NCBI RefSeq assembly: GCF_900115545.1
Contig: NZ_FOWV01000002.1
Coordinates: forward strand, 248,001-312,000
Origin: Ralstonia sp. NFACC01
GTDB taxonomy: Bacteria; Pseudomonadota; Gammaproteobacteria; Burkholderiales; Burkholderiaceae
DNA: 64,000 nucleotides
Reading direction: 5' to 3'
How positions within the stretch are numbered: position 1 is the first letter of the stretch; the number at the start of each line of letters is the position of its first letter. The position numbers were made by a program, and so were the translations under genes. Shown one piece after another: positions 1 to 64,000 of this stretch. The notes under the pieces are model-generated. The model did not search any database. It worked only from the letters and a program-made list of their open reading frames with translations, and was not told the DNA's origin.

Positions 1-250
1 CCTGCGGCACGTAGGCGATGCCGCGCGCCACGCGCTGGAACGAGGGCAGGGCCGTCAGTTCCTGGCCGTCGATCGACACGCTGCCCGAGCGCGTCGGAAG
101 AATGCCCATCAGGGTTTTGAACAGCGTGGTCTTGCCCATGCCGTTGCGGCCCATCACGGCCACGATCTCCTGCGGTGCCACCTGCAGGTTGAGGGCATGG
201 AGCACCTGGCTCTGGCCGTATCCGGAAACGAGGTCGGTCACGTTGAACAT
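1..250 (-). CDS. urtE: Urea ABC transporter ATP-binding subunit UrtE (N-terminal part only)
   Basis: This is the second ATPase of the urea ABC transporter and powers urea import from the cytoplasmic face. Only the first 83 or so residues lie in the window; the gene runs off the left edge. The protein opens MFNVTDLVSGYG and carries a Walker A motif, GRNGMGKTT, near residue 35. The Q-loop region ends at the edge, so the signature motif and Walker B are not visible. The start lies 15 bases after the urtD stop, in the same operon. UrtE is preferred over the related branched-chain amino-acid subunit LivF because of the complete urtABCD order upstream. Confidence 0.93.
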   Translation of the reverse strand, partial: MFNVTDLVSGYGQSQVLHALNLQVAPQEIVAVMGRNGMGKTTLFKTLMGILPTRSGSVSIDGQELTALPSFQRVARGIAYVPQ

Positions 251-265
251 GTGCGGCTCCGGGGC

Positions 266-1027
266 TCAATGGCCCAGATAGACTTCAATGACTTTCGGGT
301 CGGCCTGCACCGCATCCATGCTGCCTTCGGCCAGCACCTTGCCCTGGTGCAGCACGGTCACGCGGTGGGCGATGCTCTTGACGAACTCCATGTCGTGCTC
401 GATGACGAGCACCGACCGCCCCTGGCTGATGCGGCCGAGCAGTTCGGCTGTCTTCTCGCGTTCCGACACGCTCATGCCGGCCACGGGTTCATCGAGCATC
501 ACGAGTTCCGGCTCCTGCATGAGCAGCATGCCGATCTCAAGCCATTGCTTTTGCCCGTGCGAGAGCAGGTCCGCCTGCTGGTGCAGCAGCTCGTTCAGGA
601 AGATGTCGCGGGCCACCGCTTCTACGCGTTCCACCACGTCGGGCGTGCGGCGGAAGGCGAGTGCGCCGAGCACCTTGCGCCCGCGCGGGAACGACATCTC
701 CAGGTTCTCGAACACCGTCAGGTTTTCGTAGATGGAGGGGGTCTGGAACTTGCGGCCGACGCCCGAGCGCACGATGTCGTGCTCGCGCATTTTCGTCAGC
801 TCCAGGTTGTTGAAGCGGATGCTGCCGGAGGTGGCGCGCGTCTTTCCGCAGATCAGGTCCAGCACCGTGGTCTTGCCCGCGCCGTTGGGGCCGATCACCA
901 CGCGCACTTCGTTGCGGTCGACATACAGGTTCAGGCTGTCCACCGCCTTGAAGCCATCGAACGACACCGTCAGGTCTTCGATCGCCAGCACGGGCTTGGG
1001 CATTTCCACGCCGATCGGTTGGGTCAT
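266..1027 (-). CDS. urtD: Urea ABC transporter ATP-binding subunit UrtD
   Basis: This 253-residue ABC ATPase partners UrtE in driving urea uptake. Visible motifs are Walker A GPNGAGKTT, an ABC signature region reading LSHGQKQWLEIG (the LSGGQ position is altered to LSHGQ, as is usual in UrtD), Walker B LVMLDEPVAGMS and a switch His in VIEHDMEFV. The start is the ATG giving MTQPIGVEM, because the open frame upstream lies inside urtC. The gene sits 14 bases downstream of urtC and 15 bases upstream of urtE, so co-transcription is very likely. In the branched-chain amino-acid system the equivalent subunit is LivG. Confidence 0.95.
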   Translation of the reverse strand: MTQPIGVEMPKPVLAIEDLTVSFDGFKAVDSLNLYVDRNEVRVVIGPNGAGKTTVLDLICGKTRATSGSIRFNNLELTKMREHDIVRSGVGRKFQTPSIYENLTVFENLEMSFPRGRKVLGALAFRRTPDVVERVEAVARDIFLNELLHQQADLLSHGQKQWLEIGMLLMQEPELVMLDEPVAGMSVSEREKTAELLGRISQGRSVLVIEHDMEFVKSIAHRVTVLHQGKVLAEGSMDAVQADPKVIEVYLGH

Positions 1028-1041
1028 GGTGGGCTCCTCGT

Positions 1042-2178
1042 TTAGCCTTGCGCGGTGGCGCTGGGCGCCGGTTTTGCCGCCGTGCGGCGGCCTTGCAGCA
1101 GCCGTGCGATCCATTTGCGGCCGTGGCTGTCGTACAGGCCGGCCAGGCCGTTGGGGAAGTACATGACCACTGCAATGAACAGGCCGCCCATCAGGAACAG
1201 CCACAGCTGCGGGAAGGACTCAGAGAAATACGTCTTGCCGAAATTGACGAGCAGCGTGCCGTACACCGCGCCCAGCAGCGAGAGGCGACCGCCCACCGCG
1301 GCATAGATGACCATCTCGATCGACGGCACGATGCCGACGAACGACGGCGACATGAAGCCCACCTGCAGCGTGAACATCGCCCCGCCGATGGCCGACATGG
1401 CCGCCGCCACGCAGAACACGAACACCTTGAAGCTGGCGACGTCGTAACCGGAAAAGCGCACGCGCTCTTCCTTGTCGCGCATCGCCATCAGCAGGCGGCC
1501 GAGTTTGGAACGCAGGATGAAGCGGCCGAGCACGATGCAGCCCACCAGCAGGCCGGCGGTGACGAAGTACAGGATCAGCTTGGCGGAGTCGGTGCGGATG
1601 TCCCAGCCGAGCAGCGTCTTCAGGTCGGTGATGCCGTTGACGCCGCCCGTCCAGCCCTGCTGCCCGATGATGAGGATCGACAGGATCGCCGCGATGGCCT
1701 GCGTGACGATGGAGAAATACACGTCGCCCACGCGGCGCTTGAACATGGCGATGCCGATCAGCAGTGCAAGCAGCGTGGGCACCAACACCACCGCGACCAC
1801 CGCGAAGCCGAAGTGGCGGAACGGCTCCCAGAACAACGGCAGGGCGGTCAGCTGGTTCCAGTCCATGAAGTCGGGAATGCCGGGCGTGGACTGGATCTTG
1901 GTGCTGACGGGGTCGGATGCTTCGAGCTTGAGGAACATCGCCATGCAATAGCCGCCGAGCCCGAAGAACACGCCCTGGCCCAGGCTCAGGATGCCGCCGT
2001 AGCCCCAGCACAGCACCAGGCCGACGGCCACGAAGGCGTAGCTGAGGTACTTGCCGATCAGGTTCAGGCGGAATACATCAAACGCCAGCGGCATGACGAC
2101 GAAGATGACGGCGCAGAGTACGGCCAGGCCGAGCCAGTCGCGCTTGCGCTCTAGCCATGAATGAAGCGTGGGGTTCAT
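1042..2178 (-). CDS. urtC: Urea ABC transporter permease UrtC
   Basis: This 378-residue inner-membrane permease is one of the two channel subunits for urea (LivM family). The chain has roughly ten hydrophobic segments. A conserved segment reading LCWGYGGILSLGQGVFFGLGGY, near residues 56-77, is diagnostic of LivM/UrtC permeases. The short C-terminal tail is basic (GRKWIARLLQGRR) and faces the cytoplasm. It starts 10 bases after urtB stops, so it lies in the same transcript. Its length is in the usual range for UrtC and nothing appears disrupted. Confidence 0.95.
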   Translation of the reverse strand: MNPTLHSWLERKRDWLGLAVLCAVIFVVMPLAFDVFRLNLIGKYLSYAFVAVGLVLCWGYGGILSLGQGVFFGLGGYCMAMFLKLEASDPVSTKIQSTPGIPDFMDWNQLTALPLFWEPFRHFGFAVVAVVLVPTLLALLIGIAMFKRRVGDVYFSIVTQAIAAILSILIIGQQGWTGGVNGITDLKTLLGWDIRTDSAKLILYFVTAGLLVGCIVLGRFILRSKLGRLLMAMRDKEERVRFSGYDVASFKVFVFCVAAAMSAIGGAMFTLQVGFMSPSFVGIVPSIEMVIYAAVGGRLSLLGAVYGTLLVNFGKTYFSESFPQLWLFLMGGLFIAVVMYFPNGLAGLYDSHGRKWIARLLQGRRTAAKPAPSATAQG

Positions 2179-2188
2179 GTCGGACTCC

Positions 2189-3106
2189 TTATTTGCGGAC
2201 CTTGACCGAGAACAGCCCCTGGGGCCGCATCATCAGGATCAGGATCACGGCCGAGAGCGTCAGCACCTTGGCCATCGAGCCTGTGAGGAAGAACTCGGTG
2301 GTCGATTGCGTCTGGGCGATGGTGAAGGCCGACGCGATGGTGCCCAGCAGGCTTTGCGCGCCACCGAACACGACCACCAGGAAGGTGTCGACGATGTACA
2401 GCGACCCCGATGTCGGGCCGGTCGAACCGATGGTGGTGAACGCTGCGCCCGCCACCCCGGCCACGCCACAACCGAGTGCGAACGTCATGCGGTCCACGCG
2501 CCGCGTGTCAATGCCGACCGCACCGCTCATCACGCGGTTCTGCACCGTGGCACGCACCTGCAGGCCCCAGCGGGAGCGGAACAGCAGGAGGAACAGCGCA
2601 CCGGTCAGCAGCGTGGTCAGGGCCATCACGAACAGGCCGTTGATCGGGATATCGATGCCGCCGCCTGGCGAGAACGATCCCATCAGCCAGTCCGGCAGCG
2701 TGGGGCTGACCTCCTTGGCGCCAAAGATGGAGCGGAAAGCCTGCTGCATGGCCAGGCTCAGGCCCCAGGTGGCGAGCAGCGTGTCGAGCGGGCGGTTGTA
2801 GAGCCGCGAGATCATCAACCGCTCGACTACGTAACCGATAGCCGCTGCCAGGACGAACGACAGCACCACGGCCGCGAAGAAGTAGTAAGGCTGCAGTGCC
2901 GGCGCGTAGCTGGCGGTGAGCGTCGACAGCAGGTACGTGGTGTAGGCGCCGATGGTGAGGAACTCGCCATGGGCCATGTTGATCACGCCCATCTGCCCAA
3001 AGATGATGGCCAGGCCCAGTGCCATCAGCAGCAGCACGCAGAAGAACGACAGGCCGTTGAAGCCCTGCATGGCGAAGATCGCCCCGAATTCCGACAACGA
3101 GGTCAT
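2189..3106 (-). CDS. urtB: Urea ABC transporter permease UrtB
   Basis: This 305-residue inner-membrane permease of the LivH family pairs with UrtC. Typical segments are AIIFGQMGVINMAHGEF near residue 35 and the cytoplasmic loop REYNR-like RLYNRPLDTLLATWGLS. The ATG encoding MTSLSEFG is chosen because a GGAG motif lies about 7 bases upstream; the open frame extends 18 codons further without such a site. UrtB proteins in some bacteria carry a long N-terminal extension, which this one lacks. The gap to urtA is 87 bases, larger than elsewhere in the operon, consistent with higher expression of the binding protein. Confidence 0.94.
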   Translation of the reverse strand: MTSLSEFGAIFAMQGFNGLSFFCVLLLMALGLAIIFGQMGVINMAHGEFLTIGAYTTYLLSTLTASYAPALQPYYFFAAVVLSFVLAAAIGYVVERLMISRLYNRPLDTLLATWGLSLAMQQAFRSIFGAKEVSPTLPDWLMGSFSPGGGIDIPINGLFVMALTTLLTGALFLLLFRSRWGLQVRATVQNRVMSGAVGIDTRRVDRMTFALGCGVAGVAGAAFTTIGSTGPTSGSLYIVDTFLVVVFGGAQSLLGTIASAFTIAQTQSTTEFFLTGSMAKVLTLSAVILILMMRPQGLFSVKVRK

Positions 3107-3193
3107 GGCGGCTCCACGAAGACGATGGATGCGGTGGGAAGCGGTCCGTCCGGCTTGCAAACCGTGCTGCGGCCGGACCGCGTCTGCGGCGGG

Positions 3194-4429
3194 TTACTGG
3201 TAACCCTTCGGGAACGGATTCGGTTCGATCAGACCCGATTCGTAGACGACCTTGAACTGGCCGTCCGTCTGCACTTGCCCGATGCGCGTCTTGCTCCACA
3301 GGTGGTGGTTGGCGTGCACCTTCACGTAGCCTTCCGGCGCGGTGTTCAGCTCGATGCCGGGCGAGGCCGCGACCACCTTGTCGACGTCAAAACTGCCGGC
3401 CTTTTCCACCGCCGCCTTCCACAGCCACGGGCCGAGGTAAGCCGCCTGCGTGACGTCGCCGATGACAGCCTTCGCGCCGTACTTGGCCTTGAAGGCCTCG
3501 ACAAACTTCTTGTTGTTGGGGTTGTCCAGGCTCTGGAAGTACTTCATGGAGGCGTAGAAGCCGGCCATGTTCTCGCCGCCGATGCCGAGCAGCTCATCTT
3601 CCGTGACGGACAGCGTCAGCAGTGTCTGCTTGTCGGCGGTCACGCCCGCGGCCTTCATCTGCTTGTAGAAGGCCACGTTGGAACCACCCACCACGGCAGC
3701 GAAAATCACGTCGGGCTTCTTCAGCTTCATCTTGTTGATCAGCGAGCCGAACTGCGTGTTGCCGAGCGGGTAGTACTCCTCGCCGACCACCTCGCCGTGC
3801 AGCACGTTTTCGATGTGCTTGCGCGCGATCTTCATCGACGTGCGCGGCCAGATGTAGTCGGAGCCGACCAGATAGAACGTCTTGGCCTTCTTCTCCTTGG
3901 CCACCCAATCCAGCCCGGCCAGGATCTGCTGCGTGGCTTCCTGCCCGGTGTAGATCACGTTCTTGGATTGTTCCAGCCCCTCGTAGAACGTGGGGTAGTA
4001 CAGCAGCCCGTTGTCTTTCTCGAACACTGGCAGCACGGCCTTGCGCGACGCCGAGGTCCAGCAGCCGAACACGGTGGCGACACGGTCAGCTTCGAGCAGC
4101 TTCTTTGCCTTCTCGGCAAAGGTCGGCCAGTCCGATGCGCCATCCTCCTGGATGATCTTGATCTTGCGGCCCAGCACGCCGCCCGCGGCGTTGATCTGGT
4201 CGATGGCCAGGCGCTCGGCCTGGATCGAGCCTGTCTCGCTGATCGCCATGGTGCCGGTAGCCGAATGCAGTTGGCCCACGGTGACCTCGGTGTCGGTCAC
4301 GGCAAGCTTGGTGGTGTTGACCTTGGCGGTCGGGTGCGACTGGGCGAGCGTGGCAAGCGGCGTCGCCAGCAGTGGCATGACGGTAAGACACAAGGCGAGG
4401 CGCCGAAGGCGCGAGGGGTGGCGTGACAT
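3194..4429 (-). CDS. urtA: Urea ABC transporter substrate-binding protein UrtA
   Basis: This 411-residue periplasmic binding protein captures urea for UrtBCDE. It begins MSRHPSRLRRLALCL, followed by a hydrophobic stretch and an ALA-type cleavage site at LATLAQ near residue 28, so it is Sec-exported and not a lipoprotein. The mature part contains LHSATGTMAISE, typical of type I periplasmic binding proteins of the UrtA family, and ends NPFPKGYQ, a UrtA-like C terminus. The ATG has a GGGAG motif 8 bases upstream. It is the first gene of the operon; the promoter should lie in the 263 bases shared with the divergent permease-kinase gene. Confidence 0.96.
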   Translation of the reverse strand: MSRHPSRLRRLALCLTVMPLLATPLATLAQSHPTAKVNTTKLAVTDTEVTVGQLHSATGTMAISETGSIQAERLAIDQINAAGGVLGRKIKIIQEDGASDWPTFAEKAKKLLEADRVATVFGCWTSASRKAVLPVFEKDNGLLYYPTFYEGLEQSKNVIYTGQEATQQILAGLDWVAKEKKAKTFYLVGSDYIWPRTSMKIARKHIENVLHGEVVGEEYYPLGNTQFGSLINKMKLKKPDVIFAAVVGGSNVAFYKQMKAAGVTADKQTLLTLSVTEDELLGIGGENMAGFYASMKYFQSLDNPNNKKFVEAFKAKYGAKAVIGDVTQAAYLGPWLWKAAVEKAGSFDVDKVVAASPGIELNTAPEGYVKVHANHHLWSKTRIGQVQTDGQFKVVYESGLIEPNPFPKGYQ

Positions 4430-4692
4430 CGTGGTTTCTCCCGGTTGCGGATGGTGGTCGGTGTGAACAGGCATGGAGGCAAGCCTAGGCGGGGGCCTCG
4501 ATTGCCGGAATACGTCAACCGACGTACAGCGCGGCCGCATTGCGCGGCGCAGCCATCCGCAATCAAAAACACGACGACATCACAAGGGTGAACCGGCCGA
4601 GTGCGAGGGCGGAACGGAACTTGCATCGCCCGCCGCGCCTTCTCGCCTAGAGCATGAAGCTCAGGCGCGGTTCACCGAAACGGGGAGCGTTC
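4430..4692. promoter_or_regulatory. Divergent control region between urtA and the permease-kinase gene
   Basis: This is the 263-base region between the urtA start on the minus strand and the probable GTG start of the sensor gene on the plus strand. It must hold the promoters for both units. I see no clear sigma-70 consensus and no perfect palindrome. It is GC-rich, apart from a short A-rich run near 4561-4580. A GGGGAG ribosome-binding motif for the plus-strand gene lies at 4682-4687. The divergent arrangement suggests that the sensor pair controls urea transport. Confidence 0.5.
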
Positions 4693-7600
4693 GTGCACCA
4701 ATCCGGCACCCAGCGCATCGTCAAGATCCGTCGTGACTACAACACGTGGGTCGCCGACGAGACGCTGGAAGACTACGCATTGCGCTATACGCCGCGCGGA
4801 TTCCGCAAATGGTCGGAATTCCGCGTGGCGAATACCGCGCTGGGAGCCACGTCGTTCCTGGCGCTGGAGGCCATTGGCGGCTCGCTCGCCATCAACTACG
4901 GCTTTACCAACGCGTTCTGGGCGATCGTGGTGGTGAGCGTGCTGATCTTCCTGACCGGCCTGCCGATCAGCTATTACGCAGCGCGCTTCGGCGTCGACAT
5001 GGATTTGCTCACGCGCGGTGCCGGTTTCGGCTACATCGGCTCGACGGTCACCTCGCTGGTCTACGCCACCTTCACGTTCATCTTCCTGGCGCTGGAGGCG
5101 GCCATCATGGCGCTGGCCGTGCAGCTTTACGTCGGGTTGCCGCTGCCCATCGCCTATGTGCTCTGTTCGCTGGTGATCATCCCGCTGGTGACGCACGGAG
5201 TCACGGCCATCAACAAGCTGCAGAGCTGGACCCAGGTGCTGTGGCTGGTGTTGCTGGTGCTGCCCTACGCTGCGGTGCTGCTGCGCAATCCGCGCGCCTT
5301 TGCCGACTGGCCGAGCTTTGGCGGCCTGTCGGAATCGGGCCGCGATTTCAACCTGCTGGCCTTTGGCGCCGGCTGCACCGTGGCCTTTGCGCTGATCGTG
5401 CAGATTGGCGAGCAGGTCGACTACCTGCGCTTTCTGCCCGAGAAGACGCGCGCCAACCGCGGCAAGTGGTGGCTGGCCCTGCTGGCGGCGGGGCCCGGTT
5501 GGGTGGTGCCGGGCGCGCTGAAGATGCTGGGCGGCTCCTTTCTGGTCTTCCTCGCCGTTCAGCACGAGGTGGGCACGGCGCGCGCCGTGGAGCCCACGCA
5601 GATGTACCTGGTGGCCTATCAGTACGTGTTCGGCTCGCCTGCATTGGCGATGGCGGCCATGGCGTTGTTCGTGGTGGTGTCGCAGATCAAGATCAACGTC
5701 ACCAACGCCTACGCCGGTTCACTGGCGTGGTCCAACTTCTTTGCGCGCCTCACGCACAGTCATCCGGGGCGTGTTGTCTGGCTGGTCTTCAACGTGCTCA
5801 TCGCGCTGCTGCTGATGGAGCTGGGCGTGTTCGAGGCACTGAACGAGGTACTGGCGCTGTATGCCAACGTGGCCATCGCATGGATCGGCGCGCTCGTAGC
5901 GGATCTTGTCATCAACAAGCCCTTGGGATACAGCCCCGCACACATCGAGTTCAAGCGCGCCTACCTGTACGACGTCAATCCGGTTGGCGTGGGCGCCATG
6001 CTGATCGCCTCGGTGGTCGCGACGCTCGCTCACCTCGGGTTGTTCGGTGCCGTGACGGAAGCGCTATCGCCGTTCGTCGCATTGGGCGTGGCGTTCCTCT
6101 GCGCGCCGCTCATCGCCGTGGCCACGCACGGGCGGTTCTACCTCGCGCGCAAGGTGCACGCGCCCGCCGACGCCGAACATGCGCACGCCGGCGCCATGCG
6201 CTGCGTGATCTGCGAGAACGTGTTCGAGCGGGAGGACATGGCGCAGTGCCCCGCCTACGCTGGCAGCATCTGCTCGCTATGTTGCTCGCTGGATGCGCGC
6301 TGCGGCGACGCGTGTAAGCCGCACGGCAGACTGTCTGCGCAAATCGCGCAGGCTTGGCGACATTGGTTTCCAAACACTGAACTGCCGCGACTGCACGTGC
6401 GCGTGGCGCAGTACGCCGCCGTGCTGCTGATCGTGCTGGGCTTGCTGGCAGGCGTGTTGACGCTGATCTACTACCAGACCGCCGTCACCCTGAGCGCGGA
6501 CCAATCGCCGTTGCAATTGCTGGCGCGCGGTTACATCAAGGCGTTTTTCGCGCTGGCGCTGGTCGGCTGCGTGGGCGCCTGGTGGCTGGTGCTGGCCAAG
6601 GAAAGCCGCAAGGTCGCGCAGGAAGAGTCCAACCGCCAGACCATGCTGCTGATGCGCGAGATCGAAGCGCACCGCAAGACCGACGCCATGCTGCAGCAGG
6701 CCAAGCAAGCCGCCGAGTCTGCCAACCGGGCCAAGAGCCGCTACGTGACGGGCTTGAGCCATGAACTGCGCACGCCGCTCAACAGCATCCTCGGCTATGC
6801 GCAACTGCTGATGCGCGATGCGTCGATTCCACCTGCGCGCCGCGAGGGCCTTGCCACCATATTCCGCAGTGGCGAGCACCTCTTGGCCCTGGTCGACGGG
6901 CTGCTAGACGTTGCGCGCATCGAGGCCGGCAAGCTGCAACTCGACGTGAGCCAGGTGGCGTTTCCTGCGTTCCTCACGCAGATCGAAGCGATGATGGAAC
7001 CGCATGCCTCGGAAAAAGGACTGGCCTTCCGCATGGAGCATGTGGGCCGCATTCCCGATGCGGTGCGCATGGACGAGAAGCGCGTGCGCCAGATCCTGAT
7101 CAATCTGCTGGGCAACGCGGTGCGCTTTACGGACAGCGGTACGGTGTCGCTGCGTGTGGCCTACGCGCGTGAGCTGGCGACCTTCGAGATTCTCGATACC
7201 GGCATCGGCATTGCCTCGGATGAACTGGAGCGCATCTTCCTGCCGTTCGAGCGGGGCGCCGCAGCGCACGCGCAGGACAACGGCGCTGGCCTCGGTTTGA
7301 CCATCTGCCGCATGCTCACCACGCTGATGGGCGGCCAGCTGAGCGTGGACAGTGTGCCCGGCGAGGGCACGCGCTTTACCGTGCGGTTGTTCCTGCCGGA
7401 GGTGCGCGAGCCCCGCGCGGTCGACCGCATCCGTCATGTCAGCGGCTATCGCGGTGCGCGGCGGACCGTGCTGGTGGTGGATGACCAACGCGAGCAGCGC
7501 CGTATCGTGGTGGGCGCGCTCGCGCCGCTGGGTTTCACGCTCGTCGAAGCCGCCAGCGGGCCCGAGGCGATGCGCCAGCTCGGCACCTTGCCGGTCGACC

Positions 7601-8091
7601 TGATCGTGATGGATGTCTCGATGCCATCGATGGACGGCTTCGAGGCCAGCCGGCTGATCCGCAAGCAGGCACTCAGTGTGGCGCCGATCCTGGTGTTGTC
7701 GGCCAATGCGTTTGCCGGTGACCGTGCACGCGGTGCCGCCGCCGGCTGCGACGACTACCTTGCCAAGCCTGTCCACCTGCCGCATCTGCTCGACAAAGTG
7801 GGCGAGCTGCTCAACCTCGAATGGATCGTCGACAGCGAAGCGGCTGAGGAAGCGCCGCCGCCAGCACGCTCGCATGCGCCGCTGCCGGCAGAGCTGGTCG
7901 CACAGTTGCGGCCGCTGCTCGAGATCGGCTACATCCGCGGGCTCATCGAATTGCTGGATGAAGCCGAACATCGCGATCCTGATCTTGCCGGCGTGCTGCA
8001 ACCTGTGCGTTCGGCCGCGCGGCGATTCCGATTGACGGAACTGGATATGTTGCTCAAAGGAGCCCCTTCAGATGAACACAGCGTGGATTGA
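4693..8091 (+). CDS. NCS1-family permease fused to a cysteine-rich linker, histidine kinase and receiver domain
   Basis: This protein of about 1132 residues joins a purine/cytosine-type NCS1 permease to a hybrid sensor kinase. Residues about 30-490 resemble a full transporter, with roughly 12 membrane spans and the NCS1-like entry WSEFRVANTALGATSF. Residues about 503-543 hold a Cys cluster (CVIC, CSLCC, CGDAC) that looks metal-binding. Two more membrane spans follow, then a coiled coil and the kinase: H-box SHELRTPLNS with His near 690, N-box LINLLGNAVRFTD, and G boxes DTGIGIA and GAGLGLT. The receiver near 926-1045 has its acceptor Asp near 974, in LIVMDVSMPS. The GTG start is preferred over an ATG 39 bases upstream because GGGGAG sits 5 bases before it. 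The end overlaps the response regulator by 20 bases. The probable role is sensing a urea- or purine-related solute; whether it also transports is unknown. Confidence 0.88.
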   Translation: MHQSGTQRIVKIRRDYNTWVADETLEDYALRYTPRGFRKWSEFRVANTALGATSFLALEAIGGSLAINYGFTNAFWAIVVVSVLIFLTGLPISYYAARFGVDMDLLTRGAGFGYIGSTVTSLVYATFTFIFLALEAAIMALAVQLYVGLPLPIAYVLCSLVIIPLVTHGVTAINKLQSWTQVLWLVLLVLPYAAVLLRNPRAFADWPSFGGLSESGRDFNLLAFGAGCTVAFALIVQIGEQVDYLRFLPEKTRANRGKWWLALLAAGPGWVVPGALKMLGGSFLVFLAVQHEVGTARAVEPTQMYLVAYQYVFGSPALAMAAMALFVVVSQIKINVTNAYAGSLAWSNFFARLTHSHPGRVVWLVFNVLIALLLMELGVFEALNEVLALYANVAIAWIGALVADLVINKPLGYSPAHIEFKRAYLYDVNPVGVGAMLIASVVATLAHLGLFGAVTEALSPFVALGVAFLCAPLIAVATHGRFYLARKVHAPADAEHAHAGAMRCVICENVFEREDMAQCPAYAGSICSLCCSLDARCGDACKPHGRLSAQIAQAWRHWFPNTELPRLHVRVAQYAAVLLIVLGLLAGVLTLIYYQTAVTLSADQSPLQLLARGYIKAFFALALVGCVGAWWLVLAKESRKVAQEESNRQTMLLMREIEAHRKTDAMLQQAKQAAESANRAKSRYVTGLSHELRTPLNSILGYAQLLMRDASIPPARREGLATIFRSGEHLLALVDGLLDVARIEAGKLQLDVSQVAFPAFLTQIEAMMEPHASEKGLAFRMEHVGRIPDAVRMDEKRVRQILINLLGNAVRFTDSGTVSLRVAYARELATFEILDTGIGIASDELERIFLPFERGAAAHAQDNGAGLGLTICRMLTTLMGGQLSVDSVPGEGTRFTVRLFLPEVREPRAVDRIRHVSGYRGARRTVLVVDDQREQRRIVVGALAPLGFTLVEAASGPEAMRQLGTLPVDLIVMDVSMPSMDGFEASRLIRKQALSVAPILVLSANAFAGDRARGAAAGCDDYLAKPVHLPHLLDKVGELLNLEWIVDSEAAEEAPPPARSHAPLPAELVAQLRPLLEIGYIRGLIELLDEAEHRDPDLAGVLQPVRSAARRFRLTELDMLLKGAPSDEHSVD

Positions 8092-9058
8092 CCATGGCGG
8101 CGCTGCGGCGCTGCATATGCCATCGGCCTCGCAGGCGATCGGTGCGGCCGCTGCGGGCTCCGGCGTCGTGCTCATCGTTGACGATACGCCGGACAATCTG
8201 GCGCTGCTGTCCGATGCGCTCGACGCGGTCGGCTACACCGTCCTGGTGGCGCTGGACGGCCCTAGCGCGCTGGATCGCATCGAGCGTCTGACCCCCGACA
8301 TCATCCTGCTGGACGCCGTCATGCCCGGCATCAGCGGCTTCGAGACCTGCGAGCACATCAAGGCCAATGCGCGCCACGCGCAGATTCCCGTGATCTTCAT
8401 GACGGGACTGACGGAGAGCGAGCATGTTGTGCGCGGCTTCCGTGCCGGCGGAATCGACTACATCACCAAGCCGATCCGCCCGGAAGAGGTGCTGGCGCGT
8501 GTTGCCGCGCATCTGGAGCGCGCCCGTGCGCACCGGCAGGCAGACGAAATCGTTGGCCTGGGCGGCCGCGCGGCGCTGGTGGCCGATGTGCATGGCGAGA
8601 TCCACTGGCGCAGTTCGCGGGTCGCGCCGTTGTTTGCGCGCTTTTATCCGGACCACGGCGACATGCAGCGGCTGCCCTCGGTATTGCAGCAGTGGCTGGC
8701 GCAGAGCGTGGGACCCGTTGGCGCACCCGAAGCCGGCCGGATGGCGGAGGACGGCGAGGGCGTGCGGCTGGTTGCAAGGCTGGCTGGGCCGGCGCCGCAC
8801 AGCGCGTGGGTCATCCAGTTGGAAGAGCACGACGACCGCAAGGTGAGCGATCGCCTCTGCGCAAGGTTTCGTCTGACCGCGCGCGAGGCGGAGGTGCTGC
8901 TGTGGATTTCACGCGGCAAGACCAATCGCGACATCGGCGACATCCTCGGTATGCGCCCGCGTACGGTCAACAAGCACCTCGAGCACATCTTCGAGAAGCT
9001 TGGTGTGGAAACACGCGTGGCTGCTGCCGCGCTGGCTTTGCAGGCTCAGCCGGGTTGA
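8072..9058 (+). CDS. Two-component response regulator with receiver and LuxR-type HTH
   Basis: This 328-residue response regulator is presumed to be the partner of the overlapping permease-kinase. The receiver spans residues about 32-150, with acidic pocket VDD at 36-38, acceptor Asp81 in IILLDAVMPG and the conserved Lys in YITKPIRPEE. A middle segment of about 100 residues has no fold I recognise. A LuxR/FixJ helix-turn-helix at about 265-325 contains LTAREAEVLLWISRGKTNRDIG. The gene starts 20 bases inside the kinase gene, so translation is probably coupled. By position it is the best candidate regulator of urtABCDE and perhaps of linked urease genes outside the window. That link is inferred. 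Confidence 0.9.
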   Translation: MNTAWIDHGGAAALHMPSASQAIGAAAAGSGVVLIVDDTPDNLALLSDALDAVGYTVLVALDGPSALDRIERLTPDIILLDAVMPGISGFETCEHIKANARHAQIPVIFMTGLTESEHVVRGFRAGGIDYITKPIRPEEVLARVAAHLERARAHRQADEIVGLGGRAALVADVHGEIHWRSSRVAPLFARFYPDHGDMQRLPSVLQQWLAQSVGPVGAPEAGRMAEDGEGVRLVARLAGPAPHSAWVIQLEEHDDRKVSDRLCARFRLTAREAEVLLWISRGKTNRDIGDILGMRPRTVNKHLEHIFEKLGVETRVAAAALALQAQPG

Positions 9059-9104
9059 GGATCCGTCGGGCTGCGCCGGCTTTGTGGCGGGCACGCTTGT
9101 AGCG

Positions 9105-9998
9105 CTAGCCCTGCCTACGCACGTAGCGCCATTTGAAACCGTCTCCTGAACGCTGCACCTTGCCCGCGGACGTTTCCGGAAAATGGGCGGCGAAGACCGT
9201 CGCATTGGTTTCAGCCGCCCGGTCCAAGAGCCTTCGCCGCGACTCACGCGCCTGTGCCTGATCCAGGCAGAACACGGAGTTCCATTCTGGCCGGTACACC
9301 TGGATCGCGCTGTGCATGACGTCGCCGGAGAAGAGCGCCGTTTCGCCGCGCGATCGCACCTCGATCGCCATATGGCCGAAGCTGTGCCCGAACGTGGGCA
9401 CGAAGCGGATGCCGTCAAGAATCTCTTCGCCCGCGTCGCGCACCGCGCGGGCCTGCCCGGCTTCAATCAGCGGCAGCACACTGTCTTCAAACACCATCCG
9501 CCGCGGCTCGCCTTCCGGCATCGCGAAGAAGTCCTGCTCGCGCTGGCCGAACACATAGGTGGCGTTGGGAAAGACCGTTACCCATCGCCCGTCCTGCCAA
9601 TGCGTGTTCCAGCCGACATGGTCGACATGCAGGTGCGTCAGCAGCACGTAGTCGACCTGTTCCGGCCGAAACCCCGCAGCCGCAAACCGCTCGAGCACGG
9701 GATTGTCGAGCTGATCGAACAACGCGTTGAAGGGGCGCGATTTGCCGTTGCCGATGCCGGTATCGACCACGATGGTGAGCCCGTCGGCCTGCACGACCCA
9801 CAGATGGGTTTTCAGCGGTACCCGGCGGTTGGTCAAATCCAGGCTTTCGGTGCCAAAGCGCTCTTCGATCGCGCGGCCCGCGTCTTCATTCCAGAGCGGG
9901 AACAGGCGTTCCGGTGGCAGCGCAAAATCGGTCTCGTCGACGCGCGTGATGGTGGCGGCACCAACGTGATGGATGGGGGAAGCGGATGTCACCAGCAT
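9105..9998 (-). CDS. Metallo-beta-lactamase fold hydrolase
   Basis: This 297-residue cytosolic metallo-hydrolase carries the HxHxDH zinc motif in LTHLHVDHVGWN. Further metal-site elements are VVDTGIGN upstream, the His in FVPTFGHSFGHM and the Asp in ALFSGDVMH. The architecture matches the broad MBL group that includes lactonases and phosphotriesterase-like enzymes. The substrate cannot be read from the sequence. The ATG is chosen because GGAG lies 7 bases upstream; upstream frame belongs to the MFS gene, which ends 16 bases away. It closes an apparent operon with an MFS carrier and an AstE/AspA-type deacylase, suggesting hydrolysis of an imported acyl or lactone compound. Confidence 0.88.
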   Translation of the reverse strand: MLVTSASPIHHVGAATITRVDETDFALPPERLFPLWNEDAGRAIEERFGTESLDLTNRRVPLKTHLWVVQADGLTIVVDTGIGNGKSRPFNALFDQLDNPVLERFAAAGFRPEQVDYVLLTHLHVDHVGWNTHWQDGRWVTVFPNATYVFGQREQDFFAMPEGEPRRMVFEDSVLPLIEAGQARAVRDAGEEILDGIRFVPTFGHSFGHMAIEVRSRGETALFSGDVMHSAIQVYRPEWNSVFCLDQAQARESRRRLLDRAAETNATVFAAHFPETSAGKVQRSGDGFKWRYVRRQG

Positions 9999-10014
9999 GA
10001 CGGTTCTCCGAAAA

Positions 10015-11376
10015 TCAGCGAGTGTTGGCGGCCGGCACCCGCCGTGTGGCGATCGTGTAAAGCACCGCGCTGGCAAGCGCAGACACGCCGCCGACCACCG
10101 CAAGTGCCATTCCCAGGCTGCTGCCAGTTTGCCCCAGGCGCTCATTCAGGTAACCGACCGACAGCGGACCGACCCCCCCGCTGATGGCGTTGGTCATGAA
10201 CACCAGCAAGGCAAGCGACCGGCCGCGCATGCGGTTGGGCATGGCAATCTGTAGCGGCACGGGCGCCAGGCCCATCGCAATGCTGGCCGCGAACGCGCAC
10301 GTGCCGTAGAGCAGCACCGCCACGCCGCTGTTGCTGACGAGCGGCATCGCAATGGCTGCGGGCACCAACACGGCAACAGCGCATGCCGAAAAGCCCAGTA
10401 CGCGCCGCAACGCTGTCTCGTCGGTGACGCGCGTGGCCAGCATGCCGGCGCAGGCGACCCCCAGCATGCCACCGATCATGTAAGCGGGCGCCGCCATCTG
10501 ACCGACCACATTCGGCGCGAGATGAAACCGGCGCATTAGCAGTGTCGGAAACCATGCGGCGTGCGAATAGAACAGCGTGATGAGCGCAACGTACGCAGCA
10601 AAGTACGCGAGGCAGAAGCGGTTACGAACGAACAACTCGTTCAGCACGTCCCTGAGCGATGGCACTTCGTCTTCTGCGCGCGCAGTGTGGGCCAGCACTT
10701 CACGCCGCTGCGGCTCGCGCACGGTCAGCGCAACCAGCGCGGCCAGCCCCAGCCCGGGCAGGCCGACCGCAATGAACACCGCTTGCCACGGTGCGATGTC
10801 GTGCGCGGCAAGCCATGCATTTCCGCCACCGGCTGCTGCCGCTGAGAGCAGCATGCCGCCACCGAACAACGCCAGGCCGCCGCCCACGTACGGCCCAAGC
10901 ATGAAGATGCTGCTAGCACGTGCGACCCGGCGCGGCGCAAAGATGTCGCTGAAGATCGATAGCGCAGCGGGGCTTAACGCCGCTTCGGCAATGGCAGTGC
11001 CCGCACGCGCGACCAGCAGCTCCGGAAAATTCGTCGCGAAACCGCACGCGGTGGTCGAGATGGCCCAGATGGCAATGCATGCGGCGATCAGCTTGACGCG
11101 ATTGGACCGGTCGACGAGCCGGGCGACGAAGACGCCCGCCGTGGCGTAGCACATGGTGAACGAAAAGCCTTGCAGCAGGCCGATCTGCGTATCGGTCAGC
11201 GAGAGGGATTGCTTGATCGGCTGCACGAGAATGCTGACGACCTGCCGATCGAGGTACGAGAACGCAAAGCACACGAAGAACAGCAGGACGATGTAGGCGG
11301 GGTGGCCGACATTGCCAGCAATGCTGCGCGGCGCAGCGTCCTCCGGCGGCTCTGTTGAAAGGGTTTGGCTGGGCAT
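10015..11376 (-). CDS. MFS transporter, spinster-like/organic-solute type
   Basis: This 453-residue major facilitator protein has about 12 hydrophobic spans. The N-terminal half shows FSYLDRQVVSILVQPIK and the loop-2/3 region VFVARLVDRSNRVKL, a variant of the MFS signature (D-R-x-x-R). Such sequences are common among spinster-type and aromatic or organic-acid carriers, but specificity is not readable here. The start MPSQTLSTEPP is the first ATG that leaves a short cytoplasmic N terminus. It lies 55 bases after the deacylase gene and 16 bases before the MBL hydrolase, so it probably brings in the compound those enzymes act on. Confidence 0.88.
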   Translation of the reverse strand: MPSQTLSTEPPEDAAPRSIAGNVGHPAYIVLLFFVCFAFSYLDRQVVSILVQPIKQSLSLTDTQIGLLQGFSFTMCYATAGVFVARLVDRSNRVKLIAACIAIWAISTTACGFATNFPELLVARAGTAIAEAALSPAALSIFSDIFAPRRVARASSIFMLGPYVGGGLALFGGGMLLSAAAAGGGNAWLAAHDIAPWQAVFIAVGLPGLGLAALVALTVREPQRREVLAHTARAEDEVPSLRDVLNELFVRNRFCLAYFAAYVALITLFYSHAAWFPTLLMRRFHLAPNVVGQMAAPAYMIGGMLGVACAGMLATRVTDETALRRVLGFSACAVAVLVPAAIAMPLVSNSGVAVLLYGTCAFAASIAMGLAPVPLQIAMPNRMRGRSLALLVFMTNAISGGVGPLSVGYLNERLGQTGSSLGMALAVVGGVSALASAVLYTIATRRVPAANTR

Positions 11377-11431
11377 GATGGGTCTCCGTCTTGTCTTGTT
11401 ATGTCGTGATGTGAATCGAATGGCAGCCAGC

Positions 11432-12448
11432 TCAGTCGAGACTGGCTTCCGTAGCGAGCAGTGCGATGCAGTCGCCCGGTTCGACGCGTGCAAACGTGCG
11501 CATGCACATGACCGTGCCGTCGCCGCGGAACGCGATGTCCTCGGGCGCCGCCCAGGGGCGGTGCGGGTCGAAGAGGCGGCCTGCCAATTGCCCGGCGCGA
11601 ACCTGGTCGCCCAGCGCGAAGGTCGGTTCGAACACACCGGCACGCGGTGCGTACACGTAATGGCGCGCGCCTTCCACGCGCAGGAAGCGTGTCTGCTTCG
11701 GCGCTGACACTGCCGGTTCCGGCATCACGCCAAGCCGATGGAGCACGCGCTGCAGGCCGGTTTCGACGATCGCGAGGTTGCCGGCGTCGCAGCCGGCATG
11801 GCCGCCAAACTCTCCGCAGAAGAACAACGTGCCGTGGCGTTCAGCGGCAGCGGCGAAGGTCCGGTCTTCGCCAAGCAGATCCATGATCATGGTGTGCGGT
11901 GCGCCAAAGTCGCGCACCAGTTCCAGATAAAGCGCGCGTTGTTCACCGTGCGCCGGCGGGGACGCCAGCAGCGTGGGCAAGTGATCGAACGATGCACCGC
12001 CGGCATGAAGGTCGATCACGATATCTGCACGCGGCAGCAGTTCGGTCTCGACATAGTGCGCAATCATTTCGGTCGGCTGCCCGTTGCGCGCACCCGGGAA
12101 CATACGGTTCAGGTTGCCCCGGTCGATCGGGGAGGTGCGCGAGCCGTTGATGAAGGCCGGGAAGTTCAGGCCCGGAATCACGATCAGACGGCCGCGCATC
12201 GCCATCGACGGCAGCTGCTGGAGCAGCTTCATCAGGGCGACGGGGCCTTCGTATTCGTCTCCATGATTTCCGCCGGTCAGCAGCACGGTCGGGCCGGTCC
12301 CTGCGCCGGCATTGCACACCGCAATGGGGATCGGAATATGCCCGTAGGCGGAGCGGTCATGTGACCACGGCAGGCGCAGCGTTCCGGTCTGGAAACCGAC
12401 GCGTTCGAAGTCGATGTCGGTAGCGATGAGGGAGGCAGAATTTGTCAT
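11432..12448 (-). CDS. Succinylglutamate desuccinylase/aspartoacylase-family deacylase
   Basis: This 338-residue zinc-dependent deacylase belongs to the AstE/AspA family, which removes acyl groups from N-acylated amino acids. The first zinc pair lies in GGNHGDEYEG near residues 59-68, and the third ligand is the His of VIDLHAGG. The SxxDRGNLNRMFPG region also matches this family. Related enzymes include AstE, aspartoacylase and the ectoine-pathway deacetylase DoeB; the neighbours do not include other ast or ectoine genes, so the substrate stays open. The start ATG is followed by TNSASLIATD. LysR lies 118 bases upstream on the same strand, and the transporter and MBL hydrolase follow. Confidence 0.86.
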   Translation of the reverse strand: MTNSASLIATDIDFERVGFQTGTLRLPWSHDRSAYGHIPIPIAVCNAGAGTGPTVLLTGGNHGDEYEGPVALMKLLQQLPSMAMRGRLIVIPGLNFPAFINGSRTSPIDRGNLNRMFPGARNGQPTEMIAHYVETELLPRADIVIDLHAGGASFDHLPTLLASPPAHGEQRALYLELVRDFGAPHTMIMDLLGEDRTFAAAAERHGTLFFCGEFGGHAGCDAGNLAIVETGLQRVLHRLGVMPEPAVSAPKQTRFLRVEGARHYVYAPRAGVFEPTFALGDQVRAGQLAGRLFDPHRPWAAPEDIAFRGDGTVMCMRTFARVEPGDCIALLATEASLD

Positions 12449-12566
12449 GGCGGCAAGCGTGAAGACGAGGTGTCTTCACTATCGCCGACGCCGGAAAGCG
12501 CGGCCAATGCCGATTTCTGCGGCGGCCGATGCCTTGCAGGCATCGCTCTTGGAACGCGCCGGGGGT

Positions 12567-13442
12567 CTACTGCAACTGCGCGATAAAACGCAGGAGTGCC
12601 GCGTTGGTGTGCGCCGAAAGGAAACAGAATTCCAGCGGCAGCGGCACCGACAGATCGCGCAGTTCGACAAAGCGCACGCGGGCGGGTGGCCGATGACGAT
12701 TGGCGGCGTTGACGATGGCCGCACCCATGCCGGCAGATACGAGCGACAAGATGGCGGTTTCCGTCGATGCTTCCTGGCGGATATCGAGCGTGAGTCCGCG
12801 TTCGGCACAGGCTGACAGGAGCCGGTCGTAGTAGGCGGGATAAATGCGGCGCGGAAACGCGATGAATGGCCTGCCCGCAAGCTCGCTGGCGAGGACCGCG
12901 TCCTCGCTGCCAAGAGACCACGACTGCGGCACCGCCAGCACGACGTTCTGTTCCAGCACGGGCACGCCGGCGATGCCCTGCGGCAACGTGCCGAGGCGGT
13001 AACAGAAGCCGCCGTCGAGCTGACCCGCTGCAATCGCCTCAAATTGCTCCGGCGTATTCATCGGCGTCAGTTCGAGCGCGACGTCGGGCGCGGTCTGCTG
13101 GAAGGCGCTGAATGCCTGCGAGACGATGCCGATCCACGCGGCGTTCTCGACAAAGCCGAGCCGCAGTTGGCCATGCACGCCATCTGCAATGCGCCGTGCC
13201 AGACGGTTTGCCGCATCGACGCGCGTGAGGATGTCGCGCGCTTCATCAAGGTATGCAGTGCCTGCCGCCGTCAGCTTCAGGCCGCGTGGGGTGCGTTCGA
13301 ACAGCGCTGCGCCGATGGCGTCTTCAAGGTCCTGGATCTGGCGCGAGATGGCCGGCTGCGTGACGTGCAACTGCTCCGAAGCGGCCCGCACGCTGCGCAG
13401 CTCGGCTACAGCGATGAAATACCGAAGATGCCGAAGCTCCAT
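12567..13442 (-). CDS. LysR-family transcriptional regulator
   Basis: This 291-residue LysR regulator has its winged helix-turn-helix at residues 1-60 (MELRHLRYF, then SEQLHVTQPAISRQI). The effector domain begins near residue 90 with GQLRLGFVENAAW. It lies upstream of the deacylase, MFS and MBL genes on the same strand, which is less usual than a divergent LysR arrangement, so it may head that transcript or regulate it from its own promoter. The effector is unknown. Length and motifs are complete. Confidence 0.9.
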   Translation of the reverse strand: MELRHLRYFIAVAELRSVRAASEQLHVTQPAISRQIQDLEDAIGAALFERTPRGLKLTAAGTAYLDEARDILTRVDAANRLARRIADGVHGQLRLGFVENAAWIGIVSQAFSAFQQTAPDVALELTPMNTPEQFEAIAAGQLDGGFCYRLGTLPQGIAGVPVLEQNVVLAVPQSWSLGSEDAVLASELAGRPFIAFPRRIYPAYYDRLLSACAERGLTLDIRQEASTETAILSLVSAGMGAAIVNAANRHRPPARVRFVELRDLSVPLPLEFCFLSAHTNAALLRFIAQLQ

Positions 13443-13541
13443 GATGGTCCCGCGCAGTCAGGTCGTCGGCAATGATAGTGCAGCCTCTGAGCCAAATCGA
13501 CGAGGTCCTGCTGACATTGCGCGGTGCCGCCATGCGCAGAA

Positions 13542-14426
13542 TCACGCCGCCTGGGGCGAGGCATGTGCAACGGCGTCGAGTTCGCGCATCGCATCTTCCG
13601 GCAACGTCATCGCCGCCGCGCCCAGGTTCTCGCGCAGGTGGGCGACCGACGAAGTGCCCGGGATCACCAGGATGTTCGGCGACCGGTGCAGCAGCCACGC
13701 GAGTGCGGTCTGCATTGGTGTTGCGCCAAGCCGCGCTGCGACATCGTTGAGCGTGGACGACTGCAGCGGGCTGAACCCGCCCAGCGGGAAATACGGGACA
13801 TACGCAATGCCGTCGCGGGCAAGCGCGTCGATCAGCCTGTCGTCGTTTCTGTGGGCGAGGTTGTAGTGGTTCTGCACGCAGACGATCTCGCAGATCCGCC
13901 GTCCTTCTGCGATCTGGTTGGCCGTGACGTTGCTCAGCCCGATATGCCGCACCATCCCCTGACGTTGCAGTTCGGCCAGGACCGTGAGGGGCGCCTCGAT
14001 CGATCCTTCGGCGGGGCCGTGCGTGTCGAACATGATCCGCAGGTTCACCACCTCCAGCACATCCACGCCGAGGTTGCGCAGGTTGTCGTGCACCGCTTCG
14101 GTCAGCGCCTGCGCAGAAAACGCCGGCAGCCACGCGCCCTTCGCATCACGCCGGGCACCGATCTTGGTGACGATGAGCAGGTCGTCGCGATACGGATGCA
14201 ACGCTTCGCGAATCAACTGATTCGTGATGTGCGGGCCGTAGAAATCGCTTGTGTCGATATGGTTGACGCCCGAGGACACGGCCTCGCGCAATACGGCAAG
14301 CGCCGCGTCGCGATTCTTGGGCGGGCCGAAGACGCCCGGGCCGGCGAGCTGCATGGCGCCATAGCCGAGACGGTGCACCTGGTGGCCGCCGATGGAAAAC
14401 GTGCCGGACTGAACGATGAGAGACAT
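13542..14426 (-). CDS. Aldo/keto reductase
   Basis: This 294-residue TIM-barrel oxidoreductase of the aldo/keto reductase superfamily is expected to use NADPH. Catalytic elements visible are Asp and Tyr in HIDTSDFYGP and Lys in LLIVTKIGA. The usual catalytic His position reads VNLRIM, as in the YdbC-like branch, so activity or substrate may differ from classic members. The start has AGGAG about 8 bases upstream. A LysR gene is divergent across 116 bases and is the likely regulator; a repressor or activator site may lie between them. Confidence 0.9.
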   Translation of the reverse strand: MSLIVQSGTFSIGGHQVHRLGYGAMQLAGPGVFGPPKNRDAALAVLREAVSSGVNHIDTSDFYGPHITNQLIREALHPYRDDLLIVTKIGARRDAKGAWLPAFSAQALTEAVHDNLRNLGVDVLEVVNLRIMFDTHGPAEGSIEAPLTVLAELQRQGMVRHIGLSNVTANQIAEGRRICEIVCVQNHYNLAHRNDDRLIDALARDGIAYVPYFPLGGFSPLQSSTLNDVAARLGATPMQTALAWLLHRSPNILVIPGTSSVAHLRENLGAAAMTLPEDAMRELDAVAHASPQAA

Positions 14427-14542
14427 GGTCACACTCCTGTGTCGAAGATCGACGAAGAAAAAGGGCATGACGGCAGAGTAGGCGCAAGCGCGGTGCGCGA
14501 TAAGTGGACATAATCCGCACGGGTTGTACGAAAGGGCGAACA

Positions 14543-15445
14543 ATGAAAGTCGATCTGGGTGATCTGAATGCCCTCGTGGCGGTGGCGCAGGCCAAGGGCT
14601 TCCGCGAAGGTGCAAGGCTGATGGGCGCGAGCGCATCCGGGCTCAGCGAGGCGGTGCGGCGGTTGGAGACGCAGCTCGGTGTGCGCCTGTTGAACCGTAC
14701 GACGCGCAGCGTCTCACCCACTGAAGCGGGGCAGCGTCTGCTGAGCCGTCTGCGACCCGCATTGAGCGAGGTAGAAGCCGCGCTTGATGTCGTCAACAGC
14801 TTTCGCGAAAGACCCGCCGGCACGCTGAAGCTCAATGTGCCGATGAGCGCCGCGAGGCTTGTGCTGCCCACCATCATCCCGGGCTTTCTCGACGCTTATC
14901 CCGAGATACAGCTGGAGGTCGTGGCCGAAGAGAGCTTTGTCGACATCCTGGCTGCAGGTTTCGATGCAGGCATCCGTTATGACGAGCGGCTCGAACAGGA
15001 CATGATCGCCGTCCCGATCGGGCCTCGGTCCCAGCGGTTCGCAACGGCAGCGGCACCCGGCTATCTCGATCGACGCGGCCGGCCCGCCCATCCGCGCGAC
15101 CTGCTCGGCCACGCTTGCCTGCGCGGTAGGTTTGCAAGCGGTGCGATGCCGCCGTGGGAATACGAGCGTGATGGTGAAGTGGTTCGGGTGGAACCGTCCG
15201 GTCCGCTGCTCGTTCGCATTGGGGGTGCGACCGATCTTGTCGTGGACGCAGCCCTGGCCGGCGTGGGCGTTGTCCATCTCTATGAAGACTGGCTGCGTCC
15301 ACACCTTGCCAGCGGTGCGCTCGAACCCGTGCTCGAGGATTGGTGGCGGCCGTTCCCGGGGCCGTATCTCTACTATCCGGGGCGGCGCCTTGTTCCGGCG
15401 CCGCTCAGGGCGTTCATCGATTTCATCAAGGCCGCTTCGGACTAG
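14543..15445 (+). CDS. LysR-family transcriptional regulator divergent from the aldo/keto reductase
   Basis: This 300-residue LysR regulator begins MKVDLGDLNALVAVAQ. The HTH reads GASASGLSEAVRRLE, with Leu-Ser in place of the common Gln-Pro-Ala-Leu-Ser but otherwise normal, followed by NRTTRSVSPTEAG. The effector-binding domain contains AGFDAGIRYDERLEQDMIAVPI, typical of the LysR branch that controls neighbouring oxidoreductases. The ATG is preceded by AAAGGG at a suitable distance; an upstream ATG at 14504 lacks one. The divergent layout strongly suggests control of the reductase gene and of itself. Confidence 0.9.
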   Translation: MKVDLGDLNALVAVAQAKGFREGARLMGASASGLSEAVRRLETQLGVRLLNRTTRSVSPTEAGQRLLSRLRPALSEVEAALDVVNSFRERPAGTLKLNVPMSAARLVLPTIIPGFLDAYPEIQLEVVAEESFVDILAAGFDAGIRYDERLEQDMIAVPIGPRSQRFATAAAPGYLDRRGRPAHPRDLLGHACLRGRFASGAMPPWEYERDGEVVRVEPSGPLLVRIGGATDLVVDAALAGVGVVHLYEDWLRPHLASGALEPVLEDWWRPFPGPYLYYPGRRLVPAPLRAFIDFIKAASD

Positions 15446-15649
15446 CACGGCACTTCCAGCTCTTGCGGCAGAGCCGGCTTACTGCTCGCGCGCCCACTGC
15501 GGCACTGCTTGGGCAACGGGGTTCCATCGAGTTTCCGTGATGGCTTCGTAGGACGCGCGCGCCTTTTGCACAATCCACGTAGTACGCGGTGGCGGTCATG
15601 GCTCGCACACTTGGGGCCGTTGTCCACTTGGCCATCGGCCGTTCGCACC

Positions 15650-16630
15650 ATGCAGCACGTTCGCCTCATGCTTGAGTACTTTCACCCGTGGACGAATGCT
15701 GCCGGGTTTTACCTCGCGCGTGCCAAGGGCTGGTTTGCGCGTGCAGGGCTGGACGTGGAAATCGTCGTGCGTGACGACGCCCGAGGCGACACGCTCGATC
15801 ACGTCATGCGCGGCGATGTGCATCTGGGTGTGTGCCCGACCCGGCGTGTGCTGGCCCGTTTTGAGACAGGCGAGTCGGTCTGCGGTGTGGCCGCCGTCAA
15901 CCAGCGCAGCCTGGAAGCCATCCATTCGGTGAGCGGGCGCGGCATCACCCGCCCGCGCGATCTCTGCGGGCGCCGTGTGGCGCTCAACCCCACGGTGCGT
16001 GCGCGCGCCTTGCTGGCCGACATCGTTCGCGCAGATGGCGGCGACCCCGATGCCGTGAAACTGGTCGACGCCGGTGTGCGCGAGCTGACGTTCGATGAAC
16101 TGCGTGATGGCGCGGCCGATGCGAGCTTCGGCAGCTACTGGGCGTGGGAGGGCGTAATGCCTTCATCCCTGCCTGATGCGCAGCGCCAGGTGTGGCCGAT
16201 CGATGAGATCGGCGCACCGTCGTATCACAGCTACCTGCTGGCTGCGGATGCGCGCTGGCTGGAGCGGAATGCAGGCGTGGTCAGCGGTTTGCTGACCGCC
16301 GCCTCGCGCGGGTTTGCCGCAGCCCATGCAGATCCGGCCAGTGCGCTGCCGCTGTTCGAGCGCGTGATCCCGTATTTCCCGCGAACCACGCTTGCCCGAT
16401 CGTTGCGCGCGGTGTCGACCACGTGGCTGAGTGATGGCGTTTGGGGCCGGCACGATGCGTCGCTCATGTCGGGCTACGCCGCGTGGCTGGCCCGGCACGG
16501 CATCGTCCGCCGGCCGCACGCATGGTCGGCCGCGGTGACGGATGCGTTCCTGCCGCCGCGCGCCACGCGTGTCCCCGAGAAGCCGTGCCTGCAGGCACCA
16601 CCGGGCGCATTGGCATACGCCGGCCCGTAG
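15650..16630 (+). CDS. NMT1/THI5-fold substrate-binding-like protein without signal peptide
   Basis: This protein of about 326 residues has a periplasmic-binding-protein type II fold of the NMT1/THI5 group. The family entry is seen in AGFYLARAKGWFARAGLDVEIV near residues 15-36 and a later GITRPRDLCGRRVALNP. From the chosen ATG (MQHVRLMLEYFHP) there is no signal peptide or lipobox. The open frame extends 47 codons upstream but that part looks non-coding. Cytosolic relatives of this fold include decarboxylases and pyrimidine synthases, so it may be an enzyme and not a transport component. No ABC permease or ATPase is adjacent. The HPPD-like gene follows 117 bases later on the same strand. Confidence 0.72.
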   Translation: MQHVRLMLEYFHPWTNAAGFYLARAKGWFARAGLDVEIVVRDDARGDTLDHVMRGDVHLGVCPTRRVLARFETGESVCGVAAVNQRSLEAIHSVSGRGITRPRDLCGRRVALNPTVRARALLADIVRADGGDPDAVKLVDAGVRELTFDELRDGAADASFGSYWAWEGVMPSSLPDAQRQVWPIDEIGAPSYHSYLLAADARWLERNAGVVSGLLTAASRGFAAAHADPASALPLFERVIPYFPRTTLARSLRAVSTTWLSDGVWGRHDASLMSGYAAWLARHGIVRRPHAWSAAVTDAFLPPRATRVPEKPCLQAPPGALAYAGP

Positions 16631-16747
16631 TTGTCGGGTGCGATCGCGTTCCGATACTGAAGCGGCGGACGGTTTCCCCAACCGTTTTCATCCATCACTC
16701 ATCACCCATCACCCAAGACGACGCCTGCGCGGCGTCAGGAGACGGTC

Positions 16748-17758
16748 ATGACACTAGCGTCAGTGGCATCGGTATCGGTCAGCGGACCGAGCTGGTCCGG
16801 CGATTTCCTGCGCACGCTGCAGGCCCCCGCAAGCGGTGTGAGGCGGGTGGGCGGCGATGCATGGTTGCGGGTCGAGCCAGGTCGCGCCGCTGCGCCGCGT
16901 GCCGACGAAATCGTCGTCAATGATGTGATGTTCGGGGTCGATGACGTTGATGTCGCGCATCGCCGGGCAGTGCGTGCCGGCGCGGCCGATCTGGCACCGC
17001 CGCACTGGGGCGTTCTGCCCACGCCGCATGGGGAGCGCCCTGTGCGCATGGCACGCGTGGGCGGTATCGGCCATGTCACGCACACGTTTGTCGAGCGCGA
17101 CCCTGTCGCCCGCGATGCCGCCTTCGATGGAAGGCAGGGGCTTGACCACCTCGCGCTGTGCCTGCCTTGCGGAACCATGGGCGCAACGGTTGCGCGTTAC
17201 GAAGCGGGCTTTGGCCTGCATGTCACGCAAACCGAGCACATCCAGACGCGCAGTCTCGGCATGATCAACACGGTACTGCAGAACGCCAGCGGCAGCGTGA
17301 AGCTCGTGCTCTCTGCGCCCACACCGACCAGCCAGACGACGCAACTGCACCGCTTTGTCGACGTGCACGGCGGCGCGGGCATTCAGCACCTGGCGCTGCG
17401 TGTGCCCGCATTGTTGGCGCATAGCCTTGCACTCAAACGCCACGAGGTGAACTTTGCGGGCTCCATGCCTGAAGTGTTCGACGCCATGCTGGCGCGGATC
17501 GGGCACTGCCCGGTCCCGCGCGACGCTGCCTTGGCGCTTGGCATCATGGCCGACCGCGATGCCGATGGTCTCTTGTTGCAGTCATTTCTGGCGCCGTCCC
17601 GAACGGCCGAGCCAGTGTTCTTTTTCGAACTGATCGAGCGTCAGGGCGCACGCGGATTTGGCGCGGCAAACATCCGCGCCCTGTTCGAGGCGGTGGAGCG
17701 TGTGCAAGGTGCGCCCGTGGTGGCGGCTGAGTCGCAACGTCAGCCGGCCACGGTCTAG
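16748..17758 (+). CDS. 4-hydroxyphenylpyruvate dioxygenase-like VOC-family enzyme
   Basis: This 336-residue vicinal-oxygen-chelate protein resembles HPPD and hydroxymandelate synthase, Fe(II) dioxygenases acting on aromatic alpha-keto acids. The expected facial triad is present: His134 in GLDHLAL, His214 in GIQHLAL and Glu294 in FFFELIERQG, with spacing of 80 and 80 residues, close to true HPPD. The C-terminal GFGAANIRALFEAVERVQ also matches HPPD. The N-terminal domain is short and diverged. The ATG has AGGAG 6 bases upstream. No homogentisate genes are adjacent. With the NMT1-fold neighbour it may form a small aromatic-compound module; substrate unknown. Confidence 0.8.
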   Translation: MTLASVASVSVSGPSWSGDFLRTLQAPASGVRRVGGDAWLRVEPGRAAAPRADEIVVNDVMFGVDDVDVAHRRAVRAGAADLAPPHWGVLPTPHGERPVRMARVGGIGHVTHTFVERDPVARDAAFDGRQGLDHLALCLPCGTMGATVARYEAGFGLHVTQTEHIQTRSLGMINTVLQNASGSVKLVLSAPTPTSQTTQLHRFVDVHGGAGIQHLALRVPALLAHSLALKRHEVNFAGSMPEVFDAMLARIGHCPVPRDAALALGIMADRDADGLLLQSFLAPSRTAEPVFFFELIERQGARGFGAANIRALFEAVERVQGAPVVAAESQRQPATV

Positions 17759-17774
17759 CGCTCCGCGCGATGGC

Positions 17775-18614
17775 TCATTGGGCTGTCTTGCGCTGGCGCC
17801 ATTTGCGCCGCAGCTTGATGAACAGTGCCACCAATACCGACAGCACGATCCCCCAGGGCAACAGATAGGCCGCCGCTTCAATCACGCTCGCACTGGCGCG
17901 CACCAGTGAGGGCAGGAACTCGCGCAAGGCATTGCCGATGGGCGCCCAAAGGCTGCGCGCTGCCGTCTGCCGCGTGCTCAGGTCGATTGACAGCACCTCG
18001 CGGTTGACGCGGTCCATGAGGTGCGTGTTCTGGCCAGTGGCGGCCTCCAGTTCCGATTGCGTTTCCGCGAGCTTTTCTGCGATCAGGATCAGGTCTTCCA
18101 CCTTGGTCGCCTTGCGCTGCAGGTCGAGCAGGCTTGCACGGTAATTCTTCAGCATCTCCAGGCGCTTGCCGACTTCGGCAATCGGCTGGCCGAGGTCGTC
18201 CACGTGGGTGCCCTGGCTGACAACGCCACCGCTATCGGTCAGGCGTTTGCGCATGGCTCGGACCCCCTCGGGGCTGGCGCGCAGGTTCAGATGGGCGGTG
18301 CCGCCGCGCTGGTCGCGTTCGAGCTGGATGATGGCGTCCATGACCGTGCAGTGCCATGTGGCCTCATTCACGCAGGTGTCCTGCAGCTCGCGGTACAGGC
18401 GCGCGAGCTGCGGGGTGTCGACTTCCAAAGAGACGCGGTGCTCGTAGGCGAGAAAGCGCTGCTCGGCGCGATCGGCCATCTTGGCGCTTTCGGCGGGCGC
18501 CGGCGCGGCAGCCGTCATCGCGGGCGATAGGCCGCCGCTGGGGCCGGATTCTTCTTTCTTGCTGCAAGCGCTCAGGGACAGCGCGATCAGGAGCAGGCCG
18601 AGGAGTCGAGTCAT
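17775..18614 (-). CDS. DUF4349-type lipoprotein with C-terminal membrane anchor
   Basis: This 279-residue envelope protein begins MTRLLGLLLIALSLSACSKKEE, with a lipobox LSAC at residues 14-17. The exported part has an extended helical, probably coiled-coil stretch (LLDLQRKATKVEDLILIAEKLAETQSELEAATGQ). It ends with a hydrophobic segment, YLLPWGIVLSVLVALFIKL, and a basic tail. This order (lipobox, coiled coil, final transmembrane helix) matches DUF4349 proteins. The function is unknown. It lies tail-to-tail with the HPPD-like gene (16 bases apart). A terminator-like hairpin lies upstream at 18713-18753, separating it from the permease gene. Confidence 0.83.
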   Translation of the reverse strand: MTRLLGLLLIALSLSACSKKEESGPSGGLSPAMTAAAPAPAESAKMADRAEQRFLAYEHRVSLEVDTPQLARLYRELQDTCVNEATWHCTVMDAIIQLERDQRGGTAHLNLRASPEGVRAMRKRLTDSGGVVSQGTHVDDLGQPIAEVGKRLEMLKNYRASLLDLQRKATKVEDLILIAEKLAETQSELEAATGQNTHLMDRVNREVLSIDLSTRQTAARSLWAPIGNALREFLPSLVRASASVIEAAAYLLPWGIVLSVLVALFIKLRRKWRQRKTAQ

Positions 18615-18712
18615 GGGCAAATGAAATGGCGTTGGGTTGTACGCAAAGTCCGGTGGGTTGCGGCGCAGTCTAGCGCACACAGCTGAGCAGATCCCGGCAG
18701 CGCGCAGGCAAG

Positions 18713-18753
18713 AAAAAACGCCCGCCGGCAGAACCGGTCGGGCGTTTTTTTTT
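18713..18753. terminator. Rho-independent terminator
   Basis: A-rich run, then AACGCCCG pairing with CGGGCGTT around a GC-rich loop, then nine T residues. Because the A run mirrors the T run it could act in both directions. It lies 17 bases after the APC permease stop, on the minus strand, and upstream of the DUF4349 gene, so its main job is to end the permease transcript. Confidence 0.85.
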
Positions 18754-18769
18754 GCGAACAACAGCGGTG

Positions 18770-20416
18770 TCAGGCGCGTTGCGGCACGGCGCGCGGCGCA
18801 CGCTTGGTGTCGTGCGCTGGCACGTCGTCATGTACGTGTTCGACCTCATCCAGATAGCGCGTGTGCCAGCCGCTGGCCACGCCCCAGTGGTAGAAGAACA
18901 GCGAGAGCACCGCCACGATGCCCATGTCCCAGCCGTAGGGGATGTAGCCGTGGCCGCCAAACTCCGTGCTGCCGCAGTACGACAGCGCAGCGATGGTCGG
19001 CAGGTAGGCGATCATCCACCACGCGCCCTTGAGTTCCGTCTTGAAGTCGGGCCAGCCGGCCTTAGCCTGGTAGTAGAAGTACACGGGCAGAGCCACCAGC
19101 ATCAGCACGATGATCTCGCCCGTCAGCGGCCACTTGGCCCAATACAGGATGAGCGACGCGCACACAAACGCGAACGGCGCGATGAGCGAGAGCCCCGGCA
19201 GACGCAGCGGGCGATGCAGTTGCGGCGACGTGCGGCGCAGCGACATCACGCTGATCGGGCCAGTCAGGTACGAGATGACGGTGGCCACCGAGATGACGGC
19301 AGCCAGCGCGCCCCAGCCACGGAAGAAGAACAGGAAGATGAACGACACCGCCAGGTTGAACCACATGGCCGGGCGCGACACGCCAAACAGCGGGTGCACG
19401 CGACCGAAGATGGCCGGCATGGTGTTGTTGCGCTCCATCGCGTAGATCATGCGCGTGGTGGTGGCCATGTACGTGCTGCCGGTGCCCGACGGGCTCACGA
19501 ACGCATCGATGTACAAGACGATGGCCAACCAGTTCAGGTTCAGCGCGATCGCCAACTGGGCGAACGGCGAGTGGTAGTCGATGCCGTGCCAGCCATTGAC
19601 GAGCGACTCAGGCGGCACCGCACCCAGGAAGGCCACCTGCAGCGCCACGTAGATCACCGCAGCCAGCAGGATCGAACCAATCACCGCGATAGGCACGTTG
19701 CGGCCTGGGTTGCGTGCCTCGCCCGCCAGGTTGATCGGGCTCTGGAAGCCGTTGAATGCAAACACGATGCCGCTGGTGGCAATGGCGGTCAGCACTGCAG
19801 ACCAGCCGTACGGGGCAAAGCCCTGTCCTGCCACATTCGCGGCCGAGCTGCCACCAAAGTTGCCCGGGTGGAAGCCCGCTGCAACCAGCGCCACCGCCGT
19901 TGCGGCCGGAATGATGAACTTGAAGATAGTGATGGCGTTGTTCGCCTTGGCAAACACCTTTACGCCCCAGTAGTTCAGCAGGAAGTACACGACGACGAGC
20001 ACCGCCGACAGGACCAGCCCCGGCGGCGTCAGCTCACCGTGCTGGAACAGCGACTGCGCCCAGGGCCACGGCCAACTGCTCATGTATTGGATGGATGCCT
20101 CAGCCTCGATGGGGATGACGGTGACGATGGCGATCCAGTTGGCCCAGGCCGCCACGAAGCCCACCAGCGACCCGTGCGAGTAGCGCGCATAGCGCACCAT
20201 GCCGCCGGATTCCGGGAACATCGCGCCCAGTTCGGAATACGTCAGGGCAATGGCCAGGATGACGACGGCGCCGATGATCCAGGTGAAGATGGCAGCGGGG
20301 CCCGCCACCTTTGCAGCGTGGCCGGCGCCGAACAGCCAGCCGGAGCCGATGATCGAGCCCAGCCCGGTCAGCATCAATGCCCAGGCGCCGAGATTGCGTT
20401 GTACGTTTTTTTCCAA
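18770..20416 (-). CDS. APC-superfamily amino-acid permease
   Basis: This inner-membrane permease of about 548 residues belongs to the amino acid-polyamine-organocation superfamily, with about 12 spans. The first helix carries the substrate-site motif GLGSIIGSGWLFG. TYSELGAMFPESGG and the FAFNGFQSPINLAGEARNPGR segment in helix 6 support the APC assignment. The start is probably the TTG encoding (M)EKNVQRNLGAW, because GGAG lies 7 bases upstream. An ATG 14 codons further upstream has no ribosome-binding motif. The C-terminal tail is His/Asp-rich (DEVEHVHDDVPAHD). The exact amino acid cannot be inferred. Confidence 0.88.
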   Translation of the reverse strand: MEKNVQRNLGAWALMLTGLGSIIGSGWLFGAGHAAKVAGPAAIFTWIIGAVVILAIALTYSELGAMFPESGGMVRYARYSHGSLVGFVAAWANWIAIVTVIPIEAEASIQYMSSWPWPWAQSLFQHGELTPPGLVLSAVLVVVYFLLNYWGVKVFAKANNAITIFKFIIPAATAVALVAAGFHPGNFGGSSAANVAGQGFAPYGWSAVLTAIATSGIVFAFNGFQSPINLAGEARNPGRNVPIAVIGSILLAAVIYVALQVAFLGAVPPESLVNGWHGIDYHSPFAQLAIALNLNWLAIVLYIDAFVSPSGTGSTYMATTTRMIYAMERNNTMPAIFGRVHPLFGVSRPAMWFNLAVSFIFLFFFRGWGALAAVISVATVISYLTGPISVMSLRRTSPQLHRPLRLPGLSLIAPFAFVCASLILYWAKWPLTGEIIVLMLVALPVYFYYQAKAGWPDFKTELKGAWWMIAYLPTIAALSYCGSTEFGGHGYIPYGWDMGIVAVLSLFFYHWGVASGWHTRYLDEVEHVHDDVPAHDTKRAPRAVPQRA

Positions 20417-20778
20417 GAGGAGTCTCCGCCCCGGCGAGTCGGAAGTTCGACAGGGCATCGCGGTTGCTTACCAGTCCGCTTAGTTCTACCGAGGCGACGC
20501 TGTTTGGGCGTCGCCCGCCGTCCCATGTGGTGGGTGTCACCAGCCTAGGACATGCGTGTGCCGGATGATGCGTAGCATCAACCGCACCCGTCCGGCCGCG
20601 ATGAAAGGCAAAACACGGTGTCTGCCTTCCGGGGGGGATTCGCGTATAGTCGTCGGCGACGTTGTGCGGGGTGCCGCACTTGCCGCCCGATTCCGGAGCC
20701 CGCAATGGGGCGCAATGATAGCGAAATCGTGAGCGGTTGCACCGCCTTTTTCATCGTTCCTCGCAGTTTTTTCTCCCC
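20417..20778. other. Intergenic region between divergent permease and MATE genes
   Basis: This 362-base stretch must carry promoters for both the APC permease (minus) and the MATE exporter (plus). A run of seven G at 20631-20637 and a tatagt element near 20645 could mark a plus-strand promoter. No protein-coding potential, palindrome or known riboswitch pattern was recognised. Confidence 0.4.
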
Positions 20779-22134
20779 ATGGAGTCCTCTCTCGCCACTT
20801 CGGTTGCACCTGCGTCACCTGCGCAGTGGCACCGGCGCGTGCTGATGCTGGCATTTCCCATCGTGCTGGCCAACCTGACGCAGCCGATCCTCTCGGCGGT
20901 GGATACCGCCGTGGCTGGGCATCTGCCGGGCCCGGAATACATTGGCGGCGTGGCGCTGGGCGGGGTCTTCTTCAACTTCGTGTTCTGGGGGTTTGGCTTC
21001 CTGCGCATGGGCACCACGGGGCTGGTGTCGCAGGCGCACGGCGCGGGCGACACGCGGGCATTGCGCGCGAGTGTGGTGCGTGCGCTGCTGCTGGCATTTG
21101 CCATTGGGGCGACATTGCTGGTGCTGCAGGTGCCGGCGATCCGCATCACGCTGGCGCTGCTCGGTGCGAGCGAATCCGTCACCCGCATGGCCGAGGTGTA
21201 TTGCCACACGCGCATCTGGTCGGCGCCGTTTGCGCTGGCCAACTACGTGGTGCTCGGCACGCTGCTTGGGCGCCAGCAGGTGCGGCGCGCTTTGCTGCTC
21301 CAGGTTTTCATCAACACCGTGAACATGGTGGCAGTGCTGACCTTGGTGCTGGGAGCCGGCATGGGCGTGGGCGGTATCGGCGCGGCAACGGCGCTGGCTG
21401 ACATTGCCGGATTTGGGCTCGGCATGCTGCTGCTCTGGCTGCAACGGCCCGTGGGCTTGCCGCCGCTCACGCGCGCCGAACTGCTCGCCCGCGACGCCTG
21501 GCGCCGGCTGATGGGCCTGAACACCGACATCTTCCTGCGCACGCTGTGCCTGCTGGCCGCCTTCGGCTGGTTTGCCCACGCGGGCGCGAAGCAGGGCGAT
21601 GTGGTGCTGGCGGCCAACGCACTGCTGCTCAACTTCCTGACCTTCATGGCCTACGGGCTGGACGGTTTCGCGCACGCCGCCGAAGCGCTGGTGGGCGCCG
21701 CCATGGGCGCCCGGGACCGCGCCGCGCTGCGCATGGCGGTTCGCGTGTCAACGTTCTGGTCGGTGCTCGGCGCTGGGCTCTTTGCGGCCGTGTACGCGCT
21801 GGCGGGTGCCGGCATCATCGGCGTGCTGACCGATCAGCCTGCCGTGCGTGAAGCCGCGCGCCACTATCTGGTGTGGGCGGCGCTGCTGCCCGTCGTGTCG
21901 GTATGGGGCTTCCAGTTTGACGGCGTGTTCATCGGCGCGACGCGCACACGTGAACTGCTGGTGACGATGGCCGTGGCGGCTGCCGCGTTCTGGGGCTTGT
22001 CTGTCACGCTGCAGCTGCTGTGGGGCAACCACGGGCTGTGGTTGTCGATGCTGGGGTTTATGGCGCTGCGCGGGCTGATGCTCGGGGTGCTGCTGCCGCG
22101 CGTGTGGCGAGCGCCTCAACTGCAGGCAGCCTAG
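20779..22134 (+). CDS. MATE-family multidrug efflux protein (DinF-like)
   Basis: This 451-residue exporter has 12 predicted membrane spans in two homologous halves. Motifs include FPIVLANLTQPILSAVDTAVAGHL in helix 1, GFLRMGTTGLVSQAHGAGD in the first loop and FMAYGLDGFAHAAEALVGAAMG in helix 7, all typical of DinF-branch MATE proteins, which export cationic or bile-type compounds using H+ or Na+. The ATG at the start of MESSLATSVAP is chosen although no good ribosome-binding motif precedes it; a TTG 42 bases upstream is an alternative. It ends 20 bases from the convergent XRE-cupin gene. Confidence 0.9.
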   Translation: MESSLATSVAPASPAQWHRRVLMLAFPIVLANLTQPILSAVDTAVAGHLPGPEYIGGVALGGVFFNFVFWGFGFLRMGTTGLVSQAHGAGDTRALRASVVRALLLAFAIGATLLVLQVPAIRITLALLGASESVTRMAEVYCHTRIWSAPFALANYVVLGTLLGRQQVRRALLLQVFINTVNMVAVLTLVLGAGMGVGGIGAATALADIAGFGLGMLLLWLQRPVGLPPLTRAELLARDAWRRLMGLNTDIFLRTLCLLAAFGWFAHAGAKQGDVVLAANALLLNFLTFMAYGLDGFAHAAEALVGAAMGARDRAALRMAVRVSTFWSVLGAGLFAAVYALAGAGIIGVLTDQPAVREAARHYLVWAALLPVVSVWGFQFDGVFIGATRTRELLVTMAVAAAAFWGLSVTLQLLWGNHGLWLSMLGFMALRGLMLGVLLPRVWRAPQLQAA

Positions 22135-22154
22135 GCAGCGTCAATCTGCAGCGG

Positions 22155-22751
22155 CTATTGCGCGTATTCCACCACCAGTAACGCCGTCGCCACCGTCTTG
22201 CCGGCGTTTGAGATGGCGTGCTGCACATCCCCCGGATAGCGCGCCGATTCCCCATGCCGCACCTTCTTCTCACTCGGGCCGGATTGAATGGTTACCGTGC
22301 CGCTGAGCACCGAGATGTGCTCCTTCGAGCCCAACTCGTGCGGCTCTGACGCGAGCACGCCGCCGGGCTGGATCGCCAGTTCATACCATTCAAAGCGCGC
22401 CGCCAAGTCCACAGGGCCAAGAATCTTCAATTCGCACTTGCCATCCGGGCTTTTGATGACTGGGATGGAGTGAGCGGGGATGACCGTCACAGCGGGCGCG
22501 GTGTCGGCCGCGCCTTCGGGCGACAGGAAATCGGCCAGCCCCACGCCAAGCGCGGTGGCCAGGCGCCACAGCACCGCGACGGTCGGGTTGGCCAGATTGC
22601 GCTCGACCTGCGAGAGCATGGATTTGGACACGCCTGCGCGCCGCGACAGTTCATCGAGCGACAGCCTGCGGGCCTGGCGCAGCGCTTGCAGCTTGGCACC
22701 AACGGCGGGCGGGCCGTCGGCGAGGACATCGGTGGCGGGGGCTTGTGCCAT
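22155..22751 (-). CDS. XRE-type regulator with cupin sensor domain
   Basis: This 198-residue regulator has an XRE helix-turn-helix at residues about 18-72 ([23 protein letters not shown]) joined to a cupin domain at about 110-195 ([31 protein letters not shown]). Proteins of this build usually sense a small amino-acid-related ligand and control nearby catabolic genes. It is divergent from kbl-tdh across 87 bases that contain overlapping palindromes, making it the probable repressor or activator of threonine catabolism and of itself. The ligand may be threonine or 2-amino-3-ketobutyrate; this is inferred. Confidence 0.9.
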
Positions 22752-22781
22752 CGGTTGGTATCTTGTAAATTGAACGAATTA

Positions 22782-22805
22782 TTCGATATATCGAACATGT
22801 TCGAT
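22782..22805. promoter_or_regulatory. Overlapping palindromic operator between the XRE-cupin gene and kbl
   Basis: Two overlapping perfect palindromes lie here: TTCGATATATCGAA at 22782-22795 and ATCGAACATGTTCGAT at 22790-22805. A further TCGATTTATCGA half-pair adjoins at 22802-22813. All share the half-site TTCGA or TCGAA. The region is much more AT-rich than its surroundings and sits midway between divergent starts. It is the probable binding site of the XRE-cupin protein. Confidence 0.75.
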
Positions 22806-22838
22806 TTATCGATCAACGCAGTCTACAGGAGCAGCACC

Positions 22839-24056
22839 ATGGGGACAACGCAAGCCAATGCTTCCACCGACGCCTTCTACGCGCACATCCGGCGCGAATT
22901 GGAGGCGATCGAGGAAGCCGGTCTCTACAAGACCGAGCGCATCATCACCTCGCCGCAGGGCGCTGTGATCCGCACGGCTGACGGCAAGGAGGTCATCAAC
23001 CTCTGCGCCAACAACTACCTCGGCTTGTCGTCGCACCCGGAGGTGCTGAAGGCCGCGCACGAGGCGCTCGACACGCACGGCTTTGGCCTCAGCTCGGTGC
23101 GCTTCATTTGCGGCACGCAGGATCTGCACAAGACGCTGGAAGCGCGGCTGGCGAAGTTTCTCGGCACGGAAGACACCATCCTCTATGGCTCGGCGTTCGA
23201 TGCCAACGGCGGTTTATTCGAGACGCTGCTGGGCGCGGAAGACGCCGTCATCAGCGACGAACTGAACCACGCATCGATCATCGACGGCATTCGCCTGTGC
23301 AAGGCGCAGCGCTATCGCTACAAGCACAACGATCTCGATGATCTGCGCGCGCAATTGCAGGCCGCCGACGCGGCGGGCGCTCGCTTCAAGCTGGTGTTTA
23401 CCGACGGCGTGTTTTCGATGGACGGCACCATCGCGCGGCTGGATGAGATCCGCGCCATCTGCGACGAATTCGGCGCGCTGCTCGGCATTGACGAATGCCA
23501 TGCCACGGGCTTTCTCGGCAAGCGCGGCCGCGGCTCGCACGAGCACCGCGGCGTGTTCGGCAAGATCGACATCATTACCGGCACGCTGGGCAAGGGGCTG
23601 GGCGGCGCGTCGGGCGGCTTCACGAGCGCGCGCAAGGAAGTGGTGGCACTGCTGCGCCAGCGTTCACGGCCGTATCTGTTTTCGAACACGGTGGCGCCGT
23701 CCATTGTCGGGGCGACCATCAAGGTGCTCGACCTGCTGGAAGCCGACACCGCACTGCGCGACAAGCTGGAAGACAGCGCGCTGTATTTCCGCCGCAAGAT
23801 CGTCGAGCTGGGTTTCGATATCAAGCCGGGCGACCATCCGATCGTGCCGATCATGGTGTACGACGCGCAGAAGGCGCAGGCGCTGTCCAAACGTCTGCTT
23901 GAGCTGGGCGTGTACGTGGTCGGCTTCTTTTATCCGGTGGTGCCCAAGGGACAGGCGCGCATCCGCGTGCAGATCAGCGCCGTGCACGAGCGCGCGCAAC
24001 TCGATGCGGCGCTCAAGGCGTTTGAAACCGCCGGCAAGGAACTGGGGATCATCTGA
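22839..24056 (+). CDS. kbl: 2-amino-3-ketobutyrate coenzyme A ligase (glycine C-acetyltransferase)
   Basis: This 405-residue PLP enzyme cleaves 2-amino-3-oxobutanoate with CoA to glycine and acetyl-CoA in threonine breakdown. It belongs to the alpha-oxoamine synthase family. Visible markers are [30 protein letters not shown], the Asp-containing [13 protein letters not shown] and the PLP-lysine segment [12 protein letters not shown]. The ATG for MGTTQANAS has AGGAG 8 bases upstream; the open frame continues far upstream only because it is antisense to the regulator gene. Length matches the family. The stop codon overlaps the next start by one base, so the two enzymes are translationally coupled. 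Confidence 0.96.
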
Positions 24057-25039
24057 TGAGCACGGGTACCAGCGCGAATATTGGAACGGCGCCGCGCATC
24101 CTCATCATCGGCGCCAACGGGCAATTGGGGACGGAGCTGGCCGCCGCGCTGGCCGAGCGCTACGGCACGGGCAACGTCGTGACCAGCGACATGGTGCCCC
24201 GTGGCCGCCACCCGCAGATTCGCCACGAAACGCTGGATGTGACCGATCGCGGCCAGCTGCGCGAGATCATCGAGCGCCACGGCATCACGCAGATCTATCA
24301 CTTGGCGGCGGCGCTGTCGGCTGCAGCAGAGCAATCGCCGACATGGGGCTGGGCGCTCAATATGAATGGCCTGCTGAACGTGCTGGAAGCCGCGCGCAAT
24401 CATCAGCTTGAGCGTATCTTCTGGCCCAGCTCGATTGCCGCGTTCGGGCCCACCACGCCTGCGGACAACACCCCGCAGAGCACGATCATGGAGCCCAAGA
24501 CCGTCTACGGCATTTCCAAGCTGGCGGGCGAGGGCTGGTGCCGCTGGTACTTCGAGCACCACGGCGTGGATGTGCGCAGCCTGCGGTATCCGGGCCTGAT
24601 CTCGTACAAGACCGCACCGGGCGGCGGCACGACCGACTACGCCATCGACATCTTCCATTCGGCCGTGAAGGGTGAGCGCTATACGTGCTTCCTTGATCAC
24701 GACGAGGCGCTCCCCATGATGTATATGCCCGATGCCGTGCGCGCCACCATCGAGTTGATGGAGGCCCCGGCCGAGCGCATCACCGAGCGCGGCAGTTACA
24801 ACCTGGCAGGCGTGAGCTTTACGCCGGAGCAGCTGGCAGCGGAGATCCGCCGGCATCGTCCGTCGTTCGAGGTGGCGTATGCGCCGGACTTCCGCCAGGC
24901 GATTGCGGCCAACTGGCCGAACTCCATCGACGACTCGGTCGCCCGGCGTGACTGGGGCTGGAAGCCCGAATACGGTGTGGCGGAGATGACGACGGACATG
25001 CTGCAGAATCTTGCCCACTTGGCTGCACATCCAGCCTAG
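24056..25039 (+). CDS. L-threonine 3-dehydrogenase, short-chain (SDR/epimerase-like) type
   Basis: This 327-residue NAD-dependent enzyme oxidises L-threonine to 2-amino-3-ketobutyrate, the substrate of Kbl. It is of the extended SDR type found in Cupriavidus and in animals, not the zinc-containing Tdh of E. coli. The Rossmann motif is ILIIGANGQLGTEL, and the catalytic pair is YGISKLAGE (Tyr and Lys) with SSIAAFG as the Ser region. YPGLISYKTAPGGGTTDYA is typical for this dehydrogenase group. Its one-base overlap with kbl and the regulator upstream support the assignment. A generic sugar epimerase is the alternative, but context argues against it. Confidence 0.9.
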   Translation: MSTGTSANIGTAPRILIIGANGQLGTELAAALAERYGTGNVVTSDMVPRGRHPQIRHETLDVTDRGQLREIIERHGITQIYHLAAALSAAAEQSPTWGWALNMNGLLNVLEAARNHQLERIFWPSSIAAFGPTTPADNTPQSTIMEPKTVYGISKLAGEGWCRWYFEHHGVDVRSLRYPGLISYKTAPGGGTTDYAIDIFHSAVKGERYTCFLDHDEALPMMYMPDAVRATIELMEAPAERITERGSYNLAGVSFTPEQLAAEIRRHRPSFEVAYAPDFRQAIAANWPNSIDDSVARRDWGWKPEYGVAEMTTDMLQNLAHLAAHPA

Positions 25040-25121
25040 GCAGCTTCAGTTAGGGGAATTGCGGGCATTGCAGGGCGCTGTTTTGTGTTTCGCTTCGATC
25101 GGTTGTGTTCAACAATGCAGC

Positions 25122-25394
25122 ATGGCCATCACATCTCGTCCCTGCCGCATGTCTTCTTCGACGCCTGATCCTGCGCCGCGCCATCGCGACGATCCGCCGC
25201 CAGCCAAGCGCACATGGTGGGTGCCGGTGCTGCGCATGTCGGTAGCGGCGGGCGCGGTGGCGGTCATTCCTCACACGTCCATCCAACTGCCGTTTGCCGA
25301 CGGCGCCTGGATGCTGCATGCGGCTGCGGGGCTGATCTTCATGGTGGGCGCCATCGACAGCCTGTTCCTTTTTGCCATGCGCCATAGGCACTGA
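25122..25394 (+). CDS. Possible small membrane protein
   Basis: A possible protein of 90 residues with a proline-rich N terminus and two hydrophobic stretches, VPVLRMSVAAGAVAVIP and MLHAAAGLIFMVGAIDSLFLF, ending in basic RHRH. An inner start at 25149 (MSSSTPDPA) is equally plausible. No ribosome-binding motif is convincing for either. Directly after its stop the same frame stays open to 25472 and encodes a tail containing YPLLGMPAMWRL that also looks protein-like, so the gene could be truncated by the stop. No family recognised. Confidence 0.4.
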   Translation: MAITSRPCRMSSSTPDPAPRHRDDPPPAKRTWWVPVLRMSVAAGAVAVIPHTSIQLPFADGAWMLHAAAGLIFMVGAIDSLFLFAMRHRH

Positions 25395-25472
25395 AGGGGC
25401 GCATCGGTCATCTACCCGCTGCTGGGCATGCCGGCAATGTGGCGCCTGCAGCGCCCGCTCGGTAAGTTTTAA

Positions 25473-25980
25473 AACAGGTTGTAAAAACGTTCAGTGGACA
25501 ACCGATGGCATGATCGGGTCTGTCACCACACACCGCGAATTCGTAACTAAATCGTTACAGAAATAGAGTGGATTTGCGGCATCGCACCAATCGAGGCCGC
25601 TGCCCGCTGATCCTTTGCCACTGCGGGTTTCGCCCGCCTTCTGCACGACGTCATTTGTGCCGCAAGTGTAAGCAGATGTTGCGCTGCACGGAGGTGGCCC
25701 GATGCTTGCTCTATGTCGTGCGGTCACTCTGGATGTGCAAGGCAGTTCCGCCACATCCAGAACATGTTTTTCCAATAAGCGAATCCGGAACCGGCTTGAT
25801 CCTTACGGTCCACGGTCCCCACGGCATTCGCACTTCGCTTCTCCAGAACCGGCACTCCGCCGGCGGCAGGGCGCTTCTCTCGGACGGTCCCGGGGTTTCG
25901 ACGGTCACATGCGTGCTCGCCCGCAGCGGCTGGCCTGCGCGCGCCTGACCGGAATCGCTTCACAAGAAAACGAGGAAACC
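25473..25980. other. Intergenic region upstream of the LuxR-pga operon
   Basis: About 508 bases with lower GC at its left end (25460-25565), including a run reading AAGTTTTAAAACAG and a short inverted pair GTAACTAAATCGTTAC near 25543-25558. These are reasonable promoter and operator candidates for the regulator-pgaABCD transcript. Open frames inside it look non-coding. A GAGGAAA ribosome-binding motif precedes the regulator start at 25981. No terminator or known small RNA was recognised. Confidence 0.4.
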
Positions 25981-26982
25981 ATGAAAGCAGTCCTGCTGGA
26001 GAATCATCCGTTGCTACGAGCCGGACTTGCGCAGTTGCTCGCGCATCCCACCCTCGGCCTGGAGGTCGTCGCCCCGGCATTGCCTGCGGGCATTCCTGGC
26101 GAACTGCACGCGTTCGATGAGCGAGCCGATCTGCTCGTCATCGGCATGGACGAGGCCGAGGGCCCGATCAACGCCGGTGAATTCGCTGCCCAATTGCGCG
26201 AGGCTATCGACGCCAGCGAGGCCAGCCGTGTGGTGCTGCTGGCCGCCAGCCTGTCTGCCGAAGAAGCGCACGTCGCCATGACGTGCGGGGTGGACGCCTA
26301 CTGCGCCAAGTCGCAATCGCCGGAAGTCTTGCTCGCCACGCTGCGGCTGGTACTCGCCGGCGGCCAGTCGTATCCGGCGCTGATGCCGCGTGCGGCCAAT
26401 GCCGCCATGCCGATGCTCTCGCTGGATGCATCGGAAGCGGCGCAGCGGCTGAATGTTTCGCTGCGACAGTACGAAGTGCTGGTGCTGCTGTCACGAGGTC
26501 ACTCCGTCAAGGGTGTCGGCCGCTTGCTGGGCATTTCGGAAGCCACCGTCAAGACGCACGCGTGCACGCTGTATCGACGCCTGAACGTGCGCAACAAGAG
26601 CGAAGCGGTGTATGCCGCCATGCGCCTGGGGATTCCACTGGAACTGCAAGGCGGGGCTGCCGCCACGATCAGCGCTGCATCTGCGCAGACATCGGTCCAG
26701 GTGTCTGGCGATGCGCAACACGCAGACGTGTTCGTGCAAACCGCTGCACGCACACCGACTCCGCTCCAGGCCACTGCACCGGCCCGAGACGCGGTGATGG
26801 CGTCTTCATCCCCCCAGCCGGGGGCGTCCGAGCGGACCGCGGCATCGGTGACCGCATCGGGCGCTGAACTGGGCGCCGAGTCTCGCTGGGCTGCCATGAC
26901 GCGTGCCTTCGGTGGCGTGACGCCTGCCAAGCCAATGCGCGCCCCGGTGCGCGCCGCTAACGGTACGGCCCGCCTCGGCTGA
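25981..26982 (+). CDS. LuxR/NarL-type response regulator heading the pga operon
   Basis: This 333-residue protein has an N-terminal receiver-like domain (1-120) and a LuxR helix-turn-helix at about 150-212 (LSRGHSVKGVGRLLGISEATVKTH). The acceptor Asp57 is in LLVIGMDEAE and a conserved Lys is in DAYCAKSQ, but the acidic pair near residue 7 reads Glu-Asn, so phosphorylation may be weak or absent. After the HTH comes an Ala/Thr/Ser-rich tail of about 115 residues, not usual in the family. The gene ends 20 bases before pgaA, so it is probably co-transcribed and may control exopolysaccharide production. No sensor kinase is adjacent. Confidence 0.87.
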   Translation: MKAVLLENHPLLRAGLAQLLAHPTLGLEVVAPALPAGIPGELHAFDERADLLVIGMDEAEGPINAGEFAAQLREAIDASEASRVVLLAASLSAEEAHVAMTCGVDAYCAKSQSPEVLLATLRLVLAGGQSYPALMPRAANAAMPMLSLDASEAAQRLNVSLRQYEVLVLLSRGHSVKGVGRLLGISEATVKTHACTLYRRLNVRNKSEAVYAAMRLGIPLELQGGAAATISAASAQTSVQVSGDAQHADVFVQTAARTPTPLQATAPARDAVMASSSPQPGASERTAASVTASGAELGAESRWAAMTRAFGGVTPAKPMRAPVRAANGTARLG

Positions 26983-27002
26983 CTCAGCCCGGTCCGCCCT
27001 TC

Positions 27003-29513
27003 ATGCAATTGCGGATGGCGTGCGCCCGCACGTCCCGCTCACTGGACATGACAACAATGACAACCCACGAGCCAATCTCTTGGAGCCTACCGGCCGAGCG
27101 CACCAGCGCGGCCGCGGCATGGCATCCCCGCCGCTGCGCGATTGCTGCTGCCACCGTTGTGGTGGTCGGCACGGTGCCGATGATCGCGCACGCCGCGACC
27201 GACGATGCTTCCAACGCGGCCACGCGCCGCTTGATCGATACGCAGCTGACCGACGCCGCGGCCAAGGGCCCGGCCGCGTTTGCATCCACGACCGTCATCG
27301 CCGGCGGTGATGACGTGCCGGCGTCTCCGGCCAACACGCTGCTCGTGGCGCAACAGGCGGTGCCGCCTGCAGATTCGTCCGTTATGAAATCGCCCGCGGC
27401 AACTGCGCCGGCCGCCACGTCGCCGATGCCTGCTGTTGAGGCAGCGCCTCCGCCTGCGCCGCCGTCGCCCACGGTGATCCTGCCCCCAGGCGCCCCCGCA
27501 CCGGATACGGCTGCACAGGCGCCGGCCGTGCCTTCGGGCCCGAGCGCTCAAGGGCCCGGCGCGCTCGAACCGCTGCCGGTGTCGCCGGAAGCAGCCAATG
27601 CGGCGGCGACCCACGCCGCCGGCAATGCGCCCGACAACGCGCCCGTCGGCCCGATGCCGACCGACCGCCAGGCCTTTCACGACGAGGTCATGCGCGAGGC
27701 GCGCGAGGGTGCGGCCACGCTTGCGCAAGAAAACCTGCGCCAGCATCCGGACTGGTTCAAGGAAAGCGAATCGTGGCACGTTGACCATGCCGCCGCCGCA
27801 CAGCGCATCCGCTGGGGGCGTCAGCAGTTGAAGGTCATCAACGGGCCGGAACGCTTTGTCATCATCGATCAGGCTGTGGCCGAGATCGAGGCGCTGCTCA
27901 AGAAGGTGCCCGATACGCCCGAGAACGCAGAATTTCGCCAGGAAATCGTGGCGGATGAAGTGGTGGCACTGGCTTCGCGTGGGCGCATGAAAGACGCCGT
28001 CAAACGCTACGAAGCCATGTCGCAGACGGGCAAGGTCCCCGCCTATACACGCGTAGCCGCAGGGGATGCCTATGCGTATCTCGATACGCCGGACAAGGCC
28101 GCCGCGGCGTACGCGCAAGCGCTCAAGGATGCGAGCCCGGGCGAGATCGAAACGGGCGATGTCCAGGAAGGCCTCTTCTACGCCATGCTCGATACGGGCC
28201 GCTTTGAAGACGCCCGCGCGCTGCTCGACAAGATGAAGGCCGACAACCCGGAATACGTGCGCCTGGCGCCGGAAGCCGGTACGCCCAATCCCGATTACTC
28301 GCGCATCAAGCGCTTGGAAGCGCAGTACCTGATCCTGACGGGCCGCACGCACCAGGGCATTGCCGAGCTGGACAAGTGGCGTCACGAAGCACCGTTTGCC
28401 GCATCGCTCGTCAGCGCGCGTGCCGATGGCGCGATGGTGCAGACCGAGCCGTATCGCTCGCGCGACATGTACAAGACGGCGCTTGCCGAGCACCCGGATG
28501 ACCTGAGCGTTGTGGCGGGTTACGGCCGTGCGTCGTTGGCGGTAGACGATCTGAAGACCGCCAAGGATGTCGCCAACGGGCTGGACGAGCGTTTTCCCGA
28601 GAACGGTTCCGTGCGTGCGCTGCGCAAGGATCTGGATGTTTATCAGAGCCCGCAGCTCATCATCCAGTCGACGGCGGACAAAGGCAATTCGGCGTTCGCC
28701 AACAACGAATACGGTATCGACACCAAAGCCTACACCGGCCCGTTTGCCGATCACTACCGCCTGTTCTTCCATAACTTTGCCGGCCGCGCGCAGTTTGACG
28801 GCGCATCGCAGAGCCGCGTGCGCAACGGCGCAGGCCTGCAGTGGTTCGACACCGGCGTCGAGGTGAACGGCGAGGTGCACCAGTCCGTCGGCGCGGTGGG
28901 CAAGACCGGCGGCACGCTGGATGCCACCTGGATTCCGAGCGACCACTGGAAGGTATCGGGCATGGTCACGAACGATGACCTGGAGGTGCCCTACAAGGCG
29001 TACCAGGTGGGCGTGACCGGCAAGACCGTCAGCGGCAACGTGCGCTACACCTGGGACGAAACGCGCTACGCCTCGCTCACGTACGGCGTGTCGCGCTACA
29101 CCGACGACAACCTGCGCCAGCGCGTGGCAGCCAACTTCTACCAGCAGGTGTTCACCTCGCCGCGGCACACCATCGGCGTGCTGTTCGGGGCCGATACCAG
29201 CCGCAACACGATGACGGGCCTGAACTATTTCAGCCCATCGCGCGACTACAGCGGCCAGGCCACGGCCATCTGGTCGTGGACACCCTGGCGCTACGCCGAC
29301 AAGTCGTTCACGCAGCGCGTGTACCTGACCGGCGGCATGTACAACCAGCAGTCGTTCGGCAACAGCCCGATGTACGAAGCGCGGCTGGAGCACGTGTGGC
29401 AAATCAATCGCAAGACGCAGGTGTCTTACGGCATCGGCTTTGGCCGCCATCGCTATGACGGCCAGCCTGAGAACCGCAAGTTCCTGTACCTGAACCTCAA
29501 CATTCCGCTGTGA
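27003..29513 (+). CDS. pgaA: Poly-beta-1,6-N-acetylglucosamine export porin PgaA
   Basis: This outer-membrane protein of about 836 residues exports de-acetylated PNAG across the outer membrane. A signal-like segment (RCAIAAATVVVVGTVPMIAHAA) near 44-65 is followed by a Pro/Ala-rich linker of about 100 residues. A periplasmic TPR-type helical region (about 200-530) and a C-terminal beta-barrel ending LYLNLNIPL follow. The barrel holds repeated aromatic strands such as YASLTYGVSRYTDD. In-frame ATG codons at 27048 and 27057 are alternative starts; none has a strong ribosome-binding site, and they would give a more normal signal peptide length. The stop overlaps the pgaB start. HmsH is the Yersinia equivalent. 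Confidence 0.92.
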   Translation: MQLRMACARTSRSLDMTTMTTHEPISWSLPAERTSAAAAWHPRRCAIAAATVVVVGTVPMIAHAATDDASNAATRRLIDTQLTDAAAKGPAAFASTTVIAGGDDVPASPANTLLVAQQAVPPADSSVMKSPAATAPAATSPMPAVEAAPPPAPPSPTVILPPGAPAPDTAAQAPAVPSGPSAQGPGALEPLPVSPEAANAAATHAAGNAPDNAPVGPMPTDRQAFHDEVMREAREGAATLAQENLRQHPDWFKESESWHVDHAAAAQRIRWGRQQLKVINGPERFVIIDQAVAEIEALLKKVPDTPENAEFRQEIVADEVVALASRGRMKDAVKRYEAMSQTGKVPAYTRVAAGDAYAYLDTPDKAAAAYAQALKDASPGEIETGDVQEGLFYAMLDTGRFEDARALLDKMKADNPEYVRLAPEAGTPNPDYSRIKRLEAQYLILTGRTHQGIAELDKWRHEAPFAASLVSARADGAMVQTEPYRSRDMYKTALAEHPDDLSVVAGYGRASLAVDDLKTAKDVANGLDERFPENGSVRALRKDLDVYQSPQLIIQSTADKGNSAFANNEYGIDTKAYTGPFADHYRLFFHNFAGRAQFDGASQSRVRNGAGLQWFDTGVEVNGEVHQSVGAVGKTGGTLDATWIPSDHWKVSGMVTNDDLEVPYKAYQVGVTGKTVSGNVRYTWDETRYASLTYGVSRYTDDNLRQRVAANFYQQVFTSPRHTIGVLFGADTSRNTMTGLNYFSPSRDYSGQATAIWSWTPWRYADKSFTQRVYLTGGMYNQQSFGNSPMYEARLEHVWQINRKTQVSYGIGFGRHRYDGQPENRKFLYLNLNIPL

Positions 29514-31726
29514 TGCCCATGCAAGCTCTCCGACAACCGTCATTGCGACGATTCTTCGCCTGGATGGCACCGAGACTGGCGTTGGCCCTGACGTTGGCTT
29601 TTCTTGCCGCCGTCCGGCCTGCCGCTGCCGTTCAGGTGGACTTCCTGCCCAAGCCCGATCCGGACGACGGCAAGACGTTCCGCGTGCTGTGCTTTCACGA
29701 CATTCGCGACAACCTGCGTGCCAGCTTTGAGACATTGCCCGACGGGTTTGCCGTCGACACCAAGATGCTGACGAATATGTTCAGCTGGATCCAGGCCAAC
29801 GGCTACCACCCGGTCACGCTCGCGCAGATCGACGCGGCGCGCCATGGCGGCAAGCCGCTGCCCAAGCGCCCGATCCTGCTGACGTTCGATGACGGCTATG
29901 AAAGCCACTACACGAAGGTCTTCCCGCTGCTCAAGCAGTTCCGCTTTCCGGCGGTGTTCGGCCTGGTGACGGAATGGACCAACGCCCCCCCCGGTGCAAA
30001 GGTCAAGCTGTCGGACAAGCAGATCGTTCCGCGGGACTTCTTCATGAACTGGAACCAGATCCGCGAGATGCAGGCCTCGGGCCTGGCAGAGTTCGCCACC
30101 CACACGCAGGACATGCACCACGGCGCGCTAGGTAACCCGCAGGGCAACGAGATGCCGGCGGCCAGCACGCACGAATACCTTCGCAACCTCGGTCGGTACG
30201 AAACCGATGACGAGTACCGCAAGCGCGTGCGCGACGACCTGCAACGCAGCATCGACATCATCCAGAAGAACGTCGGCACCAAGGTGCAGACCGTGGTGTG
30301 GCCGTACGGCGCGCACAACCTGATGCTCGACCAGGAGGCCGCCAACGTGGGGTTGAAGTACATGCTCACGCTGGAGCCGGGCCCGAACACGCCGGATGTG
30401 CCGCTCACCGCCATCCGCCGAAGCCTGATGGGTTACGACACCAACACCGGCGATCTGGAGCGTTCGCTGCGCGAGCCCGTGACCCATCACGGCGAGATCA
30501 ACCCCGTGCAGCGCGTGGTGCAGGTCGACATGGATTACATCTACGACCCGGACCCGAAGCAGCAGGAAGCCAACCTCGGCAAGCTGATCGACCGCATCAA
30601 GGACTTGGCGCCGCGTGTGGTCTACCTGCAGGCCTTCGCCGATCCGAAGGGCAACGGGGCTGTGGATGCCGTGTACTTCCCGAACCGCCACATGCCGATG
30701 CGCGCGGACCTGTTCTCGCGCGTGTCATGGCAGTTGAAGACGCGTGCAAAGGTGGAGGTGTACGCCTGGCTGCCGATGCTGTCGTACAAGCTGCCGGCCA
30801 ACAATCCCGCCGCCACACACCTTGTGCAGTCGTTGCCGGGTGCGCCGCAGAAGCCGGGCTCCGTCAAGCCACCGCGCCTGTCGCCGTTCGATCCGCAGGC
30901 GCGCCAGATGATCCGCGACATCTATGAGGACCTGGCCAAGAATTCGGTCATCGACGGCGTGCTCTTCCACGACGACGGCGTGCTCGACGACTACGAAGAT
31001 GCCAGCCCCGCCGCGCTCAAGGCTTACGAGGCCATGGGCCTGCCCGGCGACATCAACCAGATCCGCCAGTCGCCCGAGCTGATGCAGAAATGGTCGCGGG
31101 CCAAGACCGCTGCGCTGATCTCGTTCTCGAAAGAGCTGATCGCGGTGGCGCAGGGCTATCAGAACGGCCGCGACATGCTGACCGCGCGCAACATCTTTTC
31201 GGGCCCGGTGCTTGACCCGAAGGCCGAGGCCTGGACGGCGCAGAACTATGACGACTTCCTGGAGGCGTACGACTACGTGGCGCTCGAAGCCATGCCGTAC
31301 ATGGAAGAAGCCAAGGACCCGAAGGACTGGATGAAGAAGCTGACCGCCGCCGTGGCCAAGCACAAGGATGGGCTGAAGAAGACCATCTTCGAGCTGCAGG
31401 CGGTGGACTGGCGCAATCAGGACAAGCCGATCCCGACGACCGAACTGCGTGACCAGATGCGCGCGCTGCGCTCGGCAGGTGCTCTGAATTACGGCTACTA
31501 CCCGGATGACTTCATTGCCGGCCGGCCCGATACCGAGGTGCTGCGTGATGTGATGTCGCTCAAGACGTATATCGAGACACGCAAGCCGCCCGGCGGCGAC
31601 AAGGGCAGCGTTGAAAAGCTCAACAGCACCTCGCTGCCGCAGAGCCAGCCGCCGAATGCTGGCGTGGACAGGAAACCCGCGACGACCGAAGCGGCCACGT
31701 CGTCCAGCACCAAGGCGGGAGGCTGA
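29513..31726 (+). CDS. pgaB: Poly-beta-1,6-N-acetylglucosamine N-deacetylase PgaB
   Basis: This 737-residue periplasmic enzyme partly de-acetylates PNAG so it can be exported through PgaA. The N-terminal polysaccharide deacetylase domain carries LLTFDDGYESHY (Asp126, Asp127) and THTQDMHHG (His197, His202), matching the metal and catalytic residues of PgaB. The C-terminal glycoside-hydrolase-like domain (about 310-640) contains VLFHDDGVLDDYEDAS. A Sec signal ends with PAAAV near residue 40. It lacks the lipobox Cys of the E. coli protein, so it may be soluble in the periplasm. A low-complexity Ser/Thr tail closes the protein. The ATG overlaps the pgaA stop by one base. Confidence 0.95.
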   Translation: MPMQALRQPSLRRFFAWMAPRLALALTLAFLAAVRPAAAVQVDFLPKPDPDDGKTFRVLCFHDIRDNLRASFETLPDGFAVDTKMLTNMFSWIQANGYHPVTLAQIDAARHGGKPLPKRPILLTFDDGYESHYTKVFPLLKQFRFPAVFGLVTEWTNAPPGAKVKLSDKQIVPRDFFMNWNQIREMQASGLAEFATHTQDMHHGALGNPQGNEMPAASTHEYLRNLGRYETDDEYRKRVRDDLQRSIDIIQKNVGTKVQTVVWPYGAHNLMLDQEAANVGLKYMLTLEPGPNTPDVPLTAIRRSLMGYDTNTGDLERSLREPVTHHGEINPVQRVVQVDMDYIYDPDPKQQEANLGKLIDRIKDLAPRVVYLQAFADPKGNGAVDAVYFPNRHMPMRADLFSRVSWQLKTRAKVEVYAWLPMLSYKLPANNPAATHLVQSLPGAPQKPGSVKPPRLSPFDPQARQMIRDIYEDLAKNSVIDGVLFHDDGVLDDYEDASPAALKAYEAMGLPGDINQIRQSPELMQKWSRAKTAALISFSKELIAVAQGYQNGRDMLTARNIFSGPVLDPKAEAWTAQNYDDFLEAYDYVALEAMPYMEEAKDPKDWMKKLTAAVAKHKDGLKKTIFELQAVDWRNQDKPIPTTELRDQMRALRSAGALNYGYYPDDFIAGRPDTEVLRDVMSLKTYIETRKPPGGDKGSVEKLNSTSLPQSQPPNAGVDRKPATTEAATSSSTKAGG

Positions 31727-31727
31727 T

Positions 31728-33014
31728 ATGGAAGTGGACTTCCTTCTGGCCAAGCGCTGGATCTCGGATTTCGTCTTCTACTATCCGTTCTTCATGTCGT
31801 ATTTCTGGATGATCGGCGGGCTGCTGCACTACTTCCTGCTCGAACGGGGAACGGAGCACGTGCGGCACCCGCTGGCACTGCTGGGGGTGAAGAGTTACCC
31901 CAAGGTGTCGATCATCGTCCCTTGCTACAACGAAGAGGCGAACGTGCGGGAGGTGATCAGCCATCTCGCACGCATGCGGTATCCGAACTACGACATCATC
32001 GCCGTGAATGACGGCAGCTCCGACCGCACCGGCGAGCGGCTGAACGAACTGGCTGCGGAGTATCCGCAGTTGGTCGTGATTCACCAGTCGTCAAACCAGG
32101 GCAAGGCGATCGGCCTAACCACCGCTGCACAGGTGACCGACGCCGAGTACCTGATGTGCATCGATGGCGATTCGATCCTGGATGTGGATGCGATTGCCTG
32201 GATGATTCGCCACCTGATGGAGAACCCGACCATGGGCGCGGTGACGGGCAACCCGCGCATCCGCACACGCTCGACCTTGCTGGGGCGCATGCAGGTGGGC
32301 GAGTTCTCGTCGATCGTGGGGCTCATCAAACGCACGCAGCAGATCTATGGCCGGCTGCTGACGGTGTCGGGTGTGGTCGTGATGTTCCGCAAGCGCGCCA
32401 TTGAAGATGTCGGCTACTGGAGCAATGACATGCTCACCGAAGACATCGACATCAGCTGGAAGCTGCAGGTGGGCGGCTGGCTGATCCGCTACGAGCCGCG
32501 CGCGCTGTCGTGGATCCTGATGCCCGAGACCTTCCGCGGCCTGTACAAGCAGCGCCTGCGCTGGGCCAAGGGCGGCATCCAGGCGATGATCAAATACGCG
32601 CCGGCGATGGCGAGCCTGCGGCAGTCGATGATGTGGCCCATCTTCTTCGAGTACGCGCTGTCGGTTGTGTGGGCCTACAACATGCTCATCGTCATCACGT
32701 GGTCGATGGTCAGCTTCTTCGTCGAGCTGCCCCCCGAGTGGCGCATGGAAGCGCTCCCACGCTGGCACGGCACGCTGCTCTTCATCACATGCGTGCTGCA
32801 GTTGCTGATCGGCTGCTTTATCGATCGCCGCTACGACGACAACATCCTGCGCTACTTCATCGACACCGTCTGGTATCCGGTTGCGTTCTGGATCCTGAAC
32901 CTTGTCACCACGGTGGTCGGCTTTCCGGCCGTCGCCTTCCAGCGTACGCGTGCCCGTGCCCGCTGGACCAGCCCTGACCGGGGCATCCAACAACAACAGG
33001 GGAATTCGCCATGA
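31728..33014 (+). CDS. pgaC: PNAG synthase glycosyltransferase PgaC
   Basis: This 428-residue inner-membrane family 2 glycosyltransferase polymerises N-acetylglucosamine from UDP-GlcNAc. Membrane helices flank the catalytic domain. Motifs in order are VPCYNEEANVREV, VNDGSSDRT, the metal-binding CIDGDSILD, the base-containing TEDIDISWK and the acceptor-site QRLRWAKGG. The C-terminal part has about three more spans. The gene starts 1 base after the pgaB stop and overlaps pgaD by 4 bases (ATGA). In E. coli, PgaC works with PgaD and is switched on by cyclic di-GMP. Confidence 0.96.
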   Translation: MEVDFLLAKRWISDFVFYYPFFMSYFWMIGGLLHYFLLERGTEHVRHPLALLGVKSYPKVSIIVPCYNEEANVREVISHLARMRYPNYDIIAVNDGSSDRTGERLNELAAEYPQLVVIHQSSNQGKAIGLTTAAQVTDAEYLMCIDGDSILDVDAIAWMIRHLMENPTMGAVTGNPRIRTRSTLLGRMQVGEFSSIVGLIKRTQQIYGRLLTVSGVVVMFRKRAIEDVGYWSNDMLTEDIDISWKLQVGGWLIRYEPRALSWILMPETFRGLYKQRLRWAKGGIQAMIKYAPAMASLRQSMMWPIFFEYALSVVWAYNMLIVITWSMVSFFVELPPEWRMEALPRWHGTLLFITCVLQLLIGCFIDRRYDDNILRYFIDTVWYPVAFWILNLVTTVVGFPAVAFQRTRARARWTSPDRGIQQQQGNSP

Positions 33015-34018
33015 CCATGCTCGTCATTGATGTTTCGCGAAACTCGATCCGACAGTCGTTTTCGGACAAGGGTGTCGTCGGGACCTTGCACCATGTGCTG
33101 TGGTTCCGCATTTTCCGGCCGGTGCTCGTGATCTCGATCTGGGGCATGCTGGGCCTGTATGTGGGCTACTCCATCAGCAGCGTGGGGCCCAGCGGCCTGC
33201 CATTCGAACAACTGCGCATGTACGGCAACATCATCGCGGGCATGGGCGGCGTGCTCGTGGTGTGGATGGTCCTGTCGCGGCTGGACCGCGCCATTCGCCG
33301 CAAGCTCACACGTACGCCGGCAGCGACGGCTGCGTCCGCTGGGGCTTCTGCTCGCGCATCGCGTGCGGCGTTGCATGCGCAGCAACCCGCCTGGCACCGC
33401 CCGCGCAACACGCGCCTGCTGGTGGTCGACCACGACGATGACGGCGATATCACCCACGTGCGCTCTTGGCAGGAGTGGGCAGGCCGCCCAGCACCCGCCG
33501 GCACCGCCACGCCGCCCATGCCGTTCACCCGCAGCCCGGAATACGATCCGGAAGAGCCGGTACTGGGCTCTCGCCCCGTCAGCGAGGCGATCGTGCTGGA
33601 GAACCTCGATCGCGAAGAGCCTTCTCTGGCACGCGTTGATGCACCTGCACAAGAACCGCGTGACGTTGTGAAGGCCGTGGAGGCGGTGACGGCTGATGCC
33701 GCGGGCTTCCACCGTTTTGGCTATCGGGGCCGTCTGGGCCGCAACGATTGGGTCGAGCCGCAATCGCCCCAATCGCCGGTCCAGACGTACGCGATGCGGC
33801 CCGGCATGGCCCGTCACTACGGCAGCGTGACCGCCGTGGTGCATGGCCGTGCTGCAGTGCACGCGGCGGACCGAACCACGGAACGCCATCGCGCCCTGCA
33901 TGCATTTGGTGCGCATGCACAACTGGACGATCCGTACGTGCGACTCCCACGCGTCGAACGCATTGACCCGCTGCACGGCTTCGGCCGCCGCGCCAACATC
34001 GTCGCCGACGACATGTAA
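33011..34018 (+). CDS. pgaD: PgaD-like accessory protein with long C-terminal extension
   Basis: The N-terminal 100 residues of this 335-residue protein match PgaD in build: a short cytoplasmic stretch, two membrane helices (VLVISIWGMLGLYVGYSI and IIAGMGGVLVVWMVL) and a basic exit (RLDRAIRRKL). PgaD stabilises PgaC and, in E. coli, shares cyclic di-GMP binding with it. Residues about 105-335 form a long, probably cytoplasmic Ala/Arg/His-rich tail absent from the E. coli protein, which is less than half this length. The tail contains no domain I recognise. It is the last gene of the operon; a strong terminator follows 25 bases after the stop. Confidence 0.85.
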   Translation: MTMLVIDVSRNSIRQSFSDKGVVGTLHHVLWFRIFRPVLVISIWGMLGLYVGYSISSVGPSGLPFEQLRMYGNIIAGMGGVLVVWMVLSRLDRAIRRKLTRTPAATAASAGASARASRAALHAQQPAWHRPRNTRLLVVDHDDDGDITHVRSWQEWAGRPAPAGTATPPMPFTRSPEYDPEEPVLGSRPVSEAIVLENLDREEPSLARVDAPAQEPRDVVKAVEAVTADAAGFHRFGYRGRLGRNDWVEPQSPQSPVQTYAMRPGMARHYGSVTAVVHGRAAVHAADRTTERHRALHAFGAHAQLDDPYVRLPRVERIDPLHGFGRRANIVADDM

Positions 34019-34043
34019 GGTCGCCTGCCGAGCTCAGCGCTCA

Positions 34044-34082
34044 GCGCCCCGGTGATGCGAGTCACCGGGGCGCATTCTTTTG
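34044..34082 (+). terminator. Rho-independent terminator of the pga operon
   Basis: A perfect 12-base stem, GCGCCCCGGTGA at 34044-34055 pairing with TCACCGGGGCGC at 34062-34073, closes a 6-base loop (TGCGAG) and is followed by ATTCTTTTG. It begins 25 bases after the pgaD stop. Confidence 0.9.
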
Positions 34083-34398
34083 CGCAATTGACTTAGCGCA
34101 AACGGAGGAGGACGGACTTTTCTGCGATGCGCAATCGTTGCCGCCGGTGCGCTGTACCGCACGGCAAACGCTTGGCGCACCATCCTTGACCATGGGGCTG
34201 CAGAGCTCAGCGGACGATGCGCGGATTTGCCCCTCTTGAATGCGGCTGCGTGCGTGCCTATGCTGGCTTCTCCTGCAAGCCCAGCTACTCTCTCACGCTG
34301 TTCTTGGTGGCTCTTGCAGTGCTCATGGTGTCAGTGAAAACCAAGCCCACCCCTGTCACGAGTGCGTGCCGTGACCAACAGAAAAGCTGGAGCCAACT
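34083..34398. other. Non-coding stretch after the pga terminator
   Basis: About 316 bases with no convincing gene. A short open frame at 34217-34405 encodes a Cys-containing peptide without a ribosome-binding motif and overlaps the next gene, so I do not call it. A GGAGGAGG run at 34104-34111 resembles a ribosome-binding site but has no start at proper distance. No terminator, repeat or known RNA was recognised. Confidence 0.35.
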
Positions 34399-34629
34399 GT
34401 GCTGAGTCCCCATGAATTTGCCGTCCTGCTGCTCGTCAACGACGGCGCTGAATCCGACGACCTGGATCGCGCCGATGTCGAAGCGCTCATCGAGCGACAG
34501 CTCGTGACGCTGGAACGCCGTGGCCCCGACCACAGCTATGCCCGGGTCACCCTCCAGGGCTACGTTCTGCTCAAGGCTTCCGGACACGTCCGCACCGGTG
34601 GCCGCCGTTCGATGGCTGTGTCTCACTAG
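34399..34629 (+). CDS. Small conserved-looking hypothetical protein
   Basis: A 76-residue soluble protein, beginning (GTG)LSPHEFAVLLLVNDGAE and ending basic and Ser-rich. The pattern of alternating charged and aliphatic residues in residues 5-60 (ADVEALIERQLVTLER, then YARVTLQGYVLLKASG) resembles a small winged-helix-like fold, as in marR-type or phage-like proteins, but no DNA-binding motif is clear. GGAG lies 6 bases before the GTG start, supporting translation. No family recognised. Confidence 0.6.
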   Translation: MLSPHEFAVLLLVNDGAESDDLDRADVEALIERQLVTLERRGPDHSYARVTLQGYVLLKASGHVRTGGRRSMAVSH

Positions 34630-34868
34630 GCGGTTCTTCCTCATTGCAGTGCAACCAGTCGCTGCCTGGGCGCTACGTCCAGGAGGGCGTGTGACGTGCC
34701 TGCGATCGATACAAACAGAAACACTCTGCTCGTGGCCCCGGCGTAGCTTGTGCGCTCGCCTGCGGGCCAGGGGGCCGGCTTCTTGCTGAATTGCAGAGGC
34801 CTATCCTGAATTTCGACGCCCCAACGTCGGTGGGTAGGCACTCATGACAACTCAAGAGGAGCCACCCC

Positions 34869-35141
34869 ATGAAAAACAAACACACCCTGCTTGCCGCGTT
34901 GTTTGTACTCGCCGGTACTGCTGCCCTTGCGCAGCCCATGCCGCCGCCACATCCGGAAGACCATGAACATGAACGTGCGGAGCGTATGGAGCATGAGCGA
35001 CACATGGAGCGCCGCGAGGAACACCGTGAACTGCGCGCTGAGCACCGCGACATCAAGCGTGATCGCGAAGCCTTGAGGCACCGCGAACACGAGGCGCGCG
35101 AGCATGCGCACGAGGTTCATGAAGAGATGGAACACCGTTGA
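34869..35141 (+). CDS. Small secreted His/Glu/Arg-rich protein
   Basis: A 90-residue protein with a clear signal peptide (MKNKHTLLAALFVLAGTAALA, cleavage after residue 21). The mature part of about 69 residues is almost entirely Glu, His and Arg, with a heptad-like rhythm (HEHERAERMEHERHMERREEH), indicating a long highly charged helix in the periplasm. GAGGAG lies 8 bases before the ATG. The many His residues could bind metal ions, or the protein could act as a periplasmic chaperone-like factor; neither is shown. No family recognised. Confidence 0.7.
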   Translation: MKNKHTLLAALFVLAGTAALAQPMPPPHPEDHEHERAERMEHERHMERREEHRELRAEHRDIKRDREALRHREHEAREHAHEVHEEMEHR

Positions 35142-35274
35142 TCGGGCGTGACCCGACGACGGCGCCCGACCGCGCGCACACGGCAAACCAGCGGGTCGGG
35201 CGTCGTCTCGATGCACAGGGTCCGCTGACCGTGATGTCCGTGCCCTGCCGCGTGCGCTGAAGTGCAGGGAATCA

Positions 35275-35469
35275 TCAGCCTCCACCAATCCCTTGGACGA
35301 TCTTGCCGCTGCCTTCGCACATGGGGCAGGGGCTGCCGTCGTCGCGTTGACCGGTGCCGTTGCACGTGGGGCAGACTGCTTCGCCGCTGCTGGGCGCTCC
35401 GGGCGCCGCTTCGTCGCCCGGAGCGGCCGGGGCAGGGGGCGTGCCGGGGATGGGGTTTTCATTGTTCAT
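35275..35469 (-). CDS. Small protein with DnaJ-type CxxCxGxG zinc ribbon
   Basis: A 64-residue protein with a Pro/Ala-rich N-terminal half and two CxxCxGxG repeats, CPTCNGTG and CPMCEGSG, spaced as in the DnaJ zinc-finger domain. Two such repeats are enough to bind one zinc ion. No J-domain or other partner is attached. AGGAG lies 6 bases before the ATG. It ends with Gly residues. A role in protein folding or assembly can only be guessed; stand-alone ribbons of this kind occur widely in Burkholderiaceae. Confidence 0.72.
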   Translation of the reverse strand: MNNENPIPGTPPAPAAPGDEAAPGAPSSGEAVCPTCNGTGQRDDGSPCPMCEGSGKIVQGIGGG

Positions 35470-35508
35470 GAGGTGCTCCTGAATGCGCTCGAGGCGGTAC
35501 GTGTTGCT

Positions 35509-35901
35509 TCAAGGGTGCGTGGCCGGAGTGTTTGGCGGGGCCGTGGGCGGACGCTCGCGCCCCTGCGGGCTGCCGCCCGTTGATTTGTCCTTGACAACGT
35601 TGCCGTTCTTGTCTTGATGCGAAGTGGAGCCGGTGCGGGGAACGTATCCACCGGAAGGATTGGCACTGTCGTTGCGGGTGCGGGTACGGTTGCGCGTGGC
35701 GTCACGGCCCGTGGGGCTGTCGCTGCGGTTTGTGGTGCCCGTTGCGGTGGTGCTGCTTCCATTGGGTGCTGCTGGCGCGTTGTTGCTGCTACCGTACTGT
35801 GCGCCTGTTGCTTGCGCGAATGCAGCGCCGCTGCAAAGTGCAATGAACGTAGCCGCCGCCGCGCAGAACGCACGTGCGGAATATGGGGTGCAAATCATCA
35901 T
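35509..35901 (-). CDS. Secreted low-complexity hypothetical protein
   Basis: A 130-residue protein with a probable signal peptide (ARAFCAAAATFIALCSGAAFAQ, cleavage near residue 30). The rest is Ser/Thr/Asn/Gly/Pro-rich and looks unstructured, with basic patches (RDATRNRTRTRND). Such proteins are often rapidly diverging envelope or extracellular peptides. The upstream zinc-ribbon gene (minus strand) follows 39 bases downstream. An inner start one codon later (MICTPY) is possible. No family recognised. Confidence 0.5.
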   Translation of the reverse strand: MMICTPYSARAFCAAAATFIALCSGAAFAQATGAQYGSSNNAPAAPNGSSTTATGTTNRSDSPTGRDATRNRTRTRNDSANPSGGYVPRTGSTSHQDKNGNVVKDKSTGGSPQGRERPPTAPPNTPATHP

Positions 35902-35967
35902 GTGCTCCCGTAGGGTGTCGGTGTTCGTTCCAACGACGCAACTCGCGCGCCCGTGCCCCGGGGTCTC

Positions 35968-36594
35968 CTATTTGCCGGCAGCAAGCCGTCGCGCATGTTT
36001 GAGTGCAGTCACGATGTCGAGATAGGCGCTCTCGCGCGTTGCCGGGTCGGGAGCGCGAAGGGCATATGACGGATGCCATGTCGCCAACACCGTACGGCCT
36101 TCATGGCGCACTGGCTTGTTGAAATGCTCTTGCAAGCGCGCATGTGCATCGTCGAGCAGCGCCTTTAACGCAGTTGCCCCCAATGCCACCACCACCGCAG
36201 GCGCTTCCTGTTGCAGTTCGCGCTCCAGCCAGTACATGCAGGCTTGTACTTCGCGCTGGCCGGGTGTCTTGTGCAGGCGCCGCTTGCCGCGCAGTTCCCA
36301 TTTGAAGTGTTTGACCGCGTTGGTGATGAACACCGTGTCGCGCGGGATGCCGGCGTCTTCCAGCGCGCGGTCGAGCAGTTTCCCAGCGGGTCCCACGAAT
36401 GGTTTGCCGGCCAGGTCTTCGCCGTCACCCGGCTGCTCGCCGACGAGCATGATGCGCGCGCGCCGCCTGCCATCACCGGGTACAGCTTGCGTGGCGTGGC
36501 GCCAGAGATCGCAGCGGCGACACGTGTCAAGCGATTCCGGCTCTTGGTCGGGGTTAGTCTCGTCGTCGGGGGAAGAGGGTGCGGTTTGTTTCAT
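35968..36594 (-). CDS. udgX: UdgX-type uracil-DNA glycosylase
   Basis: This 208-residue iron-sulfur glycosylase resembles UdgX of Mycobacterium, which excises uracil but stays covalently attached to the DNA. Diagnostic features are motif A reading GEQPGDGED (residues 52-60) and the insert KRRLHKTP with His108, the residue equivalent to the covalent nucleophile in the KRRIH loop. Cys25, Cys28 and Cys119 are placed as cluster ligands; the fourth ligand position of family 4 enzymes is occupied by His96 (NAVKHFK). The C-terminal motif is HPSYALR. The ATG chosen gives a normal length. A standard family 4 UDG is the alternative, but the KRRLH insert argues against it. Confidence 0.88.
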   Translation of the reverse strand: MKQTAPSSPDDETNPDQEPESLDTCRRCDLWRHATQAVPGDGRRRARIMLVGEQPGDGEDLAGKPFVGPAGKLLDRALEDAGIPRDTVFITNAVKHFKWELRGKRRLHKTPGQREVQACMYWLERELQQEAPAVVVALGATALKALLDDAHARLQEHFNKPVRHEGRTVLATWHPSYALRAPDPATRESAYLDIVTALKHARRLAAGK

Positions 36595-36695
36595 GGGCAG
36601 GCAGGTGAGAACAGCAGAGGCAAAGCAACCCGAATGCCACCGTACCCATGTGGAACGCACGTTGCTTGGTGTCCGGCATTGACCAGGAGACCACT

Positions 36696-37946
36696 TTGGA
36701 AGCTGCATCGAATGTTCCGTTGGACCGACGCCGCCGGCTGGGCAACTGGCTGCCGGAAGGCGAAGCGCAACTGGCGGCGTTCCGCACCGAGCTGGTTGCG
36801 CAAGCGCTGTCTCGTCCGTCAAAGACGCCGTCCGTGGCCGCCGTGCGCGCACTTGCCAACCTGATCGACGGCGAGCCCGCATTGCGCATGCACCTTGCAC
36901 GCGCTATCGACGAAGCGAAGGAGCGCGGATACGAACTCGGCTACAAGGACAGCGCAGAACTGCTGCTCGCCATTGACCACGTCGTCACGTGCGCGCCGCG
37001 CTTCAGCGAGAAGGCGCTGGTGATCTGTCCGCTCAACGCCCTGCTTGATTGGCCGATGTGCATGTCATCCGGCTACGCGCTGTTCCGTGACCGGCGCTTC
37101 AACGATGCGCTCGAGGCGGTGCTCAATGGCTGGAGCGCTTTCCTCAGCGGCCCGCATTCGCGCGCCTATCTGAACACGCGCGAGCCGGACGGCTGGTTCA
37201 GCCGCGAAGCGACGCGGCGTATCGGCATGGAGCAGTTTCTGTGCGACCCGTCGCAACCGTACTGGGGCTTTACCTCGTGGAACGACTTCTTCACGCGCCG
37301 TTTCCGTGCCGGCATGCGGCCAGTGGCGGGCAAGGACGACAACAAGTTGATTGTCAGCGCGTGCGAGGCCGCACCCTACAACATCAGCCACGATGCGCGC
37401 TATGAAGACGCGTTCTGGATCAAGGCGCAGCCGTACTCATTGCGCGACGTCTTCGGACCGGGGAAGGCCCACCTCGCAGAGCGGTTTGCAGGCGGCAGCG
37501 TTTACCAGGCTTTCCTGAGCGCCTACAACTACCACCGCTGGCATGCGCCCGTCGCAGGCACCATCGTCGATACCTTCCACGTAGACGGCACGTACTTCTC
37601 GTGCGTGGAAGCCGAGGGTACCGACCCCGAAGGGCTGAATGATTCGCAAGGCTACAGCGCAGCGATGGCCGCACGCGCGATCATCACCATCGCCTGCGAC
37701 GACCCGGCCGTGGGCACCGTGGGTTGCGTGTTCATCGGCATGGCGGAAGTGTCGTCATGCATGGTCGACGTGACGCCGGGCCAGCATGTCTGCAAGGGCG
37801 AGGAGCTTGGCTACTTCCAGTACGGCGGGTCGACGTACTGCATGTTCTTTGAGCCAGGCGTGGTGGATGCCTTCGTCGTGCAGCCGCCGTTTTCGCTCGA
37901 CACGCCGCCAGTGCGCGTTAACGCCGCACTGGCGCGTGCCCGATAG
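36696..37946 (+). CDS. PsiD-type decarboxylase of the phosphatidylserine decarboxylase family
   Basis: This 416-residue protein combines an N-terminal PsiD-like domain (about 1-190) with a phosphatidylserine decarboxylase catalytic domain. It resembles the fungal tryptophan decarboxylase PsiD along its length, for example GFTSWNDFFTRRFR, ISACEAAPYNIS-like VSACEAAPYNIS, YHRWHAPVAGTI (His280, His283), VFIGMAEVSSC and YGGST. Ser379 in GGST is the expected self-cleavage residue that becomes the pyruvoyl group. It has no membrane segment, unlike bacterial Psd. TTG at 36696 is the probable start because AGGAG lies 6 bases upstream; ATG at 36648 is an alternative. Substrate may be tryptophan or another amino acid. 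It ends 9 bases from the convergent glutamate dehydrogenase gene. Confidence 0.85.
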   Translation: MEAASNVPLDRRRRLGNWLPEGEAQLAAFRTELVAQALSRPSKTPSVAAVRALANLIDGEPALRMHLARAIDEAKERGYELGYKDSAELLLAIDHVVTCAPRFSEKALVICPLNALLDWPMCMSSGYALFRDRRFNDALEAVLNGWSAFLSGPHSRAYLNTREPDGWFSREATRRIGMEQFLCDPSQPYWGFTSWNDFFTRRFRAGMRPVAGKDDNKLIVSACEAAPYNISHDARYEDAFWIKAQPYSLRDVFGPGKAHLAERFAGGSVYQAFLSAYNYHRWHAPVAGTIVDTFHVDGTYFSCVEAEGTDPEGLNDSQGYSAAMAARAIITIACDDPAVGTVGCVFIGMAEVSSCMVDVTPGQHVCKGEELGYFQYGGSTYCMFFEPGVVDAFVVQPPFSLDTPPVRVNAALARAR

Positions 37947-37955
37947 CGGCGTTGA

Positions 37956-40900
37956 TCAAGCGTCGACTTCGGCAAGCGCCTTGAGGCCCACCGACAGCAT
38001 CGCCAGATCTGCCGAACCGGCTGCGACCTGATCGGCAATCACGCGGTTGTAGCGCGCCAGTGCGTCCTGCCGTGTGCCGCGCCACGTGTCGATGAGGCCA
38101 TCCGCGCTTGCGCCGGGCGTCGCACCCTGCAAAACGGATTGCGTGAGCCGCCGCCGCAGTTGCCCCAGTTCTTCGAGCAGCGTTGCGCGCGCCAGCATTT
38201 GCCAATGCGTTTGCGTCGGCAAGCCGAGGATGCCGCCTTGCAGCCACCCGTAACCCAGCGGCTGGTCGAGGGCGAAGTACACGCGTGCGGCAAGCCGTGC
38301 ATCGCAGCCGCCGGCGGTCGCAACCTCGGCAATGTCGAGCAACGACACGCGTGCCGGCACGCCGGTCGCCACGCGCGCCAGTGCTTCCGGCACGCCGGCT
38401 TCGGTAAAGACCTGCCGCTGCTGTGCGGCAGCCTGCGCAGATTCCTCGGGTTGCAGCGCGTCAATCTCGGGTGCCAGCGCATCGACCGCAGACCGGAAGT
38501 GCTCGACTGCGGTCGGCACATCGGCCACGCGCCGCCGCAGGAACCACAACGTCGCGCGCTCGTGCAACTGCGCGAGCGCCGTGAACAGGGTAGTTTGCGT
38601 TTCGTGCGGCACTTGAGCGTCCAGGGCATCGACTTGCTGCCAGAGCGCGTCGAGCCGGTAGACCGCGCGTGCGACGAGGCTTGCCCACACCACGGCAAGC
38701 GGCTCTGCGCCGGTCTCTTCGGCCATCCGGTGCACGAAGGTCACACCCGCTCGGTTGACGAGCGCGTTGGCGTGCATCGTCGCCAGAATCTCGCGACGCA
38801 GCGTGTGCCGGGGGATCGACGTAGCGCAACGCGTGTGCAGCGGCTGCGGGAAATACGCCGGCAGACCATCGGCCACGAAAGGCTGGTCGGGCAGGTCGCT
38901 GCCGAGCAGTACGTCGTACAGCCACATCTTGCTGTAGGCCATCAGCACGGCGCGCTCGGGTGTCGTCAGGCCGCCGCCGCTTGCGCGGCGGGCGTCGATG
39001 TCTTCATCGACGGGCAGGAACTCGATGGCGCGATTCAGGCGCCCGCCGCGCTCCAGATACCGCATCAGCCGCGCCTCGGGGTCGAGCCACAGCGCCGTGC
39101 GCGTGCGTGCAAGTGACAACGCCTGCGTCTGGAAGTAGTTGTCGCGCAGCACCAGTTCGCCCACCTCGTCGGTCATTTCGGCCAGCAGCGTGTTGCGCTG
39201 CTTGAGCGTCATCTCGCCGTCGGCCACGACCAGCCCCAGCAGGATCTTGATGTTGACCTCGTGGTCGGAACAATCCACCCCGGCAGAGTTGTCGATGGCG
39301 TCGGTGTTGATGCGCCCGCCATGCTGCGCGTATTCGATGCGGCCGAGCTGCGTGCAGCCCAGGTTGCCGCCCTCGGCCACGACCTTGCAGCGCAGCTCGG
39401 CGCCGTTCACGCGCAGGCCATCGTTGGCCCGGTCGCCCACCTGTGCATGCGTTTCGGTGCTGGCCTTGATGTAGGTGCCAATGCCGCCGTTGTAGAGCAG
39501 ATCGGCGGGCGCCTTGAGGATGGCGTGCAGCAGGTCGTTCGGCGCCATCTCGGTGGCCGTCACATCCAGCATGGCGCGCACCTCCGGCGTGAGCGCGATC
39601 GACTTGACCGTGCGCGGGAATATGCCGCCGCCGGGGCTGATCAGCGCACGGTCGTAATCGGCCCAGCTTGAACGCGGCAGGTTGAATAGCCGCTCGCGCT
39701 CCGCAAAGCTTGTGGCCGCATCGGGCGACGGGTCGAGAAAGATATGCCGATGATCGAACGCTGCGAGCAGGCGGATATGGCGCGAGAGCAGCATGCCGTT
39801 GCCGAACACATCGCCCGACATGTCGCCCACGCCCACGACCGTGAAGTCCTGCGTCTGCGTATCGACACCCATCTCGCTGAAGTGCCGCTTGACCGATTCC
39901 CATGCGCCACGCGCGGTGATGGCCATCTTCTTGTGGTCGTAGCCCACTGACCCGCCCGAAGCAAAGGCGTCGCCGAGCCAGAAGCCATATTCGGCCGAGA
40001 TGGCGTTGGCGTAGTCGGAGAACGTGGCCGTGCCCTTGTCGGCGGCAACGACCAGATAGGGATCGTCTTCGTCGTACCGCACGACATCGCGCGGCGGCAC
40101 GACGCGGCCGTCGACGTAGTTGTCGGTCAGGTCGAGCAGCCCGCGCAGGAAGGTCTGGTAGCACGCCACGCCTTCGGCCAGATACGCATCGCGGTCGCTG
40201 GCCGGCGGCGGTTGCTTGACGACAAAGCCGCCCTTGGAGCCCACCGGTACGATGACCGTGTTCTTGACCATCTGCGCTTTGACCAGGCCCAGCACCTCGG
40301 TACGGAAATCCTCGCGCCGGTCAGACCAGCGCAAGCCGCCGCGCGCAACCTTGCCGCCGCGCAGGTGCACACCTTCCACGCGCGGTGAATACACCCAGAT
40401 CTCGAACATCGGTTTGGGCTCGGGCAGGCCTGGCACGCGGGCCGGGTCGAACTTGAACGAAAGGTACGGCTTGGGCTGCCCCTGTCCGGAGTCCGGCAGG
40501 TTTTGGAAATAGTTCGTGCGTAACGTGGCTTCCACCACGCCCAGGAACTGCCGCAGGATGCGGTCTTCATCCAGGTTGGGTACGTCTTCGAGTGCCTCGT
40601 CGATCTGCTTGCGCAGTGTTTCGCTTGCACGCGAGCGCTCGGCCTCGGCCAGCGCGGGGTCGAAGCGCACCAGGAACAGCCGCACCAGCGCCCGCGCAAT
40701 CGACGGATTGCCGTTCAGCGCGCTCTCCATATACGCATTGCTGAAGGTCGAACCGATCTGGCGGATGTAGCGCGCATACGCACGCAAGATGCGCACCTCG
40801 CGCCAGGTCAGGCCGGCCTGCAGCACGAGTCGGTTGAGATCGTCGTTCTCCAGCTCGCCGCTCCAGATGCGCGCGAAGGCGTCTTCAAAGCGTGCGCGGG

Positions 40901-42878
40901 CTTCGTCGAGATCGACTTCGCTGCCGTCGGTGGTCTCCATGCCGAAGTCGTGCATCCAGATCGGGGCGGCGTCGGCGGGTTCGATGCAGTAGGGGCGCTC
41001 TTCGTTGACGCGCACGCCTAGGTGTTCAAGCATCGGCAGGCTGTGCGACAGCGAAGTCGGCTGGCCGGCGCGGTAGATCTTGAAACGCAGCGCACCAGGC
41101 GGCGCTTCGAGCGGCCGATAGAGCTGCATGCTGAGCACGTTGCCAGTGGCTTCGGCGCCAATCAGCGGCTCCATCAGTTCAATGTCGCGCACCGCAAGGC
41201 GCGCGGCGTAGTCCTCGCGGAAGCCCGCAGGAAACGCGCCGGCATAGCGGCGCAGCAGGCGGTTGCCGCGCTCTTCGCCGCCGCGTTCGAGCAGCGCGTC
41301 GGCCAGGTCGTCCTGCCAGCGCCGGGCGGCCTGCACGATGCGGTCTTCGAGTTCGGCAACGTCCACCTCAGGCACGTTGCCCGGCAGCGTGCGCACGGTG
41401 ATGTGGATGCGCGCCAGCATCGATTCCGACAGCAATGGCGTGAACTCCACAGCGGTGCCGTTATACGCTGCCTGCAGCAGGCCCTGGATACGCACGCGCA
41501 GATCAGTATTGAACTTCTCGCGCGGCACGAACACGAGGCACGACACGAAGCGGTCAAACGGATCACGGCGCACGAACAGGCGCGTGCGCTGGCGCTCTTG
41601 CAACCGCAGGATGCCGAGCGCGATGTCGTGCAGCGCTTCTCCGTCCATCTGGAACAATTCGTCGCGCGGGTATTGCTCCAGGATCGTGACGAGCGTCTTG
41701 GCCAGATGCCCGTCGGGAAGGAAGCCCGTGCGTCGGATGACGTCGGCCACCTTGCGACGCACCAGCGGAATGTCTTCAGCGGGCACCATGTAGACGTTCG
41801 ACGTGTACATGCCCAGGAAGCGCCGCTGCCCACAGACACGGCCTTCGGCGTCGAACAGTTTGATGCCGATGTAGTCGAGATACCCGGGCCGGTGCACGGT
41901 CGCCCGCGAATTGGCCTTGGTGAGGAAGATGGGCTCGGGCGCGTCGATAAACTTGGCCGCGCCCGGTGCCAGGCGCGTCGTGTCCGGCGTGGACGTGTCG
42001 CGCAGCGCTTCTCGCAGCACCCCCAGGCCCGTGCCCGGTATGCCGCGCAGGTAATGGCCATCGTCTTGCGTGATCAGTTCGTAGTCACGATAGCCAAGGA
42101 AGGTGAAATGCCGCTCGAGCATCCAGGTAAGGAAGGCCTGCGTTTCCGCAATCTCGGCGCGTTCCACGTCCCCGGCGGAGGGCTGGGCGGCGCGAACGGC
42201 CAGCGCCTCGATGGCGGCGTGGGCGGCGGCCTGCATGGGCTTCCAGTCTTCCACGGTGGCACGCACGTCGCCCAGCACACGCATCAGGCCGTCGTGCAGC
42301 GCCTGCAGGCGTTCGGGCTCGGAAAAACGGTCGACCTCGATGTGGATGGTCGATTCGAAGCGGGCAGCGCCGTGGGTTTCCGTATCCGCGTCGGCGGGTG
42401 TATCGGGCATGTCGCCCGCAAGGGCCGCCGGGCGCTGGACACCGCCACCGGCCGATACCGCCACGCGCATGCCTGCGGCATCGCGCTGTACGCGGTAGAC
42501 CGGGTGGAAGGCGGAATGCAGTGCCAGCCCCTGCCGGTTGATCTCCATGGTCACGGAGTCGAACAGGAACGGCATATCGTCGTTGACGATTTCAACGACC
42601 GTGTGACCGCAGTACCAGCCGTGCTGTTCGAGGCTTGGGTTGTAGACCCGTACGCGGGGTTGCCCGGACACGAATTTCTGACCGAGCTGCCAGTGCGCCA
42701 TCGCAGCGCCGTAGAGGTCGGCAACGCTGCGCGAGATCACGTCTTCGGGGTCTGCCAGACCGTAGTAATGCCGCAGGAACGGCTCGAACAGGTCGGCAAT
42801 ATCGGGCGCACGTTCGCGCGCCAGGGCCACTGCATCCGCCATGTGCTGGCGGACCTTGTCTTCGTGCTGGGCAGGCAT
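37956..42878 (-). CDS. gdhB: NAD-specific glutamate dehydrogenase, large (180-kDa class)
   Basis: This 1640-residue cytosolic enzyme converts glutamate to 2-oxoglutarate and ammonium with NAD. The size and layout match the GdhB/GDH-180 class: a long N-terminal region with regulatory sub-domains (about 1-700), then the catalytic part around residues 750-1300. Catalytic landmarks include KVARGGLRWSDRREDFRTEV, the Lys-containing QMVKNTVIVPVGSKGGFVVK and VAEGGNLGCTQLGRIEYA in the NAD domain. The start MPAQHEDKV has GGGAG about 7 bases upstream; the frame runs 19 codons further. A C-terminal helical domain of about 300 residues follows. The enzyme channels amino-acid nitrogen to ammonium and is allosterically controlled in relatives. 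Confidence 0.96.
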   Translation of the reverse strand: MPAQHEDKVRQHMADAVALARERAPDIADLFEPFLRHYYGLADPEDVISRSVADLYGAAMAHWQLGQKFVSGQPRVRVYNPSLEQHGWYCGHTVVEIVNDDMPFLFDSVTMEINRQGLALHSAFHPVYRVQRDAAGMRVAVSAGGGVQRPAALAGDMPDTPADADTETHGAARFESTIHIEVDRFSEPERLQALHDGLMRVLGDVRATVEDWKPMQAAAHAAIEALAVRAAQPSAGDVERAEIAETQAFLTWMLERHFTFLGYRDYELITQDDGHYLRGIPGTGLGVLREALRDTSTPDTTRLAPGAAKFIDAPEPIFLTKANSRATVHRPGYLDYIGIKLFDAEGRVCGQRRFLGMYTSNVYMVPAEDIPLVRRKVADVIRRTGFLPDGHLAKTLVTILEQYPRDELFQMDGEALHDIALGILRLQERQRTRLFVRRDPFDRFVSCLVFVPREKFNTDLRVRIQGLLQAAYNGTAVEFTPLLSESMLARIHITVRTLPGNVPEVDVAELEDRIVQAARRWQDDLADALLERGGEERGNRLLRRYAGAFPAGFREDYAARLAVRDIELMEPLIGAEATGNVLSMQLYRPLEAPPGALRFKIYRAGQPTSLSHSLPMLEHLGVRVNEERPYCIEPADAAPIWMHDFGMETTDGSEVDLDEARARFEDAFARIWSGELENDDLNRLVLQAGLTWREVRILRAYARYIRQIGSTFSNAYMESALNGNPSIARALVRLFLVRFDPALAEAERSRASETLRKQIDEALEDVPNLDEDRILRQFLGVVEATLRTNYFQNLPDSGQGQPKPYLSFKFDPARVPGLPEPKPMFEIWVYSPRVEGVHLRGGKVARGGLRWSDRREDFRTEVLGLVKAQMVKNTVIVPVGSKGGFVVKQPPPASDRDAYLAEGVACYQTFLRGLLDLTDNYVDGRVVPPRDVVRYDEDDPYLVVAADKGTATFSDYANAISAEYGFWLGDAFASGGSVGYDHKKMAITARGAWESVKRHFSEMGVDTQTQDFTVVGVGDMSGDVFGNGMLLSRHIRLLAAFDHRHIFLDPSPDAATSFAERERLFNLPRSSWADYDRALISPGGGIFPRTVKSIALTPEVRAMLDVTATEMAPNDLLHAILKAPADLLYNGGIGTYIKASTETHAQVGDRANDGLRVNGAELRCKVVAEGGNLGCTQLGRIEYAQHGGRINTDAIDNSAGVDCSDHEVNIKILLGLVVADGEMTLKQRNTLLAEMTDEVGELVLRDNYFQTQALSLARTRTALWLDPEARLMRYLERGGRLNRAIEFLPVDEDIDARRASGGGLTTPERAVLMAYSKMWLYDVLLGSDLPDQPFVADGLPAYFPQPLHTRCATSIPRHTLRREILATMHANALVNRAGVTFVHRMAEETGAEPLAVVWASLVARAVYRLDALWQQVDALDAQVPHETQTTLFTALAQLHERATLWFLRRRVADVPTAVEHFRSAVDALAPEIDALQPEESAQAAAQQRQVFTEAGVPEALARVATGVPARVSLLDIAEVATAGGCDARLAARVYFALDQPLGYGWLQGGILGLPTQTHWQMLARATLLEELGQLRRRLTQSVLQGATPGASADGLIDTWRGTRQDALARYNRVIADQVAAGSADLAMLSVGLKALAEVDA

Positions 42879-43034
42879 GAGGCGGCTCCCGAAGAAGGGC
42901 TGCCTCATGCTACGCCGCGTGCCCATGGCTGGCAATCAGCGTGCGCGGCGCACGGCTTTTCAGATGCCGCTGTGTGCAGTGCAGCGAGAGAAGAGGTGGT
43001 TCACTCGCTACTTGCCGCGTGCATCAGCGATGCG

Positions 43035-43367
43035 TCATCCAGCCTTTACGACGTTGATGCGCAGGGCCGGCTCACCCGCCGCGATGGCCAGCAGGCGGTC
43101 CACATTCGGGTGGGCGCCAGGGCGGTTGCGTGCGTCGATGGTGTGCTCGGCAAACACGGCCAAACCGTGCTCGGCGGCCTTGATATCGAGCTGGCCGAAC
43201 GTCTGCTGCAGGTAGTGATACACCGCCACCGAACCTTGCTTACCCGGCTTGTTTTCGATATCGGCCACCACGGCGCCCTGGCCGTCGATCAGATCGATGC
43301 GTTCGATGCCGTCAATGGCGGGCAGTTGGGCGAGATTGTCCTTGAATACGCTGGTCGGTTGAATCAC
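43035..43367 (-). CDS. DUF2322-family protein
   Basis: A 110-residue cytosolic protein beginning MIQPTSVFKDNLAQLP, with an alternating strand-helix pattern (IERIDLIDGQGAVVADIENKPGKQGSVAVYHYLQQ). This matches the small DUF2322 family of unknown function found mainly in betaproteobacteria. No motif suggests a catalytic site. It is on the same strand as gdhB, 156 bases upstream of it, and could share regulation, but the gap allows a separate promoter. Confidence 0.75.
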   Translation of the reverse strand: MIQPTSVFKDNLAQLPAIDGIERIDLIDGQGAVVADIENKPGKQGSVAVYHYLQQTFGQLDIKAAEHGLAVFAEHTIDARNRPGAHPNVDRLLAIAAGEPALRINVVKAG

Positions 43368-43444
43368 TGCGGTTGCTCCGTTGGTTGATCAGGCGGGCCG
43401 TATGTTAACGGCTCCGGCCCGACCCGCGCGAGCTTGCACGTTCT

Positions 43445-43840
43445 TCAACGCTTGGCGCCGGCCTTGTTCACCGCGATGGCTGCCTGGATGAGCGCTTTCA
43501 ACGCCTTCTCGTTCACCTTGTCGCCCTCACGGAAGTCGATGGCGCGGCGCGTGTTGCCGTCCAGGCTGGAATTGAACAGGCCGGAAGGGTCAGGCACGGA
43601 GGCGCCCTTGGCAAACGTCATCTTCACCGTCTGCTTGTAGGCCTCGCCGGTGCAGATCAAGCCATGGTGAGACCACACGGGCACGCTCCATTTCCATTCC
43701 TCTACAACGTCGGGGTCGGCCGCGCGGATGACGGCGCGCAGGCGGGCGAGCATCTCGCCGCGCCAGTCGTTCAGCTCTGCAATGCGTGCGTCGATCAGCT
43801 CGGATGCGGGTGCGGCGGTGTCCTGCGTGCTTTTCTTCAT
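43445..43840 (-). CDS. DUF1801-domain protein
   Basis: A 131-residue soluble protein of the DUF1801 (YdhG-like) type. Characteristic parts are VVEEWKWSVPVWSHHGLICTGEAYKQTVKMTFAKGA, then NEKALKALIQAAI near the C terminus. The fold is a small alpha/beta barrel-like unit without assigned activity. The start ATG begins MKKSTQDTAAP. The downstream DUF2322 gene is 77 bases away on the same strand. Length is normal for the family. Confidence 0.85.
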   Translation of the reverse strand: MKKSTQDTAAPASELIDARIAELNDWRGEMLARLRAVIRAADPDVVEEWKWSVPVWSHHGLICTGEAYKQTVKMTFAKGASVPDPSGLFNSSLDGNTRRAIDFREGDKVNEKALKALIQAAIAVNKAGAKR

Positions 43841-44301
43841 GTGTCTGCCTCCGTGGTGGGCCTAAGCAAAACATTCTGGCAGGAACAACGGCCGGTAGCC
43901 ACTCGGCAACGGTGGGCGAGATACCCCATCAGGCTGCGCGCCGGGAAGCTGACAAACCCCTTTTTTCTGCTTATGGAATCAGTGCGAAAAATAATTTGCG
44001 AAATAAAAGAGAAAATAAAACGGCGCTGAGTTAACGGCGACGAGAAAAATAACTTTAGCGATTTCGTGCAATTCCCCTGCTTGAGTAGGGATGTCAAACG
44101 ATTTCGCCGGGAATCCAAGTTCCGCGCGGGTATGCGGCGCAATACCTGCGCACGGAAATTCAATACCGCAATGCCCGGATGGTCGATGTGGCGGTCATCG
44201 ATTGGTCATCTTTCGACTTCAATAATTGCGCCTCCGATGTTCAGGAAAACATATTGAGGCATCCCTTCTTTCAGGGGGTGACTGAATCGAGAGAATTTCA
44301 A
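43841..44301. promoter_or_regulatory. AT-rich control region before the chemosensory-like operon
   Basis: About 460 bases between divergent genes. From about 43965 to 44080 the sequence is far richer in A and T than the rest of the window (for example GAAAAATAATTTGCG and GAAAATAAAACGG). It probably holds the promoter of the plus-strand kinase operon and could bind nucleoid proteins such as H-NS-type silencers. No gene or perfect palindrome was found. Confidence 0.5.
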
Positions 44302-46686
44302 ATGACCATTCGTCATCGCATTACATTGCTGGTGGTGCTGATGTTTGCCGCGCTGGCGGCCATCGGCGGATACGCGGTCTACCAGACCCGCGGCAGCGCG
44401 GCGGAGGTCCGCCAGGTGACGGAGGGCGTGGTGCCGAGCGCGTTGGCATCGGCTGACCTCGTATCGCTCGTCAAGGACGTGCAACTTGCGACGATGGTGC
44501 TGGTGTATGCGCCCGACGGCAACATCGTCGCGCAGGCCCGGGACGACCTGAAAACCAAGGAAGCGGCGCTGCGGGCGGCATTGGACGTGCAGGCCAAGCG
44601 CGCCAACAGCCACGCGCAGGAAGGCCTGGTTGCGCAGGCCAAGGAAAGCGTCGACAGCTACGTCGAGGCCATCCAGCAGACCACCGACATGAAGCTCGCG
44701 GGCAAGGACGAGCTGGCGCAGGCCTTCCTGTTTGCCAACGTGGCCAGCTATCGAGACGTGCTGGAAAAGATTGTCGAGACGCTGCGCATCGAGAAAAACC
44801 GTGAGAAAGACGAGGCCATTGCCGGCCTGAACGGCAAGCTCGCGAGCACGGCCACCACCATTGGCGTGGTGAGCGGCGTGGCCATCGTGCTGCTGACCGC
44901 CGTCGGCATGCTGCTGTATCGCCAGATCACCCGCCCGCTCACGCGCATGCAGGCCGAGATGAGCGAGATCGCCGCTAGCCAGGATTTCACGCGCCGTGTG
45001 CCGGTGGGCCGCATGGACGAGATCGGCCACTCGGTCGTCGCGTTCAACCAGATGATCGAGAAGATCCAGGAGAACGCCGCGCTGCTCAAGCAGAAGACGG
45101 CCGACATCCAGGCGATGCTGCAGAACATGCAGCAGGGCATCCTGACCGTGGTCGATGGCGGCGTGGTGCACGAGGAATACTCGATCTACCTCGAATCAAT
45201 CTTTGAGACGCAGGAGATCGCCGGCCGCAAGCTGATGGAACTGATCTTTGCCGATACCAGCCTTGGCGCCGATGCGCTGTCGCAGGTGGAAGCGGCGGTC
45301 GATGCCTGCCTCGGGCAGGACATCATCAACTTCGCGTTCAACCAGCATCTGCTTGCGAGCGAGGTGGAAAAGCGCATGCCGGACGGACGCACGAAGACGC
45401 TCGATTTGTCGTGGTCGGCCATTACCGACGAGAGCGACACGATCCTGCGCCTGATGCTGTGCGTGCGCGATGTGACCGAGCTGCGCAAGCTGGCCGCCGA
45501 GGCCAGCGAGCAGCGCCGCAACCTGGAGATGATTGGCGAGATCCTGGCGGTGAGCCAGGAGAAGTTCCAGCACTTCATCGACAGCTCCACGACCTTTGTG
45601 CACGAGAACGAACGGATCATCCGTCAGTATTCGCAGGCGGACAGCGCGGCCATTGCGGCGCTGTTTCGCAACATGCACACCATCAAGGGTAATGCGCGCA
45701 CGTACAACCTGCAGCATCTGACCAACGTGGTGCACGAGACCGAGCAGACCTACCACGCGCTGCGCGAACCTGACACCGAACACACCTGGGATCAGGACTG
45801 GCTGATGGAAGAGCTGACGCGTGTGCGCGAGGCCATCGAAAACTACGCCCGCATCAACGAGGTGAAGCTGGGCCGCAAGGGCGATGCAGCGTCAGGCCAT
45901 GCCACGCAAGTCGCCCCCGATGTGATGGCGCGCATTCAGGAAAGCCTGCGCTTGCTGGAGTCGGCCAACCCATGCAGCCTGCACGAACTGGTTGCGATGC
46001 GCGATTCAATTTATGAGGAGCTGCGCCTCCTGGGCAGCGAAACGGTGGACGAACTGTTATCCGATGCGCTGCAATCGCTGCCGTCGCTGGCGCAGGAACT
46101 GGGCAAGGAGCCTGTGGCCGTGCGCATCGACGACAACGGCTACCGCTTGCGTACCGAGGCCCGCGGCATCCTCCAGAACGTGTTCATGCACCTGCTGCGC
46201 AACTCGATCGACCACGGCATTGAACGCGCAGACGAACGCATCGCGCACGGCAAGCCGGCGGCAGGCACGATCGACGTTGAAGTGGGTGTGGACCAGGGCA
46301 TGCTGCAGATCACGCTGTGCGACGATGGCCGTGGCCTGGCGCTTGACCGCATCCGCAGTATCGCCATGGAGCGCGGCTGGATCGGCGCAGACCAACAGGC
46401 GACCGACGAAGACATCGCGCAGTGCATCTTCCGCCCTGGCTTTTCGACCGCAGACAAGGTGACAGAAGTGTCCGGACGCGGCGTCGGCATGGACGCCGTG
46501 CTGGAGTTCCTCAAGCGCGAGCAGGGCCGTATCGAGCTGCGCTTCACCGACGATCACAAGGGCGCGGCGTTCCGCCAGTTCCAGACGGTGGTGTGCCTGC
46601 CTGAACGGTTTGCGGTCGACAGCGTGAACGCCGAGCTAGGCGCGCAACGGGCAGTGCGCATGGACCTGGATAAGGAAGCATCGTGA
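44302..46686 (+). CDS. Membrane-bound CheA-like sensor kinase with HAMP, HPt and HATPase domains
   Basis: This protein of 794 residues merges a chemoreceptor-like input with a CheA-like output. Order: membrane helix (about 8-28), four-helix periplasmic-type sensor region (about 32-185), second helix (about 190-212), HAMP ([22 protein letters not shown]), a PAS-like region (about 275-400), an HPt domain with phospho-acceptor His459 in [12 protein letters not shown], and a CheA-type HATPase at about 620-760 ([33 protein letters not shown]). There is no P5/CheW-like regulatory domain and no receiver. The ATG for [10 protein letters not shown] follows a weak GAGAG motif. The stop overlaps the next start by one base. 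The likely phosphate acceptor is the CheY encoded at 47977. Confidence 0.87.
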
Positions 46687-47402
46687 TGGGGTCGATTGTT
46701 TTGGCCGTGATGACTGGCGGCTTGGTCGCTGGCGTGCTGATGTGGCTGATCCGGCAGCGGAAGGTGAATGCGATGGCGCGCACCTTGGGCGATGCCGATC
46801 GCCGTATCGCCGATCTGTCGGCCGATCTGGGCAGGCAAGCCGCACGGGTGGAAACGGGCATGCATGAGGTTGCCGCACTGGAGACCACCGTTGCCCAGAT
46901 GCGTGACGCTGCTGCCGATCAACTGGAAGTCATCGAGCACCTGCGTACCGAGTTGCAGTCGGCCACAGCCGCGAAGGAGCAGTGGGCGAGCCGCGCCGGG
47001 CAGATTGCCGAAGAAGCGGCGCGCCTGCGCGGCCTGGCGCTGACGTTCGAGCGCTGGCATGAACAGATGATCTCGCTCATGGAGCAGAACCACGATATGC
47101 ACGCGAAGAACCAGGAGCTGCAATCCATCGTGCGGCATGTCGTGATCGTCTCGCTCAATGCATCCATCGAGGCGGCGCGTGCGGGCACGGCGGGCCGGGG
47201 TTTTGCCGTGGTGGCCAGTGAGGTGCGCGCGCTCGCCGCGCGTTCGGAAGAACTGTCGAAGAGCTATCGCAACAGCCTGCACCTGAACGATCTGACTACC
47301 ACCGCCACGTTCCAGGACATCCAGGCGGGCGGCAAGATGATCACCGCGTCGCTGTCGAGCGTCGAGGCGCTGGCCAGCCAGTTTCAACACCAGCTTCACT
47401 AG
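46686..47402 (+). CDS. Sensorless MCP-like signalling protein
   Basis: This 238-residue protein has one N-terminal membrane helix ([20 protein letters not shown]), a coiled coil (about 30-120) and a short methyl-accepting-type signalling tip ([36 protein letters not shown]). It has no ligand-binding or HAMP domain, and the coiled coil after the tip is truncated. The tip keeps the MCP hairpin core, which normally binds CheA and CheW. ATG overlaps the upstream kinase stop by one base. It may organise the adjacent kinase, or couple it to the membrane. No pentapeptide for CheR/CheB docking is visible. Confidence 0.8.
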
Positions 47403-47413
47403 GCAGGCCCGAC

Positions 47414-47947
47414 GTGATCCGCAGCAACGCACAAGACAGTTTCGATCGCATCTTCCGCAAGGCCGCACGTACGCGGCTCACGCGGCAGCCGGAGGACACC
47501 TGCCATATCAGCACCGCCGCCGACGCTGGCACCCTGAATGGCGAGGACGCTCTCATCCTCACCATTTCGTCCATCGCATTCCGCCTCTTGCTGGTGCTGC
47601 GCTTTGATGACTCCGACGCCACGCGCGCCTACTTCACTGGTGAAGGCACGGGGCGTTCTTTTGAAGAGGCGCGTCTGGAGATCGGCAACCTGTGCTGCGG
47701 CGCGCTGAACCAGGAGCTGCTGCAGGTGTTTCCCGACCTTGGCATGTCCACGCCTTATGTGGTGAGCGCACGCTGCCTGCCGTATCTGCACGTGCTCAAG
47801 CCCGGTTACGTGGCCGCCTACGCGGTCACCATCAACGACACCGTGCGTGTGGACGCTACCGTGTGCGTGTGTGCCCATGCCCCGCTGGATTTCGTGGCCG
47901 ATGTGAGCGATGGGGTGGAATCCGGCGGCGAGTTGGAATTGTTTTGA
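47414..47947 (+). CDS. CheX/CheC-like phosphatase
   Basis: A 177-residue protein of the CheC/CheX/FliY phosphatase fold. The signature ExxN-x21-P is present: Glu89 and Asn92 in LEIGN, with Pro114. The preceding Asp/Ser of the consensus is Glu85 here. CheX-type enzymes remove phosphate from CheY. The N-terminal 40 residues are basic and may be disordered. The start is GTG, 11 bases after the MCP-like gene, with only a weak ribosome-binding motif. Position between the MCP-like and CheY genes supports a role in resetting this pathway. Confidence 0.75.
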   Translation: MIRSNAQDSFDRIFRKAARTRLTRQPEDTCHISTAADAGTLNGEDALILTISSIAFRLLLVLRFDDSDATRAYFTGEGTGRSFEEARLEIGNLCCGALNQELLQVFPDLGMSTPYVVSARCLPYLHVLKPGYVAAYAVTINDTVRVDATVCVCAHAPLDFVADVSDGVESGGELELF

Positions 47948-47976
47948 TTGGATAGATTGAGAACGAGGAAAGCGTC

Positions 47977-48342
47977 ATGAGCAAGATTCTGGTTGTCGAC
48001 GATTCAAGCACCGTCCGCGATGAGGTGGCCGGTTTTCTGAAGAAGCACGGTCTGGCGGTGGACACCGCCGTGGACGGCAAGGACGGCCTGGCCAAGATCA
48101 AGGCCAACCCCGGCGTCAGACTCGTCATCAGTGATGTGAACATGCCCAACATGGACGGCCTGACCATGGTCGAAAAGGTGCGCGGTGAGCTGGGCAACAA
48201 GACGGTCAACGTCATCATGCTCACCACCGAAAGCAGCCCTGCCATGAAAGACCGCGGCAAGGCCGCTGGCGTGAAGGGCTGGATCGTCAAGCCGTTCAAA
48301 GGCGACGCAGTGCTGGAGACCTTCAAGAAGCTGGCAAGCTGA
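47977..48342 (+). CDS. CheY-like single-domain response regulator
   Basis: This 121-residue receiver has the acidic pair VVDDSS at residues 7-8, acceptor Asp53 in LVISDVNMPN, Thr83-type switch in MLTTESS and Lys in IVKPFKGD. It has no output domain. GAGGAAA precedes the ATG. As the last gene of the four-gene group, it is the probable target of the HPt-kinase and of the CheX-like phosphatase. Whether it acts on flagellar motors, pili or another machine is unknown. Confidence 0.92.
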   Translation: MSKILVVDDSSTVRDEVAGFLKKHGLAVDTAVDGKDGLAKIKANPGVRLVISDVNMPNMDGLTMVEKVRGELGNKTVNVIMLTTESSPAMKDRGKAAGVKGWIVKPFKGDAVLETFKKLAS

Positions 48343-48460
48343 AAGACGGGGCGGCACGGCCGGGTGCTTCATGATCAACCCGGCGCTGGAGGGCATGGCG
48401 CCCGCGCGATTTTGGAGCCAAACTTGCTTGCCTGAAGTTGGTTTGGCCGAGGGAGCCATC

Positions 48461-48793
48461 ATGCAAGAGCTCGCCTTTCGCACGCTGCTGTACCGCTACT
48501 TCTTCTTCGGCTGGCTGTTCAAAGACGCCAGCCGCGGCAACCTGTTCGAGCGCTCGGCCGCGTGGCGTTTCAACCAGGCGCACGCGCACTGGCTGCTGGC
48601 CTATATGCGGCGCTGGCTCTGGTGCGGGTTGCTTTTCTACGCCCTGGGCGGCGTGCTGGAACTGGGGCTCAACACGCCGGGCCTGTCGGTGCTGTTCTAT
48701 GTGCCCAGCGCGTTGAGCGTGCCCGTCAACGTAGTCATTGGGGTGCTGTGGATTGGCCTGAAGGCACTGCCCGGGCCGCTGCGCGAGCGGTAG
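48461..48793 (+). CDS. Small two-helix membrane protein
   Basis: A 110-residue protein beginning MQELAFRTLLYRYFFFGWLF. It has an aromatic-rich N terminus, a basic loop (AYMRRW) and hydrophobic segments CGLLFYALGGVLELGLN and VPVNVVIGVLWIGLKAL, suggesting two or three membrane passes. GGGAG lies 6 bases before the ATG, which is preferred to an ATG 90 bases upstream. It follows the CheY gene by 118 bases and may or may not be part of that transcript. No family recognised. Confidence 0.68.
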   Translation: MQELAFRTLLYRYFFFGWLFKDASRGNLFERSAAWRFNQAHAHWLLAYMRRWLWCGLLFYALGGVLELGLNTPGLSVLFYVPSALSVPVNVVIGVLWIGLKALPGPLRER

Positions 48794-48805
48794 ACGCGTG
48801 CGCGG

Positions 48806-49666
48806 CTAGATTGTGGCCAAGAGCAGCTCTTCGGCATTGCGCGGGGGGTGCAGGCCGTCGGCGCGGCCTGCAAAATAGCGCTCCGTCAACATGTCTGCCG
48901 AAATGTGCTGGGCGTCGCGAAAGCCGTTTTCGCGGGCCAGCGCGAGTATTTCGGGCGGCGTGAAGAAGCTGATGAACGGCGTGCCGCTCGCGCGTGCACC
49001 TTTCTCCGCCATCTCAAGGCCGGGCCGGACGTCCGGGTCTGCCATCTCCAGCGGCAGCAGGAACGTCATCGCGAGCATCGAACCCGGCGCAAGCGACGCC
49101 ACCTGCCGCAGCGTGGCCGCATTCGCTGCCTTTGACAGATACATGCTCACGCCCGTGGACACCACAATGGCCGGCCTGCCCGTATCAAACCCGGCCGCGA
49201 CCAGCGCATCCTGCCAGGATTCGCGTGCCTCAAAATCCACCGGAACGAAGCGCAGCCAATGCGGAACGCCGAAGCCCAGCGCTTCCAGGCGCTGCCGCTT
49301 CCAGGCCTGCGGCTCCGGCTGATCGACCTCAAACACCGTCATGCGCGATGCCACATCGGGCCGGCGTTGTGCAAAGCTGTCCAATCCCGCCCCCAGAATC
49401 ACATACTGGCTCAAGCCACGGCCCGCTTGTTCGATGACGAGGTCTTCGATAAAACGTGCGCGCGCCACAATGGACGCGCGAAACGGACGTGTGAACTGCG
49501 GATCCATGTCGCCGCGTTGTTGCCAGCCGGGTTCCGGGGCCAGCAACTTCAGGCCTACCTCGTCTTCCAGCACATGCGGCGGTGCATCGCTGTGCACATG
49601 CAAGGCGCGCCACAACGCGACGCGCGCTGCAGTGCTGTCGGGGGATGCAGTTTGCGGTTCGTTCAT
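48806..49666 (-). CDS. SAM-dependent methyltransferase of the leucine carboxyl methyltransferase (TIGR00027) type
   Basis: A 286-residue class I methyltransferase. The motif YVILGAGLDSFAQR (about 88-101) is the SAM-binding loop of the PF04072/TIGR00027 group, followed by FEVDQPEPQAWKRQRL (acidic ribose loop). IVVSTGVSMYLSKAANAATL contains the family-specific EGVxMYL-like segment, here with Thr in place of Glu. Members often act on small molecules of unknown identity. The start is the ATG encoding MNEPQTASPDS. Its stop is 12 bases from the convergent membrane-protein gene. Confidence 0.86.
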   Translation of the reverse strand: MNEPQTASPDSTAARVALWRALHVHSDAPPHVLEDEVGLKLLAPEPGWQQRGDMDPQFTRPFRASIVARARFIEDLVIEQAGRGLSQYVILGAGLDSFAQRRPDVASRMTVFEVDQPEPQAWKRQRLEALGFGVPHWLRFVPVDFEARESWQDALVAAGFDTGRPAIVVSTGVSMYLSKAANAATLRQVASLAPGSMLAMTFLLPLEMADPDVRPGLEMAEKGARASGTPFISFFTPPEILALARENGFRDAQHISADMLTERYFAGRADGLHPPRNAEELLLATI

Positions 49667-49706
49667 CGCACACACGCCTTCATCGATGGATCGGTCGATC
49701 AATTGA

Positions 49707-50372
49707 TCAATTCGGATGCTGATACTCGGGAAATACGGCAACGGCCTGTACGGGCTGTTTTGTCATGCAGACCTCGAACAGGCGGCTGCTGAGCCACTCG
49801 GCAAGCCAGGCCTGCACCGCCGGCAAAGGCTGACCGGCAAACCAGTCCGGCTCCACCGCTGCAAACTGCCGCACGAACGGGAAGATCGCCAGATCGGTCG
49901 CGCACGGTGTCGAGCCGCCAAGATAGCGTTGATCCAGCAGGCGTGATTCCAGTGGTATCAGCAGGGTTTCTGTTGCCCGGGCACGGGCCGTCTCGCGCGG
50001 AGCGGTCTCTTGCGGATAGCGGTCGGGGTATTTGTAGCGATCGAGCTGGCGTTTGAACTCCCCGTCGTTGGTGCGCAGCAGGGCGAGGTTGTCGGCGGAT
50101 TGCGCGCGGCTCCACCAGCCTTCGGGGTCGCGTGCCCCGAAGGCCCAGCGCATGATGTCGAGGCTCTCTTCCAGCACGTCGCCGTCTGTCAGGTGCAAGA
50201 CAGGAACAGTGCCTTTCGGGGACAGCGCCAGGAGTTCGGTAGGCTTGTCACGCATGATGATCTCAAACGTCTGGAAGCGCCGATTGGCTTGCAGCATCGC
50301 CAGGCGCGCACGCATGGCGTAGGGGCAGCGGCGATAGCTGTAGAGCAGGGGCAAGTCTTGATTGTCGGACAT
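49707..50372 (-). CDS. Glutathione S-transferase family protein
   Basis: A 221-residue protein with a thioredoxin-like N-terminal domain (LPLLYSYRRCPYAMRARLAML, residues 7-27) and glutathione-site elements KGTVPVLHL and LEESLDIM. The Cys of RRCPYAM suggests an omega/beta-like Cys-type enzyme that does reduction or thioltransfer more than conjugation. The C-terminal helical domain follows from residue 95. It is upstream of the methyltransferase gene on the same strand, 40 bases apart, so the two may be co-transcribed. The substrate is unknown. Confidence 0.88.
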   Translation of the reverse strand: MSDNQDLPLLYSYRRCPYAMRARLAMLQANRRFQTFEIIMRDKPTELLALSPKGTVPVLHLTDGDVLEESLDIMRWAFGARDPEGWWSRAQSADNLALLRTNDGEFKRQLDRYKYPDRYPQETAPRETARARATETLLIPLESRLLDQRYLGGSTPCATDLAIFPFVRQFAAVEPDWFAGQPLPAVQAWLAEWLSSRLFEVCMTKQPVQAVAVFPEYQHPN

Positions 50373-50436
50373 CGGTGCGAATTCGAGGCTACGGATTTCA
50401 GGCGCGCCAGGGTAGCGGATTCATGGGCGCGGCGCG

Positions 50437-51408
50437 TTAGGCCATCAGGCGTGAGTGCACTGATCGTCCTGACCGCCCGGAGCGCCGCACCGATTGCGGC
50501 GGCTGCCCGAACACGCGGATGAACGCGCGCCGCATGCGTTCCGGATCGGCAAAGCCCACGGCGCGCGCGACCTGTTCCAGCGATTCATCACCGGCTTCCA
50601 CGCGCGGCCGGGCGATTTCTGCACGGAGCTTTTCGATGGCCTTGGCCGGCGTCTGGCCGGTCTCTGCCACAAATGCGCGATCGAACTGGCGGCGGCTCAG
50701 GTGGGCCACTTCGGCCAGGCGGTCGACGTCCAGCGCTTCATGCAGGTGCTCGCGCGCATAGCCCAGGGCACGTGCAATGCGGCTCGATGCCGGGTCCAGC
50801 TCCAGCAAGGTCGAGAACTGCGATTGCCCGCCGGGCCGCCGGTGGTAGACCACCAGCTCGCGTGCCACGGCGCGCGATACGTCGACGCCCAGGTCTTCCT
50901 CAATGAGCGCCAGCGCCAGGTCGATGCCCGACGAGATGCCAGCCGACGTCCACACCGGCCCGTCGTGGATGAAGATGCGGTCGCTCTGCACCTGCACGCG
51001 CGGATAGCGCCGCTGCAGCAGCGCCGCCATGCGCCAGTGCGTGGTTGCGCGGCGCCCATCGAGCAGGCCCGCCGCCGCCAGCGCAAAGGCGCCGGAACAC
51101 ACGCTCGTCATGCGCCGCGAGTGCTCTGCCGCTTCCCGCACGAAGGTGATCAGCCGCGGCGAAAACGCGTCTTCGCGCGGGCCGTTGCCGCCCGAGATGA
51201 TCAACGTATCGAAGGCGGGATCGTCCAGGCCCTGCGTCTGCATGACGAGGCCGGGCGCGCTTTGCACCAGCGTGCCGCTTTCGGACAGCACGTCGATGCG
51301 ATATGCCGGCTGCGGTGCGAGCCGGTTCGCCACGTCAAAGGCCGTCAGCGGGCCAGTGAAATCGAGCAGGCTGCAGCCCGGAAACACCAAAAAGCCGATT
51401 CTGCGCAT
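50437..51408 (-). CDS. GlxA-type regulator (DJ-1/PfpI domain plus AraC HTH)
   Basis: This 323-residue regulator has an N-terminal DJ-1/PfpI domain (1-190: FPGCSLLDFTGPLTAF, then the nucleophile-elbow segment TSVCSGAFALAAAGLL) and a C-terminal AraC-type double helix-turn-helix (about 215-315: VDRLAEVAHLSRRQFDRAF and LEQVARAVGFADPERMRRAF). The Cys elbow is kept, although in this regulator family it is thought to sense rather than catalyse. It is divergent from an MFS gene (89 bases between starts) and probably controls it. Confidence 0.92.
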   Translation of the reverse strand: MRRIGFLVFPGCSLLDFTGPLTAFDVANRLAPQPAYRIDVLSESGTLVQSAPGLVMQTQGLDDPAFDTLIISGGNGPREDAFSPRLITFVREAAEHSRRMTSVCSGAFALAAAGLLDGRRATTHWRMAALLQRRYPRVQVQSDRIFIHDGPVWTSAGISSGIDLALALIEEDLGVDVSRAVARELVVYHRRPGGQSQFSTLLELDPASSRIARALGYAREHLHEALDVDRLAEVAHLSRRQFDRAFVAETGQTPAKAIEKLRAEIARPRVEAGDESLEQVARAVGFADPERMRRAFIRVFGQPPQSVRRSGRSGRSVHSRLMA

Positions 51409-51497
51409 GATGTCTTGAAATGAGGGATTAACGTCATTTAGGCCTGATGTTGCTCCGCCAGACTGCTGCTGTCAAACGCATTTCTGGAGAAACGATC

Positions 51498-52757
51498 ATG
51501 ACAACCGCGATGTGCTTACCGGCCACTTCGACGCCCATGTCGCGCCATCACCGCTGGAAGGTGCTGGGTGTGGGGGTGGCGGCCAATGCGAGCTTTTCGG
51601 CAGCGTTCTCAGGCATCCCGACAACGGCCGTGTTCATTCGCTCGGCGTATCACCTGGGCAATGCCGAACTGGGCGTGGCACTGGGCGCGTTGGGACTGGG
51701 CATCGCTATCAGCGAATTGCCGTGGGGCTTGCTGACCGACCGCTGGGGCGACCGCGCGGTGCTGCTGACGGGGCTGGGGCTGACCGCGCTGGCGCTGTTC
51801 GTGATGGCATGTTGCGTGGTGCCGCTGCATGGAAACGTGCCGCCGCTTGCGTGGCTGGTGGGCGGCATGCTGAGCGTCGGCCTGCTGGGCGGCAGCGTGA
51901 ATGGATCGAGCGGCCGCGCCGTCATGGGCTGGTTTCGCGAAGGCGAGCGCGGATTGGCCATGAGCATCCGCCAGACCGCCGTACCGCTGGGCGGCGGCAT
52001 TGGTGCCCTCGTGCTGCCGAGCCTGGCCGCGCATGCCGGGTTTGCCGCCGTGTATGGGGTACTGGCGGCGGCGTGTGCGTTGACTGCGGCGCTGACGTGG
52101 CTGTGGGTGCATGACGCACCGGACACGGTGAATGCAGTTGCACACACTGCGGCGCCTGGCGGTACGGGCCCGTTGCGCGATCCAACGCTGTTGCGCATGG
52201 CCTTGGCCATTGGGCTGCTGTGCGTGCCGCAAGGCGCGGTCGTCGCTTTTGCCACGGTGTTCCTGCGCGACTTTGCGCACGCCAATGTGCTCACGCTCAG
52301 CCTGACCATGGCAGCGGTGCAGGGCGGGGCGGCCGTCATGCGCGTGTGGAGCGGCCGCTGGACCGACCGTCACGGCAATCGCCGCGCCTATCTGCTTACC
52401 TGCGCGCGGTCGAGCGTCGCGCTGTTTGCGGTGCTGGCCGGGGTGGCGTGGATGACGTCGGCGCTGTCGATCGATCTGTCGGTCATGCGCATCGCGCTGG
52501 TGGCGGCCGTGGTGGCGGGCGGCATCTGCGTATCGGCGTGGCATGGCGTGGGCTATACCGAACTGGCCACCTTGGCCGGTGCGCAGCGTGCCGGCACGGC
52601 GCTGGGTCTGGGCAACACGGGCGCGTTTGCGGCGCTCGGTCTCACGTCGCTGTGCCTGCCGCAGGTGCTGGCGTGGTCGTCATGGCCCGTGGTGTGGCTG
52701 ATGGCGGCGGGCAGCGCGCTGATTGCGTGGCGTGTGCTGCCGGCGGTACGTCCGTAG
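51498..52757 (+). CDS. MFS transporter divergent from the GlxA-type regulator
   Basis: A 419-residue major facilitator protein with about 12 spans. The loop-2/3 signature reads LTDRWGDRAVLL, close to the canonical G-x-x-x-D-R-x-G-R motif. MSIRQTAVPLGGGIGALVLP in helix 5 matches the cyanate/nitrate-like (CynX) or general organic-anion MFS branch, so exact substrate is open. GGAGA precedes the ATG of MTTAMCLPATS by about 7 bases. The divergent regulator likely senses the transported compound. Confidence 0.87.
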   Translation: MTTAMCLPATSTPMSRHHRWKVLGVGVAANASFSAAFSGIPTTAVFIRSAYHLGNAELGVALGALGLGIAISELPWGLLTDRWGDRAVLLTGLGLTALALFVMACCVVPLHGNVPPLAWLVGGMLSVGLLGGSVNGSSGRAVMGWFREGERGLAMSIRQTAVPLGGGIGALVLPSLAAHAGFAAVYGVLAAACALTAALTWLWVHDAPDTVNAVAHTAAPGGTGPLRDPTLLRMALAIGLLCVPQGAVVAFATVFLRDFAHANVLTLSLTMAAVQGGAAVMRVWSGRWTDRHGNRRAYLLTCARSSVALFAVLAGVAWMTSALSIDLSVMRIALVAAVVAGGICVSAWHGVGYTELATLAGAQRAGTALGLGNTGAFAALGLTSLCLPQVLAWSSWPVVWLMAAGSALIAWRVLPAVRP

Positions 52758-52864
52758 ACGCGCGTAACGCCAATCCCCCTCGTTTCTTCCTATAGTGACC
52801 CGCAGGGCGCCGCCCCGCGCGGGCCCGCAAAACGAAGCAACGAAAACGAAACGAGGGGGCCACC

Positions 52865-54271
52865 ATGGCAGGCCTGGATGTAATCGAGCACGTGGTCGTG
52901 CTGATGTTGGAGAACCGGTCGTTCGACAACCTGTTCGGCACACTGTATTCAAAGAGCGCGGAGTTCGACGGCCTGTCGGGCGAAGAGACCAATCCCGACG
53001 GCGGCGGTCAGCCGATCCGCGTATGGACGACGCCTGCGCCGCCCAACGTGATGACGCTGCCCAATCCCGACCCGGGCGAGCTGTTCACCGACATCAACCA
53101 GCAGCTCTTCGGCCAGCAGATGCCGCTGGGGCAGACGCCCACCATGCAGGGTTTCACCACCAACTACGCCAAGAACGGTGGCGGCCCGCGCGACATCATG
53201 CATTTCTTCACGTCGGACCAGGTGCCTGCACTCAGCACGCTGGCGCGCAACTACGCCGTGTGCGATGCGTGGTTTGCCTCGGCGCCGTGCCAGACGTGGC
53301 CCAACCGGTTTTTCGTGCACACCGGCACCGCGCACGGTTATCCGAACAACTCGCCGGTGCACTTTCCGTATCTCATGCCGACGCTGTTCAACGCGCTTGA
53401 CGGCGTGGTGCCCGACGATTGGGCGGTTTATTACCACGACTTCGCGCACTCGCTCACGCTGACGCGGCTGTGGCTGCATCTGGACCACTTTCACCTGTTC
53501 GACGATTTTCTCGACGATGCGTCCAGCGGCAAGTTGCCCTCGTACAGCTTTATCGAGCCGCGCTACTTTGCTGATGTCGATTGGCCCAACGATATGCACC
53601 CGCCGCACGACGTCGGCTACGGCGATGCGCTCGTCGCGCAGGTGTACAACGCGCTGCGCAGTTCGCCGCAGTGGCATCAGACCATGCTCGTCATCACCTT
53701 CGACGAACACGGCGGCTGTTTCGACCACGTGCCGCCGCCCACCGTGGTGCCGCCCAGCCCGCCGCAACCCGGGCAGCTTTTCGCGTTCGACCGGCTGGGC
53801 GTGCGCGTGCCGGCGGTGGTGGTGTCACCGTGGATTCCCAAAGGCACCATCTTCCGCTCGACCGTGGCGCAGCCGTACGACCACACCGCGATCATCAAGA
53901 CGCTGCGCATGCGCTACAACATCCGGACGCCGCTCACTGCCCGCGATGCCAGCGCACCCGACCTGGGGCAGGTCTTGGAATTGAGTGCGCCGGACGATAA
54001 CCGCGACCCGGTCGCCGCCCGCGCCATGGCAGCGAACCCCGCTGGTTTGCAGGCCGCCCGCAACGCGCCGCTCAATGACTTCCAATGGGCCATGCACGAA
54101 TCGGCGGCGATGCTGGCACCGCTGGGCACCGGTATCAGCATTGACGACCACGTGCGCAACTTGTCGACCGATCAGCAACCGCCCGTGCCCGCAGCGCAGA
54201 ATGCCCAGCAGGCGGCGCAGCACATCAAGGACGTGCTGGCATCGATGGATCTGCCACACGCAGGGCAATGA
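52865..54271 (+). CDS. Phosphoesterase family protein (acid phosphatase/phospholipase C-like)
   Basis: A 468-residue protein of the phosphoesterase family PF04185. Metal-site and nucleophile elements are HVVVLMLENRSFDNLFG (residues 9-25, with Glu16 and Asn17), WPNRFFVHTGTAHG, and ITFDEHGGCFDHVPPP. It starts MAGLDVIEHV and has no signal peptide, unlike most family members, which are exported through Sec or Tat; it may be cytosolic or use another secretion route. Substrate could be phospholipid, phosphate ester or other. GAGGGGG precedes the ATG. The next gene overlaps its stop (ATGA). Confidence 0.87.
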   Translation: MAGLDVIEHVVVLMLENRSFDNLFGTLYSKSAEFDGLSGEETNPDGGGQPIRVWTTPAPPNVMTLPNPDPGELFTDINQQLFGQQMPLGQTPTMQGFTTNYAKNGGGPRDIMHFFTSDQVPALSTLARNYAVCDAWFASAPCQTWPNRFFVHTGTAHGYPNNSPVHFPYLMPTLFNALDGVVPDDWAVYYHDFAHSLTLTRLWLHLDHFHLFDDFLDDASSGKLPSYSFIEPRYFADVDWPNDMHPPHDVGYGDALVAQVYNALRSSPQWHQTMLVITFDEHGGCFDHVPPPTVVPPSPPQPGQLFAFDRLGVRVPAVVVSPWIPKGTIFRSTVAQPYDHTAIIKTLRMRYNIRTPLTARDASAPDLGQVLELSAPDDNRDPVAARAMAANPAGLQAARNAPLNDFQWAMHESAAMLAPLGTGISIDDHVRNLSTDQQPPVPAAQNAQQAAQHIKDVLASMDLPHAGQ

Positions 54272-54765
54272 TCATGAACGCACCGCTTCCGCATCCGCCC
54301 GTCGTCATACGCGCTTTCAGACCCGGCGACGAGCCGCTCCTGCACGCCGTTTTTCGTTCTGCAGTGCACGGCATCGCCGCCCGCCGATACACGCCCGAAC
54401 AATGCGAAGCCTGGGCGCCGGCCGACTACGACGTCGCCCAGTGGAATGAGCGCATCCGCCGCATCCAGCCGTTCGTGGCGGAAGTCGACGGGCAGCCCGT
54501 CGCTTATGCCGATTTGCAGGCAAACGGCTATATCGATCACTTCTTCGTATCGGCCGCGCATGCGCGAAGAGGCATTGGCCAACAACTCATGAGCCACATT
54601 CTCGGGTTGGCAGCGCAGCGCGACGTGCCGCGTGTGCAAGCCCACGTGAGCTTGAGCGCCGAGCCGTTCTTTGCCTGCAATGGTTTTCGCGTGGTCGTAC
54701 GCCAAACGGTGACGGTGCGCGGTGTTCCGCTGGATAACGCATTGATGGAGCGGACGCAAGCGTGA
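54268..54765 (+). CDS. GNAT-family N-acetyltransferase
   Basis: A 165-residue acetyltransferase of the GNAT fold. The acetyl-CoA-binding motif A is FVSAAHARRGIGQQLMSHIL (about 91-110, with the Arg-Arg-Gly-Ile-Gly pyrophosphate loop). AEPFFACNGF near the C terminus is the usual motif B element. The start overlaps the stop of the phosphoesterase gene (ATGA), so the two are co-translated. An in-frame ATG two codons later (MNAPLPHP) is equally possible. Substrate unknown. Confidence 0.88.
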   Translation: MIMNAPLPHPPVVIRAFRPGDEPLLHAVFRSAVHGIAARRYTPEQCEAWAPADYDVAQWNERIRRIQPFVAEVDGQPVAYADLQANGYIDHFFVSAAHARRGIGQQLMSHILGLAAQRDVPRVQAHVSLSAEPFFACNGFRVVVRQTVTVRGVPLDNALMERTQA

Positions 54766-54906
54766 GCCAAGAGTCGCATGGGGCTTTGTTCTTCGGGCAA
54801 ACCCTCGGAATGTAGTTAAAGATTATTGAGGATCTGTCGTTAGTTTCGTTGAATTCAGTTCCCTCAGAGGAACGACTTCACGCTCCCCCAACTTCGCGCG
54901 ACAGAT

Positions 54907-56454
54907 ATGAAGACGCTCTCCATCAAGGCACGGCTGGCGCTGGTGCTATTTGTTCTGGCTGTATTCCTGACGGGCGTCGGCGCGCTGGGGCTGGTCGGTA
55001 ACCTGCGCTCCAACGCGGCGCTCAAGGAAACCTTCTCCAATAACCTTCCGTCCACGCGCGCGCTGGGGCAGGCCGAATCCAAGCTTGCGCAAGCACGCAC
55101 CGCGCTGGACCGCGCCATCTTCGATCCTGATACCGCCAAGAGCGCGGACGCACTCGGCCGCGTCGCAATGCAGATTCAAAACAGCGAGAAGGCGTGGAAA
55201 GACTATCTGGCCCTGCCGTTCTCGACGCCGGAGGAAGAGCGCATTGCGGGCGAGGCCGGGAAGCAGCGCAGCCTCATCATCAAGGATGGGATCGGCGGCG
55301 CAATCGATGCGCTGCGGCGTGGTGACAAGGATGCCGCGCGCGTGCTGGCGCTGGAAAAAATCCCGACGCAGTTCCGCGCCTATGCGGAACAGTCCGATCG
55401 CTTGAATGCGATCCAAGAAGAAGTGTCCTCGGTTGCCTACGCGGCATCGCAGTCGTTCTTCAACGGGCTGCTGTGGACCTTCGGTATCGTGATTGCCATC
55501 GGGCTGGTGCTGGCGGCCGGTTGCTATTTCGTGCTCTCGCGCGCCATTTCGCGCCCGCTCGCAGAGATGCTCGTGCACTTCCATGAGATTTCGGGCGGCA
55601 ACCTGACCACCGACGTTCGCATCCACTCGCGTGACGAGATGGGCCTGCTGATGGAAGGCCTGCAGCAGATGCAAGCCAAGCTGAAGGAGACCGTGGTGAC
55701 GGTGCGTCGCGGCAGCGAGTCGATTGCGTCCGCCACGCAGCAGATTGCAGCAGGCAACACCAATCTGTCGCAGCGCACGGAAGAGCAGGCCAGCTCGCTG
55801 GAGGAAACCGCATCCAGCATGGAAGAGCTGACGAGCATCGTGAAGCAGAACGCCGACAACGCGCGTCAGGCGAGCACGCTGGCCGTCAACGCCTCCGAGA
55901 TTGCCGTGCAGGGCGGTGCCGTGGTGCAGGACGTGGTGACGACCATGGGCGAGATCAGCGAATCGTCGCGCAAGATCACCGACATCATCGCCGTGATCGA
56001 AGGCATTGCGTTCCAGACCAATATCCTGGCGCTCAACGCTGCGGTGGAAGCCGCGCGTGCCGGTGAACAAGGCCGCGGCTTTGCCGTGGTAGCCGGTGAA
56101 GTGCGCACGCTGGCACAGCGCAGCGCGGCTGCCGCCAAGGAGATCAAATCGTTGATCGAAGATTCCGCCACGCGTGTGGAATCCGGCTCGACGCTGGTGG
56201 CACGTGCCGGCAAGACGATGGAAGAGATCGTCGTGGCCGTGAAGCGCGTGACCGACATCATGGGCGAGATCAGCGCGGGCTCGGCTGAGCAAAGCACCGG
56301 CATCGAGCAGATCAACGAAGCCGTCACGCAGATGGATGACGTGACGCAGCAGAACGCCGCACTGGTGGAAGAAGCCGCTGCCGCTGCCCAGGCACTGGAA
56401 GAACAGGCGGACGAGTTGCGCCGCGCTGTGGCGGTGTTCCGCGTGGCGATGTAA
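54907..56454 (+). CDS. Methyl-accepting chemotaxis protein
   Basis: A 515-residue membrane chemoreceptor of the Tar/Tsr type. It has a first membrane helix (about 10-30), a four-helix-bundle periplasmic sensor domain (about 32-190), a second helix ([23 protein letters not shown]), HAMP ([19 protein letters not shown]), and a cytoplasmic coiled coil with signalling tip [34 protein letters not shown] near residues 364-400. The protein ends AVFRVAM without a CheR/CheB-binding pentapeptide. Its ligand is unknown. It is flanked by a 141-base upstream gap and a strong terminator downstream, so it is transcribed alone. Confidence 0.95.
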
Positions 56455-56510
56455 AGCACGCTTCCTGATGGGTTGCCCTGGCAGCGAAATGGCTGCCGCG
56501 GCGCTACACT

Positions 56511-56546
56511 GCGGGGTCGGCCTTCGGGTCGGCCCCGCTTTGTTTT
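56511..56546 (+). terminator. Rho-independent terminator after the chemoreceptor gene
   Basis: A 12-base stem with two G-T pairs, GCGGGGTCGGCC at 56511-56522 against GGTCGGCCCCGC at 56527-56538, around a TTCG tetraloop, then TTTGTTTT. It begins 57 bases after the gene's stop. Confidence 0.88.
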
Positions 56547-56645
56547 ATGCGGTGCACTCAGAAGCCGCTCATGGCCTTGCTCCGCCCCTCGAGCCGCTCG
56601 CGAAGAGCCATGAGCCGGTTCACATAACGATTATCCGGAGGTGTC

Positions 56646-58082
56646 ATGCGTTTCCAGTGTCGTCGTGTTCCCGTTCGCGCCTTGGTGTCTGCAGCTGTGT
56701 TGGCATGCAGCGCCGGCGCGTTCGCACAGACCATCCCCGCCAGCAAGCCCGCGCCCACCACGCTCACGCCCGAGCAGCAGCGCTATCACGATATCTACAA
56801 AGAGCTGGTCGAGATCAACACGACGCATTCGGCAGGTGACACGACCAAGGCCGCGCATGCGATGGAAAGGCGCCTGCGCGATGCGGGTTTTGCCGCTGCC
56901 GACATGCAGGTGCTTGAGCCGTTCCCGAAGAAGGGCAACCTTGTGCTGCGCTTCAAGGGCACCGGTGCCAAGAAGCCGATGCTGCTGCTTGCCCACATTG
57001 ACGTGGTGGAAGCCAAGCGCGAAGACTGGAAGACCGACCCCTTCAAGCTGCAAGAGACTGACGGCTATTTCACGGCGCGCGGCGCGATCGACGACAAGGC
57101 GATGGCCTCGGCCTTTGTGTCGGTGCTGGGGCAGCTCAAGCAGGAAGGCTTCAAACCATCGCGCGACATCATCCTCGCATTGACCACCGACGAGGAGCGC
57201 GGCGATGTGCCGACCAACGGCGCGTACTGGATCGTCAACAACAAGCCGGAGCTGGTGAAGGCCGAGTTCGGTATCAATGAAGGCGGTGGCGGCGAGCTGC
57301 GCAACGGCAAGCCGGTGCTCCACCGCATTCAGGTGGCCGAGAAGATGTACACGACGTACGAGCTGGAAGTGCGCGACGTGGGCGGACACAGTTCGGTGCC
57401 GACAAAGACGAACCCGATCTATGCGTTGTCAGCCGCGCTGGATCGGTTGGGGGCGTATCAGTTTCCGGTCAAGCTGGCCGACGTGACGCAGACTTACTTC
57501 GCACGCAGCGCGCCGCTGGCCACGGGGCAACTGGCGGACGACATGCGCTCGGTGGGCACCGGCAAGCCGGACCAGGCTGCAATCGATCGGCTTTCGGCCA
57601 TTCCGTTCTACAACGCGCAGTTGCGCACCACCTGCGTGGCCACGATGGTCAATGCCGGCCATGCCGAGAACGCGCTGCCGCAATCGGCCAAGGCCACCAT
57701 CAATTGCCGCATCCTGCCGCACGATGATCCGGCCGATATCGATCGTCAGTTGAAGCAGGTGATCGGCAACGAAAAGATCAGCGTGCGCTACGTCAACAAG
57801 CCGCTTGCAAGCCCCGCGTCGCCGCTCAATGGCGACTTGGTGAAGACGGTGGAGGCGCTAACGCAGCAGATGTGGAATGTGCCGGTGATTCCGGCGATGA
57901 GCACGGGGGCGACGGACAGCCGGTTCATGCGCAATGCGGGCATTCCCATGTATGGCGTGTCGGGGTTGTTTACCGAGCCGGCTGATTTGCGCACGCATGG
58001 TCTGGATGAGCGTATCGAGATTGCGCGGTTGTATGACGGGCGGGAGTTTCTTTATCGGCTTGTGAAGCAACTGGCTGAGTGA
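56646..58082 (+). CDS. Secreted M20-family metallopeptidase
   Basis: A 478-residue exported peptidase. A signal peptide ends near residue 28 (LACSAGAFAQ). The zinc-site residues of family M20 are in place: His117 and Asp119 in LLAHIDVVEA, Asp149 in ARGAIDDKAM and Glu183-Glu184 in TTDEERGD, plus the later GATDSRFMRN. The middle dimerisation domain (about 235-350) includes VGGHSSVPTKTN. Members cut dipeptides or N-acyl amino acids. GGAGG precedes the ATG. It probably processes peptides in the periplasm; specificity is unknown. Confidence 0.93.
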   Translation: MRFQCRRVPVRALVSAAVLACSAGAFAQTIPASKPAPTTLTPEQQRYHDIYKELVEINTTHSAGDTTKAAHAMERRLRDAGFAAADMQVLEPFPKKGNLVLRFKGTGAKKPMLLLAHIDVVEAKREDWKTDPFKLQETDGYFTARGAIDDKAMASAFVSVLGQLKQEGFKPSRDIILALTTDEERGDVPTNGAYWIVNNKPELVKAEFGINEGGGGELRNGKPVLHRIQVAEKMYTTYELEVRDVGGHSSVPTKTNPIYALSAALDRLGAYQFPVKLADVTQTYFARSAPLATGQLADDMRSVGTGKPDQAAIDRLSAIPFYNAQLRTTCVATMVNAGHAENALPQSAKATINCRILPHDDPADIDRQLKQVIGNEKISVRYVNKPLASPASPLNGDLVKTVEALTQQMWNVPVIPAMSTGATDSRFMRNAGIPMYGVSGLFTEPADLRTHGLDERIEIARLYDGREFLYRLVKQLAE

Positions 58083-58139
58083 GTTGTTGGACGCTGCGCT
58101 CGCTTTTCTTCTGCGGGGGCGGCTGGGGGGTGCCGGTTT

Positions 58140-58345
58140 GTGTTGGGTTTCGTCCCCTGCCGGGGCCGACTTACTTTCTTTGTCTTGCCAAAGAAAGGTA
58201 AGCAAAGAAAGGCGCGCCCGAGATGGCGACTTCCCCTTGGATTTTCGTCACGGGGAGGGAGGGGAGGCAAACTCGCTGCGCTCAGACAGCCTCCCCTCTT
58301 TTTCCTCCCCGCGGCAAAAATCCAAGGCGCCATCTAGGGCAGGGT
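58140..58345. repeat. Burkholderiaceae-type intergenic repeat with nested inverted repeats
   Basis: A 206-base non-coding element between the peptidase and SDR genes. It contains a short hairpin CTTTCTTTG / CAAAGAAAG (58174-58182 with 58189-58197), the 10-base pair GAGGGGAGGC / GCCTCCCCTC (58259-58268 with 58289-58298), and an outer pair AGATGGCG.../...GCCATCT (58221-58335). The segment ACTCGCTGCGCTCAGACA between the inner arms is a familiar part of intergenic repeats found in Burkholderia, Ralstonia and Cupriavidus. It probably also ends transcripts. Confidence 0.7.
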
Positions 58346-58407
58346 ACGGCCACACCCTCTGCGTGCCGGAGTTGGCGGCGTTGCACACGTTTTGGGTGGT
58401 TACTTTC

Positions 58408-59181
58408 TCAGATGAAGCCGCCGTCGGTCATCAAGGTGCGGCCGGTGATCCAGCGGGCGTCGTCCGAGGCCAGGAAGGCGATGGCGTCGGCGATGTCTTC
58501 CGGCTCGGCCAGGCGGCCCATCGGGGTTGATTCGCGCATGCGTGCTTTCACTTCATCGGGAATCGGCGCGGTCATGTCGGTGCGCGTGAGGGCGGGGGCC
58601 ACGGCGTTGACGGTGATGTTGCGCGGGCCCAGTTCTATGGCAAACGCGTGGGTGAGGGCGCTGACTGCGGCCTTGCTTGCCGCATACACTGCCAGCCCTG
58701 CGCGGGGCCGGTACACCAGGCTGGAAGACACGTTCACGATATGCCCGCCGCGAGCCGGCACATGTGGCAGCACCGCTTGCGTGACGAGAATCGTCGAGAA
58801 GGCATTGGTCCGGAACTGCGCGTCGAACGATGCGAGATCGATGCTGCCCACCGGCTGGCTTTCCAGGATGCCCGCATTGTTCACGAGGATGTCGATGGCG
58901 CCGAAGGTCTCGCGCACGGTGCTCACCATCGCGTTAACGGATACGGCATCGCCCACGTCGGCCTGCACGGCAATGGCTTGCGCGCCGGTGCCGCGAATGC
59001 TGTTGACTACGGCGTCAGCCTCTGCGGCGTTGCTGCGATAGACCACGGCCACGCGTGCGCCGTCGGCGGCCAGTCGATGCGCCACGGCGGCGCCGATGCC
59101 GCGCGAGCCTCCGGTGACGATGGCGGCGCGGCCTGCCAGGCGTTGCGCGGTCGTGGATGGGGTGGCTTGAGTTTCGGACAT
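58408..59181 (-). CDS. SDR-family oxidoreductase
   Basis: A 257-residue short-chain dehydrogenase/reductase. The cofactor motif is VTGGSRGIGAAVA, the structural motif is LVNNAGI, and the catalytic set includes Ser in NVSSSLV and the YAASKAAVSA active site (Tyr and Lys). The Arg in RSN after the second strand favours NADPH. A 3-oxoacyl-ACP reductase-like or glucose dehydrogenase-like role is possible; no partner narrows it. AGGAG lies 6 bases before the ATG. The CGNR regulator gene ends 116 bases upstream on the same strand. Confidence 0.92.
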   Translation of the reverse strand: MSETQATPSTTAQRLAGRAAIVTGGSRGIGAAVAHRLAADGARVAVVYRSNAAEADAVVNSIRGTGAQAIAVQADVGDAVSVNAMVSTVRETFGAIDILVNNAGILESQPVGSIDLASFDAQFRTNAFSTILVTQAVLPHVPARGGHIVNVSSSLVYRPRAGLAVYAASKAAVSALTHAFAIELGPRNITVNAVAPALTRTDMTAPIPDEVKARMRESTPMGRLAEPEDIADAIAFLASDDARWITGRTLMTDGGFI

Positions 59182-59297
59182 GCTGTTCTCCTGAATGGGT
59201 GCGATGTTTCGGGAGAACAGGTTACGAACGAGCGGGCTTGTGCGCAGCCCGTTCGGCCGCGACGCGGCGTTCCAGCATTGGAACGACCGAGCTGCGA

Positions 59298-59879
59298 TCA
59301 GCCCTGCTGGCGTTTGCGGTATTCCGCCACCTTGTGCCGGTTGCCGCAGACAGCCATGCTGCACCAGCGGCGCTTGTGCGACTTGGTGCGGTCGTAAAAC
59401 CACAGCGTGCATTCCGGATGTTCGCACACGCGCACGAGCTGGAAATCGCCCTCGGCGAGCAGATGCGCGGCGGCTTCGGCCAGCGGTGCCAGACACTGCT
59501 CGACTGAATCGGTTGGGCGCAGGCGCTCGACGCGCGGGGTGCCGTTTTCCCAGACCAACATGGGATGGCTTGGCGCCTGTCGCAGGAACACGTTGAGCGC
59601 ATCGGCGCTGGCTGCACGGCCCGACTTGCGCGCCTCCACCAAGGTGCGAATCACCTCGCGAAGGTGCCGCGCCACGGCCAGCAGCACGCCGGGTGGATAG
59701 CGACCTGCCACGGGCTCGACGAGCCAGCCGGCGCGCACCAGCCAATCGGAGACATCGACGTCGTTTTGCCAGAAATCGTGGGGCTGGCCGTTGACGTTGG
59801 CCACGGTGTTGAGCATGTCCAGCACAGGGTCGTCGGCGATCAGCAGGGGCGCATCGGTGGCAGCAGCGGGTGCGGGCAT
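59298..59879 (-). CDS. CGNR zinc-finger regulator with ABATE-type domain
   Basis: A 193-residue protein with an N-terminal stress-sensing-type (ABATE) region beginning near DDPVLDMLNTV and a C-terminal CGNR zinc finger: Cys in VCEHPECTLWFYD, then KRRWCSMAVCGNRHKVAEYR. These proteins act as transcription regulators in bacteria. The ATG (MPAPAAATD) is preferred; a TTG 12 bases upstream is an alternative. It lies upstream of the SDR gene on the same strand, and divergent from the nitronate monooxygenase gene across 148 bases, which contain an inverted repeat at 59911-59940. Confidence 0.88.
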   Translation of the reverse strand: MPAPAAATDAPLLIADDPVLDMLNTVANVNGQPHDFWQNDVDVSDWLVRAGWLVEPVAGRYPPGVLLAVARHLREVIRTLVEARKSGRAASADALNVFLRQAPSHPMLVWENGTPRVERLRPTDSVEQCLAPLAEAAAHLLAEGDFQLVRVCEHPECTLWFYDRTKSHKRRWCSMAVCGNRHKVAEYRKRQQG

Positions 59880-59910
59880 GGCGGCTTTCAAAAAGGCGGT
59901 GGATTGAATT

Positions 59911-59940
59911 GTAACCGATTTAATTGGCTATGCAGGTTAC
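59911..59940. promoter_or_regulatory. Inverted repeat GTAACC-N18-GGTTAC between CGNR regulator and nitronate monooxygenase
   Basis: A 6-base inverted repeat, GTAACC at 59911-59916 and GGTTAC at 59935-59940, separated by 18 AT-rich bases, lies between divergent genes and just upstream of the CGNR regulator start. A similar pair lies at 61197-61227. Suited for a dimeric regulator, probably the CGNR protein. Confidence 0.5.
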
Positions 59941-60027
59941 TCATTGCACGCGTGTTTCAACGGGTCAGTCCGATGAAAAGCGCGCCGCATTACCATGTCT
60001 CATCCAAGTAACTCGCCGGAGACGATC

Positions 60028-61098
60028 ATGAGCGCATGGCCCGATGCACGCGTGCTGGAGTTGTTCAACATCGAAGTGCCCATCGTACTGGGGCCGATGG
60101 CGGGGGTGGCTGGCGTGGAGCTGGCGATTGCCGTGGCGCGGGGAGGGGGCCTCGGTTCGCTGCCGTGCGCGATGCTCAGCGTCGAGCAGATCCGCCAGCA
60201 AGTCGAGCAGTTCCGGGCGGCCGTGGGTGGCCCCATCAACTTGAACTTCTTCTGCCATACGCCGCCGCAGCCTGACCCCGAGCGCGATGCCAAATGGCGC
60301 GCCCATCTGGCACCGTACTACGCCGAGTTCGGTATTGACTTGAACGCGCAAGCGCCAGCCGTCAACCGCGCGCCGTTCGACGAAGCGACCTGCGCGCTGG
60401 TGGAGGAATTGAAGCCGGAGGTGGTGAGTTTCCATTTCGGCCTGCCCTCGCCGGAACTGCAGGCCCGCGTAAAGGCTACGGGGGCGAAGGTCATCTCCGC
60501 TGCCACCACGGTGGAAGAGGCGCGCTGGCTGGAAGCGCGCGGCGTAGACGCCATCATCGCCATGGGCAACGAGGCGGGCGGCCATCGTGGCATGTTCCTC
60601 GCCAAGACGATCGAATCGCAGGTCGGCACGTTCGCGCTGTTGCCGCAGGTGGCGGATGCGGTGAAGGTGCCGATCATCGCAGCGGGCGGCATTGGCGATG
60701 CGCGCGGTGTGGTGGCGGCGTTGGCGCTGGGGGCATCGGCGGTGCAGATCGGTACGGCCTATATGTTGTCGCCGGAGGCTAAGACATCGGCCATTCATCG
60801 CGCGGCGCTCAAGCAGGCGACGGATGCCGACACCGCGCTCACCAACTTGTTCACAGGCCGCCCGGCGCGCGGCATCGTCAACCGCCTGATGCGTGAGATC
60901 GGCCCGATGAGCGCATTTGCCCCGGCCTTCCCCACGGCCGGCGGTGCATTGGCGCCGCTGCGGGCAAAGACCGAACCGACCGGCTCGGGCGATTTCATCA
61001 ATCTGTGGTCGGGCCAGGCCGGCCAGCTGGCCACGGAAGACTCGGCCGAAGCCATCACGCGGCGCATTGCCGCCCAGGCGCTCGAACGGCTCACCTGA
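60028..61098 (+). CDS. Nitronate monooxygenase family FMN protein
   Basis: A 356-residue TIM-barrel flavoprotein of the nitronate monooxygenase (2-nitropropane dioxygenase) family, oxidising alkyl nitronates with FMN and oxygen. Phosphate-binding and active-site elements include VLGPMAGVAG at the start, AMGNEAGGHRG (with the catalytic-loop His), IAAGGIGDARGVVAAL and ALGASAVQIGTAYML. The ATG at MSAWPDARV is chosen because GGAGA precedes it by 7 bases; an ATG 33 bases upstream is weaker. A terminator follows 26 bases after the stop. The divergent CGNR gene is the probable regulator. Confidence 0.93.
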   Translation: MSAWPDARVLELFNIEVPIVLGPMAGVAGVELAIAVARGGGLGSLPCAMLSVEQIRQQVEQFRAAVGGPINLNFFCHTPPQPDPERDAKWRAHLAPYYAEFGIDLNAQAPAVNRAPFDEATCALVEELKPEVVSFHFGLPSPELQARVKATGAKVISAATTVEEARWLEARGVDAIIAMGNEAGGHRGMFLAKTIESQVGTFALLPQVADAVKVPIIAAGGIGDARGVVAALALGASAVQIGTAYMLSPEAKTSAIHRAALKQATDADTALTNLFTGRPARGIVNRLMREIGPMSAFAPAFPTAGGALAPLRAKTEPTGSGDFINLWSGQAGQLATEDSAEAITRRIAAQALERLT

Positions 61099-61124
61099 GT
61101 TTTTCTGTTGCATCGTTTCCCGCG

Positions 61125-61156
61125 CGGGTACGCCAGACGGCGTGCCCGTTTTATTT
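61125..61156 (+). terminator. Rho-independent terminator after nitronate monooxygenase gene
   Basis: A 10-base stem, CGGGTACGCC at 61125-61134 with GGCGTGCCCG at 61139-61148 (one T-G pair), around AGAC, followed by TTTTATTT. Confidence 0.82.
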
Positions 61157-61196
61157 GACATCACAAATCGGTATGCGAACGATGGGAAAATTTTAT

Positions 61197-61227
61197 GTAA
61201 CTTGTGAAATGTAATTTCAAAGGTTAC
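61197..61227. promoter_or_regulatory. Inverted repeat GTAAC-N20-GGTTAC upstream of alpha/beta hydrolase
   Basis: GTAAC at 61197-61201 and GGTTAC at 61222-61227 sit in an AT-rich stretch 47 bases before the hydrolase start. The end-to-end span of 31 bases nearly equals the 30-base span of the pair at 59911-59940, suggesting the same regulator. The GAAATGTAATTTC palindrome lies inside it. Confidence 0.45.
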
Positions 61228-61273
61228 GATGGTTTCGCTGCTGTTTCCCCGAAACCCATCCCGGAGCCTTGCC

Positions 61274-62182
61274 ATGAACGCCCCTGCCCGAACCGCTGAT
61301 CTGGTTGTCGATGCGTATGCCCCAAGCGCTGTGCGCCACCGCACGGTGGATGTCGAGGGTGTGCGCGTGTTCTATCGGGAGGCTGGCCCAGCCGATGCGC
61401 CCACCGTGCTGTTGCTGCACGGTTTTCCCAGCGCGTCGCATATGTTCCGCAACCTGATCCCCCAGTTGGCGGAGCGCTATCACGTGGTGGCGCCGGACTT
61501 TCCCGGCTTTGGCCTGACGCAGGTGCCGAGCGGCTTCCGTTACACGTTCGACAACCTGGCGCGCGTGGTAGACGGTTTTACGCAAGCGATCGGCCTATCG
61601 CGTTACGCAATCTACGTGTTTGACTACGGCGCGCCGGTGGGCTGGCGTCTGGCGATGGCGCATCCGGGGCGCATCAGCGCCATCGTCACGCAAAACGGCA
61701 ACGGCTATGAGGAAGGCCTGGGCGAGGGGCCGTGGGCGCCGGTCAAGGCCTATTGGGACAACCCGGACCAAGCGCATCGCCGTGAGTTGCATGCGATCGT
61801 TTCGGATGAGATGACGCAGTGGCAATACCTGGATGGCGTGCCGGACCCGACGCGCGTGGCGCCGGATGGCTATCTGCTGGATCAATATTTCCTGAGCCGT
61901 CCGGGCCAGCTCGACATCCAGATGGATCTGTTCCTGGATTACGCGAGCAATGTGGCGCTGTATCCGGCGCTGCATGCGTATTTCCGCGCGCATCGGCCGC
62001 CGCTGCTCGCGGTGTGGGGTCGCAATGACACCATCTTCATTCCGCCCGGCGCAGAGGCCTTCAAGCGTGACCTGCCAGATGCAGAGGTGCACTTTGTCGA
62101 CAGCGGCCACTTTGCGCTGGAGACGCACCACACGGAAATTGGCCGACGCATGCTCGACTTTCTTGGCCGCGTGGTGAAGTAG
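61274..62182 (+). CDS. Alpha/beta-fold hydrolase, Asp-nucleophile type
   Basis: A 302-residue alpha/beta hydrolase. HGFPSASHMF at 49-58 forms the oxyanion hole, and the nucleophile elbow reads YVFDYGAPVG with Asp117, as in haloalkane dehalogenases and epoxide hydrolases. The remaining triad parts are Asp in WGRNDTIF and His in DSGHFALE. No halide-binding Trp pair could be assigned with certainty, so an ester or epoxide substrate is also possible. GGAG precedes the ATG by 8 bases. A LysR gene follows on the opposite strand. Confidence 0.9.
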   Translation: MNAPARTADLVVDAYAPSAVRHRTVDVEGVRVFYREAGPADAPTVLLLHGFPSASHMFRNLIPQLAERYHVVAPDFPGFGLTQVPSGFRYTFDNLARVVDGFTQAIGLSRYAIYVFDYGAPVGWRLAMAHPGRISAIVTQNGNGYEEGLGEGPWAPVKAYWDNPDQAHRRELHAIVSDEMTQWQYLDGVPDPTRVAPDGYLLDQYFLSRPGQLDIQMDLFLDYASNVALYPALHAYFRAHRPPLLAVWGRNDTIFIPPGAEAFKRDLPDAEVHFVDSGHFALETHHTEIGRRMLDFLGRVVK

Positions 62183-62195
62183 CGGAACCTGCGGT

Positions 62196-63113
62196 TCAAG
62201 CCAGCGGTTGCATGGTGGATTCCGCAGCAAAGCGCTCGCGCAGGAACGCCACCAGCGCCTTCACCGAAGGCGGTACGCCGGCACGCGATGGATAGAGCGC
62301 GTGCAGGTCGGCCGGCTCGGGCGTCCAGCCGGGCAGCACCGTGCGCAGGCGGCCGCGGCCGAGCGCCGCATGACAGCAGTGCAGCGGCAGGATGGCCAAG
62401 CCGAGCCCGGCAATGGCCGCTTCGCGCAGGGCGATGATGTTGTCGCTGGCAAAGCGCGGGCGAATCGGCAGCGCGAGCCGATGGCCGCGCGCATCCTGCA
62501 GCACCCAATCGCGGCTGCGTGTGAGCGAGCCCTGTCCCAGGCACGGAAAGTCTTCCAGCGCGGCGGGCGTCTCCGGTTCACCTACACGGGCAACCAACAC
62601 GGGGCTGCCGACCAGCACGCGCGGCGAGATAGCCAGATGCCGCGCCACCACATCGCGCGAGGGCAGTGGCCCCGTGGCCGCGCGGATCGCCACGTCAATG
62701 CGCTGCTCGATCAGGTCGACGTAGGTGTTGGACAGGTCCAGTTCAATGCGCAGCTTCGGATGCGCATCGGCAAATTCGGCCAGCCAACCTGCCACCAGTG
62801 TTTCCGCCAGCAACGGCGATGTGCCGACGCGCAGCACGCCGGCCGGTTCGCTGCGTGCCGCCCCAGCCAGTGCTTCAATGGCCGCCGACGCATCGGCCAT
62901 GTCGCGCGCGTGCCGATAGACCGCTTCGCCCACGGGCGTGACCGATACGCGATGGCTTGAGCGTTGCAGCAGCCGCGTGCCGAGCTGCACCTCCAGCTCG
63001 GCAATGCGCCGGCTCAGACGTGACTTGGGGATGCCCGTGGCGCGCTCGGCAGCGGAAAAGCCCCCGGCTTCCACTACGCGCGTGAAGAGGTAAAGGTCGT
63101 CGAAGCGCTTCAT
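62196..63113 (-). CDS. LysR-family transcriptional regulator
   Basis: A 305-residue LysR regulator opening MKRFDDLYLFTRVVEAGGF, with HTH segment AAERATGIPKSRLSRRIAELE and LLQRSSHRVSVTPVGEAVY. The effector domain starts near residue 88 (AGVLRVGTSPLLAE). It lies tail-to-tail with the hydrolase gene (13 bases apart) and is divergent from the beta-lactamase-like hydrolase across 183 bases, so it could control that gene. The start lacks a strong ribosome-binding motif; an upstream extension of the frame looks non-coding. Confidence 0.9.
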   Translation of the reverse strand: MKRFDDLYLFTRVVEAGGFSAAERATGIPKSRLSRRIAELEVQLGTRLLQRSSHRVSVTPVGEAVYRHARDMADASAAIEALAGAARSEPAGVLRVGTSPLLAETLVAGWLAEFADAHPKLRIELDLSNTYVDLIEQRIDVAIRAATGPLPSRDVVARHLAISPRVLVGSPVLVARVGEPETPAALEDFPCLGQGSLTRSRDWVLQDARGHRLALPIRPRFASDNIIALREAAIAGLGLAILPLHCCHAALGRGRLRTVLPGWTPEPADLHALYPSRAGVPPSVKALVAFLRERFAAESTMQPLA

Positions 63114-63296
63114 GTTGGTACTGGGTTGCGGTCGAACCGCATTGAAGCATAGGCGCGGGCCGGGCATTGTCGCGGGCAATGGATCAGCGCTGTACAGTGT
63201 CGCTGGGCGGGGCTGCGCGCGTCGGAATACCGCGCAGACCGGATCGGAGTCTGGCACGCCTGCGCCCTCGCGCGGGCATCAATGCAAGGAGACGGC

Positions 63297-64000
63297 ATGG
63301 ACAGGCAAGGCACGCAAACGCAGGGGATGTCCCGCGATCGGCTCGCACGGGTCGAGCACTTCATCGATGACGCTTACATTGCGACGGGCAAGCTGCCCGG
63401 CGCGCTCGTCCAGGTGTGGCGGCGCGGCGAACTGGCCTTGAACTCCGTGCTGGGCCTGGCCGACCGCGACCGCCAGGTGCCGCTGGCCGAAGACTCGCTT
63501 TTCCGCATCTACTCGATGACCAAGCCCATCACATCGGTGGCGTTCATGATGCTGGTGGAGGAATGCAAGGTTGCGCTGGACGATCCGGTCAGCAAGTTCA
63601 TCCCTGCATGGGCGAACCTGGGCGTGCACGCCGGCGGCTTCATGGAGGGCTTCCAGTCGCGCCCGGTCAAACGCCCCATGCGCATGGTCGACCTGCTGCG
63701 CCACACCTCCGGCCTGACCTATGGCTTCCACCAGAACACGAATGTCGACGCGGCGTACCGCCGGCTGAAGCTGGGCGATATTGCTACCGATGGCACGCTC
63801 GACGAGATGATCGAAAAACTGGCCGGCGTGCCGCTGGAGTTCTCTCCGGGCGAGGCGTGGAACTACTCTGTTTCCACCGATGTGCTCGGCTACCTGGTCG
63901 GCAAGATCAGCGGCATCCCATTCGAGACGTTCCTGAAGGAGCGGATTTTCGACCCGCTGGGCATGGTCGATACGGCCTTTCATGTGCCGGAAGAGAAGGC
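63297..64000 (+). CDS. Class C beta-lactamase-like serine hydrolase (N-terminal part, cut by window edge)
   Basis: About 234 residues are visible before the right edge. The SxxK motif reads SMTK with Ser73 and Lys76, and the second conserved Tyr lies in WNYSVSTDVLGYLV. This is the serine beta-lactamase/EstB-type fold, whose members include esterases and penicillin-binding relatives; the KTG-type third motif is beyond the edge. There is no signal peptide, so a cytosolic esterase is more likely than a beta-lactamase. AAGGAG precedes the ATG. The LysR gene upstream is divergent. Confidence 0.88.
   Translation, partial: MDRQGTQTQGMSRDRLARVEHFIDDAYIATGKLPGALVQVWRRGELALNSVLGLADRDRQVPLAEDSLFRIYSMTKPITSVAFMMLVEECKVALDDPVSKFIPAWANLGVHAGGFMEGFQSRPVKRPMRMVDLLRHTSGLTYGFHQNTNVDAAYRRLKLGDIATDGTLDEMIEKLAGVPLEFSPGEAWNYSVSTDVLGYLVGKISGIPFETFLKERIFDPLGMVDTAFHVPEEK

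Follow-up and report, generated by a model that had tools for sequence, protein, structure and literature searches.

The window analysed here, a stretch of 64,000 nucleotides from Ralstonia sp. NFACC01 (contig NZ_FOWV01000002.1, positions 248,001 to 312,000), carries a gene whose product joins an NCS1-like permease, an eight-cysteine (Cys8) module and a hybrid histidine kinase in one chain. This gene overlaps the gene of a LuxR-type response regulator and faces a divergent urtABCDE-type operon. The features of the locus are as follows.

Beyond the window (G000:C11:245305-246486), after AmiE: FmdA, 564.3 bits, cut-off 500
Beyond the window (G000:C11:246513-247667), after urtE: AmiE, 711.8 bits, cut-off 427
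1..250, minus strand: urtE-type ATPase, partial, running on beyond the window, with AmiE and then FmdA next
266..1204, minus strand: urtD-type ABC ATPase, named from its position and its ABC_tran and BCA_ABC_TP_C domains
1042..2178, minus strand: urtC-type permease (TIGR03408, 445.2 bits)
2189..3160, minus strand: urtB-type permease (TIGR03409, 388.2 bits)
3194..4429, minus strand: urtA-type substrate-binding protein, judged amide-type from its context; the open reading frame opens at 4540, and the probable start at about 4429 was placed from the alignment of upstream regions
4511..4526, no strand assigned: predicted regulator operator TACGTCAACCGACGTA, one mismatch to the consensus TACGTCANNTGACGTA
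4610..4624, plus strand: sigma-54 -24/-12-like box before the kinase gene, CGGAACGGAACTTGC, imperfect
4693..8091, plus strand: gene of the NCS1-like permease, Cys8 module and hybrid histidine kinase; the reading frame runs from ATG 4654, and GTG 4693 is the preferred start
4744..6138, plus strand: NCS1-like permease (sensor) domain, residues 31-495
6202..6315, plus strand: eight-cysteine module, residues 517-554
6388..6633, plus strand: two extra predicted helices on the kinase side, residues 579-613 and 620-660
6730..6930, plus strand: HisKA, H-box His703
7072..7395, plus strand: HATPase_c
7468..7800, plus strand: receiver domain of the kinase, Asp987
8072..9058, plus strand: response regulator with a receiver (Asp81) and a LuxR/GerE DNA-binding domain, recognition helix RTVNKHLEH

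The single-chain fusion of a transporter-like sensor, a Cys-rich linker, a histidine kinase and a receiver that the initial annotation had described was confirmed, and the overlap of the kinase gene with the regulator gene likewise held (4693..8091 and 8072..9058). The kinase half contained HisKA with its histidine, HATPase_c and a receiver with its aspartate, as in hybrid histidine kinases, and the downstream regulator combined a receiver with a GerE domain, as in LuxR/NarL-type response regulators. For 123 of 141 kinases, a regulator homologue was encoded no more than 1.5 kb downstream, part of the remainder being truncated at contig ends. All eight cysteines of the module were invariant across 48 sequences. 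The module may bind zinc; a zinc-finger match (E 4.2) was disregarded. The sensor half did not match an SLC5-type transporter domain, and Pfam scans, made with a library that may lack a STAC model, detected no STAC domain between transporter and kinase; the place of STAC, between the permease and HisKA, was taken by the Cys8 module. The automatic annotation of JGI already names the fusion, as 'signal transduction histidine kinase/purine-cytosine permease-like protein'.

Fold and pocket of the permease half

When an AlphaFold prediction was compared by Foldseek, residues 38-495 showed a LeuT-type 12-helix fold nearest to CodB and Mhp1, the nearest solved folds being one cytosine and one hydantoin transporter. 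PF02133 (NCS1) gave no match to the permease half at E <= 10, and the NCBIfam cytosine permease model scored 28.9 bits, below its cut-off of 326. Searches of solved-structure sequences with the single permease or with a 48-row profile gave no transporter match, and the likeness to transporters was revealed by fold comparison alone. Since the family profiles did not match, the permease half is called NCS1-like here rather than a member of NCS1.

Two aromatic residues of CodB, Trp108 and Phe204, are reported to sandwich the base (PMC9379551). Trp108 aligned with Phe144 and Phe204 with Leu247 by profile-profile alignment (probability 87.9), and position 144 was Phe in 130 and Leu in 11 of the 141 rows. 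By this alignment, the CodB-type aromatic sandwich does not appear to be kept as a pair. The Na2 residues T278/T279 of CodB aligned with T350/N351 in the profile alignment. Glu148, which we take to be at the position of Mhp1 Gln121 from its presumed spacing from the tryptophan, was invariant in 141 of 141 rows, and Gln250, Glu253, Gln254, Lys346, Asn348, Thr350, Asn351 and Tyr353 were invariant in both clades of the kinase tree described below. Among three further kinases compared, that of S. medicae had Thr350 substituted. This polar pocket would fit a small polar ligand, without proving one.

From the nearest solved folds, it might be supposed that nucleobases or hydantoins, the ligands of known NCS1 proteins, are still what the permease half recognises and that its linkage to amide genes is indirect. 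We regard this as very improbable: by profile alignment, Phe144 and Leu247 stand where CodB has its sandwich, and no nucleobase or hydantoin gene was found among the commonest annotated neighbour clusters, the rarer neighbours being partly annotated. For want of such gene context, hydantoin or nucleobase sensing was set aside.

The facing operon and the neighbours of the kinase family

The facing operon had been taken to be the urea operon. Its UrtA (TIGR03407, about 537 bits, 536.9-537.6), UrtB, UrtC and UrtE all scored above the cut-offs of the TIGR urt models; the UrtA model was also passed by most FmdA-linked UrtA proteins, and thus does not distinguish urea from amide. A second UrtA of the genome (601.3 bits) is followed by urtBCDE and urease subunits including UreC, and the two UrtA proteins are 43% identical. 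No UreC was found on the contig of the kinase and the facing operon. The urea-only reading was dropped once AmiE and FmdA turned up beyond urtE. Since the operon encodes these two enzymes and a separate, urease-linked UrtA of only 43% identity occurs elsewhere in the genome, the operon facing the kinase is, judged by its content, a short-chain amide operon, and its designation as the urea operon was not borne out.

In the available text on P. veronii Yu15 (PMC13209695), amiE, fmdA, fmdB and urtABCDE are described together with a suggested import of formamide; the strain grows on acetamide and formamide, and amiC and amiR are reported missing from the amiE-fmdA-fmdB-urtABCDE locus. This locus and the Methylophilus fmdCABDEF cluster are the same sort of target operon as that found here. 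A difference is that PMC13209695 (for fmdB) and the formamide review PMC10781810, in their available parts, each name a positive regulator inside the fmd cluster. The term 'histidine kinase' has no occurrence in the main text of PMC13209695, and 'two-component' is absent from the available part of the review.

The relatives of the kinase returned by a database search number at least 7,999 protein clusters; the 120 matches listed were 64-100% identical over the query region. Proteins of Paraburkholderia xenovorans showed 72% identity across the sensor region. Gene order was tabulated in the closest 80 of at least 586 confirmed loci, a biased sample. According to hand labelling, 48 of the 81 kinases in these loci had amide-type neighbours (2 of them also urease), 25 lay by urease or urea-type urt genes, 6 lay by neither, and 2 had undetermined labels. 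In an evenly drawn, order-wide sample of 299 genomes, the kinase occurred in 49 genomes (52 genes in total); kinship ignored, UrtA lay within 20 kb of 40, FmdA of 34 and UreC of 27 of these genes, and none of the three markers lay near 7, while a rough estimate gave about 0.03 marker genes near a random place by chance. The kinase is tied to nitrogen genes (45 of 52), as the initial annotation had proposed, rather than lying away from them in most genomes. Its proposed check, whether the fusion always lies beside urt or urease genes, gave a majority near UrtA, FmdA or UreC and seven kinases near none of them. A formamidase scored above the cut-off in 43 of the 299 genomes, and the kinase was present in 35 of these 43 versus 14 of the 256 others (Fisher p 1e-26, kinship ignored); eight formamidase-positive genomes were without the kinase. 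Of the 184 genomes in a class-wide sample, again counted with kinship ignored, 10 carried the kinase (11 genes). Five of these genes besides that of the window (L099, L100, L101, L103 and L104) had none of FmdA, urease and urt in their fetched flanks, and the contig of L010 was too short for a neighbour call; genome G120 of the class sample has two kinases without a marker gene in the fetched flanks.

A FastTree phylogeny of 141 kinases, in which support values are local only, was split with a support of 100 into sides of 81 and 60 rows. Context labels were assigned by hand, two being borderline (L034, with ureG at the flank edge, set to amide, and L073, with urtD/E at the flank edge, set to urea). 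The 81-row side, which includes the window kinase, comprised 65 amide, 7 both, 2 urea and 7 none and is called the amide clade; the 60-row side comprised 35 urea, 11 both, 11 none, 2 unknown and 1 amide, so that a separate clade of related kinases adjoins urease genes. The amide label changed 11 times on the tree versus 47.1 times when shuffled, and the urea label 10 versus 32.8 times, to which near-copies contribute. In three genomes of the order sample with two kinases (G356, G404 and G468), one kinase lay by FmdA and the other by UreC, and these fell into the two respective clades; among the two-match genomes of a 370-genome class sample and a 397-genome phylum sample, G542 was the one looked at. 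The Curvibacter locus L054 carries a kinase of each clade, and the markers adjoin the amide-clade one only. In a tree of 41 hand-chosen rows, built by a quick method with seven free permeases as outgroup (the L192 free permease left out), the urease branch nested within amide types. Amide linkage of the kinases therefore looks ancestral.

Positions differing between the clades included 66, 70, 245, 249 and 251 near the aligned pocket and many elsewhere (583, 412, 381 and 154), and no simple ligand-switch position was identifiable among them. Since the invariant polar residues of the pocket are identical in both clades, the presumed ligands are separated by gene context, not by the pocket.

Permeases free of a kinase were reached through a plasmid search. 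That of Acinetobacter johnsonii lies inside a urease cluster, is 41% identical to the window permease, has four of the eight module cysteines and retains all the invariant pocket residues. Free permeases also followed ureDABCE-ureG in a Klebsiella record and lay downstream of ureABC, ureE and ureG at L193, divergent from fmdA in Moraxella osloensis and ahead of an aliphatic amidase in Arthrobacter sp. U41 (L189); the neighbours of a Streptomyces free permease were uninformative. Two further stretches carried no annotation. Free forms were rare: 2 of 22 matches in the 370 class genomes, those of L192 and L193, had frames below 650 aa, and none of 71 matches in the 397 phylum genomes was below 890 aa. 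At L192, an RR-HK unit faces a free permease, behind which come FmdA (79%), FmdB (38%) and AmiE (83%), and the permease occupies the position held by urtABCDE at other loci. It bears an eight-cysteine module, which is thus not confined to the fusion. Because its nearest relative by BLAST is the sensor of kinase L091 (63%), this permease is possibly a sensor that broke off and was set free again.

These observations also bear on whether the permease half binds urea, with the divergent urt operon importing it. The scores of UrtA, UrtB and UrtC exceed the cut-offs of the TIGR urea models, urease clusters contain some of the sister kinases and free permeases, and the fmd cluster of M. methylotrophus is described in the available part of PMC10781810 as induced by both formamide and urea. 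Against this stand the AmiE and FmdA of the facing operon, the separate UrtA that accompanies urease in the same genome, the place of the window kinase in the amide clade, and the order-sample scores of UrtA near kinase and FmdA (n = 32), which were 485-540 bits versus 568-604 near UreC without FmdA (n = 8). Urea sensing is, on balance, unlikely to be the function of the window kinase, for which urea is possible as an additional ligand.

Operators, recognition helices and sigma-54-like boxes

The palindrome TACGTCANNTGACGTA emerged when upstream regions were aligned for 15 loci, six from Burkholderiaceae and nine from Pseudomonas or Stutzerimonas. With up to two mismatches, and with these 15 discovery loci counted, it was present in 56 of 81 amide-clade versus 4 of 57 urease-clade regions (three urease-clade rows being too short), and shuffles of the amide-clade regions gave 0 of 405 and, in a second set, 1 of 360. 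The window palindrome was the only place in the genome (5.37 Mb) with up to one mismatch. Since up to two mismatches gave 5 genomic places versus 9 for a reversed-pattern control, no regulon is claimed past the kinase locus.

The operator followed the recognition helix of the regulator. In the amide clade, 46 of 50 loci with an RTVNKHLEH-like helix had the palindrome. It was found at 0 of 14 loci with an RTVDKHLEQ-like helix, 7 of which had the variant O2 (TACGCAANNTTGCGTA), and at 0 of 24 loci with an (A/M)TVKKHLER-like helix, 10 of which had the variant O3 (TACGCCN4GGCGTA); O2 and O3 were read off and counted on identical loci. O3 is weak, in that it occurred in 10 of 24 loci versus 5 of 120 shuffles and also matched 32 of 72 loci with the RTVNKH-type helix. 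These computations show that the recognition helix covaries with the operator. The helix is not the whole determinant, since just 4 of 22 urease-clade loci with an RTVNKH-type helix had the first palindrome. Among four loci outside the counted set, the palindrome was found with one mismatch in L183 and in the intergenic region of L192, whose regulator has the helix RTVNKHLEH, and was absent from L184 (urea-type UrtA) and L185 (fmdA-linked). The conserved operator sequence ahead of urtA supports the divergent operon as the likely target, as had been anticipated, with binding and activation by the regulator putative.

For sigma-54-like boxes, the upstream regions were scanned with a consensus and weights which we take to be those of sigma-54 promoters. 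In the amide clade, 53 of 81 regions had a box toward the kinase versus 13 of 81 in the opposite direction (shuffles, 10.6%), and in the urease clade both strands were high (45 and 31 of 57; shuffles, 15.8%); the signal was directional in the amide clade only. An ntrC mutant of P. stutzeri A1501, a strain that may or may not carry the kinase locus, is reported to have made better use of formamide and acetamide than the wild type (PMC8443478), which disfavours simple NtrC activation or nitrogen control.

A box of this kind ahead of the kinase gene would also suit a kinase that reports transport turnover or the intracellular nitrogen state rather than the binding of a specific amide, as would the polar pocket residues common to both clades and mostly retained in a free, presumably transporting, sister permease. 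We hold this to be quite unlikely, because clades that follow gene context and operators that vary with the recognition helix fit separate, ligand-specific systems, and because CbrA is described as transporting histidine without need of its kinase (PMC7096432).

A putative amide receptor and its known relatives

We consider that the permease half is probably a receptor for short-chain aliphatic amides that drives the regulator and the facing amide operon, with a probability of roughly 0.68 (lowered from 0.70 since L185 lacks the palindrome despite its fmdA). The permease half, maybe still a transporter, would bind amides such as formamide and acetamide and change its conformation; the Cys8 module and the two extra helices would relay this change to the kinase, which would phosphorylate the LuxR-type regulator from the overlapping gene. 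The regulator would then bind the conserved TACGTCA-NN-TGACGTA palindrome, which lies ca. 80-100 bp ahead of where urtA starts, and activate the divergent urtABCDE-type importer, amiE and fmdA. The sigma-54-type box suggests that the supply of the kinase may also track nitrogen status, and relatives of the second clade may, from their context, do likewise for urease and urea. This switch protein of a soil bacterium, then, most likely detects small amides, e.g. formamide, and turns on the adjoining genes for their import and digestion. More broadly, we would give even odds to a scenario in which an NCS1-like subfamily with a C-terminal Cys module transports urea or small amides and fusion to a hybrid kinase gave rise to a large, ancestrally amide-sensing transceptor family; this would have been duplicated into amide and urea branches, with regulators and palindromic operators co-diverging, which would allow the two to operate side by side in a cell.

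Literature searches, whose coverage mostly excluded subscription titles, found no paper on a fusion of an NCS1-like permease with a hybrid kinase, and neither 'NCS1' nor 'Mhp1' occurs in the main text of PMC13022988. Transporter-kinase fusions have been described with SLC5 (CbrA and CrbS) and ammonium-transporter folds, to which the present kinase adds an NCS1-like fold, unrecognised by Pfam, whose related protein clusters number 7,999 or more. For the amiE-fmdA-fmdB-urtABCDE cluster, where amiC and amiR are reported absent in the available text of PMC13209695, the locus provides a candidate regulator together with a candidate operator. These results also suggest that, among the UrtABCDE systems now labelled urea importers, some import amides instead. 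Amide and urease branches that occur in pairs constitute a natural experiment on the change of a transporter fold into a receptor and on the insulation of paralogous two-component systems.

Compared with known systems, the sensor resembles CodB and Mhp1 in its fold across residues 38-495 and differs from them in having no Pfam match, in the sandwich pair, which by alignment does not appear to be kept, and in its added Cys8 module, helices and kinase. In the ammonium transporter-kinase of Kuenenia stuttgartiensis, too, a transporter domain for a nitrogen compound is described as joined to a kinase (PMC5764959), but its fold is that of an ammonium transporter and the compound is ammonium. CrbS/CrbR shares with the present system a hybrid kinase, a LuxR-type regulator and an imperfect inverted repeat ahead of the controlled genes, which serve the use of a small metabolite (acetate), as described in PMC5715377, whereas CrbS has an SLC5/STAC sensor and controls acetate genes. 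CbrA/CbrB of Pseudomonas is similar in that a LeuT-fold transporter and a histidine kinase form one chain for nutrient sensing (PMC13022988, PMC7096432); CbrA is described as carrying SLC5 and STAC domains and as binding and transporting histidine, whereas the protein found here combines an NCS1-like fold with a Cys8 module.

Free permeases and kinases at urease and amide loci

Kinase-free relatives of the sensor's permease domain, and relatives of the kinase itself, were found beside urease or amide genes at the following loci.

L186:6956-8563, kinase-free permease of the same family as the sensor domain, annotated as a cytosine permease and encoded by the gene that follows a urease cluster in Klebsiella
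L192:6040-15242, kinase gene and the gene of a kinase-free relative of the permease, facing each other
L185:5851-11662, kinase of the sensor family on a Paracoccus plasmid, facing fmdA and an AmiS/UreI channel

The permease at L186 is a candidate urea transporter. At L192, the free permease occupies the usual place of urtABCDE, ahead of fmdA-fmdB-amiE. The L185 kinase is followed by separate regulators, and the palindrome predicted as the regulator's operator (TACGTCA-NN-TGACGTA) was not found in the upstream region of this locus.

An AAA ATPase gene lies after amiE at seven Pseudomonadaceae loci and one other (protein cluster 17; L016, L018, L019, L021, L022, L026, L029 and L098), and an Arthrobacter amidase is likewise followed by an AAA ATPase. 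Elsewhere in the window, positions 16748-17758 encode a 4-hydroxyphenylpyruvate dioxygenase-like protein scoring below the family cut-off, the gene for which is preceded by that of an SsuA-like binding protein.

UrtA types

The NCBIfam model for urea UrtA, TIGR03407, passes urease-linked UrtA and most formamidase-linked UrtA; a threshold of ca. 550 bits would split the 40 kinase-linked UrtA of the sample into the two kinds. Relatives of the sensor are also present in Cyanobacteriota (records L058 and L091). L058 encodes AmiE, a receiver-MarR protein in place of the LuxR-type regulator, and a UrtA of a third type (39-40% identity to each of the two reference UrtA).

A Klebsiella plasmid locus

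Klebsiella accounted for 342 of the 531 records with a sensor relative in the search of the plasmid collection, and the locus was inspected on a single Klebsiella plasmid.

L183:5861-16216, sensor and regulator facing urtABCDE-amiF, K. pneumoniae conjugative IncF plasmid CP024508.1

In PMC13060141, a UrtABC/AmiF cluster is named a high-affinity urea transporter. Since the UrtA of L183 is closer to the window's amide-type UrtA (76% identity) than to the urease-linked one (44%), the cluster of PMC13060141, if it is the same as that of L183, may instead be an amide importer.
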